From NCBI RefSeq assembly GCF_023612255.1, contig NZ_CP063231.1, forward strand, positions 1,842,001 to 1,906,000: DNA of 64,000 bases, read 5' to 3'. Origin of the DNA: Luteibacter flocculans. Lineage in GTDB: Bacteria > Pseudomonadota > Gammaproteobacteria > Xanthomonadales > Rhodanobacteraceae. Below the pieces are notes generated by a model. The model was not told the origin of the DNA. It saw nothing but the letters and a program-made list of their open reading frames with translations, and searched no databases. Positions 1 to 64,000 of the stretch are shown one piece after another. Each line of letters opens with the position of its first letter. The stretch's first letter is position 1. A program made the position numbers and the translations under genes.

Positions 1-208
1 GTTCGCCAAGGTCGACGTCAACGGCGAGCATGCGCATCCGCTGTATCGCTGGCTCAAGGCAGAGAAGAAAGGCTTGCTCGGCACCGAGGCGATCAAGTGG
101 AACTTCACCAAGTTCCTCGTCGATCGCGAAGGTCAGGTCGTGGATCGCTACGCGCCCACCGACACGCCGGAAAAGATCGGCAAGGATCTCCCGGCGGTCC
201 TGGGCTGA
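1..208 (+). CDS. glutathione peroxidase, C-terminal part (5' end outside window)
   Basis: The reading frame that starts at base 2 is open from the window edge to a TGA at 206-208 and encodes the last 68 residues of a thioredoxin-fold peroxidase. It carries the family motif [12 protein letters not shown] followed by a short helix and C-terminus, as in bacterial BtuE/GPx proteins that reduce hydroperoxides with thiols. The catalytic Cys, Gln and upstream strands lie outside the window, so the peroxidatic residue (Cys or Sec) cannot be checked. It converges on the hydratase gene on the opposite strand, with only 7 bases between the stops. Confidence 0.88.
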
Positions 209-215
209 CGCAGAT

Positions 216-1001
216 TCAAGGCAACCAGGATGGTCGCGACTTCGCCAGGAAGGCGGAGAGGCCGTCCTGGCCCTCCGGCGAGACGCGCAGGCGGGCGATG
301 AGCGCGGCGTTGGTCGCATCCGTGTGCTCCATGGTCTCCGGCGCCATGCCGCCCGTGGAGAGTGCGAGGCGCTTCGCTTCGCGCTGAGCCACCGGGCCGC
401 CCTTGGCGAGCAGATCCAGTACGCGGTCCACGGCGTCGTCGAGGGCATCGGTCGCCACGGTCTCGTGCACGAGGCCCATGCCAAGCGCGGCGGCGGCGTC
501 GAAGACCTCGCCAGTGAGGAACAGGCGGCGCGCCTGACGCAGGCCCACCGCCGCCACGACGTAGGGCGAGATCACCGCCGGCACCAGGCCCAGTTTCACT
601 TCCGACAGCGCAAACTTCGCTCCTTCGGCCGCGATGGCGATGTCGCAGCAGGCTACCAGGCCCACGCCACCGCCGAACGCTGCGCCGTTGACGCGGGCGA
701 TGGTGGGCTTCGACAGAAACTGCAGGGTGCGCATCAGCGCCGCGAGGCGCAGCGAGTCCTCGATGTTCTCGGCTTCGCTGGCGTGCGCCATGCCGCGCAT
801 CCAGCGCATGTCGGCGCCCGCGGAAAAGCTCGCGCCCGCGCCGGTAAGCACTACGGCCCGTACGCTTTCATCGGCATCCACCGCCACGAGTGCCGCGGTG
901 AGGTCGGCGATCAAGCCGTCGTCGAAGGCGTTGTGAACCTCCGGACGGTTCATGACCAGATGGACGACGGCATCCCGGCGGATCGTTTCGACAGCGGACA
1001 T
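216..1001 (-). CDS. liuC: enoyl-CoA hydratase/isomerase family, LiuC-like (methylglutaconyl-CoA hydratase)
   Basis: A 261-residue crotonase-fold protein. The N-terminal motif MNRPEVHNAFDD, the oxyanion-hole segment FSAGAD near residue 59 and GAAFGGGVGLVACCD at 107-120 are visible. One catalytic Glu (E134 in LSEVKLGL) is kept, while the classical first Glu in GGGxEL is Gly115. This is the pattern I associate with LiuC-type hydratases of leucine/isovalerate degradation rather than fatty-acid beta-oxidation. None of the usual liu partners (liuA, liuB, liuD) lie to its left within the window or upstream on its strand, so the substrate is inferred from sequence type only; a generic enoyl-CoA hydratase is the alternative. 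Confidence 0.82.
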   Translation of the reverse strand: MSAVETIRRDAVVHLVMNRPEVHNAFDDGLIADLTAALVAVDADESVRAVVLTGAGASFSAGADMRWMRGMAHASEAENIEDSLRLAALMRTLQFLSKPTIARVNGAAFGGGVGLVACCDIAIAAEGAKFALSEVKLGLVPAVISPYVVAAVGLRQARRLFLTGEVFDAAAALGMGLVHETVATDALDDAVDRVLDLLAKGGPVAQREAKRLALSTGGMAPETMEHTDATNAALIARLRVSPEGQDGLSAFLAKSRPSWLP

Positions 1002-1040
1002 GGCGGCACTCCTGTTTTCAGCCCGCCATCATAAGGGGGC

Positions 1041-1190
1041 GGTACCGGCGGTGGGAGCCGGCTTTGGGACGGTACCTGCGGTGGACCCAGCCTTAGGGAC
1101 GGTACCCGCGGTGGACCCAGCCTTGGGGACGGTGCCCGCGGTGGACCCAGCCTTGGGGACGGTACCCGCGGTGGGAGCCAGCCTGCTGGC
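1041..1190. repeat. 30-bp tandem repeat, five units
   Basis: Five head-to-tail 30-bp units begin at 1041, 1071, 1101, 1131 and 1161. The core unit reads GGTACCCGCGGTGGACCCAG plus a ten-base tail. Units 2-4 differ at only a few positions, while units 1 and 5 grade into the genome's GTGGGAGCC repeat. It lies upstream of feoA and downstream of no co-directional gene. Confidence 0.9.
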
Positions 1191-1237
1191 GATGGGTGCT
1201 TGCGGCGAGCACCCATCGCCAGCAGGCCAGCTCCCAC
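1171..1237. repeat. REP-like inverted repeat, 30-bp arms
   Basis: Bases 1171-1200 and 1208-1237 are reverse complements with a single mismatch, separated by 7 bases. Each arm is a full copy of the GTGGGAGCC-AGCCTGCT-GGCGA repeat. It would form a very stable hairpin in DNA or RNA. Two short direct repeats of GCTCCCACCAGAGCACAAC follow directly (1230-1269). The last tandem 30-bp unit overlaps the left arm. Confidence 0.9.
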
Positions 1238-1283
1238 CAGAGCACAACTGGCTCCCACCAGAGCACAACCGGTGTTGGGGGCG

Positions 1284-1367
1284 TTGTGGGAGACGCTACA
1301 GCGGCGAGGGAGTTGCGTCACGGCTTCATCGCTCTGTTGGCTTCTCGCCGCCATGGCGGCTCCCACA
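1284..1367. repeat. BIME-like pair of REP palindromes (GCCATGGC core)
   Basis: A degenerate left copy (GTGGGAG at 1285, GGCGAGGG near 1303-1310) faces a well-kept inverted copy at 1345-1366 with the palindromic core GCCGCCATGGCGGC. The layout matches the element at 27422-27502. Together with the preceding repeats it fills the gene-free stretch 1002-1455, apart from the feo promoter. Confidence 0.75.
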
Positions 1368-1421
1368 GTTGCTTCGTCCGGTCGCCCCACGGGATTGGAT
1401 GCAGCCCTCCCTGTAAAGGCA

Positions 1422-1443
1422 TATAATGCGAACAGTTCTTATT
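1422..1443 (+). promoter_or_regulatory. feo promoter -10 with overlapping Fur box
   Basis: A perfect TATAAT at 1422-1427 overlaps a 19-base 9-1-9 imperfect palindrome at 1425-1443, AATGCGAAC-A-GTTCTTATT. It matches the common Fur-box form AATGAGAAT-N-ATTCTCATT at 14 of 18 arm positions. Its position over the -10 and just upstream of feoA fits repression by Fe(II)-Fur. No good -35 is visible at normal spacing. Confidence 0.7.
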
Positions 1444-1455
1444 TGAGTATCCGCT

Positions 1456-1701
1456 GTGCGCCTCTCAGACGCGCCGAAAGGTGCCAACGCCGTGGTCCAG
1501 TCCGTTACCGATGCCCATCCTTCCGATCCGATCGCCCAGCGACTGCGCGATCTGGGTTTCGTTGCGGGTGAGCCGGTGCGCCTGGTGGCTCGCGGCCCGC
1601 TCGGGGGCGATCCGCTGCTGATCCAGATCGGTTCCACACGTTTCGCACTGCGCAAGGCGGAGGCGGCGCGCGTCGACGTATCCGTAGGAGACGCCGCATG
1701 A
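1456..1701 (+). CDS. feoA: ferrous iron transport protein A (FeoA)
   Basis: An 81-residue single SH3-like FeoA-domain protein, normal length for the family. The GTG at 1456 gives MRLSDAPKG and is the first start after the promoter; no later start keeps the domain whole. The motif DLGFVAGEPVRLVARGPLGGDPL is the conserved FeoA core. FeoA is a small cytosolic protein needed for Fe(II) uptake through FeoB. Its stop overlaps the feoB start by four bases (ATGA at 1698-1701), so translation is probably coupled. A Fur box sits immediately upstream. Confidence 0.93.
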   Translation: MRLSDAPKGANAVVQSVTDAHPSDPIAQRLRDLGFVAGEPVRLVARGPLGGDPLLIQIGSTRFALRKAEAARVDVSVGDAA

Positions 1702-3545
1702 GCGCCACAGCGATGCGCATCGCCCTGGTGGGCAACCCGAACTGCGGCAAGACGGCGCTATTCAACCAGCTCACCGGCGGGCGGCAGAAGGTCGCCAATT
1801 ACGCGGGTGTCACGGTCGAGCGCAAGGAAGGCCGCTTCGTGGCCCCCTCCGGACGCACGCTGCATGTGCTCGATCTGCCGGGCGCGTACAGCTTCGAAGC
1901 GACGAGTCCCGACGAAGCGATCACCCGCGACGTCTGCTATGGCCGTTACCCGGGCGAAGCCGCACCGGACCTCATCGTCTGCGTGGCGGATGCGACGAAT
2001 CTCCGTCTGCACCTGCGTTTCGTGCTCGAAGTGCGCCGCCTGGGTCGCCCGGTGGTGCTTGCGCTCAACATGATGGATGCCGCGCGCCGTCGTGGCATCG
2101 TCATCGACGTCGACGCTTTGTCGCGCCGTCTCGGCGTGCCGGTGGTCGAGACAATCGCGGTCAAGCGCGGCGGCGCGCAGGCGCTGATCGAACGCATCGA
2201 CGCCAGTGTGCCCAAGGTCACGCCCGCGCCAATCGACGAGGCCACCGTCGAACAACTGCATGCCGAGGTGCGTTCGATCCTGGCCGACACGGTGACGCTG
2301 CCGCGCGACACGGTTGCGCTCGACGACGCCATCGATCGCTGGGTGCTGCATCCCGTCTTCGGCCTGGCGATTCTCGCTACGCTGATGTTCCTCGTCTTCC
2401 AGGCGGTGTTCTCCTGGGCCCAGCCCGTGATGGACGCCATCCAGGCAGGCATTGCCGCACTGGGCACCACGGTCACCGGGTTCCTTCCGGAAGGCAGCGC
2501 CTTGCACAGTCTGCTCAACGACGGCCTGTTCGCGGGCCTGGGCGCGGTGCTCGTGTTCCTGCCGCAGATTCTCATCCTGTTCCTCTTCATCCTCGTGCTC
2601 GAGGAGTCGGGTTATCTGCCGCGCGCCGCCTTCCTGCTCGATCGCATGATGTTCCGCGTGGGCCTGACGGGCAGGGCGTTCATTCCGCTGCTGTCGAGCT
2701 TCGCCTGCGCCATTCCCGGCATCATGGCCACGCGCAGCATCCAGGACCCGCGCGACCGTCTCACCACGATCCTGGTCGCGCCGCTGATGACCTGTTCGGC
2801 GCGCCTGCCGGTCTATACCTTGCTGATCGCCGCATTCATTCCCAGTCGCACCGTGGCTGGCGTGTTCAACCTGCAGGGCATCGTGCTGTTCACGCTGTAC
2901 TTCGCGGGCATTTTCAGTGCGCTGGGCGTGGCGTTCGTCATCAAACGGCTGCGCAAGGACAAGAGCGAGCACGCGCTCATCATGGAGCTGCCGTCGTATC
3001 GTCTGCCCAACGTGCGCGACATCGCGCTCGGGCTGTGGGAACGCGCCGTGATCTTCCTGAAGCGCGTGGGCGGCATCATCCTCGCGCTCACCGTGCTGCT
3101 GTGGTTCCTTTCCAGTTTTCCTGGGCCGCCGGAAGGCGCGACGCAGCCCGCCATCGACTACAGCATCGCCGGACGCCTCGGTCGGCTGCTGGAGTACGTG
3201 TTCGCGCCGATCGGCTTCAACTGGCAGATCTGCATCGCGCTCGTGCCGGGTCTGGCCGCGCGCGAAGTCGCCGTCGCGGCGCTCGGAACGGTGTATGCCA
3301 TGTCCGGCAGCGACGATGCGCTGGCATCGCAGCTGGGTCCGGTGATCTCGCATCAGTGGTCGCTGGCTACGGCGCTGTCGTTGCTCGCCTGGTACGTGTT
3401 CGCGCCGCAGTGCATGTCCACGCTGGCGGTGATCCGCCGCGAAACGAACTCCTGGCGTAACGTGGCCGTCGCGGCCGGGTATCTCTTCGGCCTGGCGTAC
3501 CTCGCCTCGCTGGCCACTTATCAGATCGCGAGGGCGCTGACATGA
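1698..3545 (+). CDS. feoB: ferrous iron transporter FeoB
   Basis: A 615-residue inner-membrane Fe(II) transporter with an N-terminal G-protein domain: G1 GNPNCGKT at 12-19, GVTVE near 37-41, G3 DLPG at 59-62 and G4 NMMD at 124-127. It is followed by a helical region and a polytopic membrane part from about residue 215 with two Gate-like regions. It is shorter than the E. coli protein (773 residues), as I recall is common in this order. It overlaps feoA upstream by four bases and the Cys-rich gene downstream by four bases, forming a three-gene operon probably under Fur control. Confidence 0.95.
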   Translation: MSATAMRIALVGNPNCGKTALFNQLTGGRQKVANYAGVTVERKEGRFVAPSGRTLHVLDLPGAYSFEATSPDEAITRDVCYGRYPGEAAPDLIVCVADATNLRLHLRFVLEVRRLGRPVVLALNMMDAARRRGIVIDVDALSRRLGVPVVETIAVKRGGAQALIERIDASVPKVTPAPIDEATVEQLHAEVRSILADTVTLPRDTVALDDAIDRWVLHPVFGLAILATLMFLVFQAVFSWAQPVMDAIQAGIAALGTTVTGFLPEGSALHSLLNDGLFAGLGAVLVFLPQILILFLFILVLEESGYLPRAAFLLDRMMFRVGLTGRAFIPLLSSFACAIPGIMATRSIQDPRDRLTTILVAPLMTCSARLPVYTLLIAAFIPSRTVAGVFNLQGIVLFTLYFAGIFSALGVAFVIKRLRKDKSEHALIMELPSYRLPNVRDIALGLWERAVIFLKRVGGIILALTVLLWFLSSFPGPPEGATQPAIDYSIAGRLGRLLEYVFAPIGFNWQICIALVPGLAAREVAVAALGTVYAMSGSDDALASQLGPVISHQWSLATALSLLAWYVFAPQCMSTLAVIRRETNSWRNVAVAAGYLFGLAYLASLATYQIARALT

Positions 3546-3838
3546 CCACGTTCGAGTGGGTCCAGGGCGTGGTCATCGGCGTGGTCGTTGCGGCGAGCGC
3601 CTGGATGGCCTTCCGCAAGCTGCTGCCGAAGACCTCGACGCGTGTGCTGGCGCATGTGTCCGCCAGTCTCAATCGCGACGGACGCGCGCCGTCGCTGCGT
3701 TCCCTCGGTCGACGTCTGCAACCGGCTGCGGCGACGGGAAGCTGCGGCGATGGCTGCGGTTCGTGCAACAGCTGCGGCCCTGCCGTCGCGCCGACGGAAG
3801 CTCAGCCGCTGCAGTTCAAGCCACGCCGGCCGTCCTAG
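3542..3838 (+). CDS. small FeoB-associated Cys-rich membrane protein (DUF6587-like)
   Basis: A 98-residue protein with one N-terminal membrane helix (about residues 8-24), a basic linker, and a C-terminal cluster SCGDGCGSCNSCG with four cysteines spaced C-x3-C-x2-C-x2-C. It is the last gene of the feo operon and its ATG overlaps the feoB stop. It occupies the place of FeoC or of the FeoB-associated Cys-rich proteins of other phyla. The cysteines could bind Fe(II) or an Fe-S cluster, but no function is shown by the sequence alone. Its stop overlaps by two bases the stop codon of the convergent phospholipase D-like gene. Confidence 0.85.
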   Translation: MTTFEWVQGVVIGVVVAASAWMAFRKLLPKTSTRVLAHVSASLNRDGRAPSLRSLGRRLQPAAATGSCGDGCGSCNSCGPAVAPTEAQPLQFKPRRPS

Positions 3839-5316
3839 CGCGGCGCATCCTGCGTCGTTGGCGCCTCGGCAGCACGCTGCCGACGCCGTCGGCGGAGGGT
3901 CCACCAACTCACCGACAGGTTCACGGCGAACCAGGCGCCGATCAACGCCAGCGGCCAGGCAATCGCTGCCGGCCAGAGCACGCCGATCACGGTGAGCACC
4001 ACCGCCGTTACCGCGCCAGCGAGCAACGGCCCCGTCTCGGTATCGCCAAGCACACGGTGCTGCGTGATCGCGGCACCCACGGTGTTGGCGATGCGCAACG
4101 AGGCGGCGGCTGCGCGGCTGGAACTGCCGCCCGCGCGGTGTGGCCGGGGCGGTCTCGGCGAGCGGTAGCGCATGCGCTCATTGCGCGAGCGCCGACGCCG
4201 GCCACCGAGAAGAATTTCCGTCGCGTTTTCCAGATCCTTTTCGTACTGAGCGGCCAACTGCCCGGCGAAACCGGCATCCTCGATCGCCACGTCGATCTCG
4301 CGGTTGCCGAGCCAACTGGCGATGTTGAGGTTGGACGAACCCACGCGTGCCCAGCGGCCGTCCGCCACGGCGGTCTTCGCATGAAGCATCGATCCGTTCC
4401 ACTCGAACACACGAATGCCCGCCTGCAGCAGCGGCCGGTAACCGGAGCGCGACATGCTCGCCACCATCGGGATGTCGCTACTGCCGGGTACCAGCAGGCG
4501 CACGTCCACGCCATCCCGCGCGGCCGCGGACAAGGCCTGCACGTACGGCGCCACACCGACGAAATAGGCATCGGTCAGCCACAGCGTCTGCCGGGCCATC
4601 GCGGCCACCATCTGGTCGAGCCGGTACATGCCTGCGGTACTCGGCTGCGTCGCGATCACGCGCAGCGAGACGTCGCCGGGCATCGGCATGTCCGGAAGTG
4701 CCGCCAGCCGTTCGTCGTTCGGCAGCGGCTCGCCCGCCTGCGCCCAGCTATCCGCGAAGGCGTGTTCGATCTCTGCCACGGCCGGCCCACGCAGCGCCAC
4801 GCCCGTATCACGCCAGGGCGGCACGTCGCGGTCGGGATCGCCCAACCATTTCTCGCTGATGCATACACCCGAGAGAAACCCCACCGTGCCGTCCACCACC
4901 AACACCTTGCGGTGGTCGCGGCTCACCCAGCCGAACGAGCTGCCCAGCCGCGGCGGGTTGTAGATGCGGACCTGCCCACCCGCCTCGCGCAGCGGGTTCC
5001 AGAACGAGGCACGCGACTGCCCGAGACAGCCGCCCCAGTCCGCGATGACCGCCACGAACACGCCCGCATGCGCCCGTTCGACCAGCGCGTCACGGAACGC
5101 GCGACCCACCGCGTCGTCGCGAATGATGTAGTTCTCGAGAAACACGTGGCGACGCGCCCCAGAGATGGCGGCGAGCCAGGCGTCGAAGTGCGCGCGCGCG
5201 TCGATCAGCAACTCCACGGCATTGCCGCCGATCAGCGGCGCGCCGGCGCTGCGGCTCAGCGCCTGTTCGGCGAACAGGCGGCTGGTGAACCCGGTACTTT
5301 GCTGGAAGACGTTCAT
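3835..5316 (-). CDS. phospholipase D-type cardiolipin synthase-like protein
   Basis: A 493-residue protein with two HKD motifs: H135-x-K137-x4-D142 (HRKVLVVD) and H312-x-K314-x4-D319 (HAKTAVAD), each followed by GSSN-type segments. It resembles ClsB-type phosphatidyltransferases, which make cardiolipin or phosphatidylglycerol, more than ClsA because the N-terminal membrane helices are missing. A C-terminal extension after residue 400 holds two predicted membrane helices (about 428-470) and an Arg-rich tail, which ClsB of E. coli lacks. It converges on the feo operon and is divergent from ispG. Other PLD hydrolases remain possible. Confidence 0.82.
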
Positions 5317-5412
5317 GCCGGAAGTGTATCGGGATACGGGGTCGCCGCCTTGTGCAGGCGGGCGGTCCGGGCGGCCGTCACGCGCGTGCGGCGGTCCGTC
5401 ATGCCGATGCGC

Positions 5413-5427
5413 TAAAATCGCGGCCTA
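5413..5427 (+). promoter_or_regulatory. ispG -10 box, possibly leaderless transcript
   Basis: TAAAAT at 5413-5418 ends nine bases before the ispG ATG at 5427. Standard spacing would place the transcription start at about 5425-5427, leaving zero to two bases of leader. No Shine-Dalgarno sequence precedes the ATG. The -35 region is weak. Confidence 0.5.
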
Positions 5428-6686
5428 TGACCGAAGACCTCTCCAGCCGCCCGCGTCCCGCGGAAGCCGGCGCACGCCGCCCCAGCGTGGGTGTCACGAT
5501 CGACCGCGTTCAGGTCGGTGGTGGTGCGCCCATCGTCGTCCAGTCGATGACCAACACCGATACGGAAGACCCCGTCTCCACCGCGAAGCAGGTGGCCGAA
5601 TTGGCCCGTGCCGGTTCGGAAATGGTCCGGATTACCGTGAATACGCCGGCCGCCGCCGCCGCGGTGCCGCGCATTCGCGATCGCCTGGAGATGATGGGCG
5701 TTTCGGTGCCGCTGATCGGCGATTTCCACTACAACGGCCATCAGCTGCTGGAAGGCGAGCCGGCCTGCGCCGAAGCGCTGGCCAAGTACCGGATCAACCC
5801 CGGCAACGTGGGCTTCGGCAAGAAGAAGGACGCCCAGTTCGCGTCGATCATCGAGATGGCGATCCGCTACGACAAGCCGGTTCGCATCGGCGCCAATTGG
5901 GGCTCGCTCGACCAGTCCATGGTCGCCCTGCTGATGGATGAGAACGCCGGTCGTGCGGTGCCGTGGGATGCCGGCCACGTGGCCCGTGAGGCGCTGATCC
6001 GTTCCGCGCTCGACTCCGCGGCACGGGCGGAGGATCTCGGCCTGCCACGTGAGCGGATCATCCTGTCCTGCAAGGTCTCGGGCGTTCAGGAACTCATCGC
6101 GGTCTACCGCGATCTGGCGCGTCGTGGTGACTACGCTTTGCACCTCGGTCTGACCGAAGCGGGCATGGGCTCCAAGGGCATCACCGCATCGGCGGCTGCG
6201 CTGGCCGTGCTGCTGCAGGAAGGCATCGGCGACACCATCCGCATCTCGCTCACGCCGGAACCTGGCCAGTCGCGAACCGCGGAGGTCATCGTCGCGCAGG
6301 AACTCCTGCAGACCATGGGCCTGCGTGCCTTCACGCCATTGGTCACGGCATGCCCCGGGTGCGGACGCACCACCAGCGAGTTTTTCCAGGAGCTCGCGAA
6401 GACCGTCCAGGGCCATGTGCGCGAACAGATGCCCGTGTGGCGCGTGAAGTACGACGGCGTAGAGAATCTCACGCTCGCCGTCATGGGTTGCGTCGTGAAT
6501 GGCCCGGGTGAGTCGCGCCACGCCAACATCGGCATTTCGCTGCCCGGCAATGGCGAAGCCCCGTCCGCACCCGTGTTCATCGACGGCGAGAAGGCGATGA
6601 CCCTGCGCGGCGACCGCATTGCCGAGGAGTTCGTGGCGATCCTCGACGAGTACGTAGAAACCCACTACGCGGCGCGCGGCGACTGA
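5427..6686 (+). CDS. ispG: 4-hydroxy-3-methylbut-2-enyl-diphosphate synthase (flavodoxin)
   Basis: A 419-residue IspG/GcpE, converting MEcPP to HMBPP in the MEP isoprenoid pathway. It has a TIM-barrel N-domain and a C-terminal domain with the 4Fe-4S ligands C309 and C312 (ACPGCGR), C355 ([10 protein letters not shown]) and E362. The frame is open further upstream to a GTG at 5352, but that extension lies over the promoter; the ATG at 5427 gives the usual N-terminus and follows a TAAAAT box. The gene stands alone, divergent from the PLD-like gene. Confidence 0.95.
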
Positions 6687-6753
6687 ACCATCACGCCATG
6701 CATGCGGGACTATCGGTCATCATGATGGGTGGTCCTAGCAATGGAGATCATGC

Positions 6754-7584
6754 ATGACAGGCAACGTTCCGCTTCTCACGCTCAATGATGGCAACAAGGC
6801 GCCGCAGCTCGGCTTCGGCGTCTTCCAGATTCCCGATGGCGAGACCGCCGATGCGGTCGCAGCCGCGCTGGCCGCGGGCTATCGCTCCATCGACACGGCA
6901 TCGATCTACGGCAACGAGCGCGGCGTGCGCGACGGTATGCAGCGCTCCGGCGTGGCGCGTGGCGACATCTTCCTTACGACCAAGCTGTGGAACGCACACC
7001 AAGGCTTCGACGAGACGCTGCGCGCGTTCGATGAAAGCATGCAGCGGCTCGGCACCGACTATCTCGACATGTACCTCATCCATTGGCCGACGCCCAAGCG
7101 CGATCGCTACATGGATACGTGGAAGGCCTTTGTCCGGTTGCAGAAGGAAGGCCGTATCCGCTCGATCGGCGTGTCGAATTTCCAGCCGGATCACCTCCAA
7201 CGCCTGATCGACGAAAGCGGCGTGGTGCCGGTGGTGAATCAGATCGAGCTGCATCCGTATTTCGCCCAGCGCGAACTCGTGAAAGCACATGCCCGCTGGG
7301 GTATCGTCACCGAGGCATGGAGTCCGCTCGGTCAGGGCGGTGACCTGCTGAAGGACGCCGTGCTGGAGCGCATCGCCAAGCGTCTCGGCAAGAGCACGGC
7401 GCAGGTGGTGTTGCGCTGGCATGTGCAGTGGGGGCACATGGTCATCCCCAAATCGGCGACCCCGGCACGTATCGCCGCCAACATCGACGTGTTCGATTTC
7501 GAACTCACGGCCGACGACATGAAGGCGATCGACGAGTTGGATGCGGGCAAGCGCATGGGCCCCGACCCCGACCAGTTCAACTGA
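6754..7584 (+). CDS. aldo/keto reductase, DkgA/DkgB-like
   Basis: A 276-residue TIM-barrel NADPH-dependent reductase with the complete catalytic tetrad D47, Y52, K77 and H110 (in SIDTASIYGNE, TTKLWN and LIHWP). GVSNF and IPKSATPARIAAN near the end match the cofactor-binding motifs. It belongs to the group of 2,5-diketo-D-gluconate reductases and methylglyoxal reductases; the physiological substrate cannot be set from sequence. It has its own 67-base upstream gap after ispG and converges on the antiporter gene. Confidence 0.92.
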   Translation: MTGNVPLLTLNDGNKAPQLGFGVFQIPDGETADAVAAALAAGYRSIDTASIYGNERGVRDGMQRSGVARGDIFLTTKLWNAHQGFDETLRAFDESMQRLGTDYLDMYLIHWPTPKRDRYMDTWKAFVRLQKEGRIRSIGVSNFQPDHLQRLIDESGVVPVVNQIELHPYFAQRELVKAHARWGIVTEAWSPLGQGGDLLKDAVLERIAKRLGKSTAQVVLRWHVQWGHMVIPKSATPARIAANIDVFDFELTADDMKAIDELDAGKRMGPDPDQFN

Positions 7585-7619
7585 GCGCAGACGCACCGGC
7601 TTCACGAAGGCGACGCTCG

Positions 7620-9155
7620 TCACCCTTCCACGATTTCGAGTTCCTCGGGTGACGACGCCGCGAGCTGCGCCCAGTCCAGTTCGCTTTCGATCACGTGGAA
7701 GACGTCGTCTTCCACTTCGCCCGCACGCCGCATCTTGTGAAGCTTTTCGCGTCGTGCATCGATGCCGCGCCGCTTCAAGGTCACGATGCGCTTTGCGCCT
7801 GGCAGCGGTTCGCCGACTTCGGCGGCGCGTCGGGCGTCGTCATAGACATGCCGCATGTGCTCCGCCGCGTCGTCGTTCTCGTCTTTCAGCGTCGCTTCGG
7901 CGGCATCGAGCAGGGTGAGGCGCACGCGGCTCACTTCTTCGTCCAGGGAGCGATCGGGCGGGAAACGCAGCCAGCGCACAAGGAACGCAAGGGTGGTGCC
8001 CTGGAACACGAGGGTCCCGAGCACTACCGCGAAGGCCGTGAGCACGATGAGGTCGCGCGAGGGGAAGTCCGCCGGCAATGCAAGCGCCGTCGCCAGTGTG
8101 ACCAGCCCACGCATGCCGCACCATGACGCGACCACGCCCTGCTTGAGCGTGGGATTGGCCTCCCGGCGCGGCCATAGCCAGTGGAGCGAGCGGTTGTAGA
8201 GCATCACCCAGACCACGCGCACCGCGATCGTCACCGCCAGTGCGGTACCCGCGAAGGCGAGCGCGTCGGTCAAGGCCGCGCCGTGCATGCCGCTCAGGAT
8301 GGTGCGGGCCTGCAGACCCACCAGCAGAAATGCGATGACGTTGGAGAAGAAGACCATCGCGGCCCACACCGAGTACGAGTGGACGCGGTCGCGTGGCGGT
8401 TGCCGGGCGGGCAAGAAATGCGCGATGACCATGGCATAGGACACCACGCAGAGGATCGGCGATAGATCCAGTTCCTCGGCGAGCACCCACACGCCAAAGG
8501 TCGCCACGAATTCGAGCAGCGTGGCGCCGAGCGTTCCGTGCAGGCGTGGCGCCACGACGACGTACAGCCGTCCGATCACGATGCCGAGCACGACACCGCC
8601 AGGTGCCGCCAGCGCCAGTGACGGCAACGTACGTGCGAAGCCGTCGCCCGAGGTGACCGTGGCGACGGCCGCGCCGAAGATCAGCAGCGCCACGGCGTCG
8701 TTGAGCAGGCTTTCCGCGGTGAGCACCTGCACGGTCCGACGTGGCAGGGTGAGGCGCGACAGCATGGCGGCAGCGGCGGCCGCGTCGGGCGGCGCGACGA
8801 TCGCCCCCAGGGCCAGCGCCACCGCCCAGGGCATGCCCGCCCAGGCGACACCGAGCCAGGCGACGGCCAGCGCGGTGAGGATCACCGCCACGGCGGCCAA
8901 TGCCACGGTCGGTACCCAGAAACGCCGCAAGGTGCGCGGCGGCATGTCGTAGGCCGCATCCAGCAGAGCCGGCGCGATGAACAGCGCCAGGGCGAGCTGG
9001 GGATCCATCTCGATCTTCGGTGCCCATGGCAGCGCCGCGACCGCCAGGCCTGCCGCCGCCAGTACCGTCGGGTAGGGTAGCGACAGCTTGCGCGACAGCG
9101 GCAGCAGCACGATCGCGAGCAGGGACAGCAGAAGCATGCTCTCGAACAACGCCAC
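7620..9155 (-). CDS. CPA1-family Na+/H+ antiporter
   Basis: A 511-residue protein with about 12 membrane helices over the first 410 residues. GAIVAPPDAAAAAAML and ESLLNDAVALLIF carry the PD and ND residues typical of the ion-binding core of CPA1/NhaP antiporters. The C-terminal 100 residues are hydrophilic, charged and predicted helical, as in NhaP/YjcE regulatory tails. It should exchange cytoplasmic Na+ or K+ for protons at the inner membrane. It is a single gene convergent with the aldo/keto reductase. Confidence 0.9.
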   Translation of the reverse strand: MALFESMLLLSLLAIVLLPLSRKLSLPYPTVLAAAGLAVAALPWAPKIEMDPQLALALFIAPALLDAAYDMPPRTLRRFWVPTVALAAVAVILTALAVAWLGVAWAGMPWAVALALGAIVAPPDAAAAAAMLSRLTLPRRTVQVLTAESLLNDAVALLIFGAAVATVTSGDGFARTLPSLALAAPGGVVLGIVIGRLYVVVAPRLHGTLGATLLEFVATFGVWVLAEELDLSPILCVVSYAMVIAHFLPARQPPRDRVHSYSVWAAMVFFSNVIAFLLVGLQARTILSGMHGAALTDALAFAGTALAVTIAVRVVWVMLYNRSLHWLWPRREANPTLKQGVVASWCGMRGLVTLATALALPADFPSRDLIVLTAFAVVLGTLVFQGTTLAFLVRWLRFPPDRSLDEEVSRVRLTLLDAAEATLKDENDDAAEHMRHVYDDARRAAEVGEPLPGAKRIVTLKRRGIDARREKLHKMRRAGEVEDDVFHVIESELDWAQLAASSPEELEIVEG

Positions 9156-9270
9156 GACGGTCTCCCCGGTCCAAAAACGATGTCATACCGCAGGCGGCGT
9201 CAGTTTGCCGGCAAGGTCGCGCGCTTTTGCGACGGTGCGCTACCATCCTGCGAATGTCGTACCGCTGGGG

Positions 9271-9591
9271 ATGAGGATGAAGCGAGCGATCGTGGTGGTT
9301 GCCCTCGCGGCCGGGGTTGCCGGGTGTCAGGGCATGGGGGCCAAGATCGCCCGGCTCGACGTCGGTACGGGGCGCGACGAGGTCATCGACCGCCTGGGCC
9401 GGCCCGATTCCGATCGCAGCATCGTCGGCTACGAGGTGCTCAACTGGTTCGATCGCCGCCCGGGCCGTTTCTCCTTCTCCCATAAGGACTACACCGTCGT
9501 GCTGAAGGACGGCAAAGTGGTCCAGTTCGGCCCGGGTCTGATCCGCCGGGACGGCAAGACCTCGCTGCAGATCGAGTCCGACGATCCCTAG
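9271..9591 (+). CDS. small BamE/SmpA-like lipoprotein
   Basis: About 104-106 residues. A signal peptide MKRAIVVVALAAGVAGC ends in the lipobox VAGC, so the mature protein is a lipoprotein. The rest, with GTGRDEVIDRLGRPD followed by a two-strand segment, looks like the BamE/SmpA fold. Two in-frame ATGs (9271 and 9277) are possible; GGGG at 9267-9270 is better spaced for 9277. It is too short and too different to call BamE itself. It is a monocistronic gene, followed by a REP palindrome and T-run that may end transcription. Confidence 0.75.
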   Translation: MRMKRAIVVVALAAGVAGCQGMGAKIARLDVGTGRDEVIDRLGRPDSDRSIVGYEVLNWFDRRPGRFSFSHKDYTVVLKDGKVVQFGPGLIRRDGKTSLQIESDDP

Positions 9592-9618
9592 GCTCCCACA
9601 CGCCCTTCGTTGGCTTCT

Positions 9619-9656
9619 CTCGCCGCCATGGCGGCTCCCATACGCGCTTTTTTTTT
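9619..9656 (+). terminator. REP palindrome plus T-run, probable terminator
   Basis: The 14-base palindrome GCCGCCATGGCGGC inside a REP copy (9619-9640) is followed after a short gap by nine T at 9648-9656. It lies 28 bases past the lipoprotein stop. The gap between stem and T-run is longer than in a textbook terminator, so a REP copy next to a chance T-run is the alternative. Confidence 0.5.
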
Positions 9657-9673
9657 AGCTTTTCGCCGCGCCG

Positions 9674-10402
9674 TCAGAGCCAGCCCCGCTGTCCGTACGT
9701 CCAGAGCGCCACGTACTCGCGCAGGCAGCGTGCTGTGAGGGTCAGTGCGCCGCGGGTCGGTACCCAGCGCGGCGCACCGAACAGGCTCACGTCCATCTCC
9801 GTGACGGGCACCGGCGATACCCGAAGACCTTCATGGCGAAAAGCCCCCGCGGCGCGGCGCATATGGATGGATGAGGTCACCAGCAGTACGTTCGTATCCC
9901 CGGTCTCGCGAAGCAGGGCCGCCGAATAGATCGCGTTTTCATGCGTGTTCGTGCTGGCGGCTTCCACGCGCAAGGCGCGTTCGGGAACGCCGGACGACGT
10001 ATACCCCTCCGCCAGCTGTCGCGCCTGATCGCTGCCTGACACGAGCAGGCGCGGCGCGAATCCGGCGCGCCACAGGGCCAGCCCCGTCCCCGCGCGCGTC
10101 GTCGACGCCGACCAGTCGATCACGGGAAGCTTGCCGCCGCCGAGCACCACGATCGCATCGGCGCCCGTTCGTATCGCGGACGCAGGCGTCGCCAGCGGGC
10201 GCCTTAGCGAAAGCGCGAAGGCAGGCGTAGACGCCAGCCACAGCCAGCCGACCGCCACGAAAGCCGATGCGAGCGCGGCGAGCGGCCTGCGTCTCAACAC
10301 GAACGCCATCGACACCCCGCCGAGCAGCAGGGCCTGCACGGCGGGATGCAAAAGGCGGGAGACGATGTCCACGAAGATGGCCACGCGCGGAGCATGGGCC
10401 AA
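9674..10402 (-). CDS. YdcF/ElyC/SanA family membrane protein (DUF218)
   Basis: A 242-residue protein with two N-terminal hydrophobic segments (about 12-60) and a DUF218 domain from about residue 80, marked by DAIVVLGGGK, LLVSGSD and ENAIYSAALL. Members such as ElyC and SanA act at the envelope in peptidoglycan or undecaprenyl-P metabolism, but biochemical roles are poorly defined. The first codon is TTG at 10402; a GTG at 10384 is an alternative start. It is divergent from the exopolysaccharide operon with about 100 bases between, so the two may share a regulatory region. Confidence 0.82.
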   Translation of the reverse strand: MAHAPRVAIFVDIVSRLLHPAVQALLLGGVSMAFVLRRRPLAALASAFVAVGWLWLASTPAFALSLRRPLATPASAIRTGADAIVVLGGGKLPVIDWSASTTRAGTGLALWRAGFAPRLLVSGSDQARQLAEGYTSSGVPERALRVEAASTNTHENAIYSAALLRETGDTNVLLVTSSIHMRRAAGAFRHEGLRVSPVPVTEMDVSLFGAPRWVPTRGALTLTARCLREYVALWTYGQRGWL

Positions 10403-10422
10403 AGCGCGTGTTCGTACCGTCG

Positions 10423-10452
10423 GTCGAATGGCATAGGCGGGCTGTCGAATGG
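10423..10452. promoter_or_regulatory. paired 9-base direct repeats, 21 bp apart
   Basis: GTCGAATGG occurs at 10423-10431 and again at 10444-10452, exactly two helical turns apart, in the intergenic region between the YdcF-like gene and the exopolysaccharide operon. This spacing suits a dimeric activator or repressor. No known regulator's consensus is recognised. Confidence 0.35.
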
Positions 10453-10504
10453 ACGCCGCGGTGCATAGAAATGACGATACCGCTCGACGAAGTCACAGGG
10501 GTGG

Positions 10505-11137
10505 ATGGTCATTATGAACCGTTGGAATCGTATCGCCACGTTGGCCGCCGCCGTGCTCCTGGGCGCTTGCGCCACGGGTGGAAGCACGCTGCCCCCGCCC
10601 AAGCCGGATGCTGGCAGTCAGGCCGTGGACGCCTACCTCATCGGCGTCGACGACCAGTTGCAGGTCACCGTCTGGCACAACCCGGACCTGAGCGTCAGCG
10701 TGCCCGTGCGGCCCGACGGCAAGGTCACCGTGCCGCTGGTCGGTGATGTGCCCGCGGGTGGTCGCACCACCGAGCAGGTAGCGGCGGAGATCCAGCAAAA
10801 GCTGGCGCAGTACATCCGCGACCCGCAGGTCGCCGTGATCCTCACTGCGTTGCGCAGTCACGAATACCTGTCGCGAGTTCGAGTGACCGGTGCCGTGCGC
10901 AGTCCCATTTCCATTCCCTACCGACAGGGCATGACGGTGCTCGACGCGGTGCTCGCCGCAGGCGGCACCACCGAATTCGCAGCGGCCGATCGCACCGAGT
11001 TGTACCGCCGCAATGGCGGCGGCTCGACGCAGTCCTATGCGGTGCGTCTGGAAAAGATCCTTCAGCAGGGCGACCTCGCGAACAACTACCCGGTGCAGCC
11101 GGGCGACGTGATCACGGTGCCGCAACGCGCTTTCTGA
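10505..11137 (+). CDS. polysaccharide export lipoprotein (Wza/GumB-like)
   Basis: A 210-residue outer-membrane polysaccharide export protein. The signal peptide ends in the lipobox LLGAC. A Poly_export domain follows (GVDDQLQVTVWHNPDLS, then VRPDGKVTVPLVGDV) and then one SLBB domain (VTGAVRSPISIPYRQGMTVLDAVLAAGG). It is short, with a single SLBB domain, as in the export proteins of XrtA/PEP-CTERM loci, rather than the long E. coli Wza. ATGs at 10505 and 10514 are both possible starts. First gene of the exopolysaccharide operon. Confidence 0.9.
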   Translation: MVIMNRWNRIATLAAAVLLGACATGGSTLPPPKPDAGSQAVDAYLIGVDDQLQVTVWHNPDLSVSVPVRPDGKVTVPLVGDVPAGGRTTEQVAAEIQQKLAQYIRDPQVAVILTALRSHEYLSRVRVTGAVRSPISIPYRQGMTVLDAVLAAGGTTEFAAADRTELYRRNGGGSTQSYAVRLEKILQQGDLANNYPVQPGDVITVPQRAF

Positions 11138-11173
11138 CCGATCCCGCGTATCGCGGGGGCAAGGGGTATTTCG

Positions 11174-12706
11174 ATGAGCGGGGAACTCGTTCCTTTCGCG
11201 GGCATGCTGCCCGCACTGATCGGCGAGGCGCGCAGGCGCCGCGTCGTGATGGGTGTGATGTTTGCGGGAATTGCCCTGGTGGCGCTCGCGGTGGGCAGCG
11301 TGTGGCCGAAGAAGTACGAGGCATCGACGACGATCCTCGCCCAGGAAGCCAGCATCATCACGCCGTTGATGGAAGGTGCCGCGGCAGCCACAGGCAACAA
11401 GAACCGCGCCGGCATCGCGCGTGACGTGATCTTCAGCCGCAAAGTGCTCGACGAGATCCTGCAGACCGGCGGGTGGCTGGCCGGCAACCCGTCGCCGGTA
11501 GAACGGGACAAGATCGTCGACGGCATCAAGTCGCGGACGCGCATCGTCAACAACCGCGACAACCTCATCACCATCAGCTATTTCGATTCCGATCCCAAGC
11601 GTGCCTTCGAGGTTACCCGCGCGTTCGGCCAACTCTTCATCAGCGAGAGCCTGGCCTCGAAGCAGCGCGAAAGCCGCGAAGCCTATGAATTCATCAACAG
11701 CCAGGTCGAGGCGTACCGCACCAAGCTCACCGACGCGGAAGACAAGCTGAAAGCCTATCGTGACGCCAACCCCGACGCGCGGCCCGGCAGCGAGATCGAC
11801 ACCAATGCGCGGATCAGCCAGTTGCGCACGCAGATCGAAAGCAACCGCATGGACTACATGCAGAAGCAGTCGCAGGCGGCAGCGCTGTCGTCGCAGTTGA
11901 GTGGCGAATCCGAGGTCAATGCGGTGCAGACCGTAGGCGGGATCTACCAGACCCAGCAGGCCGACCTGCAGGCCCAGCTCGATACCTTGCGCCTCAACTA
12001 CACCGAGGATTATCCGGACGTGGTGCGGCTGCGTCACCAGATCGAAGATCTGCGCAAGCAGGCCAGCTCGGCGGCTGCGCAGCGCCCGGTCGGCGGTGCC
12101 TTGCCGCTCGACCATGCGGTGACGATGAATCCGGTCTACCAGCAGATGCGCCTGCAACTGGCCGCCGTGCGCAGCGATGCCGCGGCGAGTGCCGCCCGCG
12201 TCGGTGCCAGTGAGGCCATGCTGCAAGCCGAACTGGAACGCAGCAAGCGCATTGCGAATTCCGAGAACGTGACGGCGGAGCTGACCCGCGATTACACGGT
12301 CAATCGCGACGTTTATCAGGACCTGCTGAAGCGCCGCGAGAATGCGCGCGTGTCGATGAACCTCGATGCGGAGCAGCGTGGTCTGACCTTCCTCGTGCAG
12401 AACCCTGCGGTCATGCCGCTGGTGCCGTCGGGCCTGCGTTTCATGCACTTCGGGCTGGCCGGTCTTGCCCTCTCGCTCGCGATTCCGTTCGGCCTGCTGT
12501 TCGCCCTGGCGCGCTTCGATCCGCGCGTGCGCTCGGTGACCCAACTGGAACGCGCCACCGGCTTCCCCGTGCTCGCCACCGTGCCGTTCTATCCCACGCC
12601 GCGCGACCGTCGCCGCGAACAACTGCACAACACGATGCTCGTGCTGATCGTGGCCGGCGTCGGCGCGGTGTACCTGCTGGTCTTCTGGCTGCGAATGAAG
12701 GGCTGA
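11174..12706 (+). CDS. Wzz-type chain-length determinant (XrtA-locus type)
   Basis: A 510-residue polysaccharide co-polymerase. It has a membrane helix at about 24-44, a long periplasmic region rich in coiled coil (about 170-290 and 320-380), a second membrane segment near 428-450 and an extra helix at the very C-terminus (about 485-505). The segment ELTRDYTVNRDVYQDLLKRR before the last helices is the signature I associate with the PEP-CTERM/XrtA chain-length family. It sets polymer length together with a BY-kinase. It has no fused kinase domain; the next gene, two bases downstream, encodes the kinase-like partner. Confidence 0.9.
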   Translation: MSGELVPFAGMLPALIGEARRRRVVMGVMFAGIALVALAVGSVWPKKYEASTTILAQEASIITPLMEGAAAATGNKNRAGIARDVIFSRKVLDEILQTGGWLAGNPSPVERDKIVDGIKSRTRIVNNRDNLITISYFDSDPKRAFEVTRAFGQLFISESLASKQRESREAYEFINSQVEAYRTKLTDAEDKLKAYRDANPDARPGSEIDTNARISQLRTQIESNRMDYMQKQSQAAALSSQLSGESEVNAVQTVGGIYQTQQADLQAQLDTLRLNYTEDYPDVVRLRHQIEDLRKQASSAAAQRPVGGALPLDHAVTMNPVYQQMRLQLAAVRSDAAASAARVGASEAMLQAELERSKRIANSENVTAELTRDYTVNRDVYQDLLKRRENARVSMNLDAEQRGLTFLVQNPAVMPLVPSGLRFMHFGLAGLALSLAIPFGLLFALARFDPRVRSVTQLERATGFPVLATVPFYPTPRDRRREQLHNTMLVLIVAGVGAVYLLVFWLRMKG

Positions 12707-12708
12707 CG

Positions 12709-13473
12709 ATGAACAAGATGGCTGCCGACAACATCGAAATCGGCGACGTGGTCGCCCCGCATCACGCCGACCCGCACACCGCGAACCATTCGATTGCGCG
12801 GATGCGCGAGGAGGGCGGCGCGCTGGCGCCGATCGACTGCGAGCGAAAGCGGCTCATTCACCGCGAGGAATCGGTACGCCAGCAATCCGACGCGTTTCGC
12901 GGCATCCGTACCCGCTTGCTGGAAATGGCGGGGGAAAACAACTTCGTGACGCTGGTGGTGGCGGTCAGCCCGCGGTCCGGCGGTAGCTTCGTCGCGCGCA
13001 ATCTCGCCACCGCGTTCGCCTTCGACGAATCGAAGACGAGCCTGCTGGTGGATTGCAACCTGCGCTATCCGAACCAGCACAAGGCGTTCGGTGTCGAACC
13101 GCGCACCGGCGGCTTGATCGACTTTCTCGAGCATCCGTCGCGCGGCATCGCCTCGATCATGTACCACACGGGTGTGCCGCGCCTGCGGCTGATTCCGGCC
13201 GGCAAGTCGCGCGAGAACAGCGGCGAGTACTTCTCCTCGTTCCGCATGCGCGCCGTACTCGATTCGCTGCGCTGCCGTTATTCGGACCGCTATCTGTTTC
13301 TCGACGGGCCGCCGGTCAAGGGCTCGCCGGATGCCCGCATTCTTTCGGACCTAGCCGACTTCGTGGTCCTGGTTGCGGGCTACGGCCGGGATACGCCCGC
13401 CACGATCAACCAGGCCGTTGCCAATTTCGACCCCGCGAAGCTCGCCGGGGTGGTGTTCAACCAGTCGCCGTGA
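12709..13473 (+). CDS. BY-kinase/ParA-like protein with degenerate P-loop
   Basis: A 254-residue cytosolic homologue of bacterial tyrosine kinases of exopolysaccharide loci. The order of motifs is kept: SDAFRGIRTRLLEM at 60-73, P-loop position 88-94, Walker A' LLVDCNLRYP at 112-121 and Walker B-like YLFLDGPP at 195-202. The P-loop reads SPRSGGSF instead of xxGEGKST, so the nucleotide-binding Lys is missing. The C-terminus ends VVFNQSP with no Tyr-rich tail. It may therefore act as a non-catalytic partner of the chain-length protein encoded two bases upstream. Function as an active kinase is unlikely. Confidence 0.85.
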   Translation: MNKMAADNIEIGDVVAPHHADPHTANHSIARMREEGGALAPIDCERKRLIHREESVRQQSDAFRGIRTRLLEMAGENNFVTLVVAVSPRSGGSFVARNLATAFAFDESKTSLLVDCNLRYPNQHKAFGVEPRTGGLIDFLEHPSRGIASIMYHTGVPRLRLIPAGKSRENSGEYFSSFRMRAVLDSLRCRYSDRYLFLDGPPVKGSPDARILSDLADFVVLVAGYGRDTPATINQAVANFDPAKLAGVVFNQSP

Positions 13474-13532
13474 GCGCGGCACTTCGCCTCGCGGCAGGCA
13501 GGTCGCGATGGGGGAGGGACAGGGGAAGTATC

Positions 13533-14894
13533 ATGCCCGCATCGTCCAGGCTCACCCGCGCCATCGTGCTCGGGCTCGCATCGGCACCCGCCGCGGCGTT
13601 CGGAGGGACACTCGATTACACGCTCTACGCCGGCCTCGAGCACAGCAACAATATCGCGCTGTCGTCGGATCAGCCCCTCAGCGAGAACGTGCTGACGCCG
13701 GGTGCGACCTTTCAGTACCTGCAGACCGGCTCGACGTTCCAGGCCAACGTGCTGGGCACCTTCGAATACCGCAAGTATCTCAACAATCACTTCTCGTCCC
13801 AGGCGCAGACCGAACTGGCCGGGCAGGGTAACTGGACCATCGCTCCCGACCGGCTCGATCTGTCGATCGAGGACTATGCCGGCGTGCAGCCGGTGGACCA
13901 GCTTGCCAGCAACTCGCCCGGCAACCAGCAGCAGACCAACGTGCTGGTGGTGGGGCCGACGCTGCGCATGCGCTTCGGTGAGGCGGCCCGCGGTCAGGTC
14001 GAACTGCGCTACATCAACAGCTATGCGTCGAAGACCGACGACTTCGACTCGTCGCGAGGGCTGGCGGCGTTCCGGGTCTACCGTGACCTGTCGCCGTTGG
14101 AACAGGTCTCGGCCAACGTCGAGTTCCAGCGCATCGATTTCAGCAATCAGCCGAGCGATGCCAACTACGATCGCAAGGAAGCCTTCGTGCGCTACACCAG
14201 CACGCTGGCGCGATTCGACGCGGACGTGCTGGTCGGCGGTACGCGGCTGTCGTTCGACAGCGGCCGCGATCTCTCGGCCCCGTTGGCGCGCTTGCGCATT
14301 GGCTGGCAGCCCACACCACGCAATGCCTTCACGCTCAGCGGCGTGTATCAATACGCCGATGCGGCGCAGGATGTCATTACGGCACCGGGTGTCTACGGTG
14401 TCGGTACCACGTCGGACGGTGTGCAGCCGATCGATCCGTTCGCCGGTACCGGGGGCCTCGGGCGTGGCAACGGCACAGGCATCGGCGTCGGCAGCGCGGT
14501 CATCGGATCGCAGGTCTACAAAGAGCGTCGCCTCGACGCCACCTGGAACTGGCGCTCGGAGCGCCTGACGCTGACCGTCGCCCCGGGCTTCAGCAAGCTT
14601 CGCTACATCGGCGACCGTACGTTCGACCAGACCGATCACGGCCTCAGCGTGGGCCTCGGTTATCGCTTGCAGCCGACGCTCACCCTGACCGGCTTCGCCA
14701 CACTGGACCGGCTGACGTACGACCGCATCGACCGCAAGGACACGACCGTGCGACTCGGCCTCGATCTCGGCCAGCAATGGAACCGGCACTGGAGCTGGCA
14801 CGCCACGGTGGCCCGCGAGCGGCGCAACAGCGACGCGGTGGGACAGGATTATCGCGAGACGCGGTTCTTCATCGGCGTGGTCTACCGGAGATGA
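13533..14894 (+). CDS. outer-membrane beta-barrel protein of the exopolysaccharide locus (TIGR03016-like)
   Basis: 453 residues. A signal peptide of about 22 residues ends ...APAAAFG. The mature chain starts LDYTLYAGLEHSNNIALSS and is made of alternating amphipathic strands rich in Tyr, Arg, Asn and Asp. It ends in YRETRFFIGVVYRR, typical of a barrel's last strand. The start at 13533 follows AGGGGA; an upstream open frame has no signal peptide. It resembles the outer-membrane proteins of XrtA/PEP-CTERM loci and probably helps polymer secretion or surface attachment. Its stop overlaps the next gene's ATG. Confidence 0.8.
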   Translation: MPASSRLTRAIVLGLASAPAAAFGGTLDYTLYAGLEHSNNIALSSDQPLSENVLTPGATFQYLQTGSTFQANVLGTFEYRKYLNNHFSSQAQTELAGQGNWTIAPDRLDLSIEDYAGVQPVDQLASNSPGNQQQTNVLVVGPTLRMRFGEAARGQVELRYINSYASKTDDFDSSRGLAAFRVYRDLSPLEQVSANVEFQRIDFSNQPSDANYDRKEAFVRYTSTLARFDADVLVGGTRLSFDSGRDLSAPLARLRIGWQPTPRNAFTLSGVYQYADAAQDVITAPGVYGVGTTSDGVQPIDPFAGTGGLGRGNGTGIGVGSAVIGSQVYKERRLDATWNWRSERLTLTVAPGFSKLRYIGDRTFDQTDHGLSVGLGYRLQPTLTLTGFATLDRLTYDRIDRKDTTVRLGLDLGQQWNRHWSWHATVARERRNSDAVGQDYRETRFFIGVVYRR

Positions 14895-15673
14895 GCATGC
14901 ATCCTGACGCGGAATTGCCGTTCTTCTTCGGTGCCGACGGTGGTCTGTTCGGCATGTATCACGCGCCGACGCTGCCCGCACGACGTGCCGTGCTGATGTG
15001 CCCGCCACTGGGCCAGGACCTGATCCGTTGCCATCGCGTCTACCGGCAGTTGGCGCAGGCGTTGATGGCACAGGGGCTCGCGGTGCTGCGCTTCGACTAT
15101 CACGGTACAGGCGACTCCGCGGGCGACAGCGTACACGTCGATTGGGACCGTTGTGTCGCCGACACGGTCATCGCGGCCGATGAGCTGCGTCGACGCGCCG
15201 GTGTGGAACGCGTGGTGGCCTTCGGCGCCCGACTGGGCGGCAGCATCGCTCTTTGTGCCGCATCGCGCGCGCGCTTTGCCGAAGTGATCGCATGGGATCC
15301 CGTGCTGGACGGCGACGCATATGTTGCGGCGCTCGATGCCATGCAGGCGGCGTTGCGCGAGGACGCCGATCGCTTCACCCGGCCGCGCAGCCATGCCGAC
15401 GTGGCCGAGCAGTGGCTCGGCTTCGATGTCGGTGCCGCGCTTCGCGAGCAGTTGTCTACGTTGCGCGTGGCCTCGGCAGACGTCCCGACGATGGTGCTCG
15501 ATTCCTTGCCTGTCTCGGCAGAACCGCGCTGGGAAGCGCTGGTGTCCTCGCGCGGTCGCGTGGCCGCGCTGTCGCCGCCCACGCCGTGGGACGACCTGCG
15601 TCGACTGGAGACCGCCATTCTCTCCCAACCCCTGATCCAGGCCGTCAGCGGCCGCTTGAAGGAGACGGCGTAA
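14891..15673 (+). CDS. alpha/beta-hydrolase-fold protein, exosortase-A hydrolase 2-like, nucleophile missing
   Basis: A 260-residue protein with the alpha/beta-hydrolase outline: VLMCPPLGQD (oxyanion strand), VLRFDYHGTGDSAGD and a nucleophile-elbow equivalent FGARLGGS. Residue 114, where Ser or Cys is expected, is Arg. This Gly-x-Arg-x-Gly form is what I recall for the 'hydrolase 2, exosortase A system-associated' family, so loss of the nucleophile may be family-wide. A classical hydrolase reaction is therefore doubtful. ATG at 14891 overlaps the barrel stop; 14897 is an alternative with GGAG at better spacing. Confidence 0.75.
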   Translation: MSMHPDAELPFFFGADGGLFGMYHAPTLPARRAVLMCPPLGQDLIRCHRVYRQLAQALMAQGLAVLRFDYHGTGDSAGDSVHVDWDRCVADTVIAADELRRRAGVERVVAFGARLGGSIALCAASRARFAEVIAWDPVLDGDAYVAALDAMQAALREDADRFTRPRSHADVAEQWLGFDVGAALREQLSTLRVASADVPTMVLDSLPVSAEPRWEALVSSRGRVAALSPPTPWDDLRRLETAILSQPLIQAVSGRLKETA

Positions 15674-16509
15674 TGCGCGAGGAAGCCCATCGCTTCGGTC
15701 GAGGCCGTCACCTGGTTGGTGTCGCTGGTTTGCCCGATACCGAACCGGGCGAGACGGGCGTCATCGTGCTCAATGCGGGGCTGGTCCATCGCATCGGACC
15801 GTTCCGGCTGCATGTGGAACTGACCCGTCGACTCAACGCTTCCGGCTATCCGACGCTTCGCTTCGATCTCTCGACGCTCGGCGACAGCAGCGCGACGGGC
15901 GGTGGACAGACCCGCACGCAGCAGGTGTGTGCGGACGTGGATGACGCGATGAAGCTGCTCGCCGAGCGCGCCGGCTGCACTCGCTTCGTGTTGTTCGGCC
16001 TGTGCTCCGGCGCGCAGAACGCGCACATCGTCGCCGCGACCGACCCGCGCATCTCAGGGGCGGTGTTTCTCGACGGATATGCGTATCGCACGCTCGGTCA
16101 TCGCTTGCGCCATTACCTGCCGCGTCTTACCGACCCGGAACGTTGGGCGCGCATGCTGCGACCCGGCGCGGCCAACGGTGAGCGCGAGGCCAAACCGGCC
16201 AGCGAACCCGTCTTTGCGGTGGCGCCGGCGCCACGCGAGGAAGTCATCGCGGATTTTGCCGGCATGGTCTCGCGGGGCATGAAGCTCTATCTGGTCTATT
16301 CCGGCGGCATCAGCGCCTACTTCAATCACGCCCGGCAATTCCGCGAATGCTTTGGACGGGTGATGAAGCATCCCGCCGTGACGACGCGCTACATCGCTGA
16401 GGCCGATCACACCTACATCCTCACCGGCGACCGGGCACGTCTCCTCGATGGCGTCGGCGGCTGGCTCACGCGCCATTTCCCACCGGCACTCGCCCGGAGT
16501 CATGCATGA
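15673..16509 (+). CDS. alpha/beta-hydrolase, exosortase-A hydrolase 1-like, Cys elbow
   Basis: A 278-residue hydrolase-fold protein. The nucleophile elbow reads GLCSG at 109-113, putting Cys111 at the catalytic position as in dienelactone hydrolases. FDLSTLGDSSA precedes it, and the ADH triplet near residue 253 can supply the His. It resembles 'hydrolase 1, exosortase A system-associated'. Its ATG overlaps the previous stop by one base (TAATG), so the two hydrolases are translated together. The substrate is unknown; acyl or carbohydrate-ester groups of the polymer are guesses. Confidence 0.75.
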   Translation: MREEAHRFGRGRHLVGVAGLPDTEPGETGVIVLNAGLVHRIGPFRLHVELTRRLNASGYPTLRFDLSTLGDSSATGGGQTRTQQVCADVDDAMKLLAERAGCTRFVLFGLCSGAQNAHIVAATDPRISGAVFLDGYAYRTLGHRLRHYLPRLTDPERWARMLRPGAANGEREAKPASEPVFAVAPAPREEVIADFAGMVSRGMKLYLVYSGGISAYFNHARQFRECFGRVMKHPAVTTRYIAEADHTYILTGDRARLLDGVGGWLTRHFPPALARSHA

Positions 16510-17510
16510 ACTCGGTCCTCGTCACAGGCGGCGCCGGTTACATCGGCAGCCATACGGTGCAGCAACTGGTCGAGCGCGGTGATCGCGTCGTGGTGCTCGA
16601 CAACCTCTCCACCGGGTTCCGCGAGGCCGTCCACGGCGCGGTCCTGATCGAAGGGGACGTGGGCGACATGGATCTCGTGTCCCGCGTGCTGGAAGCGCAC
16701 CGCGTGGACGCCGTGTTGCACTTTGCGGCACACACCGTGGTGCCGGAGTCGGTCAGCGATCCGCTGAAGTACTACGGCAACAACACCTGCAATACGCGTA
16801 ACCTCCTGGCGTGCTGTGCACGCGCGGGCGTGGACAAGTTCATCTTTTCGTCCACGGCTGCCGTCTACGGAACGACCGAGGCCGGTGTCGCCGACGAGAA
16901 CACCGTGACACGGCCCATCAATCCTTACGGCACATCGAAGCTCATGTCCGAGACGATGCTGCGCGATTGGTGCGCCACGGGCGCGATGCGTCATGTGATC
17001 CTCCGCTACTTCAACGTGGCCGGTTGCGACCCGTCGGGCCGGATCGGTCATTCCACGCCGCAGGCGACGCTGCTGGTCAAGGTGGCTTGCGAGCACGCCG
17101 TGGGCAAGCGGCCCTGCATCTCCATCTACGGCACGGACTACGACACGCCGGATGGCACGGGGGTGCGCGATTTCATCCACGTGGAAGATCTCGCCGCGGC
17201 ACACCTGCGCGCGCTGGATTATCTGCGCGGCGGTGGCGATTCGCTCACGCTGAATTGTGGCTACGGGCATGGCTACAGCGTCCGCGAAGTGCTGGACGCG
17301 GTGGCGCGCGTAGCCGGCCATCGCCTCAATGTGGTGGAGCTACCGCGCCGTCCTGGTGATATTCCCAGCCTCATCGCGCGCAGCGATCGCCTGCGCGAGG
17401 TGCTCGGATGGACACCGCGCTACGACGATCTCGACGTGATCGTGGGAACCGCGCTCGCGTGGGAACACCACCTGGCTGGCAGCGACGTCCGCGCTGCGTC
17501 GGTGGCATGA
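16506..17510 (+). CDS. galE: UDP-glucose 4-epimerase
   Basis: A 334-residue short-chain dehydrogenase-fold epimerase with the NAD motif GGAGYIG at 8-14, Ser/Thr at 115-117, and the catalytic pair Y141 and K145 (YGTSK). PINPYGTSK, LRYFNVAGCDP and IYGTDYDTPDGTGVRDFIHVEDLA are the GalE signatures. It interconverts UDP-Glc and UDP-Gal (or the GlcNAc pair), so it supplies a sugar nucleotide to this locus. It overlaps both neighbours by ATGA. Confidence 0.93.
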   Translation: MNSVLVTGGAGYIGSHTVQQLVERGDRVVVLDNLSTGFREAVHGAVLIEGDVGDMDLVSRVLEAHRVDAVLHFAAHTVVPESVSDPLKYYGNNTCNTRNLLACCARAGVDKFIFSSTAAVYGTTEAGVADENTVTRPINPYGTSKLMSETMLRDWCATGAMRHVILRYFNVAGCDPSGRIGHSTPQATLLVKVACEHAVGKRPCISIYGTDYDTPDGTGVRDFIHVEDLAAAHLRALDYLRGGGDSLTLNCGYGHGYSVREVLDAVARVAGHRLNVVELPRRPGDIPSLIARSDRLREVLGWTPRYDDLDVIVGTALAWEHHLAGSDVRAASVA

Positions 17511-19204
17511 ACGCGAGCGTGACCTTGCGCGCCCGACGTCGGCGTTACCACGTCCTGGCGGCGGCCGACGTCGCGCCATCGACCGCGTCGCGTCATGTGC
17601 TTGTCGTGCTGGCTTGCCTGCTTGCCCTGGCCTTTGCGGCATGCCCTCTCGTTGGCGACGCATCGCCCGCGAAGACGGCCGCGAATACGACCTTCGAGGT
17701 TCACCGATTGGCGGGGAAGGGCGACGATCTTCCTGTGACGGTGGGCATCCCGTTTCCGCCCGGCCTTCTTCACGACGCCGCGCAGGTGCGCATCCTCGAC
17801 GCCAAGGGGCATGAGGTGGCGGCGTCTGTGACCGCCAGTCTCACCTGGCACGTGGGCCCCGGCGGTATTCGCGCGGTGCGCGTGCAGTTTCATGGACCGC
17901 CCGGCGTCTATCGGTTCGCGTTCGATGCACCGCGCACGATGCAGGCGCATGCGTGGCCCTATGGCGAAGGGTTGATCGACGGTCGCCCGGCGGCCCTCGC
18001 CACGCTCACGCCCGCATGGCTGACGGCATCGCTGATCGCCGGTCCGCAGTCGGTCGCGTCGCGCGACGAAGCCTATGCGCGCTATGTGGATGCCCAGTTC
18101 CACTGGGCCCGAGCCTTGCCCAAGGATGACCCCACGGCATGGCTGTTCGATCGTCCGTCGACCCTGTTCAAGGCGTACGTACGCACCGGCCGTGCCGACT
18201 ATCTCGAAGCGGCCGAGATGAGCTATCGCTGGTACATGGCCGGCATCAAGCGTGATGGTCTCCCTGTGAGCCCTTCCTGTGGCGGTGGCTGGCTTCCCGA
18301 CGGCAAACCGTGCGACGTGAAGTACGTCTACATCGAGCCGATCCTGCTCGCCGTGGCACTGACCGGCGACGCCTCGATGCACGATGCCGCCACGGTGGGG
18401 AAGATGGCGGACCTTTGGCAAAGCGGCGGCTGGAACGGGCCGCCCGGGCCGTATCGCCACCCCAAAGACTATTTCACCGAGCGGCTGGCGGGTCTGGGGC
18501 TGCTCGAGACCGTGGCTGCTTTCGAACTCACCGGCGATCCGCGCTACCGCGAACGCATCGACGCACGCGTGGGTTGGTTGTACGAGCATCAGCGAGCGAA
18601 TCCCGACGGCCTGGGCAACGACGGCTCCTGGCGCAACAGTTGGAACGTTCACGAGAACGATCCGAACGGCAGCGGTGACGTGCGCGGCAGTTCGCCCTGG
18701 ATGAGCGAGAACATCATCGATGGTCTCTGGCACGCGTGGCTGGTGACAGCCGATCCGCGCATTCCTACGATGATGACGGGCTTCGGTCGCTATCTTGAAA
18801 CGTACGGCTGGATCGACCCGAAGCTACTGGTACCGCCGCACGACTGGCGCAACGGATGCTCCGGACCTCATGGATTGATCGCCTGGTACTGGTCGTCGGC
18901 ACACGCGAGCACCGAAAGCCTGAGCGCCATCCAGGAAAGCGAGGGCTGGTACAGCGACGGCCATGACGTGGAACTCGGGCTGCCGATCGCCGCCGCGTGG
19001 TATTTCGAGAAAGATCCCACGCAGGCGGCGGCGCTCAAGCGACGCTTCACCGGGTTGGCGTCCTCGTACAGCACGGAGTGCGCCGCCATCTCCGACACCG
19101 CGCGACGCTTCAACTGGAACAACCGCGGGGCAGGGGTGGCGCAGTGGATGATGGCGCAGCCGGCGGGTATCGGCGCGCATCCGGTCGCGGGGGTGTCGCG
19201 ATGA
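17507..19204 (+). CDS. secreted protein, predicted (alpha/alpha)-barrel glycan-active enzyme
   Basis: 565 residues. A long, Arg-rich N-terminus leads to a hydrophobic segment at about 30-48 (signal anchor or signal peptide). Residues 62-140 form a beta-rich domain whose opening DLPVTVGIPFPPGLL resembles the N-domain of exo-rhamnogalacturonan lyase-like proteins. The rest is helical with repeated aromatic motifs (WLFDRPSTLFKAYVRTG, YVYIEPILLAVALTG, ERLAGLGLLETVAAFELTG), as in alpha/alpha toroids. It may trim or cleave the polymer in the periplasm. No catalytic residues can be named, so the role is inference. It overlaps galE and the flippase by ATGA. Confidence 0.7.
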   Translation: MNASVTLRARRRRYHVLAAADVAPSTASRHVLVVLACLLALAFAACPLVGDASPAKTAANTTFEVHRLAGKGDDLPVTVGIPFPPGLLHDAAQVRILDAKGHEVAASVTASLTWHVGPGGIRAVRVQFHGPPGVYRFAFDAPRTMQAHAWPYGEGLIDGRPAALATLTPAWLTASLIAGPQSVASRDEAYARYVDAQFHWARALPKDDPTAWLFDRPSTLFKAYVRTGRADYLEAAEMSYRWYMAGIKRDGLPVSPSCGGGWLPDGKPCDVKYVYIEPILLAVALTGDASMHDAATVGKMADLWQSGGWNGPPGPYRHPKDYFTERLAGLGLLETVAAFELTGDPRYRERIDARVGWLYEHQRANPDGLGNDGSWRNSWNVHENDPNGSGDVRGSSPWMSENIIDGLWHAWLVTADPRIPTMMTGFGRYLETYGWIDPKLLVPPHDWRNGCSGPHGLIAWYWSSAHASTESLSAIQESEGWYSDGHDVELGLPIAAAWYFEKDPTQAAALKRRFTGLASSYSTECAAISDTARRFNWNNRGAGVAQWMMAQPAGIGAHPVAGVSR

Positions 19205-20748
19205 ACCGTCGTCTCGCCGTATTACGCAGTGTCGGTATCGTCACGGTGTCCACGTACATCGAGTACGCGCTCGGGCTGTTGATGAGCGTGTGGATCGCGC
19301 GCTCCCTCGGTCCCGCGGACTTCGGCCGTTATGCGTTCACGATATGGCTGTGCGGCTGGTTGATCGTCTGTTCCAACCATGCACTCACGACCTCGTCGAC
19401 GAAGTTCATCGCCGAAGCCGATGGCATGGGCGATCCCCATCTGGGCTCGCATCTTGCCGCGCGCTTCTCGCGCATCCAGACGGTCAGTTCCGCCATTGTC
19501 ATCGCCTTGTTCGTCGCCGTGGCCTGCGTTGTCCGCCCATCGGAATGGGAAGGCTCGCTGTTGCCGGTCATGGCACTGGTGGTCGTCGCGGTGGTGGCGA
19601 AGGCGAACTACGCCATGCTCGTCGCCATCGGCAAAGGCCAGGAACGCTTCGAACCCGAGGCCATCGCGACCGTCATCGGCGGTGTCGTGGGCATGCTGTT
19701 GGTGCTTGCGGCCATGTTGATTCATGCAGGTCTGGTCTCCTTCGTGGCCCTGTTCACGCTGGCCTGCCTTCTGCTTAACGTCATCAACCGCCTCGCCTAC
19801 CGCCACTACTGTCGCCCCTATGCGGCGGGTGCCATCCCGCCGACCGTGGCGAAGCGGGTGAACCGCCATTTGCGCCTGACCGCGGGTCTCGTGCTCATGG
19901 GCTCGTTTCGTGCGGGAACGATCGAGGTCTTTCTGCTCACGACATTCACCGGTTCGGTGGCGGTGGGCTATTTCGCGATTGCCGGCACGCTGACTCGCGG
20001 CGCGGTGCAACTGTTCTCGGTAGGGCTCACCTCGACGTTGCTTCCCTACATGGCGAAGACCTTCGGTGAGAGCGGCACCGCGCGCGCCGCGCGCTTTCTT
20101 TCCGAGGCCACACGTTTCTACTGGGCAGTCGGCGTCGCCATCGCGGGGCTGGGCATCGTCACCACGCCGGAGATCGTGCGCCTGATGTATGGCACGCGGT
20201 ACGTCGATGCCATTCCCGCCATCGAGGCCACCCTCGTGCTCGGTGGTCTGCTGCTGATCGGCAACGGCATCGCCGCGTTCCAGACCGTGGTCGATCGCCA
20301 GGATGACCGCATCCGCATCGCGGTGGTCGCGCTGGTCGCGAACCTCGTGCTCGGTGTCGCACTCGTACCCCCGCTGGGGCTGGCCGGCGCCGTGCTCACC
20401 TACGCGGGTACGCGCATCGTGGAAATGGCGCTCGCCATCCATTACCTGCGCAAGGCGACTAGCGGCGCTTTGCCGATCGCGGCGATGTCGCGCCTGTTCG
20501 CCGTGGGTCTCGTCGCCACGCTGGCCGCCTGGGCGGCGACCGCTGCCACGCCGTCGCGGCTCGGTTTCCTCGTCGGCGCGGCCACGTTCGTTGCCCTGTA
20601 CGTGCCGGGAAGCCTGCTTGTTCGCTACTGGACGACGGACGACGTCCAGTTGATGACCGGACTCGGTCGCCGTCTGGGGCCACCCGGCCGCGTGCTCGTG
20701 CGCGTGCTGCACGCCATCCATCCACCGGTCGCGAAGGCCAGCCCATGA
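19201..20748 (+). CDS. Wzx-type polysaccharide flippase (MOP superfamily)
   Basis: A 515-residue polytopic protein with about 13-14 membrane helices. The N-terminal part (WIARSLGPADFGRYAF) is the polysaccharide-synthesis family signature. The midsection GSFRAGTIEVFLLTTFTG and the later MYGTRYVDAIPAIEATLVLGG also match O-antigen/capsule flippases. It should move lipid-linked repeat units across the inner membrane. Its presence implies a Wzx/Wzy-type pathway, but no Wzy polymerase or glycosyltransferase is found in the window. Confidence 0.9.
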   Translation: MNRRLAVLRSVGIVTVSTYIEYALGLLMSVWIARSLGPADFGRYAFTIWLCGWLIVCSNHALTTSSTKFIAEADGMGDPHLGSHLAARFSRIQTVSSAIVIALFVAVACVVRPSEWEGSLLPVMALVVVAVVAKANYAMLVAIGKGQERFEPEAIATVIGGVVGMLLVLAAMLIHAGLVSFVALFTLACLLLNVINRLAYRHYCRPYAAGAIPPTVAKRVNRHLRLTAGLVLMGSFRAGTIEVFLLTTFTGSVAVGYFAIAGTLTRGAVQLFSVGLTSTLLPYMAKTFGESGTARAARFLSEATRFYWAVGVAIAGLGIVTTPEIVRLMYGTRYVDAIPAIEATLVLGGLLLIGNGIAAFQTVVDRQDDRIRIAVVALVANLVLGVALVPPLGLAGAVLTYAGTRIVEMALAIHYLRKATSGALPIAAMSRLFAVGLVATLAAWAATAATPSRLGFLVGAATFVALYVPGSLLVRYWTTDDVQLMTGLGRRLGPPGRVLVRVLHAIHPPVAKASP

Positions 20749-21884
20749 GTTACGTCTGTTCGATCGTCGAGAACCTGGACGCGCTGCACGCGTGGCGCGA
20801 CGAGCTCGCTCGCGTGGCCGAACGACCGGGCGCCGCGAGCGGCATCGTGCAGCATCCCGACTGGATCGCCTTCGAGGTGACCAGCCGGCACGACGGCACC
20901 GTGCCCCATGTGGTGGTGGTGCATGACGGCCATGGGCATGTTGCAGGGTATCTTCCGTTGCTCGCCATCGACCACACGGCGCGGTTGGACATCGCCGGTC
21001 GTCGGGTTCGCCTTTACCGTGGGGCGGCACTGCGGCTGCTCGGTACCGGTGTGGTGGCGACCGAGGAGGATCGCGCCACGGTCGAGCGAACGGTGGCGCG
21101 GCAACTGGCGGCCAACCGCGAGATCCGCGTCGTGCGCGTGCAGGAGGCGGACCTGCCAAACCGCTTCGCGATGGCGTTATCGGCGCAGGCTGGCTTCCGT
21201 ATCGTTGCGGCGCATCTGCTCGATCAGGTGCACTGGTCGATCGACCCGCAGGCCTCTTCGGAAGCCTGGCTTGCGGGCATGGACAAGAAGAAGCGCGCCG
21301 ATCAGTTGCAGCGGGTCGGTCGTGCCTATCGCAAGCTCGGTGGCGATGCTGCGCTGCATGTCTTCGACCGCGGCGAGGACATGGCACGTTATTGCCGTCT
21401 GATGAACGAGGTGTATGCACGCACCTGGCACCATGACGATCTGCCGATCGACTGGGAGCTGCCGGAGCGCGTGGCGCTGTTCCGACGCCTGGCGGACGCG
21501 GGCCACCTGATCGGTCACGTGGTGGTGCGCGACGGGCGGCCGCTGGCCTACGTGCATGGCTACCGCATCGGCGGCACCTATCTCGTGGACGACCTCGGCT
21601 ATGACGAGGACGTGGCGAAGGTGGGCATCGGTTCGGTGGCGGTGTTCCAGGCCGTGCGCCAGTTGATCGACCGCTTTCCGGGCGAACGCATCAGCTTCGG
21701 CTACGGCGACAACCAGTACAAGCGCCTGCTCTCGACACGCGCCGAACCCTGCGGTTCGCTGTATGTGATTCGCTCCACGCCCGTCACGGCGGGGTTCCAC
21801 GCGTACGCGCCGATGCGCTGGCTCTATCGCACGCTGCACCGCGCGCGTCGTGAGTTGCGCGACCGGCGGCCCGTGACCTCGTAG
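20745..21884 (+). CDS. FemAB/BioF2-like GNAT acyltransferase
   Basis: A 379-residue protein of the Acetyltransf_6 (CelD/FemAB-like) type. The N-terminal half starts with the usual W-containing segment (QHPDWIAFEV, GHVAGYLPLLAI). The C-terminal GNAT half contains HLIGHVVVRDGRPLAYVHGYRIGGTYLVDDLGYDE, and ISFGYGDNQYK closes it. FemAB-like proteins are known members of XrtA/PEP-CTERM exopolysaccharide loci, though this one aligns only loosely in my reading. Acyl transfer to a sugar or lipid intermediate is plausible. Last gene of the overlap-coupled operon. Confidence 0.78.
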   Translation: MSYVCSIVENLDALHAWRDELARVAERPGAASGIVQHPDWIAFEVTSRHDGTVPHVVVVHDGHGHVAGYLPLLAIDHTARLDIAGRRVRLYRGAALRLLGTGVVATEEDRATVERTVARQLAANREIRVVRVQEADLPNRFAMALSAQAGFRIVAAHLLDQVHWSIDPQASSEAWLAGMDKKKRADQLQRVGRAYRKLGGDAALHVFDRGEDMARYCRLMNEVYARTWHHDDLPIDWELPERVALFRRLADAGHLIGHVVVRDGRPLAYVHGYRIGGTYLVDDLGYDEDVAKVGIGSVAVFQAVRQLIDRFPGERISFGYGDNQYKRLLSTRAEPCGSLYVIRSTPVTAGFHAYAPMRWLYRTLHRARRELRDRRPVTS

Positions 21885-21982
21885 CGGTCGCCCTCGGCCG
21901 AACGGTCTAGGCTCCGGTCTTATAGGCGCGGCGGCAACGGGGGAGCAAGCTGGTTCGTATGTCGTCCGCGGAAGGCTTTGCC

Positions 21983-22819
21983 ATGAACACCCAGGTCGTG
22001 ACCCCTGTGTACCAGGATGCGAAGGCCGGCTTGCCGTTGGTTCGTTCATGGCTCGAAGCGCGCTACAAGCGCCGGTTCTTTGCGCACCGCGCGTTGACCC
22101 ATCATCTGTATCGCGGTGTGTTCCGCAGCTTCGACGAGGCGCAGGCGAGCATTCCCGAGGCGAATACCGTTGGCTACGACAACAGCGAGTCCGCCGAACT
22201 TTATCGCGAGCGCACACGCCGGGTCTTCATCAACGACTACCCCATGATGTACTGGCTCGGCCGCTGGCTCGCGGAGGGTGCGCGCCGCGTGTTCGACATT
22301 GGCGGACACATTGGCATTGCCTACTACGCGTACCAGAAATACGTGGCGTATCCGCAGGGTCTGCGCTGGACGGTCATGGATGTGCCCGCGGTGAACGCAG
22401 CCGGCGAGCAGTGGGCGCGCGAGCACGATCCGCAGCGCCGCCTGGACTTTGCCGCGGACATCGCCCAGGCCTCCGGCGCCGACGTGCTGTTTGCCGCCGG
22501 GTCGCTGCAATACCTGCGCTATGCGCTGGCGGAGGCGCTGGCGGGTATGCCGCACCGGCCCCGGTTTCTTCTGCTGAATTCCGTGCCGATCCATATGCGG
22601 GAGTCGTATTTCACGGTGCAGAACATCGGCACCGCCTGCTGTCCCTACCGGGTTACGGCCGAGCGGGAATTCCTGGGCGGGCTCGCGGCACTGGGCTACG
22701 AGCTGCAGGACCGCTGGGAGAACCAGCAACGCAGTTGCACCGTGCCGTTCCACCCCGATCTCTCGCTCGACCGGTATTTCGGTTTCGCCTTTCGCGCGGC
22801 CGGCGCGCCGCACCCTTAG
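21983..22819 (+). CDS. TIGR04325-type methyltransferase
   Basis: A 278-residue SAM-dependent methyltransferase-like protein. RRVFDIGGHIGIAYYAYQKY is motif I, and VMDVPAVNAAG follows, as in the TIGR04325 family found in polysaccharide and secondary-metabolite clusters. I chose ATG 21983 because GGAAGG lies 7 bases upstream; ATG 21959 (8 codons earlier) is possible. It is separated from the preceding gene by about 100 bases and may have its own promoter. It may methylate a sugar of the exopolysaccharide (inference). Confidence 0.8.
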   Translation: MNTQVVTPVYQDAKAGLPLVRSWLEARYKRRFFAHRALTHHLYRGVFRSFDEAQASIPEANTVGYDNSESAELYRERTRRVFINDYPMMYWLGRWLAEGARRVFDIGGHIGIAYYAYQKYVAYPQGLRWTVMDVPAVNAAGEQWAREHDPQRRLDFAADIAQASGADVLFAAGSLQYLRYALAEALAGMPHRPRFLLLNSVPIHMRESYFTVQNIGTACCPYRVTAEREFLGGLAALGYELQDRWENQQRSCTVPFHPDLSLDRYFGFAFRAAGAPHP

Positions 22820-22823
22820 GCGT

Positions 22824-23726
22824 TCACGGCGCGACGAGGTCGCCGGTCTCCGCCTTCGCCTTGTCCTTGCGATGCAGCAAGGGATGGGCGAACACGGCGC
22901 CAAGAATGATGGCAACGCCCACGTAGAAACTCCAACCGAGTTCGCGTTGCTCGCCGAGCAGCGGAATGGCGAGCACGATCGCGTACACCGGCTCCAGATT
23001 GGTGACCATCTGCGTCGCGAACGCCGAAAGGTGGCGCAACGCGGTGAGGGCGAGTACGAAAGGCAGCAGCGTGCAGCCGAAGGCGAGCACGAGAAGCAGC
23101 ACGCCGTCGTGCAGGTCGGGCACGACAAACGCAGGCGTCACGAAGAACGGCGCCAGCGCCGTGAGGAACAGCGCGCCCGTACCCAATTCCACGAAGGTGA
23201 CGGTCAGTGCATCGGCATGCTCGATGAGCCGCTTGTTCCAGGCGCTGAAGAACGCCACGAACACGGCGGACAACACGCCTACCGCAAGCCCCAGCCGCAT
23301 GTCGCCGGGAAGGCCTCCCGCGACCAGTGCCACGCCGGGGACCACGGCAGCGCCGACCAGCAACTCCCGGGGATCGAAGCGGCGCCCGGTCACCCAGGGT
23401 TCGACCAGCGCGAGAAACACGGGGCACAGCGCGATGCAGGTCGCAGCGACCGAGGCGTTCGCCAGCTTGATCGCGCCATAGAAGGTGAGCCAGTGCAGGG
23501 CGACGATCACGCCGATGCCGGCATAGGAGAACAGCAGCCGGGACGGCATCGCGCGCAGTCCGCGCCACACCCGCGGCACCAGCAGCAGCGTGCCGGAGAC
23601 CAAGAGCATGCGCCACCAGACCAGCGGCAGCGCAGGCAGGACGATCAACTTGCCGAGGATGGCGGTGAAGCCCCAGAGCAGGACGCAGAAGTGGATTTGC
23701 AGGTGAGCTTTGCGGGACGGCGACAT
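22824..23726 (-). CDS. DMT-superfamily permease (EamA)
   Basis: A 300-residue inner-membrane protein with ten predicted helices in two EamA repeats. The first begins HFCVLLWGFTAILGKLIVLP, the second near residue 150 with LAVGVLSAVFVAFFSAWNK. The C-terminus is charged (HRKDKAKAE). Such proteins export metabolites or amino acids; no substrate can be assigned. Four bases separate its stop from the methyltransferase stop on the other strand. Confidence 0.88.
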   Translation of the reverse strand: MSPSRKAHLQIHFCVLLWGFTAILGKLIVLPALPLVWWRMLLVSGTLLLVPRVWRGLRAMPSRLLFSYAGIGVIVALHWLTFYGAIKLANASVAATCIALCPVFLALVEPWVTGRRFDPRELLVGAAVVPGVALVAGGLPGDMRLGLAVGVLSAVFVAFFSAWNKRLIEHADALTVTFVELGTGALFLTALAPFFVTPAFVVPDLHDGVLLLVLAFGCTLLPFVLALTALRHLSAFATQMVTNLEPVYAIVLAIPLLGEQRELGWSFYVGVAIILGAVFAHPLLHRKDKAKAETGDLVAP

Positions 23727-23795
23727 GCCGCGAAGCTTGCCCGAACGGCGCGGGCTTGGACAGCACCGCGCCGTAGCGATCGGGCAGGGCGTGCG

Positions 23796-25931
23796 TTATT
23801 TTGCGTTCGCCTTGGGCGGCGCCTTGCGCAGGTCGTCCAGCAAGGGCTTGCACTGCGTCGCGTCCGCCTGGCCGCTTTCGGGTACGGCCAGGGCGGCCAG
23901 TGCCGCCACGGGAGCCGCGAACACGGCCAGGGCCACGGCGCCGCCGCCACGCAGGATCAGCGGCCCGGCATGCACGCCGGGGGCCGGGTTCTTGAACGTG
24001 CCATGCACGTACAGCGGCGAGCGCAGCGAGAAGATCCGGAAGCCCTTGGTATGCGGCACGACATCGAGGTCGAGCTTCTCGTCGCGGAAGTTGATGTTGC
24101 CCGTGACGTTGATCAGTGCCTTCTCGGTGTCGAACGCGAACAGCCGCGAATCCATGATGCCGTTGGTCGAGACGAGATCGGCGGCCATGCAGTTGATCTT
24201 CACCACCTCGTCGCCGAACAGCTTGTTCACTGCGTAGCTGCCGACATTGAGGCCCGCCAGCTCCAGCAGCGAACTGCTGATCGCGCCGTCGTCGATCAGC
24301 AGCTTGACCTCGCCATTGAGGGTACCCAGCAAAGCGGCGGGCGAATTGCCCGTCGCCGTGAGGGAGGCGTCGCCGTTCAACTCGCCAAAGCTCGTCTGCA
24401 TCGGCGCGAACGTGGGGAATAACTGTTTCAGCTTGAGATGGCGTGCGCCCAGGTTGAAACCGCCCTTCATCGGCGTCCGCGATCCGTCGAGCTTGATATT
24501 GCTGCCGACGGTACCGCCCGCCACGCCGAATTTGAGCGGGTCCAGCGTCAGCACGGCATCCTGCATGATCAGATGGGTGGACAGGTTGTCGATCGGCAGC
24601 CGTTCGCCGTGGACGATCTTGACGCCGGTAAAGGTCACGTCCGCGTCCATGGCGTTCCAGCGGTCGGTCTTGAACGGCTCGACCGGCAGCACCTTGTCGG
24701 CGGGCTGGGCTACCGCGTCGCCGCGTTCCGCCTTTTCCTTGTCGGAGCCGCCGCCGATGAGTGGCGCGAGGTCGCTGAACAGCAACTGGTTGGACTTGAG
24801 GCTGCCGCTGAGCTTGGGCCGCGCCCCACGCGTGTCGTAAACGAGGCTCCCGCCGAGATCGCTGCCACCGACGCGGCCGCTGAAGTTTTCATAGGTGTAG
24901 ACGCTGGCGCCCTTCTTGAGGTTTGCCCGCAGATGGCCCTCGGTGGCGAACGGCGGCGTGTCCGGCAGGGTGACGCCGGTGAGGTCGTACAGGTGCGACA
25001 TGCTCGTGCCTGAGAACCACAGGCGCACGTCGAGGGCGCCCATGTTCAGTGGATCGGTAAGCGTGCCGACGAAGGCGATATGCGTGTCGCCGAAACGCGC
25101 GTCGGCCTGTACCGGGAACGGCTTGTCGGCATCGCGCAACGCAAGCACGCCGCCCGTGCGCGCCTTGGCCGAGAGCGTGGCTTGCTTGTAGGTGCCCTTG
25201 GCATCCCAGGCGAAATAGTAGACCTGCTGCTTCTTTGTGGTGTCCTGCCGGTCCTTCTCGTCAGCGTCGGTCTTTGCCATGGCTTTCGCGCTGGCGCCGG
25301 TCGTGCGCTTGGCCTGCGCTCGCGCATCGGTTTCCTGCTGCGCCATGATCTCGTCGAAGGGAATGCCCTTGCCGAGCGGCGTCACGTCGATGCCCATCGT
25401 GATCCGGTTCATGGCATCGGTGAGGTCGATATGGCCCTTGTCGAAGGCGATGGCGTTCAGTTCGAGCTGCCATTCCGACGGACCGGTGCTCTCCGGCAGC
25501 TTGAATGTCCAGGTGTTGTCGCCATTCTTCGTGCGCTCCAGCGCCACATTCGGCTGGCCGAGGCGGACTTCCGGAATCACGATCCGATGCGCGATCAACG
25601 GGAAGGGCGAGAGCCGGAATTCCACCGTGTCCAGCGTCGCGAATTGCGGGTTCTTGGCCCAACTGGGGTTGGACACGCTGATGTCGCGCGCCGTGAAGTG
25701 CGGCCAGGGGATCCATCCGACCAGGCCGCTTTCGCCGGGTTCGCGCGACCAGTGTGCCGAGAGGTCGCCGCGGATGGCGAAAGGCCGCCCGATCGCCTCG
25801 GAGACCTTTTCGTTGATCGTGGGCTTGAGCCGGTTCCAGTCGAAAAAGGCGATGAACAACACCACTGCCACAATGAGCAGAACGAGTATCCCGACCAACC
25901 AAGCCACGATTTTCCTGCCGCGCCGCATCAA
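23796..25931 (-). CDS. AsmA family protein
   Basis: 711 residues. One N-terminal membrane helix (about 8-30) is followed by the AsmA start motif FFDWNRLKPTINEKVSEAIGRPFAIRG and a long beta-rich periplasmic region. GALDVRLWFSG, FTGVKIVHGERLPIDNLS and LDVVPHTKGFRIFSLRSPLYVHGTFKNP are the repeated-groove and AsmA_2 signatures. AsmA-like proteins bridge the periplasm and are linked to phospholipid traffic to the outer membrane. A Cys-containing tail after a hydrophobic stretch (about 665-690) ends the protein. Confidence 0.88.
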   Translation of the reverse strand: MMRRGRKIVAWLVGILVLLIVAVVLFIAFFDWNRLKPTINEKVSEAIGRPFAIRGDLSAHWSREPGESGLVGWIPWPHFTARDISVSNPSWAKNPQFATLDTVEFRLSPFPLIAHRIVIPEVRLGQPNVALERTKNGDNTWTFKLPESTGPSEWQLELNAIAFDKGHIDLTDAMNRITMGIDVTPLGKGIPFDEIMAQQETDARAQAKRTTGASAKAMAKTDADEKDRQDTTKKQQVYYFAWDAKGTYKQATLSAKARTGGVLALRDADKPFPVQADARFGDTHIAFVGTLTDPLNMGALDVRLWFSGTSMSHLYDLTGVTLPDTPPFATEGHLRANLKKGASVYTYENFSGRVGGSDLGGSLVYDTRGARPKLSGSLKSNQLLFSDLAPLIGGGSDKEKAERGDAVAQPADKVLPVEPFKTDRWNAMDADVTFTGVKIVHGERLPIDNLSTHLIMQDAVLTLDPLKFGVAGGTVGSNIKLDGSRTPMKGGFNLGARHLKLKQLFPTFAPMQTSFGELNGDASLTATGNSPAALLGTLNGEVKLLIDDGAISSSLLELAGLNVGSYAVNKLFGDEVVKINCMAADLVSTNGIMDSRLFAFDTEKALINVTGNINFRDEKLDLDVVPHTKGFRIFSLRSPLYVHGTFKNPAPGVHAGPLILRGGGAVALAVFAAPVAALAALAVPESGQADATQCKPLLDDLRKAPPKANAK

Positions 25932-25990
25932 GCTACTCCCATAGCACCATCGCCCATAGGGGTAACCCGAGCGCCGCCAAGGTTATGTGT

Positions 25991-26740
25991 TCATGCCTGC
26001 CAGTAGCCGGTTGCCTTGACGAAGTCCTTGTCGATTCCGCGCCTTTCCACCAGCAGGGAACGCAGGGCACGGGCCCGTCCGGATTCCGTGGCGACCCACC
26101 AGAAGGTGTCGCCCGGAGGCAAGGGCAGCGACGCCAGTGCTTCGTCGAGGCCGGGCGATTCGCCTGCGACGAACCAGCGGACATCGCGCTGCAGCACCTG
26201 GCGTTCCTCGTTCGACGGCACTTCGACGAGCACGGTCATGGGGATCGTTTCGGGCCATTCCTCCAGCCAGCGACCGATGGCGGGCAGGGCGGTGGCATCG
26301 CCGACGATCACGTAGTGGTCGAAGTCGCGCGGCACGATCATCGAACCGCGCGGCCCGCCCACGCCCAGACGGTCGCCCACGGTGGCGTGCTCCGCCCAGG
26401 TGGATGCGGGGCCCTCGCCGTGCAGGACGAAGTCGATCTCCAGTTCCTGGCGTGCTGCGTCGTACCGGCGCGGGGTGTAGTCGCGTGATGGCGACGGTTC
26501 GACGCCTTCGGGGTAGACCGGGCCTTCCGGGCCCAGCGTCGGCAGGTTCAGCGCGCCGTCCGCTACGGGAAAGAACAGCTTCACGTGATCGTCCGGCGAG
26601 GCGGATACGAAGCCATGCAGGTCGTCGCCCGCGAGGGTCACACGCACCATGTGCGGCGTGAGCCGAACCACGCGAACGACCTGCAACCGGCGCATCTTCA
26701 GCGGGTGACGAACCCGTACGATGGCATGCCGGTCGCTCAT
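25991..26740 (-). CDS. yqjH: siderophore-interacting ferric reductase, YqjH-like
   Basis: A 249-residue FAD/NAD(P)H reductase of the SIP family. The FAD motif RDYTPRRYD lies at 86-94, and GDATALPAIGRWLEE at 147-161 is the diagnostic nucleotide-binding segment. Family members such as E. coli YqjH and ViuB reduce Fe(III)-siderophores in the cytosol to release Fe(II). Start ATG 26740 overlaps the stop of the PadR regulator (ATGA), so regulator and reductase are one operon. In E. coli the homologous pair YqjI/YqjH is nickel-responsive; the same here is inference. Confidence 0.9.
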   Translation of the reverse strand: MSDRHAIVRVRHPLKMRRLQVVRVVRLTPHMVRVTLAGDDLHGFVSASPDDHVKLFFPVADGALNLPTLGPEGPVYPEGVEPSPSRDYTPRRYDAARQELEIDFVLHGEGPASTWAEHATVGDRLGVGGPRGSMIVPRDFDHYVIVGDATALPAIGRWLEEWPETIPMTVLVEVPSNEERQVLQRDVRWFVAGESPGLDEALASLPLPPGDTFWWVATESGRARALRSLLVERRGIDKDFVKATGYWQA

Positions 26741-27342
26741 CCCTGGCGCTCCCCCACCGCCTTCGCGGTTGCCTCGATCAGCTTCGCCACCCGACGAGCC
26801 TCGTCGTCGTCCCAACTCTTGTGGTGATTCATGAGCTGGTGCTTCAGCGCGTGCATCGCTTCGCGCACAGGGTTCGGCACGCTCATCCGGCGCATGTGCC
26901 GGGACATGACCTGCAACCGTTCGGTCAATGCTTCCAGGGTGTCGCGGTTCTCGGCAAGGAACGCGCGACCCTCGTCGGTGATCGCATAGAGCTTCTTGCC
27001 GCCGGTCTCGGCTTCGACGCGTGCATAGCCGAGTTCTTCGAGCATGGTCAGCGTGGGGTAGATGGCGCCGGGGCTCGGGCTGTATTGGCCCTCGAACATT
27101 TCTTCGATCGTCCGGATCAGTTCATAGCCGTGGCGCGGTTGCTCTTCGATAAGGGCGAGCAACAGCAGGCGCAGGTCGCCCGTACCGAACATGCGGCCGC
27201 CGAAACGACCGCCGCCGCGCCCACCCCGCATGCCGTCGCGGTCGTCGAAGCCGAACGGGCCGCCCCCGCCGAAGCGCCCGCCCCGGCCGATGGCCTGCAT
27301 GGAGTCCATGAAGTGGTGCCTGGCGTGATGGAAAAAGTGCAT
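26737..27342 (-). CDS. yqjI: PadR-family regulator, YqjI-like, His/Gly-rich N-terminus
   Basis: A 201-residue repressor-type protein. Residues 1-10 (MHFFHHARHH) hold five His, followed by a Gly/Arg-rich linker to residue 53. The PadR winged-helix domain begins GDLRLLLLALIEEQPRHGYELI and includes YSPSPGAIYPTLTMLEELGY; a C-terminal dimerisation helix follows. The plan matches E. coli YqjI, whose His-rich N-terminus binds Ni(II). The start at 27342 has GGAGA seven bases before it; the open frame upstream runs through the operator. It heads the operon with the ferric reductase and probably autoregulates it. Confidence 0.9.
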   Translation of the reverse strand: MHFFHHARHHFMDSMQAIGRGGRFGGGGPFGFDDRDGMRGGRGGGRFGGRMFGTGDLRLLLLALIEEQPRHGYELIRTIEEMFEGQYSPSPGAIYPTLTMLEELGYARVEAETGGKKLYAITDEGRAFLAENRDTLEALTERLQVMSRHMRRMSVPNPVREAMHALKHQLMNHHKSWDDDEARRVAKLIEATAKAVGERQG

Positions 27343-27353
27343 GGTGGTTCTCC

Positions 27354-27386
27354 GATATATCGTACGTAGTGGTCGTACGATATATC
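27354..27386. promoter_or_regulatory. PadR operator: perfect 13-7-13 inverted repeat
   Basis: GATATATCGTACG at 27354-27366 and CGTACGATATATC at 27374-27386 are exact reverse complements separated by TAGTGGT. Each arm is itself built from palindromes (CGATATATCG, CGTACG). It lies 12 bases upstream of the regulator's start codon and is strikingly AT-rich for this genome. It is the likely autoregulatory site. Confidence 0.82.
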
Positions 27387-27421
27387 TTAAGAAACACTCT
27401 TTGCAACTCCTTTTTTGTTTT

Positions 27422-27502
27422 GTGGGAGCCGCCATGGCGGCGAGGGAACCGCCTCACGGCTACACCGCTTCGTCGGCTTCTCGCCGCCGTGGCGGCTCCC
27501 AC
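27422..27502. repeat. complete BIME: two REP copies in inverted orientation
   Basis: GTGGGAGCC-GCCATGGC-GGCGA at 27422-27444 faces its inverted copy ending GGCTCCCAC at 27494-27502, with a 35-base centre containing GGCTACACCGCTTCGTCGG. The whole can fold into one long stem. With the two copies that follow it fills the gap between the PadR operator and the thioredoxin gene. Confidence 0.85.
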
Positions 27503-27548
27503 AACGGCAACTTGAAAGGCCAACAAAGCGGTGTAGCCGCGAGGCAAG

Positions 27549-27611
27549 CTCCCATCGCCAGCAGGCTGGCTCCCACCGGCAAGATTCCCTCGTCGCCATG
27601 GCGGCTCCCAC
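27549..27611. repeat. two further REP copies (CTGCT core and ATG core)
   Basis: An inverted CAGCAGGCTGG-core copy lies at 27549-27577 and an inverted GCCATGGC-core copy at 27591-27611, both ending in CTCCCAC. They are 24 bases from the thioredoxin stop and may protect the 3' end of its transcript. Confidence 0.8.
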
Positions 27612-27634
27612 AACACTGCCACCGATGCCTCGAA

Positions 27635-28609
27635 TCAGCCGAAGGTGAACGTGAAGGCGTGGAAGTTCGCCTTGGGGATGCGAATGGTCAGGACGTGGTC
27701 CTTGTAGTCTTCGCCGTTGTAGAGCGTGTAGAGCATCGATTTCTGCACCACGACCGGGGCTTGGGGCTTGCCGTCGACGAGCACCTCGACGGTCACCGGG
27801 TCGTTGGCGCTGGCGACGATGTGGACCTTCTTCGCCTTGAAGTGCAGGCGGATCTCGCCGGTCGCGCTGACCAGGCTGGCGTTCTGCCGCCCGATCTCCC
27901 AGCGGCCGACGAGGGCGAACTGGTTGAGATCCAGGCGCGACGGTGCAGTGAAATCCCGCGTGCCGGTGCGCGCGCCCTCGGGACTCGCGTTGTTCTGGCT
28001 GCGGTCGCTGCCGAAGTACATCTCCGGCGAGCCGATCCGGGCGAAATCGGGCGCGTCGGTATCGGTGGCAGGTGCCTTGTCGTCGGTAAGTGGCGGCAGG
28101 CCGAGCAACGTGCGGATGGCGTTTTCCATCTCGAGGTAATTGCCCTCACCGAAGTGATGGGCGATCACGTTGCCGCGCTGGTCGACCAGGTATTCCGCCG
28201 GCCAGTACTGGTTGTCCCATGCGTCCCAGGTGGCGAGGTCGTTGTCCTGCGCCACGGGATAGTGGATGCCGTAGCGCGCGATCGCGTCGCGGACGTTGGC
28301 TTCCTGCTTTTCGAAGGGAAACTCGGGCGAGTGCACGCCGACGACCACCAATCCCTTGTCCTTGTACTGGTCGTACCAGCGGGTGACGTGGGGCAGGGTG
28401 CGCAGGCAGTTGATGCACGAGTAGGCCCAGAAATCGATCAGCACCACCTTGCCGCGCAACTGGCGCATGGTCAGGGGCTTGGAATTCTGCCAGGCGGCGA
28501 TGCCGGCAAACTCGGGGGCCGTCTGCGCGGCGGCGGCCGGGCGGGTCAGGCCCAACGCCGTGGCGGCGAGGACGCAGGCGAGAAGGGCGTTGCGGAACGG
28601 GTGGCGCAT
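27635..28609 (-). CDS. periplasmic thioredoxin with DipZ-type C-terminal domain
   Basis: 324 residues. A signal peptide (about 1-28, ending AAAA) leads to a TlpA-like thioredoxin domain with the active site W61-x3-C65-I-N-C68. Markers such as GVHSPEFPFEKQEANV and DNQYWPAEYLVD are those of the DipZ/CcdA-fused thioredoxins. After residue 200 a beta-sandwich domain (LDLNQFALVGRWEIG ... YKDHVLTI ... FTFTFG) matches the C-terminal domain of DipZ. The CcdA-like membrane part of DipZ is absent. The open frame runs much further upstream, antisense to fumarase, but ATG 28609 fits the signal peptide. Confidence 0.88.
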   Translation of the reverse strand: MRHPFRNALLACVLAATALGLTRPAAAAQTAPEFAGIAAWQNSKPLTMRQLRGKVVLIDFWAYSCINCLRTLPHVTRWYDQYKDKGLVVVGVHSPEFPFEKQEANVRDAIARYGIHYPVAQDNDLATWDAWDNQYWPAEYLVDQRGNVIAHHFGEGNYLEMENAIRTLLGLPPLTDDKAPATDTDAPDFARIGSPEMYFGSDRSQNNASPEGARTGTRDFTAPSRLDLNQFALVGRWEIGRQNASLVSATGEIRLHFKAKKVHIVASANDPVTVEVLVDGKPQAPVVVQKSMLYTLYNGEDYKDHVLTIRIPKANFHAFTFTFG

Positions 28610-28684
28610 GGAATCTCCAGGGATGACGTTGTGCCGATAGAGAGACCGGCCCGACGCCCGGCACCTTACACCGGGCGGGTGCGC

Positions 28685-28690
28685 TAAAAT
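28685..28690 (+). promoter_or_regulatory. fumarase -10 box
   Basis: TAAAAT in the context GCGCTAAAATGTGCG, the same GCGCTAAAAT core as upstream of ispG. It would start transcription near 28697, about 30 bases before the ATG. No clear -35 is seen at 17 bp. Confidence 0.5.
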
Positions 28691-28726
28691 GTGCGTTTGC
28701 CAGCCTCGCGAGCCAGCCGCAGCGCC

Positions 28727-30244
28727 ATGACCTCGATCAAGCAGCAAGACCTCATCACCAGCGTCGCCGACGCGCTCCAGTACATCTCGTACTACCACCC
28801 GGTCGATTACATCCAGAACCTGTCCGCGGCGTACGAGCGCGAGGCATCCCCGGCGGCCAAGGACGCCATCGCCCAGATTCTCATCAACTCGCGCATGTGC
28901 GCGGAAGGCCACCGGCCGATCTGCCAGGACACCGGCATCGTCACCGTCTTTCTGAAAATCGGCATGAACGTGCGCTGGGACGACGCCACCATGGGCGTCG
29001 AGGACATGGTCAACGAGGGCGTGCGTCGCGCCTACAACCATCCCGACAACAAACTGCGTGCTTCGGTGCTGGCAGACCCTGCGGGCAAGCGCATGAACAC
29101 GCGCGACAACACCCCGGCCGTGGTCAACGTGTCCGTGGTGCCCGGCGACAAGGTCGACGTGATCGTTGCCGCCAAGGGCGGTGGCTCGGAAGCGAAGTCG
29201 AAGTTCGCGATGCTCAATCCGTCCGACTCGATCGTCGACTGGGTGCTCAAGACCGTGCCCACGATGGGTGCGGGCTGGTGCCCGCCGGGCATGCTCGGCA
29301 TCGGCATTGGCGGCACCGCCGAGAAGGCGATGCTGCTGGCGAAGGAAGCGCTGATGGAGCCGATCGACATCGTGGACCTCATCGCGCGCGGCCCGTCCAA
29401 TCGCGCCGAGGAACTGCGCCTGGAGCTGTACGAGAAGGTCAATGCGCTCGGCATCGGCGCGCAGGGCCTGGGCGGGCTCACGACCGTGCTCGACATCAAG
29501 GTCAAGGACTATCCGACCCATGCTGCGAACCTGCCCGTGGCGATGATTCCGAACTGCGCGGCGACTCGCCATGCGCACTTCGTACTCGATGGCTCGGGGC
29601 CGGTCGCGCTCGATCCGCCGTCGCTGGACGACTGGCCGAAGCTCACCTACGACGCCTCCAAGGGGCGCCGCGTGGATCTCGACACGATCACCCGCGAAGA
29701 CGTGCAGAGCTGGAAGCCGGGCGAGACGATCCTGCTCAACGGCAAGCTGCTTACCGGCCGCGACGCCGCGCACAAGCGCATGATCGACATGCTCAACCGT
29801 GGCGAAACCCTGCCGGTGGATTTCACCAACCGCTTCATCTACTACGTGGGCCCGGTCGATCCGGTGCGCGACGAGGTGGTGGGTCCGGCCGGTCCGACCA
29901 CGGCGACGCGCATGGACAAGTTCACCCGTCAGATGCTGGAGACCACCGGCCTGCTCGGCATGGTCGGCAAGTCCGAGCGCGGCCCGACGGCCATTGATGC
30001 GATTCGCGACAACAAGGCCGTGTACCTCATGGCCGTGGGCGGTGCTGCCTACCTGGTTTCCAAGGCGATCAAGGCATCGCGTGTGTTGGCCTTCGAAGAC
30101 CTCGGCATGGAGGCGATCTACGAGTTCGAGGTCAAGGACATGCCGGTCACGGTCGCGGTCGACAGCGCCGGTACCTCCGTGCACGAGACCGGTCCGAAGG
30201 AATGGCGCTCGAAGATCGGCAAGATTCCGGTCGTCGTGGTGTAA
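28727..30244 (+). CDS. fumarate hydratase class I (4Fe-4S)
   Basis: A 505-residue oxygen-sensitive fumarase joining the alpha and beta domains in one chain, as in E. coli FumA/FumB. The cluster cysteines are C66 (CQDTG), C185 (GWCPPG) and C276 (IPNCAATRH). The beta domain starts near residue 340 with GRRVDLDTITREDV. It hydrates fumarate to malate in the TCA cycle. The start at 28727 has no clear Shine-Dalgarno. It is divergent from the thioredoxin gene and is followed by a large repeat array. Confidence 0.95.
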   Translation: MTSIKQQDLITSVADALQYISYYHPVDYIQNLSAAYEREASPAAKDAIAQILINSRMCAEGHRPICQDTGIVTVFLKIGMNVRWDDATMGVEDMVNEGVRRAYNHPDNKLRASVLADPAGKRMNTRDNTPAVVNVSVVPGDKVDVIVAAKGGGSEAKSKFAMLNPSDSIVDWVLKTVPTMGAGWCPPGMLGIGIGGTAEKAMLLAKEALMEPIDIVDLIARGPSNRAEELRLELYEKVNALGIGAQGLGGLTTVLDIKVKDYPTHAANLPVAMIPNCAATRHAHFVLDGSGPVALDPPSLDDWPKLTYDASKGRRVDLDTITREDVQSWKPGETILLNGKLLTGRDAAHKRMIDMLNRGETLPVDFTNRFIYYVGPVDPVRDEVVGPAGPTTATRMDKFTRQMLETTGLLGMVGKSERGPTAIDAIRDNKAVYLMAVGGAAYLVSKAIKASRVLAFEDLGMEAIYEFEVKDMPVTVAVDSAGTSVHETGPKEWRSKIGKIPVVVV

Positions 30245-30262
30245 CGGGCCGCGCTCTGCGCG

Positions 30263-30314
30263 GATCGCCAGCAGGCTGGCTCCCACCGTTGGAAGGGTGA
30301 GCCAGCCTGCTGGT
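30263..30314. repeat. pair of REP copies after fumarase
   Basis: An inverted copy GATCGCCAGCAGGCTGGC... at 30263-30287 faces a shortened direct copy GAGCCAGCCTGCTGG at about 30297-30313. The pair sits 20 bases past the fumarase stop and could act as an RNA stabiliser or weak terminator. Confidence 0.8.
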
Positions 30315-30347
30315 TGCATCCCCGGGAGGGCGAGCACGCCTTGATCG

Positions 30348-30772
30348 GGTGGGAGCCAGCCTGCTGGCGATCCTACGAAGCGAGGTGCGGAGCCCTGTTA
30401 GCAATCCAGGCCTGCTGGGAACCGCACTGTCGGCACTCGGCTCGGTGGGGGCCAACCTGCTGGCGATCCTACGAAGCGAGGTGCGGAGCCCTGTTGGCAA
30501 TCCAGGCCTGCTGGGAACCGCACTGTTGGGACTCGGCTCGGTGGAGCCAGCCTGCTGGCGATCCTACGAAGCGAGGTGCGGAGCTCTGTTGGCAATCCAG
30601 ACCTGCTGGGAACCGCACTGTCGGTACTCGGCTTGGTGGGAGCCAGCCTGCTGGCGATCCTACGAAGCGAGGTGCGGAGCCCTGTTGGCAATCCAGGCCT
30701 GCTGGGAACCGCACTGTCGGCACTCGGCTCGGTGGGAGCCAGCCTGCTGGCGATCCTACGAAGCGAGGTGCC
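30348..30772. repeat. 96-bp tandem repeat array, about 4.4 units
   Basis: Units start at about 30348, 30444, 30540, 30635 and 30731 (96, 96, 95 and 96 bp; one unit lacks a single G). Each begins with the REP sequence GGTGGGAGCCAGCCTGCTGG and continues with CGATCCTACGAAGCGAGGTG and a 56-base section unique to this locus. Units differ by only a few substitutions. The last, partial unit runs into the 3' end of the acetate kinase gene on the opposite strand. It fills the gene-free interval 30245-30755. Confidence 0.95.
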
Positions 30773-31778
30773 AGGTGTGTCTCACGATCTGTTCGTCTTC
30801 TTCGGTCTGCATAACGCGCACCTCGAAGGCCCCCATCCAGCCGAGCCCTTCGACGATCGCCTCGCGCGTCACGGCGTCGTTCTCGCCGATGCCGCCGGTG
30901 AACACCAGAAGATCGATGCCACCGAGCGACGCCACCATGGCCGCCACGTGCTTGCGTGCCACATGCACAAACACGTCGCGTGCGAGCACCGCTGCAGGGT
31001 CATTCGATGCATGCAGCTGGCGCATGTCGCTGGTGCCTCCAGAGAGGCCCTTCAGCCCGGACTCGCGATCGACCAGCAGTTCGAGCCGTCGCGCGTCGTA
31101 GCCGCGTTCGCGCATGAGATAGAGCAGCACGCCCGGGTCGAGATCGCCCGGTCGCGTGCCCATGACGATGCCACCGGTCGGCGTCAGTCCCATGGTGGTG
31201 TCCACGGATTTTCCGTCGCGTACCGCGCACAGACTGGCACCGTTGCCCAGATGGGCGACGACAACGCGGGACGGTATCGCTGCGCCGAGCTGGCGCACGA
31301 TCGACTCGTACGACAACCCATGAAAACCGTAGCGTTCGATGCCGCCCTCGCGAAGATCGGCCGGCAAAGGCAGGGTACGCGCCACCGCAGGCATCGTGGC
31401 GTGGAAAGCCGTGTCGAAGCAGGCGACCTGCGGCGCGTCGGGAAACGCAGCGCGCGCACGCTTGACCATGTCGACCGCCGCCGGCACGTGCAATGGCGCA
31501 AAGGCCCGGGCGTCTTCGAGATGCGCCATCAGCGCATCGTCGATACGCGCATGCGCGCGAATCCGAGGCCCGCCATGCACCAGCCGGTGGCCCACCGCAT
31601 CCGGTGCCGGCAGCCCGCGGGAGGTCAAAGCGTCCACGATCGCGTCAATGGGATCGGCGCCGGCACCCGGCGCCTCCGTCTGATCCGACAGCAGGGGCTT
31701 GCACGTGTCGCCCTCGACCCGATAAAGACCGTATTTGAGGGACGACGAGCCCATGTTGAGGGCCAGCACGTGCCCCAT
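30756..31778 (-). CDS. ackA: acetate kinase (short form)
   Basis: A 340-residue acetate/propionate kinase, about 55 residues shorter than E. coli AckA. Family motifs are present: LALNMGSSSLKYGLYR at the N-terminus, GHRLVHGG, GFHGLSYESIV, TPTGGIVMGTRPGDLDPG, FTGGIGEN, and an end segment like TxEExxIxRHT. It converts acetyl phosphate plus ADP to acetate plus ATP. I chose ATG 31778, 5 bases after the phosphoketolase stop; longer starts overlap that gene. The last codons (HLAS) are written by the 96-bp repeat. With the upstream phosphoketolase it forms a two-gene operon. Confidence 0.9.
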   Translation of the reverse strand: MGHVLALNMGSSSLKYGLYRVEGDTCKPLLSDQTEAPGAGADPIDAIVDALTSRGLPAPDAVGHRLVHGGPRIRAHARIDDALMAHLEDARAFAPLHVPAAVDMVKRARAAFPDAPQVACFDTAFHATMPAVARTLPLPADLREGGIERYGFHGLSYESIVRQLGAAIPSRVVVAHLGNGASLCAVRDGKSVDTTMGLTPTGGIVMGTRPGDLDPGVLLYLMRERGYDARRLELLVDRESGLKGLSGGTSDMRQLHASNDPAAVLARDVFVHVARKHVAAMVASLGGIDLLVFTGGIGENDAVTREAIVEGLGWMGAFEVRVMQTEEDEQIVRHTWHLAS

Positions 31779-31783
31779 GCCGC

Positions 31784-34150
31784 TCACGCCGTGGTCTCCG
31801 GCGTCCACTGCCAATCGCGTACGTCCGGAAGATCCTGGCCGTGCTCGCTCACGTACAGCTTGTGCCGCTCGATGTCCGCCCAGTAGCGCTGCTCGGCCTT
31901 TGCGCGCTCGTCCGCGAGACTCGGCACGCGGTTGATGACGTCGAGGGCGAGCTGGAAGCGATCCATGTTGTTCAACACCATCATGTCGAGCGCCGTGGTG
32001 GTGGTGCCTTCTTCCTTGTAGCCGCGCACGTGGATGTTGCCGTGGTTATGGCGGCGATAGGTGAGCTTGTGGATCAGGCCGGGGTAGCCATGGAAGGCGA
32101 AGATCACCGGCTTGTCCTTCGTGAACAGCGCATCGAACTGATCGTCGTCCATGCCGTGCGGGTGCTCGTCGGGTGTCTCCAGCGACATGAGGTCCACCAC
32201 GTTGACCACGCGGATGCGGAGGTCCGGCACGTACTCGCGCAGCAGCATCACCGCCGCGAGCGTCTCTACCGTCGGGGCATCGCCCGCGCAGGCCATCACG
32301 ACATCGGGATCGTCGCCGCCGCGGCCGGCCCACTCCCAGATTCCGGCGCCGGCCGTGCAATGACGCACCGCGGTCTCCATGTCGAGCCACTGCCAATCGG
32401 GTTGCTTGCCGGCCACGATGACGTTGACGTAATGCCGGCTGCGCAGGCAGTGGTCGCTCACCGATAGCAGACAGTTCGCATCCGGTGGCAGGTAGATGCG
32501 CACGATCTCGGACTTCTTGTTCGCCACGTGATCGATGAAGCCGGGGTCCTGGTGCGAGAACCCGTTGTGGTCCTGGTGCCACACGTGCGAACTCAGCAGG
32601 TAGTTCAGCGAAGCGATCGGCGGACGCCACGACATCTTGCGCGTCACCTTCAACCACTTCGCATGCTGGTTGAACATCGAGTCGATGATGTGGATGAACG
32701 CCTCGTAGCACGAGAAGAAGCCGTGTCGGCCGGTGAGCAGATAACCTTCGAGCCAGCCCTGGCACTGGTGTTCGCTGAGCATTTCCATCACCCGGCCTGC
32801 GGGCGAGAGGTTTTCGTCCACTGCTTCGGTGCTGGCCATCCACGTCTTGCCGCTGGCCTCGTATATCGCTTCGAGGCGGTTCGATGCGTTCTCGTCCGGG
32901 CCGAACACGCGGAAGATCTGCATGTTCTGGCGCATCACCTCGCGCAGGAAGCGTCCCAGTACACGGGTTGCCTCAGCCTTGTGATCGCCGGGCGTCTTCA
33001 CCTTTTCCGCGAACTCGCGGAAGTCGGGCATGTGCAGCGGCTTCAGCAACAGGCCACCGTTGGCATGCGGATTCATGCCCATGCGGCGGCGCCCGGTCGG
33101 CGCCAGCGAGGCGAACTCTTCACGGAAGCGACCGCGTTCGTCGAAAAGTTCCTCGGGCGCGTAGCTTTTCATCCAGCGCTCAAGGATGGCGACGTGTTCG
33201 TCGTTCTCGAACTTCGCGATCGGCACCTGATGCGCGCGCCACGTACCTTCCACGGGCTTGCCGTCCACTTCCTTGGGACCCGTCCAGCCCTTGGGGCTGC
33301 GCAGGACGATCATCGGCCAGCGTGGTCGCGTCGCCTCGTCGGCGCTGCCGCTGCGCGCCTCCGTCTGGATGCGCCCGATCTCGTCGAGGCACTGGTCGAG
33401 CGCCGCCGCGAAGGCCTGATGCATCGGCTCGAACTCGTGGCCTTCCACGAAGTGCGGCTCGTAGCCGTATCCGCGCATGAGATCGCACAGCTCTTCGGGT
33501 TCGATGCGTGCCAGCACCGTGGGATTGGCGATCTTGAAGCCGTTCAAGTGCAGAATCGGCAACACGGCGCCGTCGCGCGCGGGATTGAGGAACTTGTTCG
33601 AGTGCCAGCTCGTGGCGAGCGCACCGGCTTCCGCTTCGCCGTCGCCGACGACGCAGGCCACGATCAGCTCGGGATTGTCGAAAGCGGCGCCGAAGGCATG
33701 CGAGAGGGAATACCCGAGTTCGCCGCCTTCATGGATGGATCCGGGCGTTTCCGGCGCGACGTGGCTCGGAATGCCATACGGCCAGGAGAACTGGCGGAAC
33801 AGCTCGCGCATGCCTGCCGCGCTGCGGTCGATGTGCGGGTAGACCTCGGTGTACGAGCCTTCCAGATAGGTATGCGCGACGAGGCCGGGGCCGCCATGGC
33901 CGGGGCCGATGACGTAGATCATGTCCAGGTCGCGTTCGACGATGGCCCGGTTCAAATGGGTGTAGATGAAGTTGAGGCCGGTGGTCGTGCCCCAGTGACC
34001 GAGCAGGCGATGCTTGATGTGTTCCTTGCGCAGCGGCTCGCCGAGCAGGGGATTGTCGCGCAGGTAGATCTGCCCGACGGAAAGATAATTGGCGGCGCGC
34101 CAGTAGGCGTGCATGCGGCGCAGAAGGTCGGGCGAGAGCGTCTCGGTCAT
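31784..34150 (-). CDS. xfp: phosphoketolase
   Basis: A 788-residue thiamine-diphosphate enzyme cleaving xylulose-5-P (and perhaps fructose-6-P) with phosphate to acetyl phosphate and glyceraldehyde-3-P (or erythrose-4-P). [18 protein letters not shown] near 51-68, IGPGHGGPG at 81-89 and the ThDP motif GDGEAEAGA at 169-177 are visible. [15 protein letters not shown] and the C-terminal [21 protein letters not shown] are further hallmarks. Length is normal. It is followed directly by ackA, so the product acetyl phosphate can be turned into ATP. Single or dual substrate use cannot be told. Confidence 0.95.
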
Positions 34151-34235
34151 GGGGACTTCCAGGCGACAGGGGCGCCTGACAGTCTAGGCGCTTCGTGATT
34201 CCAGTCGCGTGAAAGAATGCCGCACCCGCTTGGCC

Positions 34236-35126
34236 TTACTTGGCCTCGCCGACCTCGCGCGTGTTGCGCTCCATGACCTTCATCGCGTCTTCCGACTGCT
34301 TGTGTGCGTCCTGGGCGGCGGCTCGGGCCGCTTCGCGCAGGCGCGCTCGCTCGGCCAGTTCACGGGCGACGCGGTCGCTGGACTGCGCTGCGGTCGACGT
34401 CGCGGTGGGCGGTGGCAGCGTCGCTGCGGGCGGCGCAGTTACGTTGACGGGTACAGTGGCAGGTGCGGACGCTGCCGGGGCGGCATCGGAGGACGGCGGC
34501 GGTACCACGGGCGCGCGACGGTCGTTCATCGCGCGCCAGACGAAGATGCCCAGCAATGCCAGGATGACGACGACCAGCATGATCGGGACGAGGCGCGACA
34601 TGTCGCCGTCGGACGCACGGCGCACGCGCCTGCTCTTGGCCACCGCACTTGCAGGCAACGCCACGCCCTGAACGGACGTGTCGAGGTGATCGGGCAACCG
34701 GAGCATCACGCGCAACACGTCTGCATCGACCAATTGCATGCGCGGTTGGCGTCGCGCCACGGCGCGGGCCTCTGTGCTGAAACGCCCGCGCGTCACGAGC
34801 ACACCGCGCGTGGCGGCCTCGTTGAGCATGGTACTGAGCAATTCGTTGACGTCGACCAACTGCACTTCGGCGGCATCCCAGTGCTTGCACTGGACGATGA
34901 CGACCTCGCTGCCGCGATGCAGACGCAGATCGAACCCGCCGCCGAGCTGCTTCAGCGACGTGGGGGGCGTGTGGTACTCCACGCGCCAGCCCTGCTCACG
35001 ATAGTGTTCGGCGAGCAGGTGCTCGAAGTCGTGCCAGCTCAGCCGGGCCAGTGCATCCGTGCCCGCTGATGGCGTCTGTCGCGCCGAAAACATCAGTCGT
35101 AGGTACCTGCCAAGGTAAAAACGCAT
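34236..35126 (-). CDS. membrane-anchored Mrr-like restriction endonuclease-domain protein
   Basis: 296 residues. Residues 28-145 form an Mrr_cat (PD-(D/E)xK) domain: E40, D66 in GGGFDLRL, and Q79-C80-K81 in VVIVQCKHW. A basic stretch (RVRR) leads to one membrane helix at 179-197. The remaining 95 residues are Pro/Ala/Thr-rich, then a charged helix (VARELAERARLREAARAAAQDAHKQ). No methyltransferase gene is near, so it is not a classical restriction system. Nuclease at the membrane with a periplasmic tail is the straightforward topology, but activity is unproven. Confidence 0.8.
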   Translation of the reverse strand: MRFYLGRYLRLMFSARQTPSAGTDALARLSWHDFEHLLAEHYREQGWRVEYHTPPTSLKQLGGGFDLRLHRGSEVVIVQCKHWDAAEVQLVDVNELLSTMLNEAATRGVLVTRGRFSTEARAVARRQPRMQLVDADVLRVMLRLPDHLDTSVQGVALPASAVAKSRRVRRASDGDMSRLVPIMLVVVILALLGIFVWRAMNDRRAPVVPPPSSDAAPAASAPATVPVNVTAPPAATLPPPTATSTAAQSSDRVARELAERARLREAARAAAQDAHKQSEDAMKVMERNTREVGEAK

Positions 35127-35242
35127 GATAACCGCTCCGCGCCGTCGAGCCGAGCCGGCACGCTGCCCCGTTCACCTTCATGACGATTGCCGCGTGGCCG
35201 GCCTGCCGCTACATTGGGCGATTGCTTCGGGGGAACAGGGTC

Positions 35243-35782
35243 GTGCAGGTGATCAAGAAGGTAGGTGCCGCGCTGGCGGTAGCGATGCTGTCAGGGTGCG
35301 GTGGCAAGACGATGATGGTGAGCGACATGAGCGGCATGGTAGCGGCCAGTCCGGCTTCGCCATGGCTTACGGTGCAGGGCGCGGGGCAGACCGTCGTCAC
35401 GCTGACCGGGCTCGACACGAAGACGAAGGTGCAGGTGGCGCCCGACCTGGATGCCGTGGTTCAGGCGCAGGTGCGCAGCGCGTTGCAGCCGAAGTATTTC
35501 ACCGACCTGATCATCAACTGCCGTAGCCTGGAAGTGGGTGTTGCCGCGAAGACCGACGACGACGCGGCGATCACCAACGCCAACCTCGATCTCTCGGTGA
35601 GCTGCCGCATCGTCGCGCGCGGGCTCGTCGTTTCGAAGGGCTATCGCGTGCGCCAGTCGTCGCCCATCGATCCGGCGGCACCGCACTTCGATACTTTGCT
35701 GCCTGCCTTGATCCGTGGCGCTTCGAACCAGCTAGCCGACCAGTTGTGGACCGACGTGGTCGCGACGGGCGTCAAGCGCTGA
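35243..35782 (+). CDS. putative lipoprotein of unknown function
   Basis: 179 residues from GTG 35243, which follows GGGGGAACAGGG. The signal peptide MQVIKKVGAALAVAMLSGC ends in the lipobox LSGC. The mature part contains WLTVQGAGQTVVTLTGL and a region of strands (NANLDLSVSCRIVARGLVVSKGYRVRQSS). I do not recognise a family. It is divergent from the Mrr-like gene, with 116 bases between, and is convergent with the HDOD gene. Confidence 0.7.
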   Translation: MQVIKKVGAALAVAMLSGCGGKTMMVSDMSGMVAASPASPWLTVQGAGQTVVTLTGLDTKTKVQVAPDLDAVVQAQVRSALQPKYFTDLIINCRSLEVGVAAKTDDDAAITNANLDLSVSCRIVARGLVVSKGYRVRQSSPIDPAAPHFDTLLPALIRGASNQLADQLWTDVVATGVKR

Positions 35783-35812
35783 ACCACACGGCCCGTCGCT
35801 GACGCGGCGGGC

Positions 35813-36853
35813 TCAAGCGTCGGCCGTGGCGCGGGCGCGCAGGTCGTCGCGGCAAGCGAGCAGCCGCTCCTGACTGAACCCCTGGGGCGGCGTGGCAAGC
35901 AGCACGGCGTCCGCATCGACCGTGCCGCGCTCCACCATCACGTCCAGCATCGCCAGGCGGCTCGAGGCCAGCAGGGCGCGGCCGAGCGGTGTGCGTGCCC
36001 CGGCATCGGCCGGGTCGGCACGTTCCGCGAGCGCCTGGACGACGCGCGACGGGAAGCTCCAATGGCGGGCCGCGTGCAAGGACAGGCGTTCCACCTGCTG
36101 CCCCAGTGCCGCGACGAACGGTGCGCTGTAGTCGGGGGTGTCGGGCAAGCCGGTACGCAGCACCTCGCGCAGGATCGCCTGGGCGCCGGTCTGGCTGGCG
36201 AGTCCCGCAAGAAACGCCTCGAACGAGTCGCACACGCCCTGACTGAGGAAGATGCAGGCATGGGCGCAGCGCTCGGCATGCTCCCAGAGCCGCTCGCCAG
36301 CATGGCGCGTGATTTCGTTCTCGTCGGCGCGCAGGATCGGGCGCATCACCATCTGCATGACCACGCGACGCAGGCCATCGTGGCCAAGCAGGGTGATCGC
36401 CTGCGGCAGACCGGAGACGGGGCGGGCGGCGCTGAGATAGGCGCTGTTGGCGGCACGGATGACTTCGCCGACCAGCACGGTGTCGCGGGCGATCTGTTCG
36501 GCGAGCGTACGGCTGTCGACGTCGTCGCTGCGCAGGGAGCGCATGAGCTGCGGCACCACAGCGGGCAAGCGGGGCAGGGAACCGACGTCGAAACGTTCGC
36601 CACCGAAGGCGTCGCGCACGCGGCGCAGCGTGGCCTGCTCGGCCGGCGACAGACCGCCCTCGCGTGACGGACCGAAGCCGAAGACGAGCCGGTAGAAGCG
36701 GTCCTCGACCTCGTCCGGATCGAGTGCGCCGGCCGGAGGCGCGGCGGTCGGCTCGATGGATGCCGCAGGCATGGAAAGCGGCGGGCGCTCGCGCTCGTTG
36801 CGCGTGTTCGAGCCGGTGGCACCGAACCACTTCCTGAAGAACCGGCCAATCAC
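35813..36853 (-). CDS. HDOD-domain protein
   Basis: A 346-residue protein. Residues 1-60 are a Pro/Ser-rich linker after a basic start (MIGRFFRKWFG), and the HDOD region covers about 95-260 with LPRLPAVVPQLMRSLRSDDVDSRTLAEQIARD, VLVGEVIRAANSAYLSAARPVSGLPQAITLLG and an HAGERLWEHAERCA segment. HDOD proteins are signalling scaffolds related to HD hydrolases but usually lack the HD metal ligands. GTG 36853 after GGGAGCG is the best start; an extended frame overlaps the neighbouring promoter. It is divergent from the rluA-family gene. Confidence 0.82.
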   Translation of the reverse strand: MIGRFFRKWFGATGSNTRNERERPPLSMPAASIEPTAAPPAGALDPDEVEDRFYRLVFGFGPSREGGLSPAEQATLRRVRDAFGGERFDVGSLPRLPAVVPQLMRSLRSDDVDSRTLAEQIARDTVLVGEVIRAANSAYLSAARPVSGLPQAITLLGHDGLRRVVMQMVMRPILRADENEITRHAGERLWEHAERCAHACIFLSQGVCDSFEAFLAGLASQTGAQAILREVLRTGLPDTPDYSAPFVAALGQQVERLSLHAARHWSFPSRVVQALAERADPADAGARTPLGRALLASSRLAMLDVMVERGTVDADAVLLATPPQGFSQERLLACRDDLRARATADA

Positions 36854-36938
36854 GAGAGACGCTCCCGTCGGGGATGGAGACGATGGGCAAAGTATATGCC
36901 GCGGCGGGACGGCGGACATCAGCCGTCCGGCCATCTTC

Positions 36939-36951
36939 TACAATGCGCGCA
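36939..36951 (+). promoter_or_regulatory. rluA-family gene -10 box, predicted leaderless start
   Basis: TACAAT at 36939-36944 is followed by GCGCGC and then ATG at 36951. With standard spacing the first transcribed base is the A of the ATG. No Shine-Dalgarno precedes it. Confidence 0.55.
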
Positions 36952-37814
36952 TGGACCTGCAGCCACTCTCGAGCCGTGTCGTGCTGCCGCCTGGCGGCTG
37001 GGCCAGCGTGCTCGATTTCCTCTGCGAGCGGTTTCCCGCCGTCGGCCGCGATGCATGGCTCGATCGCATGGCCCGCGGTGTCGTCAGCGTGGACGGTGCG
37101 CCCGCGTCGCGCCTTGCGCCTTATCGGCCGGGTGCCGTGGTGACCTATCGCCGCGAAGTGGCGGACGAGCCGCGGATACCTTTCGAGGAGCGCATCGTTC
37201 ACCTAGACGACGACCTCGTGGTGGCGGACAAACCGCACTTTCTTCCGGTGATGCCGGCGGGGCGTCACGTGGAGGAAACGCTGCTGATGCGGCTGGTGCG
37301 TCGGCTCGGCAACCCCGATCTGGTGGCGCTGCATCGCTTGGATCGTGGCACGGCGGGGCTGGTGATGTTCTCGGCGCGACCGTCCAGCCGCGACGCCTAT
37401 ACGCGCCTGTTCCGCGAGCGAGAGATCGCCAAGACCTACGAGGCCCTGGCACCGCCGCTGCCAGGTGTCGCGTTTCCACTGCTGCGCGAGAGCCGCATCG
37501 TCAAGGGTGAGCCGTTCTTCCGCATGAGCGAAGGCGCGGGGCCGGCGAACGCGATCACGCGGATCGACGTGCTCGAACGTGGCGAGCGTTACTGGCGCTA
37601 TCGGCTGGAACCCGTCACCGGCCGCAAGCACCAGTTACGCGTGCACATGGCGGCGCTCGGTGCGCCTATTCTCGGCGATACCGTCTATCCCGCACAGCGT
37701 GCGGACCCTGGCGGGTTTGCCGATCCCCTGCGCCTGCTTGCCCGTGCGCTGCGCTTTGTCGATCCGCTGACCGGGCAGGATCGCCACTTTTGCAGCGAGC
37801 GTGAGTTGGGGTGA
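36951..37814 (+). CDS. RluA-family RNA pseudouridine synthase
   Basis: A 287-residue pseudouridine synthase. LVVADKPHFLPVMPAG opens the catalytic core, and HRLDRGTAG carries the catalytic Asp131. LEPVTGRKHQLRVHMAALGAPILGD is the typical end of the domain. An S4-like N-terminal segment (residues 15-65) is visible. The closest known groups modify 23S rRNA or tRNA (RluA, RluC, RluD, TruC), but which RNA is targeted is not decidable here. The ATG sits right after the -10 box. Confidence 0.88.
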   Translation: MDLQPLSSRVVLPPGGWASVLDFLCERFPAVGRDAWLDRMARGVVSVDGAPASRLAPYRPGAVVTYRREVADEPRIPFEERIVHLDDDLVVADKPHFLPVMPAGRHVEETLLMRLVRRLGNPDLVALHRLDRGTAGLVMFSARPSSRDAYTRLFREREIAKTYEALAPPLPGVAFPLLRESRIVKGEPFFRMSEGAGPANAITRIDVLERGERYWRYRLEPVTGRKHQLRVHMAALGAPILGDTVYPAQRADPGGFADPLRLLARALRFVDPLTGQDRHFCSERELG

Positions 37815-37854
37815 GCGGCCCGAACTCGACCTTTACAGACGCGGAGCGCAAACT

Positions 37855-39279
37855 ATGCGCCTCGCCGCCGCCCATCCCCGGATGACTCCCGCCCCTGGTT
37901 TCCGCACCGTTGCCCTGATCATCGCGAGCGCGATGTTCATGGAACAACTGGATGGCACCATCCTCGCCACCGCGTTGCCGGCGATGGCCGAATCGTTCGG
38001 GGTGTCGCCGCTGCACATGAGCGTGGCGCTCACGTCCTACATGCTGAGCCTGGCGGTCTTCATTCCCGCCAGCGGGGCGATCGCGGATCGCTACGGGTCG
38101 CGCAACGTCTTCCGCGCCGCCATCGCCTTGTTCACGTTGGGCTCGATCCTCTGCGGCGTCTCCGGCAACCTGCCGCTGCTGGTGCTTTCGCGCCTCCTGC
38201 AAGGCATCGGCGGCGCCATGATGGTGCCGGTGGGTCGGCTCGTACTGCTGCGTTCCGTGCCCAAGTCGGAACTCGTGTCCGCGATGTCCTGGCTGCTGGT
38301 GCCAGCGTTGATCGGCCCGGTGGTCGGGCCACCGCTGGGAGGCTTCATCGTCACCTGGGTGTCCTGGCGCTGGATCTTCTACATCAACGTACCGATCGGC
38401 GTGGCCGGCATCTGGCTGGCCTCGAAATACATTCCCGACGTGCGCTTGCCCGACAAGGTGCGCTTCGACACGCTGGGCTTCGTGCTTTCCGGCGTGTCGC
38501 TGTCCTGCCTCGTGTTCGGCCTGGAAATGGTCAGCCATGGCGCGAGCTCGGTCGCCGGTTCCACGGTGCTGATCGTCGTCGGCCTGGTCGTTGGCGCGCT
38601 CTACGTCGCGCACGCACGTCGCGTGGAGCATCCGATTCTCGATCTCTCCCTGATGCGCTTCACCACGTTCCGGCTATCGGTGATTGCGGGTTCGCTCACC
38701 CGCATCACGGCGGGGGCCATGCCGTTTCTGCTGCCGCTGATGATGCAGCTGGGTTTCGGCCTGTCGGCAGCGCACAGCGGCGTGGTCACGTTTGTGTCCG
38801 CACTCGGCGCCATGCTGATGAAGGCCACGGCGGCACCGGTGCTGCGCCTGTGGGGCTTTCGCGCCACGCTGGTGTGGAACGGCGTGCTGTCGATGCTGTG
38901 CGTAGCCTTGTGTGCCGCGTTCCGCCCCGACTGGCCGTTGTGGACCATCTACACCGTGCTGTTGCTGAGCGGCTTTTTCCAGTCGCTCCAATTCAGTGCG
39001 TACAACACCGTGGCCTATGCCGACGTACCCAGCGAGCGGTTTTCGAGCGCCACGAGCTTCTACACCACCTTCCAGCAATTGATGCTCTCGCTGGGCATCT
39101 GCGTCGCTGCCGCCGCACTGCATGCCTCGGTGTCCTGGCACGGCCGCGAACATGCGCAGTTGCCTGATTTCAGCGCGGCCTTCCTCGTCGTGACCCTGAT
39201 CTCGCTGATCGCGGCGCCCGTATGTGCCCGCCTGCCGCGCAACGCCGGCGCGGAAATGAGCGGGCATCGGGCGCGCTGA
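37855..39279 (+). CDS. MFS drug-exporter (DHA2/EmrB-like)
   Basis: A 474-residue transporter with 13-14 membrane helices. MEQLDGTILATALPAMAESF is the DHA2 motif D1 region, ADRYGSRNVF is the loop 2-3 motif A, and LVPALIGPVVGPPLGGFIV is motif C of proton antiporters. It probably exports toxic compounds across the inner membrane. ATG 37855 has GGAG nine bases upstream; an upstream TTG would add 18 residues. It lies 40 bases after the pseudouridine synthase gene and is followed by a new promoter. Confidence 0.9.
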   Translation: MRLAAAHPRMTPAPGFRTVALIIASAMFMEQLDGTILATALPAMAESFGVSPLHMSVALTSYMLSLAVFIPASGAIADRYGSRNVFRAAIALFTLGSILCGVSGNLPLLVLSRLLQGIGGAMMVPVGRLVLLRSVPKSELVSAMSWLLVPALIGPVVGPPLGGFIVTWVSWRWIFYINVPIGVAGIWLASKYIPDVRLPDKVRFDTLGFVLSGVSLSCLVFGLEMVSHGASSVAGSTVLIVVGLVVGALYVAHARRVEHPILDLSLMRFTTFRLSVIAGSLTRITAGAMPFLLPLMMQLGFGLSAAHSGVVTFVSALGAMLMKATAAPVLRLWGFRATLVWNGVLSMLCVALCAAFRPDWPLWTIYTVLLLSGFFQSLQFSAYNTVAYADVPSERFSSATSFYTTFQQLMLSLGICVAAAALHASVSWHGREHAQLPDFSAAFLVVTLISLIAAPVCARLPRNAGAEMSGHRAR

Positions 39280-39291
39280 GAGTCGGTGGGC

Positions 39292-39297
39292 TAGAAT
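39292..39297 (+). promoter_or_regulatory. -10 box for the RsmC-like/rsuA operon
   Basis: TAGAAT in GGGCTAGAATCCGCGG, 12 bases after the MFS stop. It gives a start near 39304 and a leader of about 30 bases to the TTG at 39334, with GAGG at 39321-39324. Confidence 0.45.
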
Positions 39298-39333
39298 CCG
39301 CGGTTCCCTGTCGCCTGTTCGAGGTCCACCGCA

Positions 39334-40392
39334 TTGTCCGCCGGTACCGCTTCCGACGCCGCGCTCGATGCGCTGTTCGTGCCGTTCTCCACGGGCGAAC
39401 TGACTCTCCCGGCCGACGAGAACCTGCTGTTCCTGCGCGCGCGCGACGGCTTCCCGTTGCGCGAGCGCAAGCGTGCAGGCTGGCTGATGCAGCAATCATT
39501 CAAGCCGGCGGCAGATGCACTCGCCGCGTCGGGCTTTCAGGTCACAGCGGATCTCCCCGAGCGTCGCTTCCGCGTGGTGCTGGTGCTGCCGACGCGGCAA
39601 CGCGAGGAATCGCGAGCCTTGTTCGCACAAGCCATGGCGCACGTGGGCGAGGGCGGCATCGTGGTCGCCAGCGTGGCGAATACCGAAGGTGCGAAGACCG
39701 CGGAAGCGGATCTCGCGCGGCTTGCCGGGCACGTCACCACACTCTCCAAGCACAAGTGCCGCGTGTTCTGGACCCGGCCGGGCGCCGTCGCCGATGCCTC
39801 GCTGCAGGCGGCGTGGCTCACCCTCGACGAACCCTTGTCGGTGGCCGAAGGACGCTTCGTCAGCCGCCGCGGCTTGTTTGCCTGGGATCGGATCGATACG
39901 GCGTCCGCGTTGCTGGTCGACGTGTTGCCGAACGACCTCCGCGGTCGCGTCGCGGACCTTGGCGCCGGCTTCGGCTACCTTGCCTGCACGGCCATCGAGC
40001 GCTGCGCAGGCATCACCTCCGTGGACCTCTACGAAGCCGAAGCGCGCGCTCTGGAACCGGCACGACGCAATCTCGCGGATGCCGTCACGCGCGCCGGCCG
40101 CGCCGTCGCCACGCACGTGCGCTGGCACGACGTGACGCATGGCATCGACGAAGGCTATGACGCCATCGTCAGCAACCCGCCGTTCCACCAGGGCCGGGCG
40201 GACGATCCTACGCTGGGTCGTGCCTTCATCGCCGCGGCCGCGCGCGGGCTTGCCGCGCAGGGCTCGTTCTGGATGGTCGCCAATCGCCACCTTGCCTACG
40301 AGGCCACGTTGGACGCCTGCTTCGCGAGCGTCCGCACGGTGGTCGAGCAGGGCGGCTTCAAGGTCTTCGAAGCAAGGAATCCCCGCCGATGA
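39334..40392 (+). CDS. rsmC: RsmC/RlmG-like rRNA guanine-N2 methyltransferase
   Basis: 352 residues with the two-domain plan of RsmC: an N-terminal degenerate domain to about 165 and a C-terminal catalytic domain with SAM motif I DLGAGFGYL at 208-216 and the base-methylating motif NPPF at 281-284 (SNPPFHQG). RsmC makes m2G1207 in 16S rRNA; RlmG is the alternative. The start codon is TTG, supported by GAGG nine bases upstream. It overlaps rsuA by ATGA, so two 16S rRNA modification enzymes are co-translated. Confidence 0.85.
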   Translation: MSAGTASDAALDALFVPFSTGELTLPADENLLFLRARDGFPLRERKRAGWLMQQSFKPAADALAASGFQVTADLPERRFRVVLVLPTRQREESRALFAQAMAHVGEGGIVVASVANTEGAKTAEADLARLAGHVTTLSKHKCRVFWTRPGAVADASLQAAWLTLDEPLSVAEGRFVSRRGLFAWDRIDTASALLVDVLPNDLRGRVADLGAGFGYLACTAIERCAGITSVDLYEAEARALEPARRNLADAVTRAGRAVATHVRWHDVTHGIDEGYDAIVSNPPFHQGRADDPTLGRAFIAAAARGLAAQGSFWMVANRHLAYEATLDACFASVRTVVEQGGFKVFEARNPRR

Positions 40393-41105
40393 AACTCGTG
40401 CGCCTGTTGGCGAATCTTGGCTACGGCAGCCGCAAGCAGGTCGCGGCCATGTTCCGCGAGGGCCTCGTGACGGATGCCTCCGGTGAGGTGCTCTACGCCG
40501 ACGACAAGGTCGATCATGCCGAGATACGTTTCGAGGGCGAGCCGCTCGATCCGCCGCAGGGCATGCTGCTGATGTTGCATAAGCCGGTTGGCTATACCTG
40601 CTCGCGCAAGGACGTCGGTCGCCTTGTCTACGACCTGCTGCCGCCGCGGTTCGCGTTGCGCAATCCGGTGCTTTCCACGGTCGGCCGGCTGGATCGCGAC
40701 ACCTCGGGGCTGCTCCTGTTCACCGACGACGGGCAGTTGCTGCATCGGATCATCTCGCCCAAGGCAGCGTTGGCGAAGGTCTACGAGGCCACGCTGGCCG
40801 AGGATCTGCGCGGAGACGAGGGCGACCAGTTCGCCTCGGGCACGTTGATGCTCGAAGGCGAGTCCGACCCGCTCGAACCGGCAACGTTGGAGGTGCTGGC
40901 ACCGCGCCGTGCGCGCCTGACGTTGACCGAAGGTCGCTACCACCAGGCGCGCCGTATGTTCGCCGCCGTGGGCAATCACGTGGTGACGCTGGAGCGCGTC
41001 GCGCTTGGCGGACTCACGCTCGAAGGCCTGCCGTCGGGCGAATGGCGCTTGCTGGACACCGCCGACGTCGCTCGTCTCTTCGGCACGGCCACTTCTGTCG
41101 CGTGA
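40389..41105 (+). CDS. rsuA: 16S rRNA pseudouridine 516 synthase
   Basis: A 238-residue RsuA-family enzyme. An S4-like RNA-binding domain (residues 1-50, LLANLGYGSRKQVAAMFREG) precedes the catalytic core with GRLDRDTSGL (D102). EGRYHQARRMFAAVGNHVVTLERVALGGL is the signature end of the RsuA/RluB/E/F group. Length matches RsuA (231 residues in E. coli). It overlaps the RsmC-like gene upstream. Confidence 0.9.
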   Translation: MKLVRLLANLGYGSRKQVAAMFREGLVTDASGEVLYADDKVDHAEIRFEGEPLDPPQGMLLMLHKPVGYTCSRKDVGRLVYDLLPPRFALRNPVLSTVGRLDRDTSGLLLFTDDGQLLHRIISPKAALAKVYEATLAEDLRGDEGDQFASGTLMLEGESDPLEPATLEVLAPRRARLTLTEGRYHQARRMFAAVGNHVVTLERVALGGLTLEGLPSGEWRLLDTADVARLFGTATSVA

Positions 41106-41192
41106 GCCGGCGCCTCGGGCATGGGGCTCTGGACGCTTCCTGCACGGCGGGTGCAGTATCGAAAGGTTCCCTCGACCCAAGGAGTGCGTACG

Positions 41193-41720
41193 ATGAAACA
41201 TCTCGCCCTGGCCGTGGCCGGTCTTCTCGGCTGCGCGGCCGCGCAGGCCGCCGATAAGAGTGTGACGGTACCCATGCATCTCGTAACGGCTGACGGTGCG
41301 GGTGCATCCGTCGGCAAGGTCACCGTGACGGAAACCGCGGGCGGCCTCGTCTTCACCCCCGAACTGAAGGGCTTGCCGCCCGGCGAGCACGGCTTCCACC
41401 TGCACGAGAAACCCAGTTGCGATCCGGGTGAGAAGGACGGCAAGAAGGGGGCGGCGCTCGCGGCTGGCGGTCATTACGACCCGGGCCACACCGGCAAGCA
41501 CGAAGGGCCCGACGCGTCCGGCCACGAAGGCGATCTGCCGAAGATCACGGTCGCTGCCGACGGCACTGATACGACCGCCGTCACGGCGCCGCGTCTGAAG
41601 ACGCTCGCCACGCTCAAGGGCCACGCGCTCATGATTCACGCTGGCGGCGACAACTACGCCGACGAGCCTCAGCCGCTCGGTGGCGGCGGGGCGCGGATCG
41701 CCTGCGGCGTCGTCAAGTAA
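41193..41720 (+). CDS. sodC: Cu/Zn superoxide dismutase, periplasmic
   Basis: 175 residues. A signal peptide of about 19 residues (cleavage after AAAQA) is followed by a SodC fold. Metal ligands are seen in HGFHLHEKPSC, GGHYDPGHTGKHEGP and EGDLP, with the last His in LMIHAGGDNYAD; the disulphide partner is in GARIACG. It dismutates superoxide in the periplasm. ATG 41193 follows AAGGAG at 41179-41184. Seven bases separate it from the AlkB-like gene, so an operon is likely. Confidence 0.93.
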   Translation: MKHLALAVAGLLGCAAAQAADKSVTVPMHLVTADGAGASVGKVTVTETAGGLVFTPELKGLPPGEHGFHLHEKPSCDPGEKDGKKGAALAAGGHYDPGHTGKHEGPDASGHEGDLPKITVAADGTDTTAVTAPRLKTLATLKGHALMIHAGGDNYADEPQPLGGGGARIACGVVK

Positions 41721-41727
41721 GGATCCG

Positions 41728-42345
41728 ATGTCTCAGGGCGGCTTGTTCGCTTCCGAACCGCTCGTGCTCGTCGATGACGAACACGGGCGGTTCGTCTATA
41801 TGCCGGGCGCTGTGGCGCCCGAGCGTGCGAGCGCCTGGTTTGCCAGTCTGCTTGCGGATATCCCGTGGGAGGCACAGCGTCGCGCCATGTACGGCCGCGA
41901 GGTGGACGTGCCGCGGCTTACGCAGCACTACGCGCTCGACGATCCGTCGCTGCCGCGTGTGCTCGGCGAGGCGGGGCGCGCGATCGTCGACGTCACGGGT
42001 ATCCCGTTCACCACGGTCGGCCTCAATCTCTATCGGGACGGCCGGGACAGCGTCGCGCCGCACAACGACCATCTTGAGGAGCTGACCGAAGGCGCGCCGA
42101 TCGCGCTGCTGTCGCTTGGCGCGACGCGGCGCATGACGCTGCGCGAGCGCGGCGGCAGGAAGCGCAACTTCGATATCGACCTCGAGGCTGGCAGCGTGCT
42201 CACGATGAGCTACGCCACGCAGCATCACTACGACCACGGCATACCGAAAGTGCGCGCCGAAGTCGGACCGCGAATCAGCCTGGCGTTCCGGGTGCGGCCG
42301 GCAGGGAAGGCGCCCGGCCGACGTTACGCGCCCCAAGCCCGCTAG
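41728..42345 (+). CDS. AlkB-like 2-oxoglutarate/Fe(II) dioxygenase
   Basis: A 205-residue 2OG-Fe(II) oxygenase. Iron ligands are H112 and D114 (APHNDH) and H170 (YDHGIPK); R182 in PRISLAFR should bind 2-oxoglutarate. The overall plan and length match AlkB homologues that remove alkyl lesions from DNA or RNA by oxidation. ATG 41728 follows AAGGATCC. It is placed after sodC in the same direction. Its stop overlaps the 3' end of the diguanylate cyclase gene on the other strand by four bases. Confidence 0.87.
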   Translation: MSQGGLFASEPLVLVDDEHGRFVYMPGAVAPERASAWFASLLADIPWEAQRRAMYGREVDVPRLTQHYALDDPSLPRVLGEAGRAIVDVTGIPFTTVGLNLYRDGRDSVAPHNDHLEELTEGAPIALLSLGATRRMTLRERGGRKRNFDIDLEAGSVLTMSYATQHHYDHGIPKVRAEVGPRISLAFRVRPAGKAPGRRYAPQAR

Positions 42346-43436
42346 AACAGGTCGATGCTGCCCAGGGCGACTGGGGCGAGTTCGCCACGCGCAGAAAGCG
42401 CTTCGTATCCGTGCACGCTGTTGCGGCCGTTCTGCTTGGCGAAGTAGAGCGCCTTGTCCGCGCGATCGAGCACGATCTCGGGATAGTCGTTCTCGCTGAT
42501 CCTCGCATAGCCGATGCTGACGGTCACGTGGTCTACCTGCGGGAACGCGTGTTCCGCGACGAGCTGGCGGAAGCGATCCAGCACGGCCCTCGCCGCACTT
42601 TCGTCCGGCGCCGCCAGCAGGATCACGAACTCCTCGCCGCCAAAGCGGAACAGTACGTCGCCCTGGCGGAAGCTCGCGCGCATCTGCTGGGCGAGCATCA
42701 GGATCACCTCGTCGCCGTAGACATGGCCGTAGGTGTCGTTGATCCGCTTGAAATGGTCGATGTCGAGAATGGCGAGAAACAGCTGCGCCTGGGTCTCGGG
42801 GGCATGCCGCTGTTCGGCGCGTCCCGGGGCGGGCCGGCTGCGCTGGCGGTGCAGCTTGAGCAGCCGCTGCAGTCGCTGTTCGAAACTCCGGCGGTTGTAC
42901 AGGCCGGTGAGCTTGTCGCGCTCGCTTTCGTTGAGCAGGGCGATGTAGTTGCCATAGATGCGCGCGAAACCTTCGACCATCGAGCGCACTTCGTCGAGCG
43001 GTTCCTCGGCCTCGAGCATCAGGGCGCCGATGGCTGCGTGCTCGCGTTGGATCGGAATCACCAGGCGATTGACGCCGTGCTCCGTGACGTCACTGATCGC
43101 CTCGGAGGTTTCCAGTGCGCAGACGATGGTGTCGATCGCATCGCCGTCGCGGTCGGGATCGACGGCCTCCACGACGAAGCCGCCCTCGGGACCGGGCTTG
43201 CGCGAGCAGACGACAATGGAGTCCACCGGATGCGAGGGGTCTTCTCCGCACTTGCACAGGGTGACGCTGTTGACGGCCACCAACTCGGCCAGCGACAGCA
43301 CCATGCTGTGGTCCAACGCGTCGATATCGCGGTGGTGGGTGAATTCCGCCACGGACGCGAGCAGGCGCGACTCGGGCAGGACGCCGGCAAGAGCGTGCCA
43401 GGCGGCTTTCATGGCCGCAGTTTCCGAGCGACCCAT
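42342..43436 (-). CDS. diguanylate cyclase with N-terminal GAF-like domain
   Basis: 364 residues. Residues 20-165 look like a GAF-type sensor domain (LAELVAVNSVTLCKCGEDP, VNRLVIPIQREHAAIGALMLEAEEPL). A Pro/Arg-rich spacer at about 197-215 interrupts the start of the GGDEF domain. The active-site motif is GGEEF at 266-270 and the inhibitory site RQGD at 257-260, so c-di-GMP synthesis with product feedback is predicted. It is cytosolic, with no membrane helix. ATG 43436 is used; ATG 43412 is an alternative. Confidence 0.88.
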   Translation of the reverse strand: MGRSETAAMKAAWHALAGVLPESRLLASVAEFTHHRDIDALDHSMVLSLAELVAVNSVTLCKCGEDPSHPVDSIVVCSRKPGPEGGFVVEAVDPDRDGDAIDTIVCALETSEAISDVTEHGVNRLVIPIQREHAAIGALMLEAEEPLDEVRSMVEGFARIYGNYIALLNESERDKLTGLYNRRSFEQRLQRLLKLHRQRSRPAPGRAEQRHAPETQAQLFLAILDIDHFKRINDTYGHVYGDEVILMLAQQMRASFRQGDVLFRFGGEEFVILLAAPDESAARAVLDRFRQLVAEHAFPQVDHVTVSIGYARISENDYPEIVLDRADKALYFAKQNGRNSVHGYEALSARGELAPVALGSIDLF

Positions 43437-43658
43437 CGATCGCTATATGCACGCATGGCTGGCACCGACGACTCCTCCCCCGAGCGGGGCACGCAGGGCG
43501 CCCCTTTAGTCTTGATTACCGCGGGCCGACCGACCCGTTGGGGTGAGTGACGGCAGGCTGGCCGATAACTTTAGCGTATGAAGACCTTGAATGTCTCAAA
43601 AGGTGAATCAGCGCACGTTTTCAGGTCTTCACAATAATGAAAGGCTGAGGTAAGCCGG

Positions 43659-44618
43659 TCAGTCGCCATCGAGCCAGCCCCTCCATTTGAAGAACAGCAC
43701 CGGCAACACGATGCTGATCAGGATGGCGGCGAGTGCGATGGCGTAACCGTGCGGCCAGGTCAGTTCGGGCATGTCCTTGAAATTCATGCCCCAGATGCCG
43801 GCGAGGATCACCGGGGGGATCGTCGCGACCGACGTCACCGTCAGCACCTTCATGACATGGTTCTGGTCCGTGCTGATGAAGCCAAGGCTTGCGTCGAGCA
43901 GGAACTGCAGCTTGTTGGTGAGCTGGTCGTCGAACTCGTCCAACGTGCGCAGATCGTGCTCCACCACGCGCAGGCGCACGGCGACGTCATCGGACATCCA
44001 GTCCGGCTGCTTGGCGCGAAGGAAGGACACGATCCGCTGCACGCCGAGCATCGACGAGCGATTGCGCGCCTGCTCGCCTTCGAGCCGCCCCACTTCGAGC
44101 ATGCAGTTGCGCAGGGCCGGCGTGCCGAGGCGTTCGGGCGTAAAGATGCGATCCGACAGCTTCTTGAGGTCGGCCGAGACGTCTTCCATGCGCTTCGCGG
44201 CGACATTCACGACCGCTTCGATCAACGTGGCGAGCGCATCGGCGCTGGATTCCCAGCGATGTTCGGCGCAACTGTCGTTGGCGAGTTGGAAGGCGGGCGA
44301 ATCCGCAAAGCGCAAGGTCAGCAGTATGTGGTTCGTCACCACGATGCCGACCGGCGTCGGTTGGTGGGCGCGGGTCGTGTCGGCGAAGTAGGGAATCGAG
44401 AGATACATCGCGTCGTCGTCGGTGCGGATGCGGCTCGACAGCGCCAGGCTCGTCAGGTCGCTGCGCTCTGGCACGCGCAGGCCGGTGCTCTCACCAGCAC
44501 AGCGGCGTTCGTCTTCGGTGGGGTCCAGCAGGTCGATCCAGAGGGGGGCATCCGGCTTGCCCATGCCCGGTGTCCATTGGGTCGGGTGGGGCTTACCGTG
44601 TTCGTGGATGATCAGCAC
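43659..44618 (-). CDS. corA: CorA-family magnesium/cobalt transporter
   Basis: A 319-residue CorA-type channel with a long cytosolic N-domain rich in helix (110-250) and two C-terminal membrane helices. GMN is at 277-279 (AGIWGMNFKDMPE), the selectivity-filter signature. The C-terminus (FFKWRGWLDGD) has the usual basic and acidic cap. It takes up Mg2+ and can carry Co2+ or Ni2+. The 222-base gap to the diguanylate cyclase gene holds only an 8-base inverted repeat and no gene. Confidence 0.9.
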   Translation of the reverse strand: MLIIHEHGKPHPTQWTPGMGKPDAPLWIDLLDPTEDERRCAGESTGLRVPERSDLTSLALSSRIRTDDDAMYLSIPYFADTTRAHQPTPVGIVVTNHILLTLRFADSPAFQLANDSCAEHRWESSADALATLIEAVVNVAAKRMEDVSADLKKLSDRIFTPERLGTPALRNCMLEVGRLEGEQARNRSSMLGVQRIVSFLRAKQPDWMSDDVAVRLRVVEHDLRTLDEFDDQLTNKLQFLLDASLGFISTDQNHVMKVLTVTSVATIPPVILAGIWGMNFKDMPELTWPHGYAIALAAILISIVLPVLFFKWRGWLDGD

Positions 44619-44803
44619 GTGCGGAGTGTCCTTGGGCGGCGGAAAGTACCGCCACGGCCGGCGGCGCGGGCAGTGTACGCTTCCGCTGTCGCCGGCACGT
44701 GCAAGGGTGTCGCGTCATCTCGGTGGTGCATGCGCAAGAACTCGCGCATGCTTGCAAGCGATGTATCCGTCAGGCCCCCACTCACTCCCTTCGGAGAACA
44801 CGC

Positions 44804-45094
44804 ATGAGCGACAACGCCAAGCCGCTGGACATCGTCCACGACAGCAAGAACGAAGTTTTCCAGGTCGTCGTGGACGGCCACACCTGCGAGCTGGCCTACC
44901 AGCTTCGCGGCAACGTGATGACGATCACCCATACCGGCGTGCCGTCGCCCGTCGGCGGTCGCGGCATTGCGAACCTGCTCACTCGCTTCGCCGTGCAGGC
45001 TGCCGAGGCCCAGGGCTGGAAGATCGTGCCGGCGTGTTCGTATGCGAAGGTCTGGTTCGAGCGCAACCCGGAATACGGTCGTCTGCTGGCCTGA
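44804..45094 (+). CDS. small GNAT-like N-acetyltransferase (NATD1/YjdJ type)
   Basis: 96 residues, the length of the compact GNAT family. ELAYQLRGNVMTITHTGVP is the first strand pair and VGGRGIANLLTRFAVQAAEAQGWKIVPACSYAKVWFERNPEY contains the acetyl-CoA loop and end motif. The acceptor is unknown. ATG 44804 has CGGAG seven bases upstream. It is divergent from corA. Confidence 0.85.
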   Translation: MSDNAKPLDIVHDSKNEVFQVVVDGHTCELAYQLRGNVMTITHTGVPSPVGGRGIANLLTRFAVQAAEAQGWKIVPACSYAKVWFERNPEYGRLLA

Positions 45095-45182
45095 TCGCCC
45101 GGACCCCGCACGCGGCACGCGCCTACACAGAGTGTTCATGTGCGTGTAAGGTTTTGCCTTTCCCACGATCACAAGGCCAACC

Positions 45183-47234
45183 ATGCGTACGAAGTGGATC
45201 GCCGCTGCCGTCGCGCTCGCCTGCGCGGGCGCTGCCCATGCCGACACCTCGAAGTCGGCGGACGATCCGCGCATCGCCGCGATCCTCGATGCGCTCGGCA
45301 AGGTTCGCACCATCGAATCGGTATCGCTGTCGCCCGATGCGCGGCATCTTGCCTGGACGGTGAAGACCGCCGGCAAGACCGTGCTCGAGGTCGCCGATGC
45401 CGATGGCCGCAACGCCCATCGGGTCACGGCGACGAAGGGATGCAGCGAGACGTCGGCCCTGTGGGCACCCGATTCCCGGCACCTGGCTTTCCTTTCCGAC
45501 TGCGCGGGCAAGACGACCGGCGTGGACGAGGGCAAGCAGGACGACGTCAACGTGGTGGACATCACCACGAAGGCCGCGCCGAGACGGATCACGCACCTCA
45601 AGGGCTACGTGGACGGACTGGCGTGGCGGCCCGATGGCAAGGCACTCGGGTTTCTCTATGTGCCCAACGCCACGCGTCGCGCGAGCGCGACGGCAGCGGC
45701 CAAGCCGCAGCTTGGCGAGATCGGCGTCGAGGGCATCGAGGTGCAGCAGCTCGCCACGGTAGGGATCGAAGGCGGCGAAGTGCGAACGCTGACGCCGGCC
45801 GGGCTACACGTCTACGAATTCAGCTTCTCCAGCGACGGCGGACGCATCGCCTATGTGGCGGCCGAGCCGCCGGGCGACAACAACTGGTGGGTGGCAAAGC
45901 TCTACGTGCAGGCTGTCACCCCGGGCGCCAAGCCCACGACCGTCGTCGACACCGCGACGCTGCCGGGTCCGCTGAAGGATCTGCAGGTCGCGGTGCCGCG
46001 CTTCTCGCCGGACGGCTCGCGGATCGCCTTCATCGGCGGCCTCATGAGCGACCAGGGATCGACGGGCGGCGATATCTGGACCGTTCCCGCGGCGGGCGGT
46101 GCCGCCCCAGTGGACGTCACGCCCGGCATCACGACCACGCCGGCATGGCTGGACTGGGCCGCATCGGATCGTCTCATCGTCGGCGAACACGCCGCGGGCG
46201 CGAGTCGCGTGTCGAGCTATGCATTGCCCGCGAACGGTCCGGCCACGGCGCAGATCCTGTTCGAGGTGCCGATGACGATCGGCGACGGTCGCCTGTCGAT
46301 GTCGCTCTCCCTCAGCGGCGACGCCGCCAAGGCGGCCTTCGTGGCGAGTTCGTTCGATAAGGCCGCGGAGGTGACGCTGGCCGACCTGGACGGCAAGACC
46401 TCGCCGAAGGCCGTCACCACCTTCAATGCCGCGCTGAAGCCCTCCTGGGGCAAGGCCGAATCCATTGCCTGGAAGAACGAAGGCCACGACGTCCAGGGCT
46501 GGCTGCTCTACCCGGCGAACTACGACCCGGCCAAGCGCTACGGCATGATCGTCTCGATCCATGGTGGTCCTGCCGCGGCGGTTACGCCGCGCTGGCCCGG
46601 CGTGGGCTACGGCGGCGCCCCGCTTTCGGCACTGGGCTATTTCGTCTTCATGCCCAACCCGCGCGGCAGCTACGGGCAGGGCGAGGCCTTCGTTCAGGCC
46701 AACCGCAAGGACTTCGGCTACGGCGACCTCCGCGACGTTCTGGCGGGCGTGGACGCCATCGAGAAGACCCATCCCGTGGACGATCAGCGTCTCGGCCTGA
46801 CCGGCTGGAGCTACGGCGGCTTCATGACGATGTTCGGCGTGACCCAGACCACGCGATTCCGTGCAGCGGTGGCCGGCGCGGGTATCTCGAACTGGCAGAG
46901 CTACTACGGCCAGAACCTGATCGACCAGTGGATGAAGCCGTACTTCGGCGCCTCGGGCTATGACGACCCCGGCGTCTACGCCAAGAGCTCCGCGATCTCG
47001 TTCATCAAGCAGGTGAAGACGCCCACCCTGATCGTGGTCGGCGAGCGCGACGCCGAGACGCCAGCTCCGCAGTCGTTCGAATTCTGGCACGCGCTGCGGG
47101 CCCAGGGCGTGCCGACTTCCTTGGTGGTCTACCCCGGGGAAGGGCACGGATTCGCCCGCGACGCCAGCCGGCGTGATGTCCTGGCGCGGGCACTGGCCTG
47201 GTTCGACCGCTACCTCGGCGCACCGGGCCACTGA
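45183..47234 (+). CDS. S9-family prolyl oligopeptidase / dipeptidyl peptidase
   Basis: A 683-residue secreted serine peptidase. Signal peptide 1-20 ends AGAAHA. A WD40-like beta-propeller (LSPDARHLAWTV, WAPDSRHLAFLSD, FSPDGSRIAFIGG) spans about 35-400. The C-terminal catalytic domain has Ser543 in GWSYGGF, Asp623 in GERDAETP and His655 in GEGHGF. It should degrade peptides in the periplasm or outside. It has a 7-bp stem (47241-47258) after its stop but the T-run is 13 bases further on, so termination there is uncertain. Confidence 0.92.
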   Translation: MRTKWIAAAVALACAGAAHADTSKSADDPRIAAILDALGKVRTIESVSLSPDARHLAWTVKTAGKTVLEVADADGRNAHRVTATKGCSETSALWAPDSRHLAFLSDCAGKTTGVDEGKQDDVNVVDITTKAAPRRITHLKGYVDGLAWRPDGKALGFLYVPNATRRASATAAAKPQLGEIGVEGIEVQQLATVGIEGGEVRTLTPAGLHVYEFSFSSDGGRIAYVAAEPPGDNNWWVAKLYVQAVTPGAKPTTVVDTATLPGPLKDLQVAVPRFSPDGSRIAFIGGLMSDQGSTGGDIWTVPAAGGAAPVDVTPGITTTPAWLDWAASDRLIVGEHAAGASRVSSYALPANGPATAQILFEVPMTIGDGRLSMSLSLSGDAAKAAFVASSFDKAAEVTLADLDGKTSPKAVTTFNAALKPSWGKAESIAWKNEGHDVQGWLLYPANYDPAKRYGMIVSIHGGPAAAVTPRWPGVGYGGAPLSALGYFVFMPNPRGSYGQGEAFVQANRKDFGYGDLRDVLAGVDAIEKTHPVDDQRLGLTGWSYGGFMTMFGVTQTTRFRAAVAGAGISNWQSYYGQNLIDQWMKPYFGASGYDDPGVYAKSSAISFIKQVKTPTLIVVGERDAETPAPQSFEFWHALRAQGVPTSLVVYPGEGHGFARDASRRDVLARALAWFDRYLGAPGH

Positions 47235-47344
47235 CGGCGGCGGCCCGGTCGCGGGCCGTCGCGGAGATTGCGTTTTTTCGCCGAGGCAGCATCATGCGGG
47301 GAGGACCGGCGACCGGGCGCGTGCCTGGGAGCCGATGGAAACAT

Positions 47345-47372
47345 TAAAGTCAGGGGCTGTGGTGGCCGATAA
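47345..47372 (+). promoter_or_regulatory. sigma-28 (FliA)-like promoter
   Basis: TAAAGTCA at 47345-47352, a 12-base spacer, and a perfect GCCGATAA at 47365-47372. The FliA consensus is TAAAGTTT-N11-GCCGATAA. It lies about 95 bases upstream of the GGDEF-EAL gene. Spacing is one base over the E. coli optimum. Confidence 0.6.
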
Positions 47373-47465
47373 CGCAAGGGATAAGTGGCATCGCGCCCCG
47401 GCCTTCCCCCGGTCCGGTGGCGCCACCCTTGAGCATGTCGCCAGATTCGCAGGCCGGAGCGTGGT

Positions 47466-49016
47466 GTGCTGACACATCGTGACGTCGAGAGCGGCATGCA
47501 TTGGGCCGTATCGAATTGCGCACGCTGGTCCGTTTTCGGGCCGGGCGGTATGCCGGGCTGCGCGCGCTTCGGCACCGTCGGCGCCAGCCTCGGGTGGATG
47601 GTGGCCCTGGCGGTGGTGTGTTCGCTCGCGGCGGTGGTCATTGCCTGGCTGATCGGCCAGCGGCGGCGGCTGCACGCAAAGCTCGAAGACCCGCGTGAAC
47701 AGGCCAGCCGCGCGCTGGCCTTCCACGCCTATCACGACACCCTGACCGGTTTGCCGAACCGCGCGTACCTCATGCGTGAGCTGGAAGAAGCGCTTGCCTC
47801 GTCCCGCGACGAGCCGCTGGCGGTCATGTTCATCGACCTGGACGGCTTCAAGTCCATCAACGACACGTTGGGCCACGAGGCAGGCGATACCTTCCTGCGC
47901 GCCGTGGCCACCTCGCTCCGCAGCAGCGTGCGCGCGCGTGACACGGTGTCGCGCTTCGGCGGCGACGAGTTCGTAGTGGTGGTCCAGGCCTACGGCGGCA
48001 TGGAGAACCTCGTGCGGGTCTGCCGCAAGGTGCTCGATCTGGTGTCCAAGCCGGTGAACGTGAACGGCCAGTTTGTCGCGGTCAGCCCCAGCATCGGCGT
48101 GGCCGTGGCGCCGCAGGACGGCAACGTCGCCGCAGCGCTGCTGCGCAATGCCGATGCCGCCATGTATGCGGTCAAGGAAACCGGCAAGGCCGACTTCCGC
48201 TTCTATGAGGAAGGCATGCTGGAGCAGGCGCGCGAGCGCCTGGCCCTCACCGTGGAGTTGCGCGAGGCGCTCCAGGCCGGGGAGCTGACCGTGGAATATC
48301 AGCCCAAACGGAACCTGCGCGACGGCACCCTGGCCGGTGTGGAGGCGCTGGCTCGCTGGCCGCATCCGGTCCGCGGCGACGTGCCGCCGTCCGTCTTCGT
48401 GGCGATCGCCGAACGCTCCGGTTTGATCCATGCGCTAGGCGAGTACGTATTGCGCTCGGTACTCGGGCAGGTGCGCGCCTGGGACGCTGCGGGCACGGTC
48501 GTGGAATACGTGGCCATCAACCTGTCGATGCACGAGCTCACCCGCCCGGCATTCGTCGACACCCTGCATCGCGCCGTGCGTTCGTTCGGCGTGGACCCCA
48601 CGCGCATCCGCTTCGAGCTGACCGAGTCCTCCGCCATGCGCCAGCCGGAGGAAACATTGCGCCAGCTTGTGAAGCTGCGCTCGCATGGGTTCGATCTCCT
48701 GATCGACGACTTCGGTGCCGGCTACTGGAACCTGAGCCACCTGCGTGAGCTGCCCGTCGGCACGATCAAGATCGACCAGTCGTTCGTGCGCGGCAGCTCG
48801 TCCAATCTTGCCGATCGCGAGATCACGGAAGCGATCGTCGGGCTCGCCAAGAAGCTCAACATGCGCACGATCGCCGAAGGCGTGGAAACCGAGGCCCAGG
48901 CGGAATGGTTGCGCGATATGGGCTGCGACATCGGGCAGGGCTTTTTCTTCGCGCGCCCGATGAGTGCCGACGCATTCAGTCGATACGTCGATCCGACGAT
49001 GGCCTATGCAGGCTGA
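47466..49016 (+). CDS. membrane GGDEF-EAL protein
   Basis: 516 residues. One membrane helix (about 45-64) anchors a GGDEF domain (GGDEF at 165-169, inhibitory RARD at 156-159) and a C-terminal EAL domain (EAL at 294-296, INLSMHEL, DDFGAGY, AEGVET). The GGDEF and EAL motifs are both intact, so it may make or break c-di-GMP. DDFGAGYWNL differs slightly from the consensus DDFGTGYSSL. GTG 47466 gives the frame; ATG 47496 is a possible start. A FliA-like promoter upstream suggests flagellar-class expression. It overlaps the next gene by 11 bases. Confidence 0.9.
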   Translation: MLTHRDVESGMHWAVSNCARWSVFGPGGMPGCARFGTVGASLGWMVALAVVCSLAAVVIAWLIGQRRRLHAKLEDPREQASRALAFHAYHDTLTGLPNRAYLMRELEEALASSRDEPLAVMFIDLDGFKSINDTLGHEAGDTFLRAVATSLRSSVRARDTVSRFGGDEFVVVVQAYGGMENLVRVCRKVLDLVSKPVNVNGQFVAVSPSIGVAVAPQDGNVAAALLRNADAAMYAVKETGKADFRFYEEGMLEQARERLALTVELREALQAGELTVEYQPKRNLRDGTLAGVEALARWPHPVRGDVPPSVFVAIAERSGLIHALGEYVLRSVLGQVRAWDAAGTVVEYVAINLSMHELTRPAFVDTLHRAVRSFGVDPTRIRFELTESSAMRQPEETLRQLVKLRSHGFDLLIDDFGAGYWNLSHLRELPVGTIKIDQSFVRGSSSNLADREITEAIVGLAKKLNMRTIAEGVETEAQAEWLRDMGCDIGQGFFFARPMSADAFSRYVDPTMAYAG

Positions 49017-52000
49017 CCGCCCGTCGCGGCCCGCTCGTTTCCCGCGTTTCCGAGCATGGTGGTGGGTTCTCGCGGGATGGTTCCTCTGCCTGGGTACGTT
49101 GCCTGCCAGCGCGCAGATGGCTCCCAGCGGTGCCGTCGATCCCTGGGCGGTGTACGAATCGGCATGGTTCGATACCGTCAGCGTCGCCGACGGCCTGCCG
49201 CATTCGACCACCACCGCCATCGTGCAGGACAAGCGCGGACTGATCTGGATCGGCACCTTCGGCGGCCTGGTGCGCTACGACGGCTACCGCATGCAGGTGT
49301 TCGGGCAGGAGCCGGACTCCTACGCCGGCGCCGTGCTGCCCGACTCCTACGTGCGCGCGATCGCACCGCTGGACGATGGCGGCCTGCTGATCGGGACCAA
49401 CGCCGGCGGCCTGGTCCGTTTCGATCCGGGCACGATGCGCTTCCATGTCTATCCGATCGGCCCGGGCGGTTCGTCGAGCGGCAAGATCTTCTCGATCGCG
49501 CGAGCGCGCGAACCCGGCGTGTTCTGGATCGCCACCGAAGGAGGCGTCGATCGCCTCGACCTGGCCAGTGGCCGGATCACCCATGCCGCGCCGCGCGCAG
49601 GCGACGCGACGGACATGCTGCTGCGCACCTTCGTGGTCATGGAAGACAAGGCGGGCAACCTCTGGGCCGGCGCCGACAACGGGTTGTTCGTGCGCCGTCC
49701 CGGCGGCCATTTCGAGCGCATGCGATCGGCCGAGCCGGCCGTGGACGAAATCCTCCACGACCAGGTCTGGGCCCTTTTGCAGGACAGCCGCGGACGGATC
49801 TGGATCGGCACGGGCCAGTCCGGCGTGATCTATCTGGATGCGGAGAGCAAGGGACACCTGGTTCCGGGGTTCTCCGGCAAGAACGGCCTGGCACGTCGGC
49901 GCACGGTGCGTGCGCTGCACGAAACGCCGCAGGGCGTGCTCTGGGCGGCCACCGATGGCGCGGGCGTCGTCACCTACGACTTCTCCACCGGCCGCCTGCG
50001 CCCGCTGGCCCACGATGCGGCCATGCCGTCCTCCTTGCCGGGCGACATCACCCGCGACATCTTCCAGGACACGGCAGGGAACATCTGGGTCGCGACGGAG
50101 CTGGGCGCAGCGCATTACGACCCACACGGGCGCAAGGTGTTCTCGGTACTGCCGTCGCCGTTGGAGACGCACACGCTGTCGAATGCCAATGTGCATGCAG
50201 TATTCGTCGATCCGCGCGGACGTGTCTGGCTCGGCCTGGGCATGGGCCGGATCGATGTGCTCGATCTGTCCAAGGGCACCATGCACCACCTGCAGTTGGG
50301 CGGCGAGCAGGCCGAGCGTGACGTGCAGGCCTTCGTGGTGGCGCCGGACGGCTCGATCTGGGCCGGCGCGCAAGGCATCTCGCGGATCGATCCGGACACC
50401 TTCGAACTGAAGAGTTCGATGATTCCGAGCCTGGATGGCCGCTTGATCCTGTCCATGCAGCGCGACGGCGACGACATTCTGATCGGTGGCTACGATGGTC
50501 TGTTCCGCTATGACACCCGGCGCGGCACGCTGAACCAGATGCGTCACGACGACGCCGATCCCAAAAGCCTGGTCGGCGACCAGGTGCGCTATATCGTGCG
50601 CATGCCCGACGCGTGGTGGTACGCCACCATCAGCGGTATCAGCATTTCCTACGATGGCGAACGCGGCTTCGTGAACCTGCGTCACGATCCCGCCGATCCG
50701 AGCAGCCTGCCGCAGGACTACACCGGATCGATGGCGTTCGATTCGCACCACCGGCTCTGGCTCGGCACGTTTGGCGGTATCGCGTATCTCGACGACTTCA
50801 AGCCGCGTGGCCCCTTCCATTTCGGCGTCATCGGCGCGCGCGAGGGGCTGTCGAACACGAAGATCAACGCGTTGCTCATAGATCACGACGACCGCATCTG
50901 GGCGTCGATGGCCAATGGCGTGGCCATGGTCGATGCAGCGAGTCATCGCGTAGCGGATCTCGGCATCCGCGATGGCCTGCGCATCCCCAGCTACATCCAC
51001 CGCGCCGCCGCCGAGGCGCCAGGCGGCGAACTCATGTTCGGCGGCCTGGGTGGGCTGACCGTCATCCGGCCTTACTGGGTGGCGCCGGTGACCGCGCCCG
51101 TGCGTCTTGCCGTCACCCAGGTGTCGGTCAACGAGAAGCCTCTGCCGCTGCGCCAGATGCCGGCGGAAGGCGAGGCGGTATCCATCGCGGGCGACGGACG
51201 TAACCTGCGCGTGGACTTCGCCCTGCTGGATTTTCGCGCCCCGCTGGAAACTCACTACGCGTATCGCATCGACGAACTGGACCGCGGCTGGAACGAGGTC
51301 GCGCGAGGCATTCCTCCCAGTGCCATCTACACGAACCTGCCCAGCGGCACGTATACGCTGCGCCTGCGCGCGACCACGCGCGGACTGGATGGCCGTACTG
51401 TCGAGACCTCGTTGCGCGTGGAGGTCACGCCGCGCTGGTACGAAAGCCCGTGGACGCTGCTCGGCGGCATCGTGCTTGGCGTGGTCGCTTTCTTCGGCCT
51501 GGTCTATCTGCGCACGCTCTACCTGCGTCGGCGTGCGGAGTTGCTGCAGGCACAGGTCGATGCACGTACGCGCGACCTGAAAGCCGCCAACGAGCGCCTC
51601 GATCATCTCGCCGGTACCGACGAACTCACCGGATCGCTCAACCGGCGCCGCTTCCTCGAACAAGCCGAACGCGTACGCCAGGGTGCCGCCAGCGACGGCA
51701 TTCCGTTCAGTGTGGTGCTGATCGACATCGACGACTTCAAGGTAGTCAACGATACCTTCGGGCATCTGGCCGGCGACACGGTCATCCGCGAGACGATGCG
51801 GGTGATTTCCTCGATGTGTCGCGCCGATGACCTGGCAGGCCGTTTCGGCGGCGAGGAGTTCATCCTCTGCCTGCCCGGCGCGCTGGCAGAGCACGCCCTG
51901 GACATCACCGAGCGAGTGCGTCACGCGCTCGGTGACATGGTGATCGCCCACGGCGACTACCGCATCCGCATCACCGTCAGTGCGGGCGTGGCGATGTGGC

Positions 52001-52101
52001 GCGCGCCCGAATCGCTAAATTCGCTGCTGGGCCGCGCCGACGAAGCGCTGTACCAGGCGAAGAACGAAGGCCGCAATCGCAGCCGTATCGCGGGGCTATA
52101 A
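49006..52101 (+). CDS. beta-propeller / Y_Y_Y / GGDEF sensor diguanylate cyclase
   Basis: A 1031-residue membrane sensor. A signal segment (about 17-36) is followed by two-component propeller repeats (DKRGLIWIGTFGGLVRYDG, DSRGRIWIGTGQSG, DPRGRVWLGLGMG). A Y_Y_Y domain precedes a membrane helix near 815-835. The GGDEF domain has GGEEF at 948-952 with RADD as inhibitory site. The periplasmic propeller plan is like that of hybrid glycan sensors, but the output here is c-di-GMP. ATG 49006 lies inside the end of the GGDEF-EAL gene, so the two are co-transcribed. Confidence 0.9.
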   Translation: MQADRPSRPARFPRFRAWWWVLAGWFLCLGTLPASAQMAPSGAVDPWAVYESAWFDTVSVADGLPHSTTTAIVQDKRGLIWIGTFGGLVRYDGYRMQVFGQEPDSYAGAVLPDSYVRAIAPLDDGGLLIGTNAGGLVRFDPGTMRFHVYPIGPGGSSSGKIFSIARAREPGVFWIATEGGVDRLDLASGRITHAAPRAGDATDMLLRTFVVMEDKAGNLWAGADNGLFVRRPGGHFERMRSAEPAVDEILHDQVWALLQDSRGRIWIGTGQSGVIYLDAESKGHLVPGFSGKNGLARRRTVRALHETPQGVLWAATDGAGVVTYDFSTGRLRPLAHDAAMPSSLPGDITRDIFQDTAGNIWVATELGAAHYDPHGRKVFSVLPSPLETHTLSNANVHAVFVDPRGRVWLGLGMGRIDVLDLSKGTMHHLQLGGEQAERDVQAFVVAPDGSIWAGAQGISRIDPDTFELKSSMIPSLDGRLILSMQRDGDDILIGGYDGLFRYDTRRGTLNQMRHDDADPKSLVGDQVRYIVRMPDAWWYATISGISISYDGERGFVNLRHDPADPSSLPQDYTGSMAFDSHHRLWLGTFGGIAYLDDFKPRGPFHFGVIGAREGLSNTKINALLIDHDDRIWASMANGVAMVDAASHRVADLGIRDGLRIPSYIHRAAAEAPGGELMFGGLGGLTVIRPYWVAPVTAPVRLAVTQVSVNEKPLPLRQMPAEGEAVSIAGDGRNLRVDFALLDFRAPLETHYAYRIDELDRGWNEVARGIPPSAIYTNLPSGTYTLRLRATTRGLDGRTVETSLRVEVTPRWYESPWTLLGGIVLGVVAFFGLVYLRTLYLRRRAELLQAQVDARTRDLKAANERLDHLAGTDELTGSLNRRRFLEQAERVRQGAASDGIPFSVVLIDIDDFKVVNDTFGHLAGDTVIRETMRVISSMCRADDLAGRFGGEEFILCLPGALAEHALDITERVRHALGDMVIAHGDYRIRITVSAGVAMWRAPESLNSLLGRADEALYQAKNEGRNRSRIAGL

Positions 52102-52150
52102 CGTCGCAGCGCCTTGCGGCGCCGCCGGTTGCGGAGTGCCTGCCCCGATC

Positions 52151-52508
52151 GGTGGGAGCCGCCGGTTGAGGCGTGATATGTGGGAGCCGCCATGGCGGCG
52201 AGGGCAATCGGCCTCACCGCTTCACCTTCGCGTGCCCGCAAGTTTCCGGCTTCGCCGCTCCGTTGGCTTCTCGCCGCCATGGCGGCTCCAACAACATCGC
52301 TCCGGAACTTGCCGGTGGGAGCCAGCCTGCTGGCGACGGGAGCTAGCCGGTGGGGGCCAGCCTGCTGGCGATGGAGACTTGCCTCGCCGCTACACCGCTT
52401 CGTTGGTTTTTCGCCAGCAGGCTGGCTCCCACCGCGCTTTTGGCTTTTCGCCACTAGAGTGGCCCCCACCTCTGCTCCGGCCTCTCGCCGCCATGGCGGC
52501 TCCCACAG
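52151..52508. repeat. REP/BIME cluster, seven or more copies
   Basis: Copies with three kinds of core alternate here. GCCATGGC-core copies are at 52180-52203 (direct), 52271-52290 (inverted) and near 52484-52507 (inverted). AGCCTGCTGGC-core copies are at 52314-52340, 52349-52376 and, inverted, 52411-52433. One copy near 52447-52470 has the core GCCACTAGAGTGGC. All share GTGGGAGCC or a close variant outside and GGCGA inside. A degenerate copy is at 52151-52169. They fill the gene-free stretch 52102-52509. Confidence 0.85.
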
Positions 52509-52509
52509 A

Positions 52510-52992
52510 TTAGTCGCGGAAGTTCTCGAACTGCAGCGGGACGTCGATGTCGGCCTTGCGCAGCATCGCCATGGCGGCCTGGAGGTCGTCACGCTTCTTG
52601 CCGGTCACGCGGACCTTTTCGCCATTGATCTGCGCTTCCACCTTCAGCTTGGCTTCCTTGATCTTGGCGACGATCTTCTTCGCCACGGGCTGCTCGATGC
52701 CCTGCTTGATGGTGATCTTTTGCCTGGCCTCGGCGAGGTTGGTTTCGACCTTGCCTTCTTCGGTGGCGCGCACGTCGATGCCGCGGGCGGAGAGGCGACC
52801 ACGCAGGATGTCGAGCATCTGCTTCAATTGGAAGTCGTTGTCGGCCTTCTGCGTGATGACGTTTTCCTCCAGCTCGAACTTCGCGGACGTGCCGCGCAGG
52901 TCGAAGCGGGTGGAGACCTCGCGATTGGCCTGATCGACTGCGTTGGTCAGTTCGTGGGTGTCGACTTCCGAGACGATGTCGAAGGAGGGCAT
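52510..52992 (-). CDS. yajQ: YajQ family nucleotide-binding protein
   Basis: A 160-residue YajQ (UPF0234) protein with MPSFDIVSEVDTHEL at the start, VITQKADNDFQLKQMLDILRGRLSARGID in the middle and VRVTGKKRDDLQAAMAMLR near the end. In Xanthomonas a YajQ protein (XC_3703) is a c-di-GMP effector in virulence control. This is consistent with its position next to two GGDEF genes. It is a single-copy, normal-length gene, convergent with the sensor cyclase across the REP cluster. Confidence 0.93.
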   Translation of the reverse strand: MPSFDIVSEVDTHELTNAVDQANREVSTRFDLRGTSAKFELEENVITQKADNDFQLKQMLDILRGRLSARGIDVRATEEGKVETNLAEARQKITIKQGIEQPVAKKIVAKIKEAKLKVEAQINGEKVRVTGKKRDDLQAAMAMLRKADIDVPLQFENFRD

Positions 52993-53042
52993 GGGCAGGT
53001 TCCTTGTCGAGGGGAGCGGCGGACGAGTTTACGCGAGGGCGG

Positions 53043-53048
53043 TATCAT
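53043..53048 (+). promoter_or_regulatory. -10 box for the YhiN-like gene
   Basis: TATCAT at 53043-53048, 12 bases before ATG 53061. The following bases GTGCGTTTGC match those after the fumarase -10 box exactly. The mRNA leader would be about 6 bases. Confidence 0.45.
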
Positions 53049-53060
53049 GTGCGTTTGCAC

Positions 53061-54251
53061 ATGGAAAAGCCCAGCATGGAATACGACGTCCTCGTCGTCG
53101 GGGCCGGTGCCGCAGGTCTCATGACAGCCATCGTGGCCGGGGGCCGCGGGCGCCGCGTTCTCGTCGTGGATCACGCCAATCGGCCCGGGAAGAAGATCCT
53201 GATGTCCGGCGGCGGCCGCTGCAACTTCACCAACACCGGCACGACGCCGGGGCATTTCATCTCCGCCAACCCGCATTTCTGCAAGTCGGCGCTGGCGCGC
53301 TACACGCCGTGGGATTTCATCGCCATGGTGGATCGGCACCGCATCGCGTGGCATGAAAAGTCGCCCGGCCAGCTCTTTTGCGACGACTCCTCCAAGCAGA
53401 TCGTGCGCATGTTGCTTGACGAATGCGCCGCGGCGGGCGTCCGGGTGGAAACCAGCTGTCCTCTCTCGAACGTACGCGCCACCACGGACGGTTTCGTCGG
53501 CGAAACGCCTTTGGGGCACGTGCGAGCCGCATCGCTCGTGGTGGCGACGGGCGGATTGTCCATTCCCAGCCTCGGCGCCTCCGGATTCGGGTACGCGCTC
53601 GCGGAACAGTTCGGTCACAGCATTCTGCCGCTGCGCGCGGGTTTGGTTCCGCTGACGCTGAGTGGCAAGCACCAGGAACGCTACGACGGTCTTGCCGGGG
53701 TGGCCTTGCCGGTCGAAGCGCGTGTGCCGGGAGCGAGCTTTCACGACGCCATGCTTTTCACTCACCGTGGCTTGAGCGGTCCTGCGATCCTGCAGGTGTC
53801 GTCGTACTGGGAAGCGGGCGCCGATTTGCGTCTGGATCTTCTGCCCGGACTGGACGCGGCGCAGGCCCTGCGCGAGGGCCGTGTCGAACGTCCTGGCGTG
53901 GAACTGAAGACCCTGCTGTCGAGCCTGTTGCCGCGGCGCTTCGCGGAGCGCCTCTGCGAGGTCTGGTTGCCCAACCGGCCGATGCGCCAGTATCGTGACG
54001 CCGAATTGAACGCCATCGGCGCACAGTTGGCCGACTGGCCGGTGGTGGCGAGTGGTACGGAAGGCTATCGCACGGCCGAGGTCACACTGGGCGGCGTGGA
54101 TACCGACGAGGTCTCGTCCACCACGATGATGTCCCGGCGCCAACCGAATCTTTACTTCGTCGGCGAAGTGCTTGACGTCACCGGCCACCTCGGTGGCTAC
54201 AACTTCCAATGGGCCTGGGCCTCCGGCCATGCCGCCGGCCTGGCCGTCTGA
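53061..54251 (+). CDS. FAD-dependent oxidoreductase, HI0933/YhiN family
   Basis: A 396-residue flavoprotein. The N-terminus has the FAD motif VLVVGAGAAGLMTAIVAGGRGRRVL, and KKILMSGGGRCNFTNT is diagnostic of this family. The C-terminus (EVTLGGVDTDEVSSTTM, FVGEVLDVTGHLGGYNFQWAWASG) matches too. Annotated relatives are called aminoacetone oxidase-like, but the reaction is unknown for most. The start is ATG 53061 or 53076. The gene is divergent from yajQ. Confidence 0.87.
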   Translation: MEKPSMEYDVLVVGAGAAGLMTAIVAGGRGRRVLVVDHANRPGKKILMSGGGRCNFTNTGTTPGHFISANPHFCKSALARYTPWDFIAMVDRHRIAWHEKSPGQLFCDDSSKQIVRMLLDECAAAGVRVETSCPLSNVRATTDGFVGETPLGHVRAASLVVATGGLSIPSLGASGFGYALAEQFGHSILPLRAGLVPLTLSGKHQERYDGLAGVALPVEARVPGASFHDAMLFTHRGLSGPAILQVSSYWEAGADLRLDLLPGLDAAQALREGRVERPGVELKTLLSSLLPRRFAERLCEVWLPNRPMRQYRDAELNAIGAQLADWPVVASGTEGYRTAEVTLGGVDTDEVSSTTMMSRRQPNLYFVGEVLDVTGHLGGYNFQWAWASGHAAGLAV

Positions 54252-54265
54252 TACGGAGTAGAACA

Positions 54266-55156
54266 ATGCGCATCGGTTTCATCGGTCTGGGTAGCATGGG
54301 CGTCGGCATGGCCGGCAACCTCATCAAGGGCGGCCACGCGCTGACGGTATGGAATCGCTCGGCGGATGCGGCGAAGCCGCTGGCCGAGCTGGGGGCCAAG
54401 GTGGCCGCGACCGCCGCGGAGGCCGCGGCAGGTGCCGACGCGCTGCACAGCATGCTCGCCAACGACGCCGCCGTGCGTCAGGTGATCCTGGAAGGCGGCG
54501 TGCTGGACACGCTGCCGCAGGGAGCCGTGCACGTGAACCACGCCACGGTGTCGGTGGCGCTGGCGCGTGAGCTTGCCGACGCGCATGAGCGTCGCGGCAT
54601 CGGCTACGTCGCGGCGCCGGTGTTCGGGCGTCCCACGGTGGCGGCGGCAGGCGAGCTGAACCTCGTGGTTTCCGGCAAGCCGGACGCCGTGGCGAAGGTG
54701 CAGGGCCTGCTCGAGTTGCTGGCGCGCAAGGTGTGGCCGATGGGCGACGATCCCGTGCGTGCCACGATCGTGAAGATCGGTGGCAATTTCCTCATCGGCG
54801 CCGCCATCGAGAGCATGGCCGAGGCGACGACGCTGACCCGCGCGCACGGCGTCTCGGCGAAGGATTTTCTCGCTGTGATGTCCGGTTCGCTGTTTGCCTC
54901 ACCGATCTACCAGGTCTATGGCGGTTTGATTGCCGACGAAACCTATTCTCCCGCGGGCTTCAAGATGAGCCTGGGGTTCAAGGACATCGGCCTGGCTCGT
55001 GCAGCGGCTGAAGCGGAGCGGGTGCCTATGCCGTTCGCCAGCGTGATCCACGACGCGCTGCTCGAAGCCCTCGCGGCTGGCGATGGCGAACTGGACTGGT
55101 CGGCGATGGCACGCGTGGCCGCGCGCCGGGCCAACCTGGACGATTCGCAGGATTGA
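54266..55156 (+). CDS. NAD(P)-dependent beta-hydroxyacid dehydrogenase (GarR/3-HIBADH-like)
   Basis: 296 residues. The Rossmann motif GFIGLGSMGVGMAGNL is at the N-terminus, and the substrate-binding loop HVNHATVSVALARELADAHERRG contains the conserved 2-hydroxyacid dehydrogenase pattern (typically STxSP; here NHATV). The catalytic Lys is in KIGGNFLIG. SLGFKDIGLARAAAEA is the C-domain signature. It resembles 2-hydroxy-3-oxopropionate and 3-hydroxyisobutyrate dehydrogenases, but the NHATV variation makes the substrate uncertain. It lies 14 bases after the flavoprotein gene, likely co-transcribed. Confidence 0.85.
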   Translation: MRIGFIGLGSMGVGMAGNLIKGGHALTVWNRSADAAKPLAELGAKVAATAAEAAAGADALHSMLANDAAVRQVILEGGVLDTLPQGAVHVNHATVSVALARELADAHERRGIGYVAAPVFGRPTVAAAGELNLVVSGKPDAVAKVQGLLELLARKVWPMGDDPVRATIVKIGGNFLIGAAIESMAEATTLTRAHGVSAKDFLAVMSGSLFASPIYQVYGGLIADETYSPAGFKMSLGFKDIGLARAAAEAERVPMPFASVIHDALLEALAAGDGELDWSAMARVAARRANLDDSQD

Positions 55157-55220
55157 ATCGTTAGATCGTTTTTACGCACGTCTTCACAATCGCTAGGCCG
55201 ATGGGTCCGCGACAATCGAT

Positions 55221-55237
55221 CCGCACGCTTTGTGCGG
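55221..55237 (+). promoter_or_regulatory. stem-loop in the 5' leader
   Basis: CCGCAC at 55221-55226 pairs with GTGCGG at 55232-55237 across a 5-base loop. It ends 3 bases before the GAGGG ribosome-binding site of the small protein gene. It could modulate translation; nothing ties it to a known riboswitch. Confidence 0.4.
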
Positions 55238-55252
55238 ACGAGGGTAGATCTC

Positions 55253-55534
55253 ATGTCGGCTAGCTGGAAAACGGTATACGAGGGACAACACGAAGGGCGC
55301 TCGGTCACGGTGCGTGAGTCCAACGACGGCACCTTCAAGGTGCTGACCAAGCAGACCTTCTACGAGGAAGGCATCGCGTACCAGGACGGCAAGACCTTCG
55401 TGCACGTGTCCCCGAGCAGCGTCGGCGAGCAGGTCGAGAGCGAGGTCAATTCGCGCGACTCGTTGAAGGAAGCCCTGATGGAACTGCATTTCTCGGCGGA
55501 CAGCGTCGAGACGATCTGCGCCAAGCTGAGCTGA
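55253..55534 (+). CDS. small conserved protein of unknown function
   Basis: 93 residues with no signal peptide or membrane helix: beta strands at the start (WKTVYEGQHEGRSVTVRE, FKVLTKQTFYEE), a middle segment DGKTFVHVSPSSVGEQVESE and a C-terminal helix (SLKEALMELHFSAD). I do not recognise the family. GAGGG lies eight bases before ATG 55253. Directly upstream is a GC stem-loop at 55221-55237. Confidence 0.7.
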   Translation: MSASWKTVYEGQHEGRSVTVRESNDGTFKVLTKQTFYEEGIAYQDGKTFVHVSPSSVGEQVESEVNSRDSLKEALMELHFSADSVETICAKLS

Positions 55535-55549
55535 CCGGACTGGGGCTCC

Positions 55550-56020
55550 CTAGGCCGATGGCCGATCGGTGCGGCGACGCGCCAGCCACTTGTCCAGTTC
55601 GTTCGCGAAGGCCTGACGGTCGCGCGGATGCATGGCGGCAGGGCCGCCCGTGTCCACGCCCGCACCGCGCAGTTCCTCCATGAAATTGCGCATCGACAGC
55701 CGGGCGGCAATGGTGTCCCGGGTGAACATTTCGCCCCGCGGATGCAGTGCCAGCGCGCCTTTCTCGATCGCGAACGCTGCCAGGGGAATGTCCTGGGTCA
55801 CGACGAGATCGCCGGGCGCCACGCGGCGCACGATCTCGTCGTCGGCGACGTCGAAGCCGCCGGGCACCTGGATCGAACGGATGAATCGCGAGGTGGGTGT
55901 GCGTATCCACTGGTTCGCGACCAGCGTCACCTGCACTTGTTCACGCTCGGCGGCGCGAAACAGAATGTCCTTGATGACGTTCGGGCAGGCATCCGCGTCG
56001 ACCCAGATGGCCGCGGTCAC
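55550..56020 (-). CDS. YaiI/YqxD family protein (UPF0178)
   Basis: A 156-residue PIN-like-fold protein. [22 protein letters not shown] at the start and [13 protein letters not shown] in the middle carry conserved acids (D, D and QD) of the family. [23 protein letters not shown] follows. YaiI proteins are widespread but uncharacterised. GTG 56020 follows GGGAG; it overlaps the stop of the PhzF-like gene by four bases (GTGA), so the two are a transcriptional unit. Confidence 0.88.
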
Positions 56021-56904
56021 GCCGCGGGCTCCCACTCCTGCCAATCCACGTGCCCATCGATGATGGTGTTGGTCCGCCCGCCGACCCACACGGCGTCGCC
56101 GTCGATGCGGATGATGATGCGGGCATCGTGGCCCACTTCGCGACCCTGGCTTACCACGTAGCCCGTCGCCAGCGCGCCGGTGGTGTCGCGTTCGGCCACA
56201 TACGCGGCGATCAGGCCGTTGGCGGCACCCGACGCCGGGTCTTCGACGATGCCGACGCCTGCGGGGAACGCCCGCACCGCAAGGCCTTCGGCCGAACGCG
56301 CGAAGACGCAGAGTCCCAGCGTGTCGGTAGCGAGGGCGAGCGCGCGGATCGCCGCGTGATCCGGCCGCCAGCCGCGCAGCACCGATTCATCCGCGAATTC
56401 CGCGACCCACCACCGCCGGCCGCCTTCGACACAGGCCGGAGCGAGCGCACCGAGCTTCACCCCGTAAAGCACGGCCGAGAGCGTTTCGCCGCCGCGGGAC
56501 GCATCGCCCACGATCCGGGCCTTCGGTGACTGCACGAACAATTCGCGCGTGGGACCGTCACCTTCGACACGAATGGGCAGCACGCCCGCGCCGCACTCCT
56601 GCCACACGATGCCGGCGGCGTCCGGTGTGACGAGCCCGGCGTCGAGCGCGGCATGCGCGCTGCCGATCGTGGGATGGCCGGCGAAGGGAATTTCCTTGGT
56701 CGGCGTGTAGATACGGGCCCGGTAATCCGCACCGTCGACGCGTGGCGGCATGAGAAAGGTGGTCTCGACCAGGTTGGTCCAGTGCGCGAAGCGTTGCATG
56801 CGCGAATCGGACCAGCCCTGTGCGTCGACGACCACGCCCAGTGGATTGCCGCCGCCGTGGCGGGCGGCGAAGACGTCGAGCTGCTTGTAGCGAATGGGAG
56901 ACAT
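56017..56904 (-). CDS. PhzF-family isomerase/epimerase-like protein
   Basis: A 295-residue protein of the DapF-like two-lobe fold. E47 in [10 protein letters not shown] is the family's catalytic Glu. [23 protein letters not shown] and [10 protein letters not shown] are the typical PhzF signatures. Substrates of most members are unknown; PhzF itself isomerises a phenazine precursor. No phenazine genes are nearby. ATG 56904 gives the usual N-terminus ([12 protein letters not shown]); ATG 56934 is an alternative. Confidence 0.87.
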
Positions 56905-57047
56905 CGATGGAGCCGGGATCGGGGAAGGCGACATGATAGCCGCGCGAAGGGCGCGGACGGCACCGCGGCGGCTGCGCGCATTCGACATCGGCCCTCGTTA
57001 CCGCCAAGATGCGCGCTGGCTCGACGCGTAGGACGTTGCATCAACGC

Positions 57048-57653
57048 ATGATCACGCTGCTCATCATTCTCGTGACCTCGGTGGTCTCGATCGTCGCTTT
57101 CCGCAACCAGCGCCTGCTGGACGACCTCATCCTGTGGCCCCCTGCGCTCAGCCGCAGCCGCGAGTACTACCGGCTCGTGACCTATGGACTCGTGCATGCG
57201 GACGGCGCGCACCTGTTCTTCAACATGATCTCGCTGTACTTCGCCGGGCGGATCATGGAGGCGTTCTTCAGTGCCGCGATGGGCCCGTTTGGGTTCCTCA
57301 CCTTCTATATCGGGGCACTGGTCTTCTCGATCCTGCCGTCCTACCTCGCCAATCGACGCAATGCGGGATACCGGAGCCTCGGCGCTTCGGGCGCGGTGTC
57401 GGCCATTCTCTTCGCCTTCATCCTGCTGGCGCCGTGGTCGCGCATCTACGTCATCGTGATCCCGATGCCGGCGATTCTCTACGGCGTGTTGTTCGTGGTG
57501 TATTCGATCTACATGGATCGGCGCGGGGGCGACAACGTCAATCACAGCGCGCACCTCTGGGGAGCCCTTTACGGCGTGCTCTTCACCATTGCACTGCGGC
57601 CGGAAGCGTTGCTTAACTTCATCGGTACACTGACGCAGCCCCGGCTTTTCTGA
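57048..57653 (+). CDS. rhomboid-family intramembrane serine protease
   Basis: 201 residues, six membrane helices. The catalytic Ser114 is in GASGAVSA and His169 in NHSAHLWG; HLFFNM with the family His and Asn lies near 55-60. The plan is the compact six-helix type. Substrates are unknown. The open frame starts at 57009, but ATG 57048 gives the first helix directly. Confidence 0.87.
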   Translation: MITLLIILVTSVVSIVAFRNQRLLDDLILWPPALSRSREYYRLVTYGLVHADGAHLFFNMISLYFAGRIMEAFFSAAMGPFGFLTFYIGALVFSILPSYLANRRNAGYRSLGASGAVSAILFAFILLAPWSRIYVIVIPMPAILYGVLFVVYSIYMDRRGGDNVNHSAHLWGALYGVLFTIALRPEALLNFIGTLTQPRLF

Positions 57654-57820
57654 CGACGAACCTGAACTTTTCTGCCGAATGCATGTGACTTCGGCCGACG
57701 CCTGTTACATCATGCGTTCGACCGGAACGAAGACCGACCGATTGTTGTCGTCCGGCATGTACGCGAGTTCCCCCCGGGGGGGCGGTTCGCGTCGGCTACT
57801 ACCGCAGGAGGAACGAGCGC

Positions 57821-58711
57821 ATGGCAACGACCCGAAAGTCCGCCGCGAAGAAGTCCGCGGCACGCAAGACGGCTACGAAGAAATCCACTCGCAAGACCGC
57901 AGCCGCCAAAAAGGCGGGTACGCGCGGCGCAGCGAAGACCGCTGCCAAGAAAACCGCAAGAAAGACCGCCGCCAAGTCGACGCGCTCGGTTGCGAAGAAG
58001 AGCACCGCGCGCAAGAGCGTCGCCAAGAAAGCCGCCGCCAAGAAAGCCACCGCGAAAAAGACCACGGCGCGCGGCGCGGCGGCAAAGAAGGCTTCGGCAC
58101 GCAAGGCGGCAACGACCAAGCGCTCCACGCCAAAGACCGCGGCTCGCAAGGCACCCGCGAAGAAGACAGCGGCGAAGAAGGCGGTTGCCAAGCGCGTCGT
58201 TGCCAAGAAGGCTGTAGCGAAGAAGGCAGTCGCCAAGAAGGCCGTAGCCAAGAAGGCCGTAGCCAAAAGGGCCGTAGCCAAGAAGGCAATATCGAAGCGC
58301 ACCGCTGCCACGAAGGCCCCCGCGACCACGGCTCGCAAGGCCGCCCCGGCGCCAGCGGTTCGGAAGGCGCCGGCACGCAAGTCCCCGGTCGCGAAGGCCG
58401 CGCCGAGCAAGCGCGCCGCGCCGGTGACCAAGGTGACGTCCCCGGTCGCTACGCCGCCGACGCCGAAGAAGGCTCCGCGCCCGAAGCCGGCCGCTGCGAA
58501 GCCGGCATCCAACGAGGCGCCGATGCAGCAGCTGAGTCAGGAAGAAGCCGTGGCGCACATCCAGGCCTTGCTTGATGCAAAGCGCGAGCGCGACCGGCAG
58601 CCGCCCAACTGGCCGACGGATGAGCACCATGCCGCCGGCACGCTCGATGTCGTTCCAGGCAGCGGATCGCACGTGTCCTCCACGCCATCGGCGCACGATG
58701 ACGACGAGTGA
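57821..58711 (+). CDS. H1-like Lys/Ala-rich DNA-binding protein
   Basis: 296 residues. The first 200 are almost only Lys, Ala, Arg, Thr and Val in KKxA/AKK periodicity, including a run of VAKKA repeats near 120-160. A Pro/Lys middle leads to a small non-basic tail with SQEEAVAHIQALLDAKRERDRQPP and an acidic end (HDDDE). It resembles AlgP and other bacterial histone-H1-like proteins that bind DNA or RNA without sequence preference. AGGAGG at 57806-57811 is a strong ribosome-binding site, suggesting high expression, and a strong terminator follows. Confidence 0.88.
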   Translation: MATTRKSAAKKSAARKTATKKSTRKTAAAKKAGTRGAAKTAAKKTARKTAAKSTRSVAKKSTARKSVAKKAAAKKATAKKTTARGAAAKKASARKAATTKRSTPKTAARKAPAKKTAAKKAVAKRVVAKKAVAKKAVAKKAVAKKAVAKRAVAKKAISKRTAATKAPATTARKAAPAPAVRKAPARKSPVAKAAPSKRAAPVTKVTSPVATPPTPKKAPRPKPAAAKPASNEAPMQQLSQEEAVAHIQALLDAKRERDRQPPNWPTDEHHAAGTLDVVPGSGSHVSSTPSAHDDDE

Positions 58712-58732
58712 GCGTGAAAGCTGAATGAAAGG

Positions 58733-58765
58733 AAAGGGCCGCCTGCGCGGCCCTTTCTTTTTTTA
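58733..58765 (+). terminator. Rho-independent terminator
   Basis: A perfect 10-base stem (AAAGGGCCGC / GCGGCCCTTT) with a 4-base loop is followed by CTTTTTTT ending at 58765. It lies 22 bases past the stop of the H1-like gene. Confidence 0.95.
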
Positions 58766-58819
58766 GCGGCCATTCAATCCAGCGAGCGCAACGTCGGCAT
58801 CGCCACTCGGAGACCCTCC

Positions 58820-59395
58820 ATGCGTCGAGCGCACTCGCTGTTTCTTGCCTTGGCGGCTTGTCTGCCACTGGCGGGCTGCTACTACGATCCGGATTACGGC
58901 TACGTCCGTAACGGTTCCGGCGCCGACACGTATTACGGCGAGGAGACGACCGTGGTGTCGCCCGGTTATGCACCTAGCTACGGCTACGACGGCTATGGCC
59001 CGGGTTGTTGCTATTCAAACATCACGGTCGGCACGGTCTGGTACGACGGCGACGGCAGGCGTCGCTACAATCGCGGCGATCGCGATTGGCATGGTCATCC
59101 GCCCCCGCGTGGTGGGTGGCACGATCGCGACGGCGATCATGGTCCAGGTGGATGGCGCGACCGCGATGGCGACCACGGTCGTCCAGGCGGGTGGCAGGGA
59201 GGGAATAGCCCGGGCGATTCGCATGGCGGACGCGGCGACGGCCGGCCGGATCGCGGTCCGCCTGGCGGAGCACCGCGCGGCGATCGCCCGACGCGTGGCG
59301 GCTGGCAGGGTGGCGACCGACCGACACATGGCGGGCAGGGCGGCGATCGTCCGCCGGGCCCCTGGCGTGGCAGACGTCCGAACGGCGACCACTAG
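58820..59395 (+). CDS. Gly/Asp/Arg-rich lipoprotein
   Basis: 191 residues. A signal peptide MRRAHSLFLALAACLPLAGC ends in the lipobox LAGC. The mature part starts YYDPDYGYVRNGS and has a CC pair; after residue 85 it is a low-complexity stretch of Gly, Asp, Arg, His and Pro (HDRDGDHGPGGW, RDRDGDHGRPGG). I do not recognise a domain. It starts at ATG 58820 after CGGAG. Surface or envelope location is expected; the tail could bind metal or polyanions, which is a guess. Confidence 0.75.
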   Translation: MRRAHSLFLALAACLPLAGCYYDPDYGYVRNGSGADTYYGEETTVVSPGYAPSYGYDGYGPGCCYSNITVGTVWYDGDGRRRYNRGDRDWHGHPPPRGGWHDRDGDHGPGGWRDRDGDHGRPGGWQGGNSPGDSHGGRGDGRPDRGPPGGAPRGDRPTRGGWQGGDRPTHGGQGGDRPPGPWRGRRPNGDH

Positions 59396-59478
59396 CCACC
59401 ATCCACGGGCTCGCGTCCTGCACGCCCTGAGTGGAGCCCCCTCGACGGTGATGCGCTCTTGAGATGCCGTTGTCAGCG

Positions 59479-59505
59479 GTGGGAGCCAGCCTGCTGGCGA
59501 TAGGG
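59479..59505. repeat. isolated REP copy
   Basis: GGTGGGAGCCAGCCTGCTGG followed by CGATAGG. It is the only repeat in the 340-base gap 59396-59735 before comEC. The rest of the gap shows no clear gene; a -10-like TAGGCT is at 59700-59705. Confidence 0.85.
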
Positions 59506-59735
59506 GTAGCCGGAACGCATCATCGGTAGGTCGGCCGTGGCGACTGCGATAGGCGAAGAAAGACTTGGCCTCCGGCAGACTGACACGCGAATCCGGTGCA
59601 GGCGCCCAGCGCAGTTCCTTCCCCAGCGGTACGGACTGACGCCAACGCGTGGGCTGTCGCCCACAACGGCGCACGGCCCACACATTGAAAGTTCGGGCCT
59701 AGGCTGGACTTCGCCGTTGCCTCCCGTACCGTGCC

Positions 59736-62042
59736 GTGCCTCGTGTTCCCTTTTCCCTCGTTACCGTCGCCGCGGCTGCCGCACTTGGTTGCGTCGCCGT
59801 GCAAGGGTGGGCATCCCTGCCTCATGCGACGTCGTCGGCCTGCGTGCTCCTGGTCGCGATCGTTGCGCTGTGGTGTGTACCGCAAGCGTGGCTGCGCCTC
59901 GTGGCGGTGGTGGCGCTCTTCGCCGCGTGGGCGGCGCTGCGTGCGGCACTCGCCATGGACGCACGCTGGCCGGCAGCTCGCGACGGTGAGGACGTGGTCG
60001 TCGTCGGGCGCGTCGTCGAACTGCCCCGCCGCGCGGGCGCCGATGTGGCCTTCCTGTTCGACCCCGATCGCGCACGCGGCGATCGCACGCTGCCTCGCGG
60101 TCGTCTGCGCCTCACCTGGTACCGCGCCGCATCGGCGCCTCAGTCGTGCGATCGATGGCGCTTGACCGTGCGGTTGCGTCGTCCGCGTGGCCCCGTCAAT
60201 CCCGGCGGCGCCGATGCCGAACGCGGCGCGTTGCAACGCGCGATCGTGGCGACGGGTTATGTGCGCGAAGCGAAGGCGAACGCGAAGTTGTCGTCGGGTA
60301 CGTGCATCGATGGCTGGCGCAACGCGCTTGCCACATCGCTTGATGCGCGGCTGGGCGAACACGATGCCCGGGTGCTGAAGGCATTGGCGGTGGGTGACAC
60401 GCGCGGTCTGACGCCCACCGATTGGGACGTCGCACGTGCCACCGGCGTGTCTCATCTCATCGCGATTTCCGGCTTCCATGTCGGCGTGGCTGCCGGCGGC
60501 GGCGTGCTGCTCGCGCGGCTGTTCTACGCGTGCCTGCCATGGTTCGCCTTGCGGGTACCGCGACCGCTTGCCCAAGCCGCGCTTGGTCTGGCCGTCTCGA
60601 CGGCCTACGGCATGCTCGCCGGCATGGGCCTGCCGACCGTGCGTACCTTGCTGATGATCGCCGTCGTCATGCTGGCGGGCCTCGGTCGGCGAAAAGCCGG
60701 TGGCGCATCGTTGCTGGCGGTGGCCCTGCTGGTCGTGCTGACGGCCGATCCCCTCGCCGCGCTCTCGCCGGGCTTCTGGCTTTCCTTCGCGGGCGTGGGA
60801 TTTCTCATGTTCTGCGTGGCGCCGCGTTCCGCCGGCTGGCGAGGCTGGCTCGGCGAGCTTCTGCGAGCCCAGGCAGCGATGAGCGTCGCCTTGCTGCCGA
60901 TGTCGCTGTGGTGGTTCGGTAGTGCCTCGCTCGTGGGCTTCCTGGCGAACCTGCTCGCCGCGCCGCTGGTGAGCTTCGCCATCGTCCCGCTGACGTTGCT
61001 GGGTTGCGTCGGGCTCGCCGTAACTCCCATCGCCGATGTGTTGCTGAGGCCTGCGGCATGGCTGATGGATTGGCAATGGCGCCTTCTCGAAGCGATGGCC
61101 GACTGGCCGGCCGCCCGGCTCACGGTGGCGGAAAGCTCGCTCGCGATCACGGTCCTGGCGACGTTCGGCGCTGCGTGGTTGTTCGCGCCGCGAGGCGTCC
61201 CCTTGCGCGGCTACGGCGCGCTGTTGTTCCTGCCGTTGGCGTTGCCGTCTCGCGATCTGCCCGCGCCTGGCGCGTTTCGGGTGTGGGTGCTGGACGTAGG
61301 GCAGGGCCTCGCCGTGCTCGTGCGGACACGCGCCCATACCCTGGTCTACGACGCCGGTCCGGCTTACGCGGGTGGCCGCGATGCGGGTATCGGCATCGTG
61401 CTGCCGGCCATCACCGCGCTTGGCATCGGCCCGGTCGATCATCTGGTCGTGAGTCATGGCGATGCCGACCATGCCGGTGGTGCCGCGTCGGTGATCCAGC
61501 GCTATCCCCAGGCGCAGCGATCGTCCGGAGAGCCGAAGCGTCTTTCGTTCGAATCAGCGGCATGTCAGGCCGGCGATGCATGGTCCTGGGATGGTGTGGT
61601 GTTTCGTTTTGTCGAGGTGCCTCGGGCAAGCCATGGAAAGACCCCGGGTAACGATCGCTCCTGCGTGCTTGCCGTCGAAGGCGCGGCAGGTCGGCTCTTG
61701 CTCACCGGCGATATCGGTCGTGCCGCGGAGCAACGCATGTCGCGCGACAGCCTCGCCTCGCGCTTGCCTACGGTGACCACGATCGCGCACCACGGCAGCC
61801 GGCATGCCTCGACCGCGTCATGGCTTGCCGCCGTCCGCCCGACGCTGGCGATCGCTTCGGCGGGTTGGCGAAACCGCTTCGGTCACCCGCATCCCCACGT
61901 CGTGGACCGGCATGCCGAGATCGGCAGCCCGGTCTACGTGACCGCACGCAGCGGCGCGGTCCGCATCGATTTCCCCGCCGACGCAGCGCCCCAGGTCACA
62001 CGCGAATGGCGTCGTCCGGTGAGGCGTTACTGGCGCGATTGA
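59736..62042 (+). CDS. comEC: ComEC/Rec2 DNA-uptake channel protein
   Basis: A 768-residue polytopic protein. Residues 1-200 hold membrane helices and a DUF4131 (OB-like) domain. The competence domain with many helices spans about 215-490 (ISGFHVGVAAGGGVLLARL, GMGLPTVRTLLMIAVVM). The C-terminal beta-lactamase-like domain has SHGDADHAGG and HHGSRHAS. ComEC moves single-stranded DNA across the inner membrane during transformation. The first codon GTG 59736 gives a hydrophobic N-terminus; no Shine-Dalgarno is clear. Confidence 0.9.
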   Translation: MPRVPFSLVTVAAAAALGCVAVQGWASLPHATSSACVLLVAIVALWCVPQAWLRLVAVVALFAAWAALRAALAMDARWPAARDGEDVVVVGRVVELPRRAGADVAFLFDPDRARGDRTLPRGRLRLTWYRAASAPQSCDRWRLTVRLRRPRGPVNPGGADAERGALQRAIVATGYVREAKANAKLSSGTCIDGWRNALATSLDARLGEHDARVLKALAVGDTRGLTPTDWDVARATGVSHLIAISGFHVGVAAGGGVLLARLFYACLPWFALRVPRPLAQAALGLAVSTAYGMLAGMGLPTVRTLLMIAVVMLAGLGRRKAGGASLLAVALLVVLTADPLAALSPGFWLSFAGVGFLMFCVAPRSAGWRGWLGELLRAQAAMSVALLPMSLWWFGSASLVGFLANLLAAPLVSFAIVPLTLLGCVGLAVTPIADVLLRPAAWLMDWQWRLLEAMADWPAARLTVAESSLAITVLATFGAAWLFAPRGVPLRGYGALLFLPLALPSRDLPAPGAFRVWVLDVGQGLAVLVRTRAHTLVYDAGPAYAGGRDAGIGIVLPAITALGIGPVDHLVVSHGDADHAGGAASVIQRYPQAQRSSGEPKRLSFESAACQAGDAWSWDGVVFRFVEVPRASHGKTPGNDRSCVLAVEGAAGRLLLTGDIGRAAEQRMSRDSLASRLPTVTTIAHHGSRHASTASWLAAVRPTLAIASAGWRNRFGHPHPHVVDRHAEIGSPVYVTARSGAVRIDFPADAAPQVTREWRRPVRRYWRD

Positions 62043-62112
62043 GGAACGAATCGGCGCCTCCGCGCGCGACCATAGACGCGCTCCGCCCTGCGCCGTTGTG
62101 CTGCACCGCGGT

Positions 62113-62142
62113 TTGACATCCTGAATTTAGAACGATTTAAAT
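62113..62142 (+). promoter_or_regulatory. GH92 gene promoter with LacI-type operator
   Basis: TTGACA at 62113-62118 and TTTAAA/TTAAAT at 62136-62142 are a -35/-10 pair with a 17-18 base spacer. A 16-base CG-centred near-palindrome TTTAGAACGATTTAAA at 62126-62141 overlaps the -10. It matches its own reverse complement at 12 of 16 positions. Its AT content stands out. Confidence 0.5.
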
Positions 62143-62171
62143 GCGGGCTTCCGCAGACAAGGGGACGCCGC

Positions 62172-64000
62172 GTGACGGGATCGAAGCAGGCTTGGGGGCG
62201 GGCGGTGCTCGCCCTGGCGACGGCTGCAGCCGTGGTACCGGTGGGCGCCGTCGCGGCGGATCGTCAGTTCGATACATCGTTCGAGCCGGGCAATCCCGCG
62301 TTCGCGACTGCGCAGGTCGGTGGTCTCGACGTTCGCATCGTCGGCGGCCCACCTGCCGATGCGGTGCTTACGGCGAAGCCCGACGTAGGTTTCACCGGCA
62401 CGCATTCGCTGCGCTATGCCGGCACGGCCAGCGGCAAGGTTGTCGTGAAGCTGTTCGATACCGATCTGCGCGTCTCCGACGGCACGGTGCTCTCCTGGCT
62501 CGTCTTTCCGCGTTCCAACAAGGACGACCTGACCAACCCGGCGAACTACGCCAGTGTGGACCTGGTGTTCGACGACGGTTCGCGACTTTCCGCTACCGGC
62601 GCGCACGATCAGCACGGGGTACCGGCCACGGCAAAGGGGCAGGGCGAAGGCCGCGTGCTCTATCCCGATCAATGGAACTACGTGAGCGTCGATCTGGGCG
62701 CCGTGGCGAAGGGGCGTCGCGTGCGCGCCATCGAACTGGCCGTCGATGCGCCGGCAGGCAAGACCTTCGAGGGCTATCTCGACGACGTGCGCATCGGCAA
62801 GGTCAAGCCGATCGACAGCACGCATCCCACCGACTATGTCGATACGCGTCGTGGCTCGAATGCCAACGCGAACTTCTCCCGCGGCAACAACTTTCCCGCG
62901 GTGGCGATGCCGCACGGTTTCAATTTCTGGACGCCGACGACCAACGCCGGCTCGAACTGGATCTACCAGTACCAGGAGCGCAACGGTGCCGATAACCGTC
63001 CGCGCATCGAGGCGTTCAGTCTTTCGCACGAACCGAGCCCGTGGATGGGCGAGCGGCAGACCTTCCAGGTGATGCCGGCCGATGCCGAAACGGGTGCGCC
63101 GCCGTTGAAGCGCGAGACGCGCGCGTTGGCCTTCTCGCACGACGCGGAAGTGGCGCATCCCGACTACTACCGCGTGCGCTTCGACAACGGCATCACCACC
63201 GAGATCACGCCGACGGATCACGCAGCGATGTTCCGTTTCACCTTTGCCGGGAAACGCTCGCAGCTGGTGTTCGACAACCTCGATGGCCATGCGGCGGTCA
63301 CGCTCGATCCGGAACACCGCGCCATCCACGGCTGGTCGGACGTGAAGAGCCGCCTTTCCACCGGGGCCACGCGCCTGTTCTTCTACGCGGAGTTCGATCG
63401 GCCGATCAGCGAGAGCGGTCGCCTCACCGGTGAGGGCCGTGACGACGCCTCCGCGTGGGTCGGTTTCGATACGGCGAAGGGCGGCGGCGCCGTCACCATG
63501 CGCATCGCCACCTCGCTCATCGGCGTTGAGCAGGCCAAGGCCAACCTTGCGCAGGAAATCGCTCCGAACGACGATTTCGACAGCGTGCATGCACGTGCGC
63601 GCGACGCCTGGGACAAGCGCCTGGGCATCGTCAGCGTGGAAGGTGCGACGCCCGACGAACGCACCATCCTGTACTCGAATCTCTATCGCCTGTTCCTCTA
63701 TCCGAACCAGGCGTACGAGAACACGGGCAGCAAGGAACATCCCGTGTATCGCTACGCCAGCCCGTTCTCGGCACCGGCCGGCGAGAACACGCCGACGCAT
63801 ACCGGCGCCCGCATCGTCGACGGGAAGCCGTACGTCAATAACGGCTTCTGGGATACGTACCGCACGGCGTGGCCGGCCTATGTGCTGCTGACGCCGACCG
63901 AAGCAGGCCGCATGATCGACGGCTTCGTGCAGCAGTACCGTGACGGCGGCTGGATCGCGCGCTGGTCGTCGCCGGGTTACGCCGATCTCATGGTCGGTAC
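62172..64000 (+). CDS. GH92 family glycosidase (alpha-mannosidase-like), 3' end outside window
   Basis: About 609 residues, open to the window edge. A signal peptide (about 1-29) is followed by a beta-sandwich domain to about 205 (FEPGNPAFATAQVGGLDV ... EGYLDDVRIGK). The GH92 N-domain begins DYVDTRRGSNANANFSRGNNFPAVAMPHG and continues to DERTILYSNLYRLFLYP. The catalytic domain starts GFWDTYRTAWPAY and runs off the end. GH92 members remove alpha-linked mannose in a calcium-dependent way. GTG 62172 follows AGGGGA. The leading beta-sandwich is an extra domain. Confidence 0.88.
   Translation, partial: MTGSKQAWGRAVLALATAAAVVPVGAVAADRQFDTSFEPGNPAFATAQVGGLDVRIVGGPPADAVLTAKPDVGFTGTHSLRYAGTASGKVVVKLFDTDLRVSDGTVLSWLVFPRSNKDDLTNPANYASVDLVFDDGSRLSATGAHDQHGVPATAKGQGEGRVLYPDQWNYVSVDLGAVAKGRRVRAIELAVDAPAGKTFEGYLDDVRIGKVKPIDSTHPTDYVDTRRGSNANANFSRGNNFPAVAMPHGFNFWTPTTNAGSNWIYQYQERNGADNRPRIEAFSLSHEPSPWMGERQTFQVMPADAETGAPPLKRETRALAFSHDAEVAHPDYYRVRFDNGITTEITPTDHAAMFRFTFAGKRSQLVFDNLDGHAAVTLDPEHRAIHGWSDVKSRLSTGATRLFFYAEFDRPISESGRLTGEGRDDASAWVGFDTAKGGGAVTMRIATSLIGVEQAKANLAQEIAPNDDFDSVHARARDAWDKRLGIVSVEGATPDERTILYSNLYRLFLYPNQAYENTGSKEHPVYRYASPFSAPAGENTPTHTGARIVDGKPYVNNGFWDTYRTAWPAYVLLTPTEAGRMIDGFVQQYRDGGWIARWSSPGYADLMVG

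Follow-up and report, generated by a model that had tools for sequence, protein, structure and literature searches.

A lysine-less BY-kinase homologue conserved in XrtA-type exopolysaccharide loci is probably a pseudokinase scaffold of the co-polymerase

What does a BY-kinase homologue do beside an intact chain-length protein when both its catalytic lysine and its tyrosine tail are gone? According to the standard model, a co-polymerase of secreted polysaccharides depends on repeated rounds of Tyr phosphorylation and dephosphorylation. The question is raised by a gene in the window, a 64,000-nucleotide stretch of the complete, 4.30-Mb genome of Luteibacter flocculans (NZ_CP063231.1, positions 1,842,001 to 1,906,000). 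The first-pass annotation of this DNA took the product for a pseudokinase that keeps a structural or regulatory role in the control of polymer length. The pseudokinase reading is supported by the absence of the P-loop Lys, by purifying selection, by the fold, by synteny and by the lack of a second BY-kinase over the cut-off in the genome. Its catalytic deadness and its role in polymer length control are what we infer. We consider it likely that the protein is a BY pseudokinase of the XrtA lineage, in which both Lys and Tyr tail have been lost and which survives in the cytoplasm as a scaffold of the co-polymerase.

The features of the locus and of the protein are listed in Table 1. The locus was assigned to the XrtA-type exopolysaccharide (EPS) loci because it encodes proteins matching TIGR03027 and TIGR03007, a TIGR03016-like barrel and hydrolases resembling the exosortase-associated ones. 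A GNAT-domain protein comes after the flippase on the + strand. Between GalE and the flippase, an open frame at 17606-19204 encodes a protein of about 530 aa. It is a conserved member of the locus in both Luteibacter and Dyella, and at E 0.01 it is matched by no model of Pfam or NCBIfam. The chain-length protein passes the TIGR03007 cut-off (385 vs 279 bits), in agreement with the earlier statement that this neighbor is intact. It ends 86 residues past the start of its second hydrophobic segment, and among the Pfam and NCBIfam profiles no kinase domain was found in it over a cut-off. The topology of the chain-length proteins was read by eye; in this one, the loop FDPRVRS...GFPVLATVPF lies between the second and the third, C-terminal, hydrophobic segments.

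Table 1. Position and basis of the features of the locus and of the BY-kinase homologue (window coordinates)
Feature	Position	Strand	Basis
Polysaccharide export protein, XrtA/PEP-CTERM type	10505..11137	+	TIGR03027 over cut-off
Polysaccharide co-polymerase/chain-length protein, XrtA type, without BY-kinase domain	11174..12706	+	TIGR03007 over cut-off
Lysine-less BY-kinase homologue (BY pseudokinase), 254 aa	12709..13473	+	ORF, ATG start, profile matches, fold
DAFRGIR, residues 61-67, at the position of the BY-kinase oligomerisation motif EX2RX2R	12889..12909	+	Alignment
Degenerate P-loop SPRSGGSF, residues 87-94 (P-loop stretch VSPRSGGSFVARNLA)	12967..12990	+	Sequence, alignment
Walker A' LLVDCNLR, residues 112-119; D115 kept, N117 replaces second Asp, C116 family-specific	13042..13065	+	Alignment
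Walker B YLFLDGPP, residues 195-202, D199 kept	13291..13314	+	Alignment
C-terminus VVFNQSP and stop, without Tyr-rich tail	13450..13473	+	Translation
Outer-membrane beta-barrel protein, TIGR03016-like	13533..14894	+	Below cut-off
Alpha/beta hydrolase, exosortase-A-associated hydrolase 2-like	14897..15673	+	Below cut-off
Alpha/beta hydrolase, exosortase-A-associated hydrolase 1-like	15673..16509	+	Below cut-off
UDP-glucose 4-epimerase GalE	16506..17510	+	Profile match
Wzx-type flippase (Polysacc_synt)	19201..20748	+	Profile match, scanned from 19204

Two kinds of repeat were also seen in the window. A tandem array at 30348-30771 (96-bp unit, 4.4 copies, 94% matches) lies between an ORF ending at 30244 and an ORF starting at 30756, overlapping the latter by 16 bases, and 35 nt of its sequence are found again near 1169, 52313, 52348 and 59477. 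The other is an interspersed repeat around the palindrome GCCGCCATGGCGGC, at 1343, 9618, 27479, 27588, 52269 and 52483. Its six 32-nt copies show 72-100% identity to the reference copy.

The product of the gene at 12709-13473 is 94% identical to a protein of L. jiangsuensis CC60 (Rhodanobacteraceae, Lysobacterales). It has no match to Pfam models at E 0.01. The top NCBIfam model is TIGR03018 (XrtA-associated tyrosine autokinase), which is covered over its whole length and gives 174.6 bits against a cut-off of 230.65; six further Lys-less members score 151-200 bits. This cut-off was rejected as a means of separating Lys-less from Lys-bearing proteins, as two of the four Lys-bearing kinases tested also miss it (191.8 and 204.4 bits).

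An active BY-kinase requires the Lys of GxGK[ST]. In a phmmer alignment to CapAB, whose P-loop reads GAGKS, this position is taken by Gly92 (12982-12984), as the first-pass annotation had read it, and Ser93 is kept. Also lost are the opening Gly of the loop and the Glu in GEGK. The Walker A' and Walker B positions had also been said to remain. This holds for D115 and D199 but not for the second acid of the Walker A' DxD, which is Asn in this protein. The C-terminal Tyr cluster of active BY-kinases had been described as missing, and translation confirmed that the protein terminates GVVFNQSP. The motif EX2RX2R has been named as the oligomerisation motif of BY-kinases (PMC3795738). The window protein has D61-x2-R64-x2-R67 at its place, with Glu changed to Asp; both Arg are present in 95/95 family rows.

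A BY-kinase fold is predicted for the protein. The AlphaFold2 model, made from 95 rows, has a pLDDT of 87.7 and a pTM of 0.84, with residues 1-28 mostly disordered, and the modelled chain stops directly after the last strand. In Foldseek, CapAB and Wzc come out as the best PDB matches, with E 2e-15 to 1e-13 among the first rows. With VIA-align, CapA1B1 with Mg-ADP (Z 26.7, 2.0 A, 201 residues) ties with Wzc K540M (Z 26.5), and the best MinD reaches Z 17.2.

If the Lys had been lost in this strain only, its relatives should carry it. With the window protein as query, orthologues scoring E 1.7e-56 or better turned up in 96 of the 197 Rhodanobacteraceae genomes, and the next match, at 4e-20, is a Lys-bearing kinase. 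The genus is represented there by 19 genomes, that of the window among them, and each carries an orthologue. A 44-row profile found a member in 117 of 398 genomes of the order at 3.5e-67 or better, and the next match below family grade (6.9e-34) has the Lys. At the level of the class, 23 of 369 genomes have a member at 6.4e-55 or better, and three more, all from one family (E 4e-45 to 2e-43), are also Lys-less. Two class-level matches, G712 and G668, were flagged with one internal stop. A sample of 378 genomes from the phylum gave no family-grade match outside the class (best 3e-36).

P-loops were read in 74 of the 96 Rhodanobacteraceae orthologues found by score, and none has the Lys. They were also read for part of the order (117) and class (26) genomes; in this deeper order, class and phylum set, no family-grade sequence carries Lys. 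All fetched loci together gave 214 unique sequences. The Lys is present in 0 of the 165 that score above 160 bits, compared with 46 of the 49 below, and the three Lys-less sequences below this score form the f21 branch. When the P-loop was removed from both the profile and the sequences, Lys-less sequences scored at least 164.5 bits and Lys-bearing ones at most 137.4 bits, apart from the three lowest Lys-less sequences, which overlap the Lys-bearing ones in this P-loop-blind scoring (132.9-141.0 bits). The alignment of homologues that had been proposed as a check, with GKS/T as the thing to look for, thus found the Lys neither in the orthologues read nor in the sequences above 160 bits. A local mutation or sequencing error is excluded because the gene occurs throughout the genus and the Lys is absent from every orthologue read.

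A recent mutation and a decaying gene were rejected as well, in view of the change shared by the orthologues read, the low dN/dS and the intact frame. NG86 dN/dS between the window gene and 15 relatives (15 pairs) is 0.033-0.171, which indicates strong purifying selection; these are rough estimates since dS is 0.7-1.2, near saturation. The codon at the Lys position specifies G, S or A in all 16 sequences of this comparison.

To place the loss, a tree was made without the P-loop columns from 122 rows, 87 Lys-less and 35 with Lys. A single branch (SH-aLRT 94) sets all 87 Lys-less rows apart, and the Lys state changes once on this tree. Since the Lys-less rows are all beyond one branch, the tree fits one ancient loss; the branching order within it was left unused because the tree was built quickly and contains several long branches. 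The simplest course would be a single loss of the P-loop Lys and the Tyr tail at an early point in one exopolysaccharide-locus lineage. Some side branches have lost more. The most degenerate is L279-L281 (one family, three genomes), in which the loop and the Walker A' element are gone. Most of the P-loop is lost in L271 and L273. One genome has a second copy, L324, in which the loop is gone and Walker B carries an Asn. The genes of all these branches still adjoin a chain-length protein. Judged from their sequences, the side branches form a graded series from the loss of the Lys to the loss of most motifs, towards a state like that of EcpK.

The partner was compared in the same loci. A PCP homologue adjoins the gene in every pseudokinase locus inspected, with the export protein next, except at contig ends. 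In a chosen subset of loci, window included, the partners of Lys-less proteins score 235-1006 bits against the window chain-length protein (86 partners), whereas the partners of Lys-bearing kinases score 83-178 bits (27 partners). A D-x-[RK] motif, typically DPRVRS, follows the second hydrophobic segment in 82 of the 87 partners of Lys-less proteins (window included); among the 27 that belong to Lys-bearing kinases, 0 have it. The layout itself, with the loop ahead of a third hydrophobic segment, is shared by the XrtA-type partners of Lys-bearing kinases. These scores and the motif show that the partner PCP has co-diverged with the pseudokinase.

On these observations, a scaffold of the kind put forward for EcpK and HfsB is the most economical reading. 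The cytoplasmic end of the PCP contacts the kinase domain in CapAB and in the EcpK model (PMC12004946). Here, the pseudokinase probably docks on the conserved DPRxRS...GLPVLATVP loop of the adjacent chain-length protein; this site is a guess, because the partner has a third hydrophobic segment at its end instead of a cytoplasmic tail of 27-29 residues. Bound there, the pseudokinase would keep the co-polymerase ring assembled and would phosphorylate neither itself nor its partner. Non-phosphorylated Wzc K540M is octameric, and progressive phosphorylation disassembles the octamers (PMC8285477). With a natural Gly at the Lys position and no Tyr tail, the assembled state would be possible and the phosphorylation-driven exit from it would be removed. 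Since the tail of Wzc helps to hold its octamer, something other than a tail must do so here. Since Wzc is thought to need phosphorylation cycling, an unphosphorylated system would need another route of cycling, or none.

For a pure scaffold, it is odd that Ser93, D115 and D199 have been retained; in EcpK all motifs are gone. Conservation was examined in a joint alignment of 95 family rows and 28 Lys-bearing rows, in which the deeper rows had been sorted by Lys. Because the groups in this alignment and in the C-terminus counts are split wholly or partly by Lys, the Lys counts in them follow by construction; the counts that are independent of this sorting are those for the 74 of 96 orthologues, the score groups, the P-loop-blind scores, the P-loop-free tree and the partner protein. 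The Lys position holds G in 54 family rows, A in 24, S in 10, T in 6 and N in 1. Ser or Thr is retained at position 93 in 93/95 rows, D115 in 97% and D199, the Walker B Asp of active BY-kinases, in 99%. The second Walker A' position is Asn in 65/95 family rows and Asp in 29/95, compared with Asn in 2/28 canonical rows. Two residues are newly conserved, C116 (92/95 family vs 1/28 canonical rows) and D208 (93/95 vs 4/28 Lys-bearing rows).

One possible explanation for this pattern is that the pocket binds Mg-ADP/ATP or another nucleotide without hydrolysing it, and that binding or release takes the place of phosphorylation as the signal for opening and closing the co-polymerase ring. This would fit the retained Ser/Thr and the two Asp, and C116, beside the Walker A' Asp, could confer sensitivity to redox state. 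Wzc K540M with Tyr-to-Glu changes has been solved as Mg-ADP complexes (PMC11986026), so the loss of the Lys need not abolish nucleotide binding. Together with the kept Ser and Asp residues, this leaves room for a switch that senses nucleotide and does not hydrolyse it. However, the first loop Gly and the GEGK Glu are lost, the second Walker A' acid is Asn in most of the family, and L279-L281 are kept with neither the loop nor the Walker A' element. A paper on oxidation (PMC11194573) was rejected as support for redox sensing, since what it describes concerns DefA and PtkA and not an active-site Cys of the kinase. We regard a ligand-gated protein of this kind as rather unlikely. A broader history that includes it is put forward tentatively, as something that may have happened: the XrtA-type EPS lineage dropped Tyr phosphorylation in one step, and the pocket (Ser93, D115, D199 and C116) became a non-hydrolysing sensor. 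If this is true, a nucleotide or redox sensor uses the co-evolved DPRxR loop for binding and release and in this way gates the co-polymerase ring, and the side branches then lost the pocket entirely, ending as pure scaffolds like EcpK.

It is highly improbable that the protein is still an active kinase or ATPase of a non-canonical type, in which another basic residue, its own or that of a neighboring protomer, replaces the P-loop Lys. The first Walker A' acid and the Walker B acid are kept, and several basic residues are newly conserved in the family (R67 in 95/95 rows, R158 in 86/95, R181 in 85/95 and K244 in 77/95). R97, a basic residue beside the loop, is not retained in the deep branches, which speaks against it as the substitute. 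The C-terminus is without Tyr in 167 of 168 unique Lys-less sequences, compared with 3 of 46 unique Lys-bearing ones, and mutation of the Lys abrogates phosphorylation in Wzc (PMC8285477).

Other kinases were sought in the complete genome that holds the gene, a check that had been suggested with the first reading. No second BY-kinase was found over the TIGR01007 cut-off. The top match is the gene itself, at 77.8 bits and below the cut-off, and the six other places tested hold ATPases, namely MinD and another MinD-like protein, three of ParA-like type, and ApbC. Many Rhodanobacteraceae genomes have a second BY-kinase-like match (P-loops were read in some, for example L086, L087 and L090), and a proposal of this kind exists for CapB1/CapB2, with CapB1 inactive (PMC3795738), but the idea that the protein is an inactive partner and modulates some other, active BY-kinase of its own cell is the least credible of all, given a strongly constrained gene in a complete genome that has no other such kinase over the cut-off.

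A search of the same genome for a low-molecular-weight (LMW) Tyr phosphatase gave no match at E 0.01; the control search was positive in 11 of 14 genomes. A protein of this phosphatase family occurs in 185 of 197 Rhodanobacteraceae genomes, and of the 96 that carry the pseudokinase 6 lack it, as against 6 of the other 101. Absence of the phosphatase was therefore rejected as a general correlate of the pseudokinase. Because this absence is confined to the genome of the window and a few others, it indicates that the gene persists without these kinase and phosphatase partners and does not show that they were lost together. At least one complete genome thus keeps the family without another BY-kinase or LMW Tyr phosphatase over threshold, which offers a genetically simple system in which to ask how polymer length and export are run without phosphorylation.

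The exosortase was considered as another correlate. None was found over the PF09721 cut-off in the genome of the window (best 14.4 vs 25.7 bits), and the two hydrolases like the exosortase-A-associated ones (14897-16509) occur in spite of this. A strong exosortase (E 5.4e-63 or better) is present in 9 of 197 Rhodanobacteraceae genomes, all with a Lys-bearing kinase and none with the pseudokinase; these f1 genomes are G034, G070, G077, G096, G118, G126, G127, G155 and G166. Mutual exclusion fails across the class, however, where 10 of 23 genomes with the Lys-less gene have a strong exosortase (0 of 23 at the order level). Loss of XrtA is therefore not claimed as the cause of the Lys loss. Weak exosortase-family matches over the cut-off (E 1e-6 to 3e-11, about 150 residues; for example G110:C114 and G205:C14) were also seen in f1 and order genomes, many in frames of about 170-225 aa and nearly all without a strong exosortase. 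They are possibly a short exosortase-like protein.

The pseudokinase concept is already in print for EcpK (2025) and HfsB, which belong with other pairs to a published third PCP-2 subfamily of BY pseudokinases and kinase-less PCP-2 proteins (PMC12004946). Both were compared with the window protein by description and not by sequence. EcpK of Myxococcus xanthus, whose PCP-2 is EpsV, resembles it in having a stand-alone BY-kinase fold without catalytic residues or a Tyr tail, a PCP without a BY-kinase domain, a place in an EPS pathway and a proposed role as a phosphorylation-independent scaffold. As described there, EcpK has none of the three Walker motifs and ends in a basic helix at the C-terminus, and its gene lies apart from that of its PCP (PMC12004946). 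In contrast, the window protein keeps Ser93, D115 and D199, and its gene adjoins the PCP gene in an XrtA-type locus. HfsB of Caulobacter crescentus is also a stand-alone BY pseudokinase with a kinase-less PCP-2, HfsA, and is important for the stability of HfsA (PMC12004946). It differs in serving the holdfast system of Caulobacter, and the phylum genomes sampled outside the class held no family-grade match. HfsA and CapA have a cytoplasmic tail of 27-29 residues where the window chain-length protein has a third hydrophobic segment.

The TIGR03018 autokinase shares with the window protein its place directly after a TIGR03007-type chain-length protein. It differs in that the window protein has neither the Lys nor the Tyr tail, in a genome without an over-cut-off exosortase. 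Active Wzc and CapB autophosphorylate their Tyr tail, and the pseudokinase family is without Lys and tail. In titles and the beginnings of abstracts, mostly from non-subscription literature, no Lys-less family was found described in Lysobacterales or in XrtA-type loci. What is new is the lineage (XrtA-type loci of Gammaproteobacteria), the breadth, a Lys loss in which most acids remain, a partner that has co-diverged and, compared with the published pairs, the gene next to its partner and the signature of the partner loop. The BY-kinases CapB and Wzc are the closest solved folds, and the natural Gly92 falls on the residue that was changed in their laboratory mutants K55M and K540M. This widespread and strongly conserved family carries the natural counterpart of the kinase-dead laboratory mutant.
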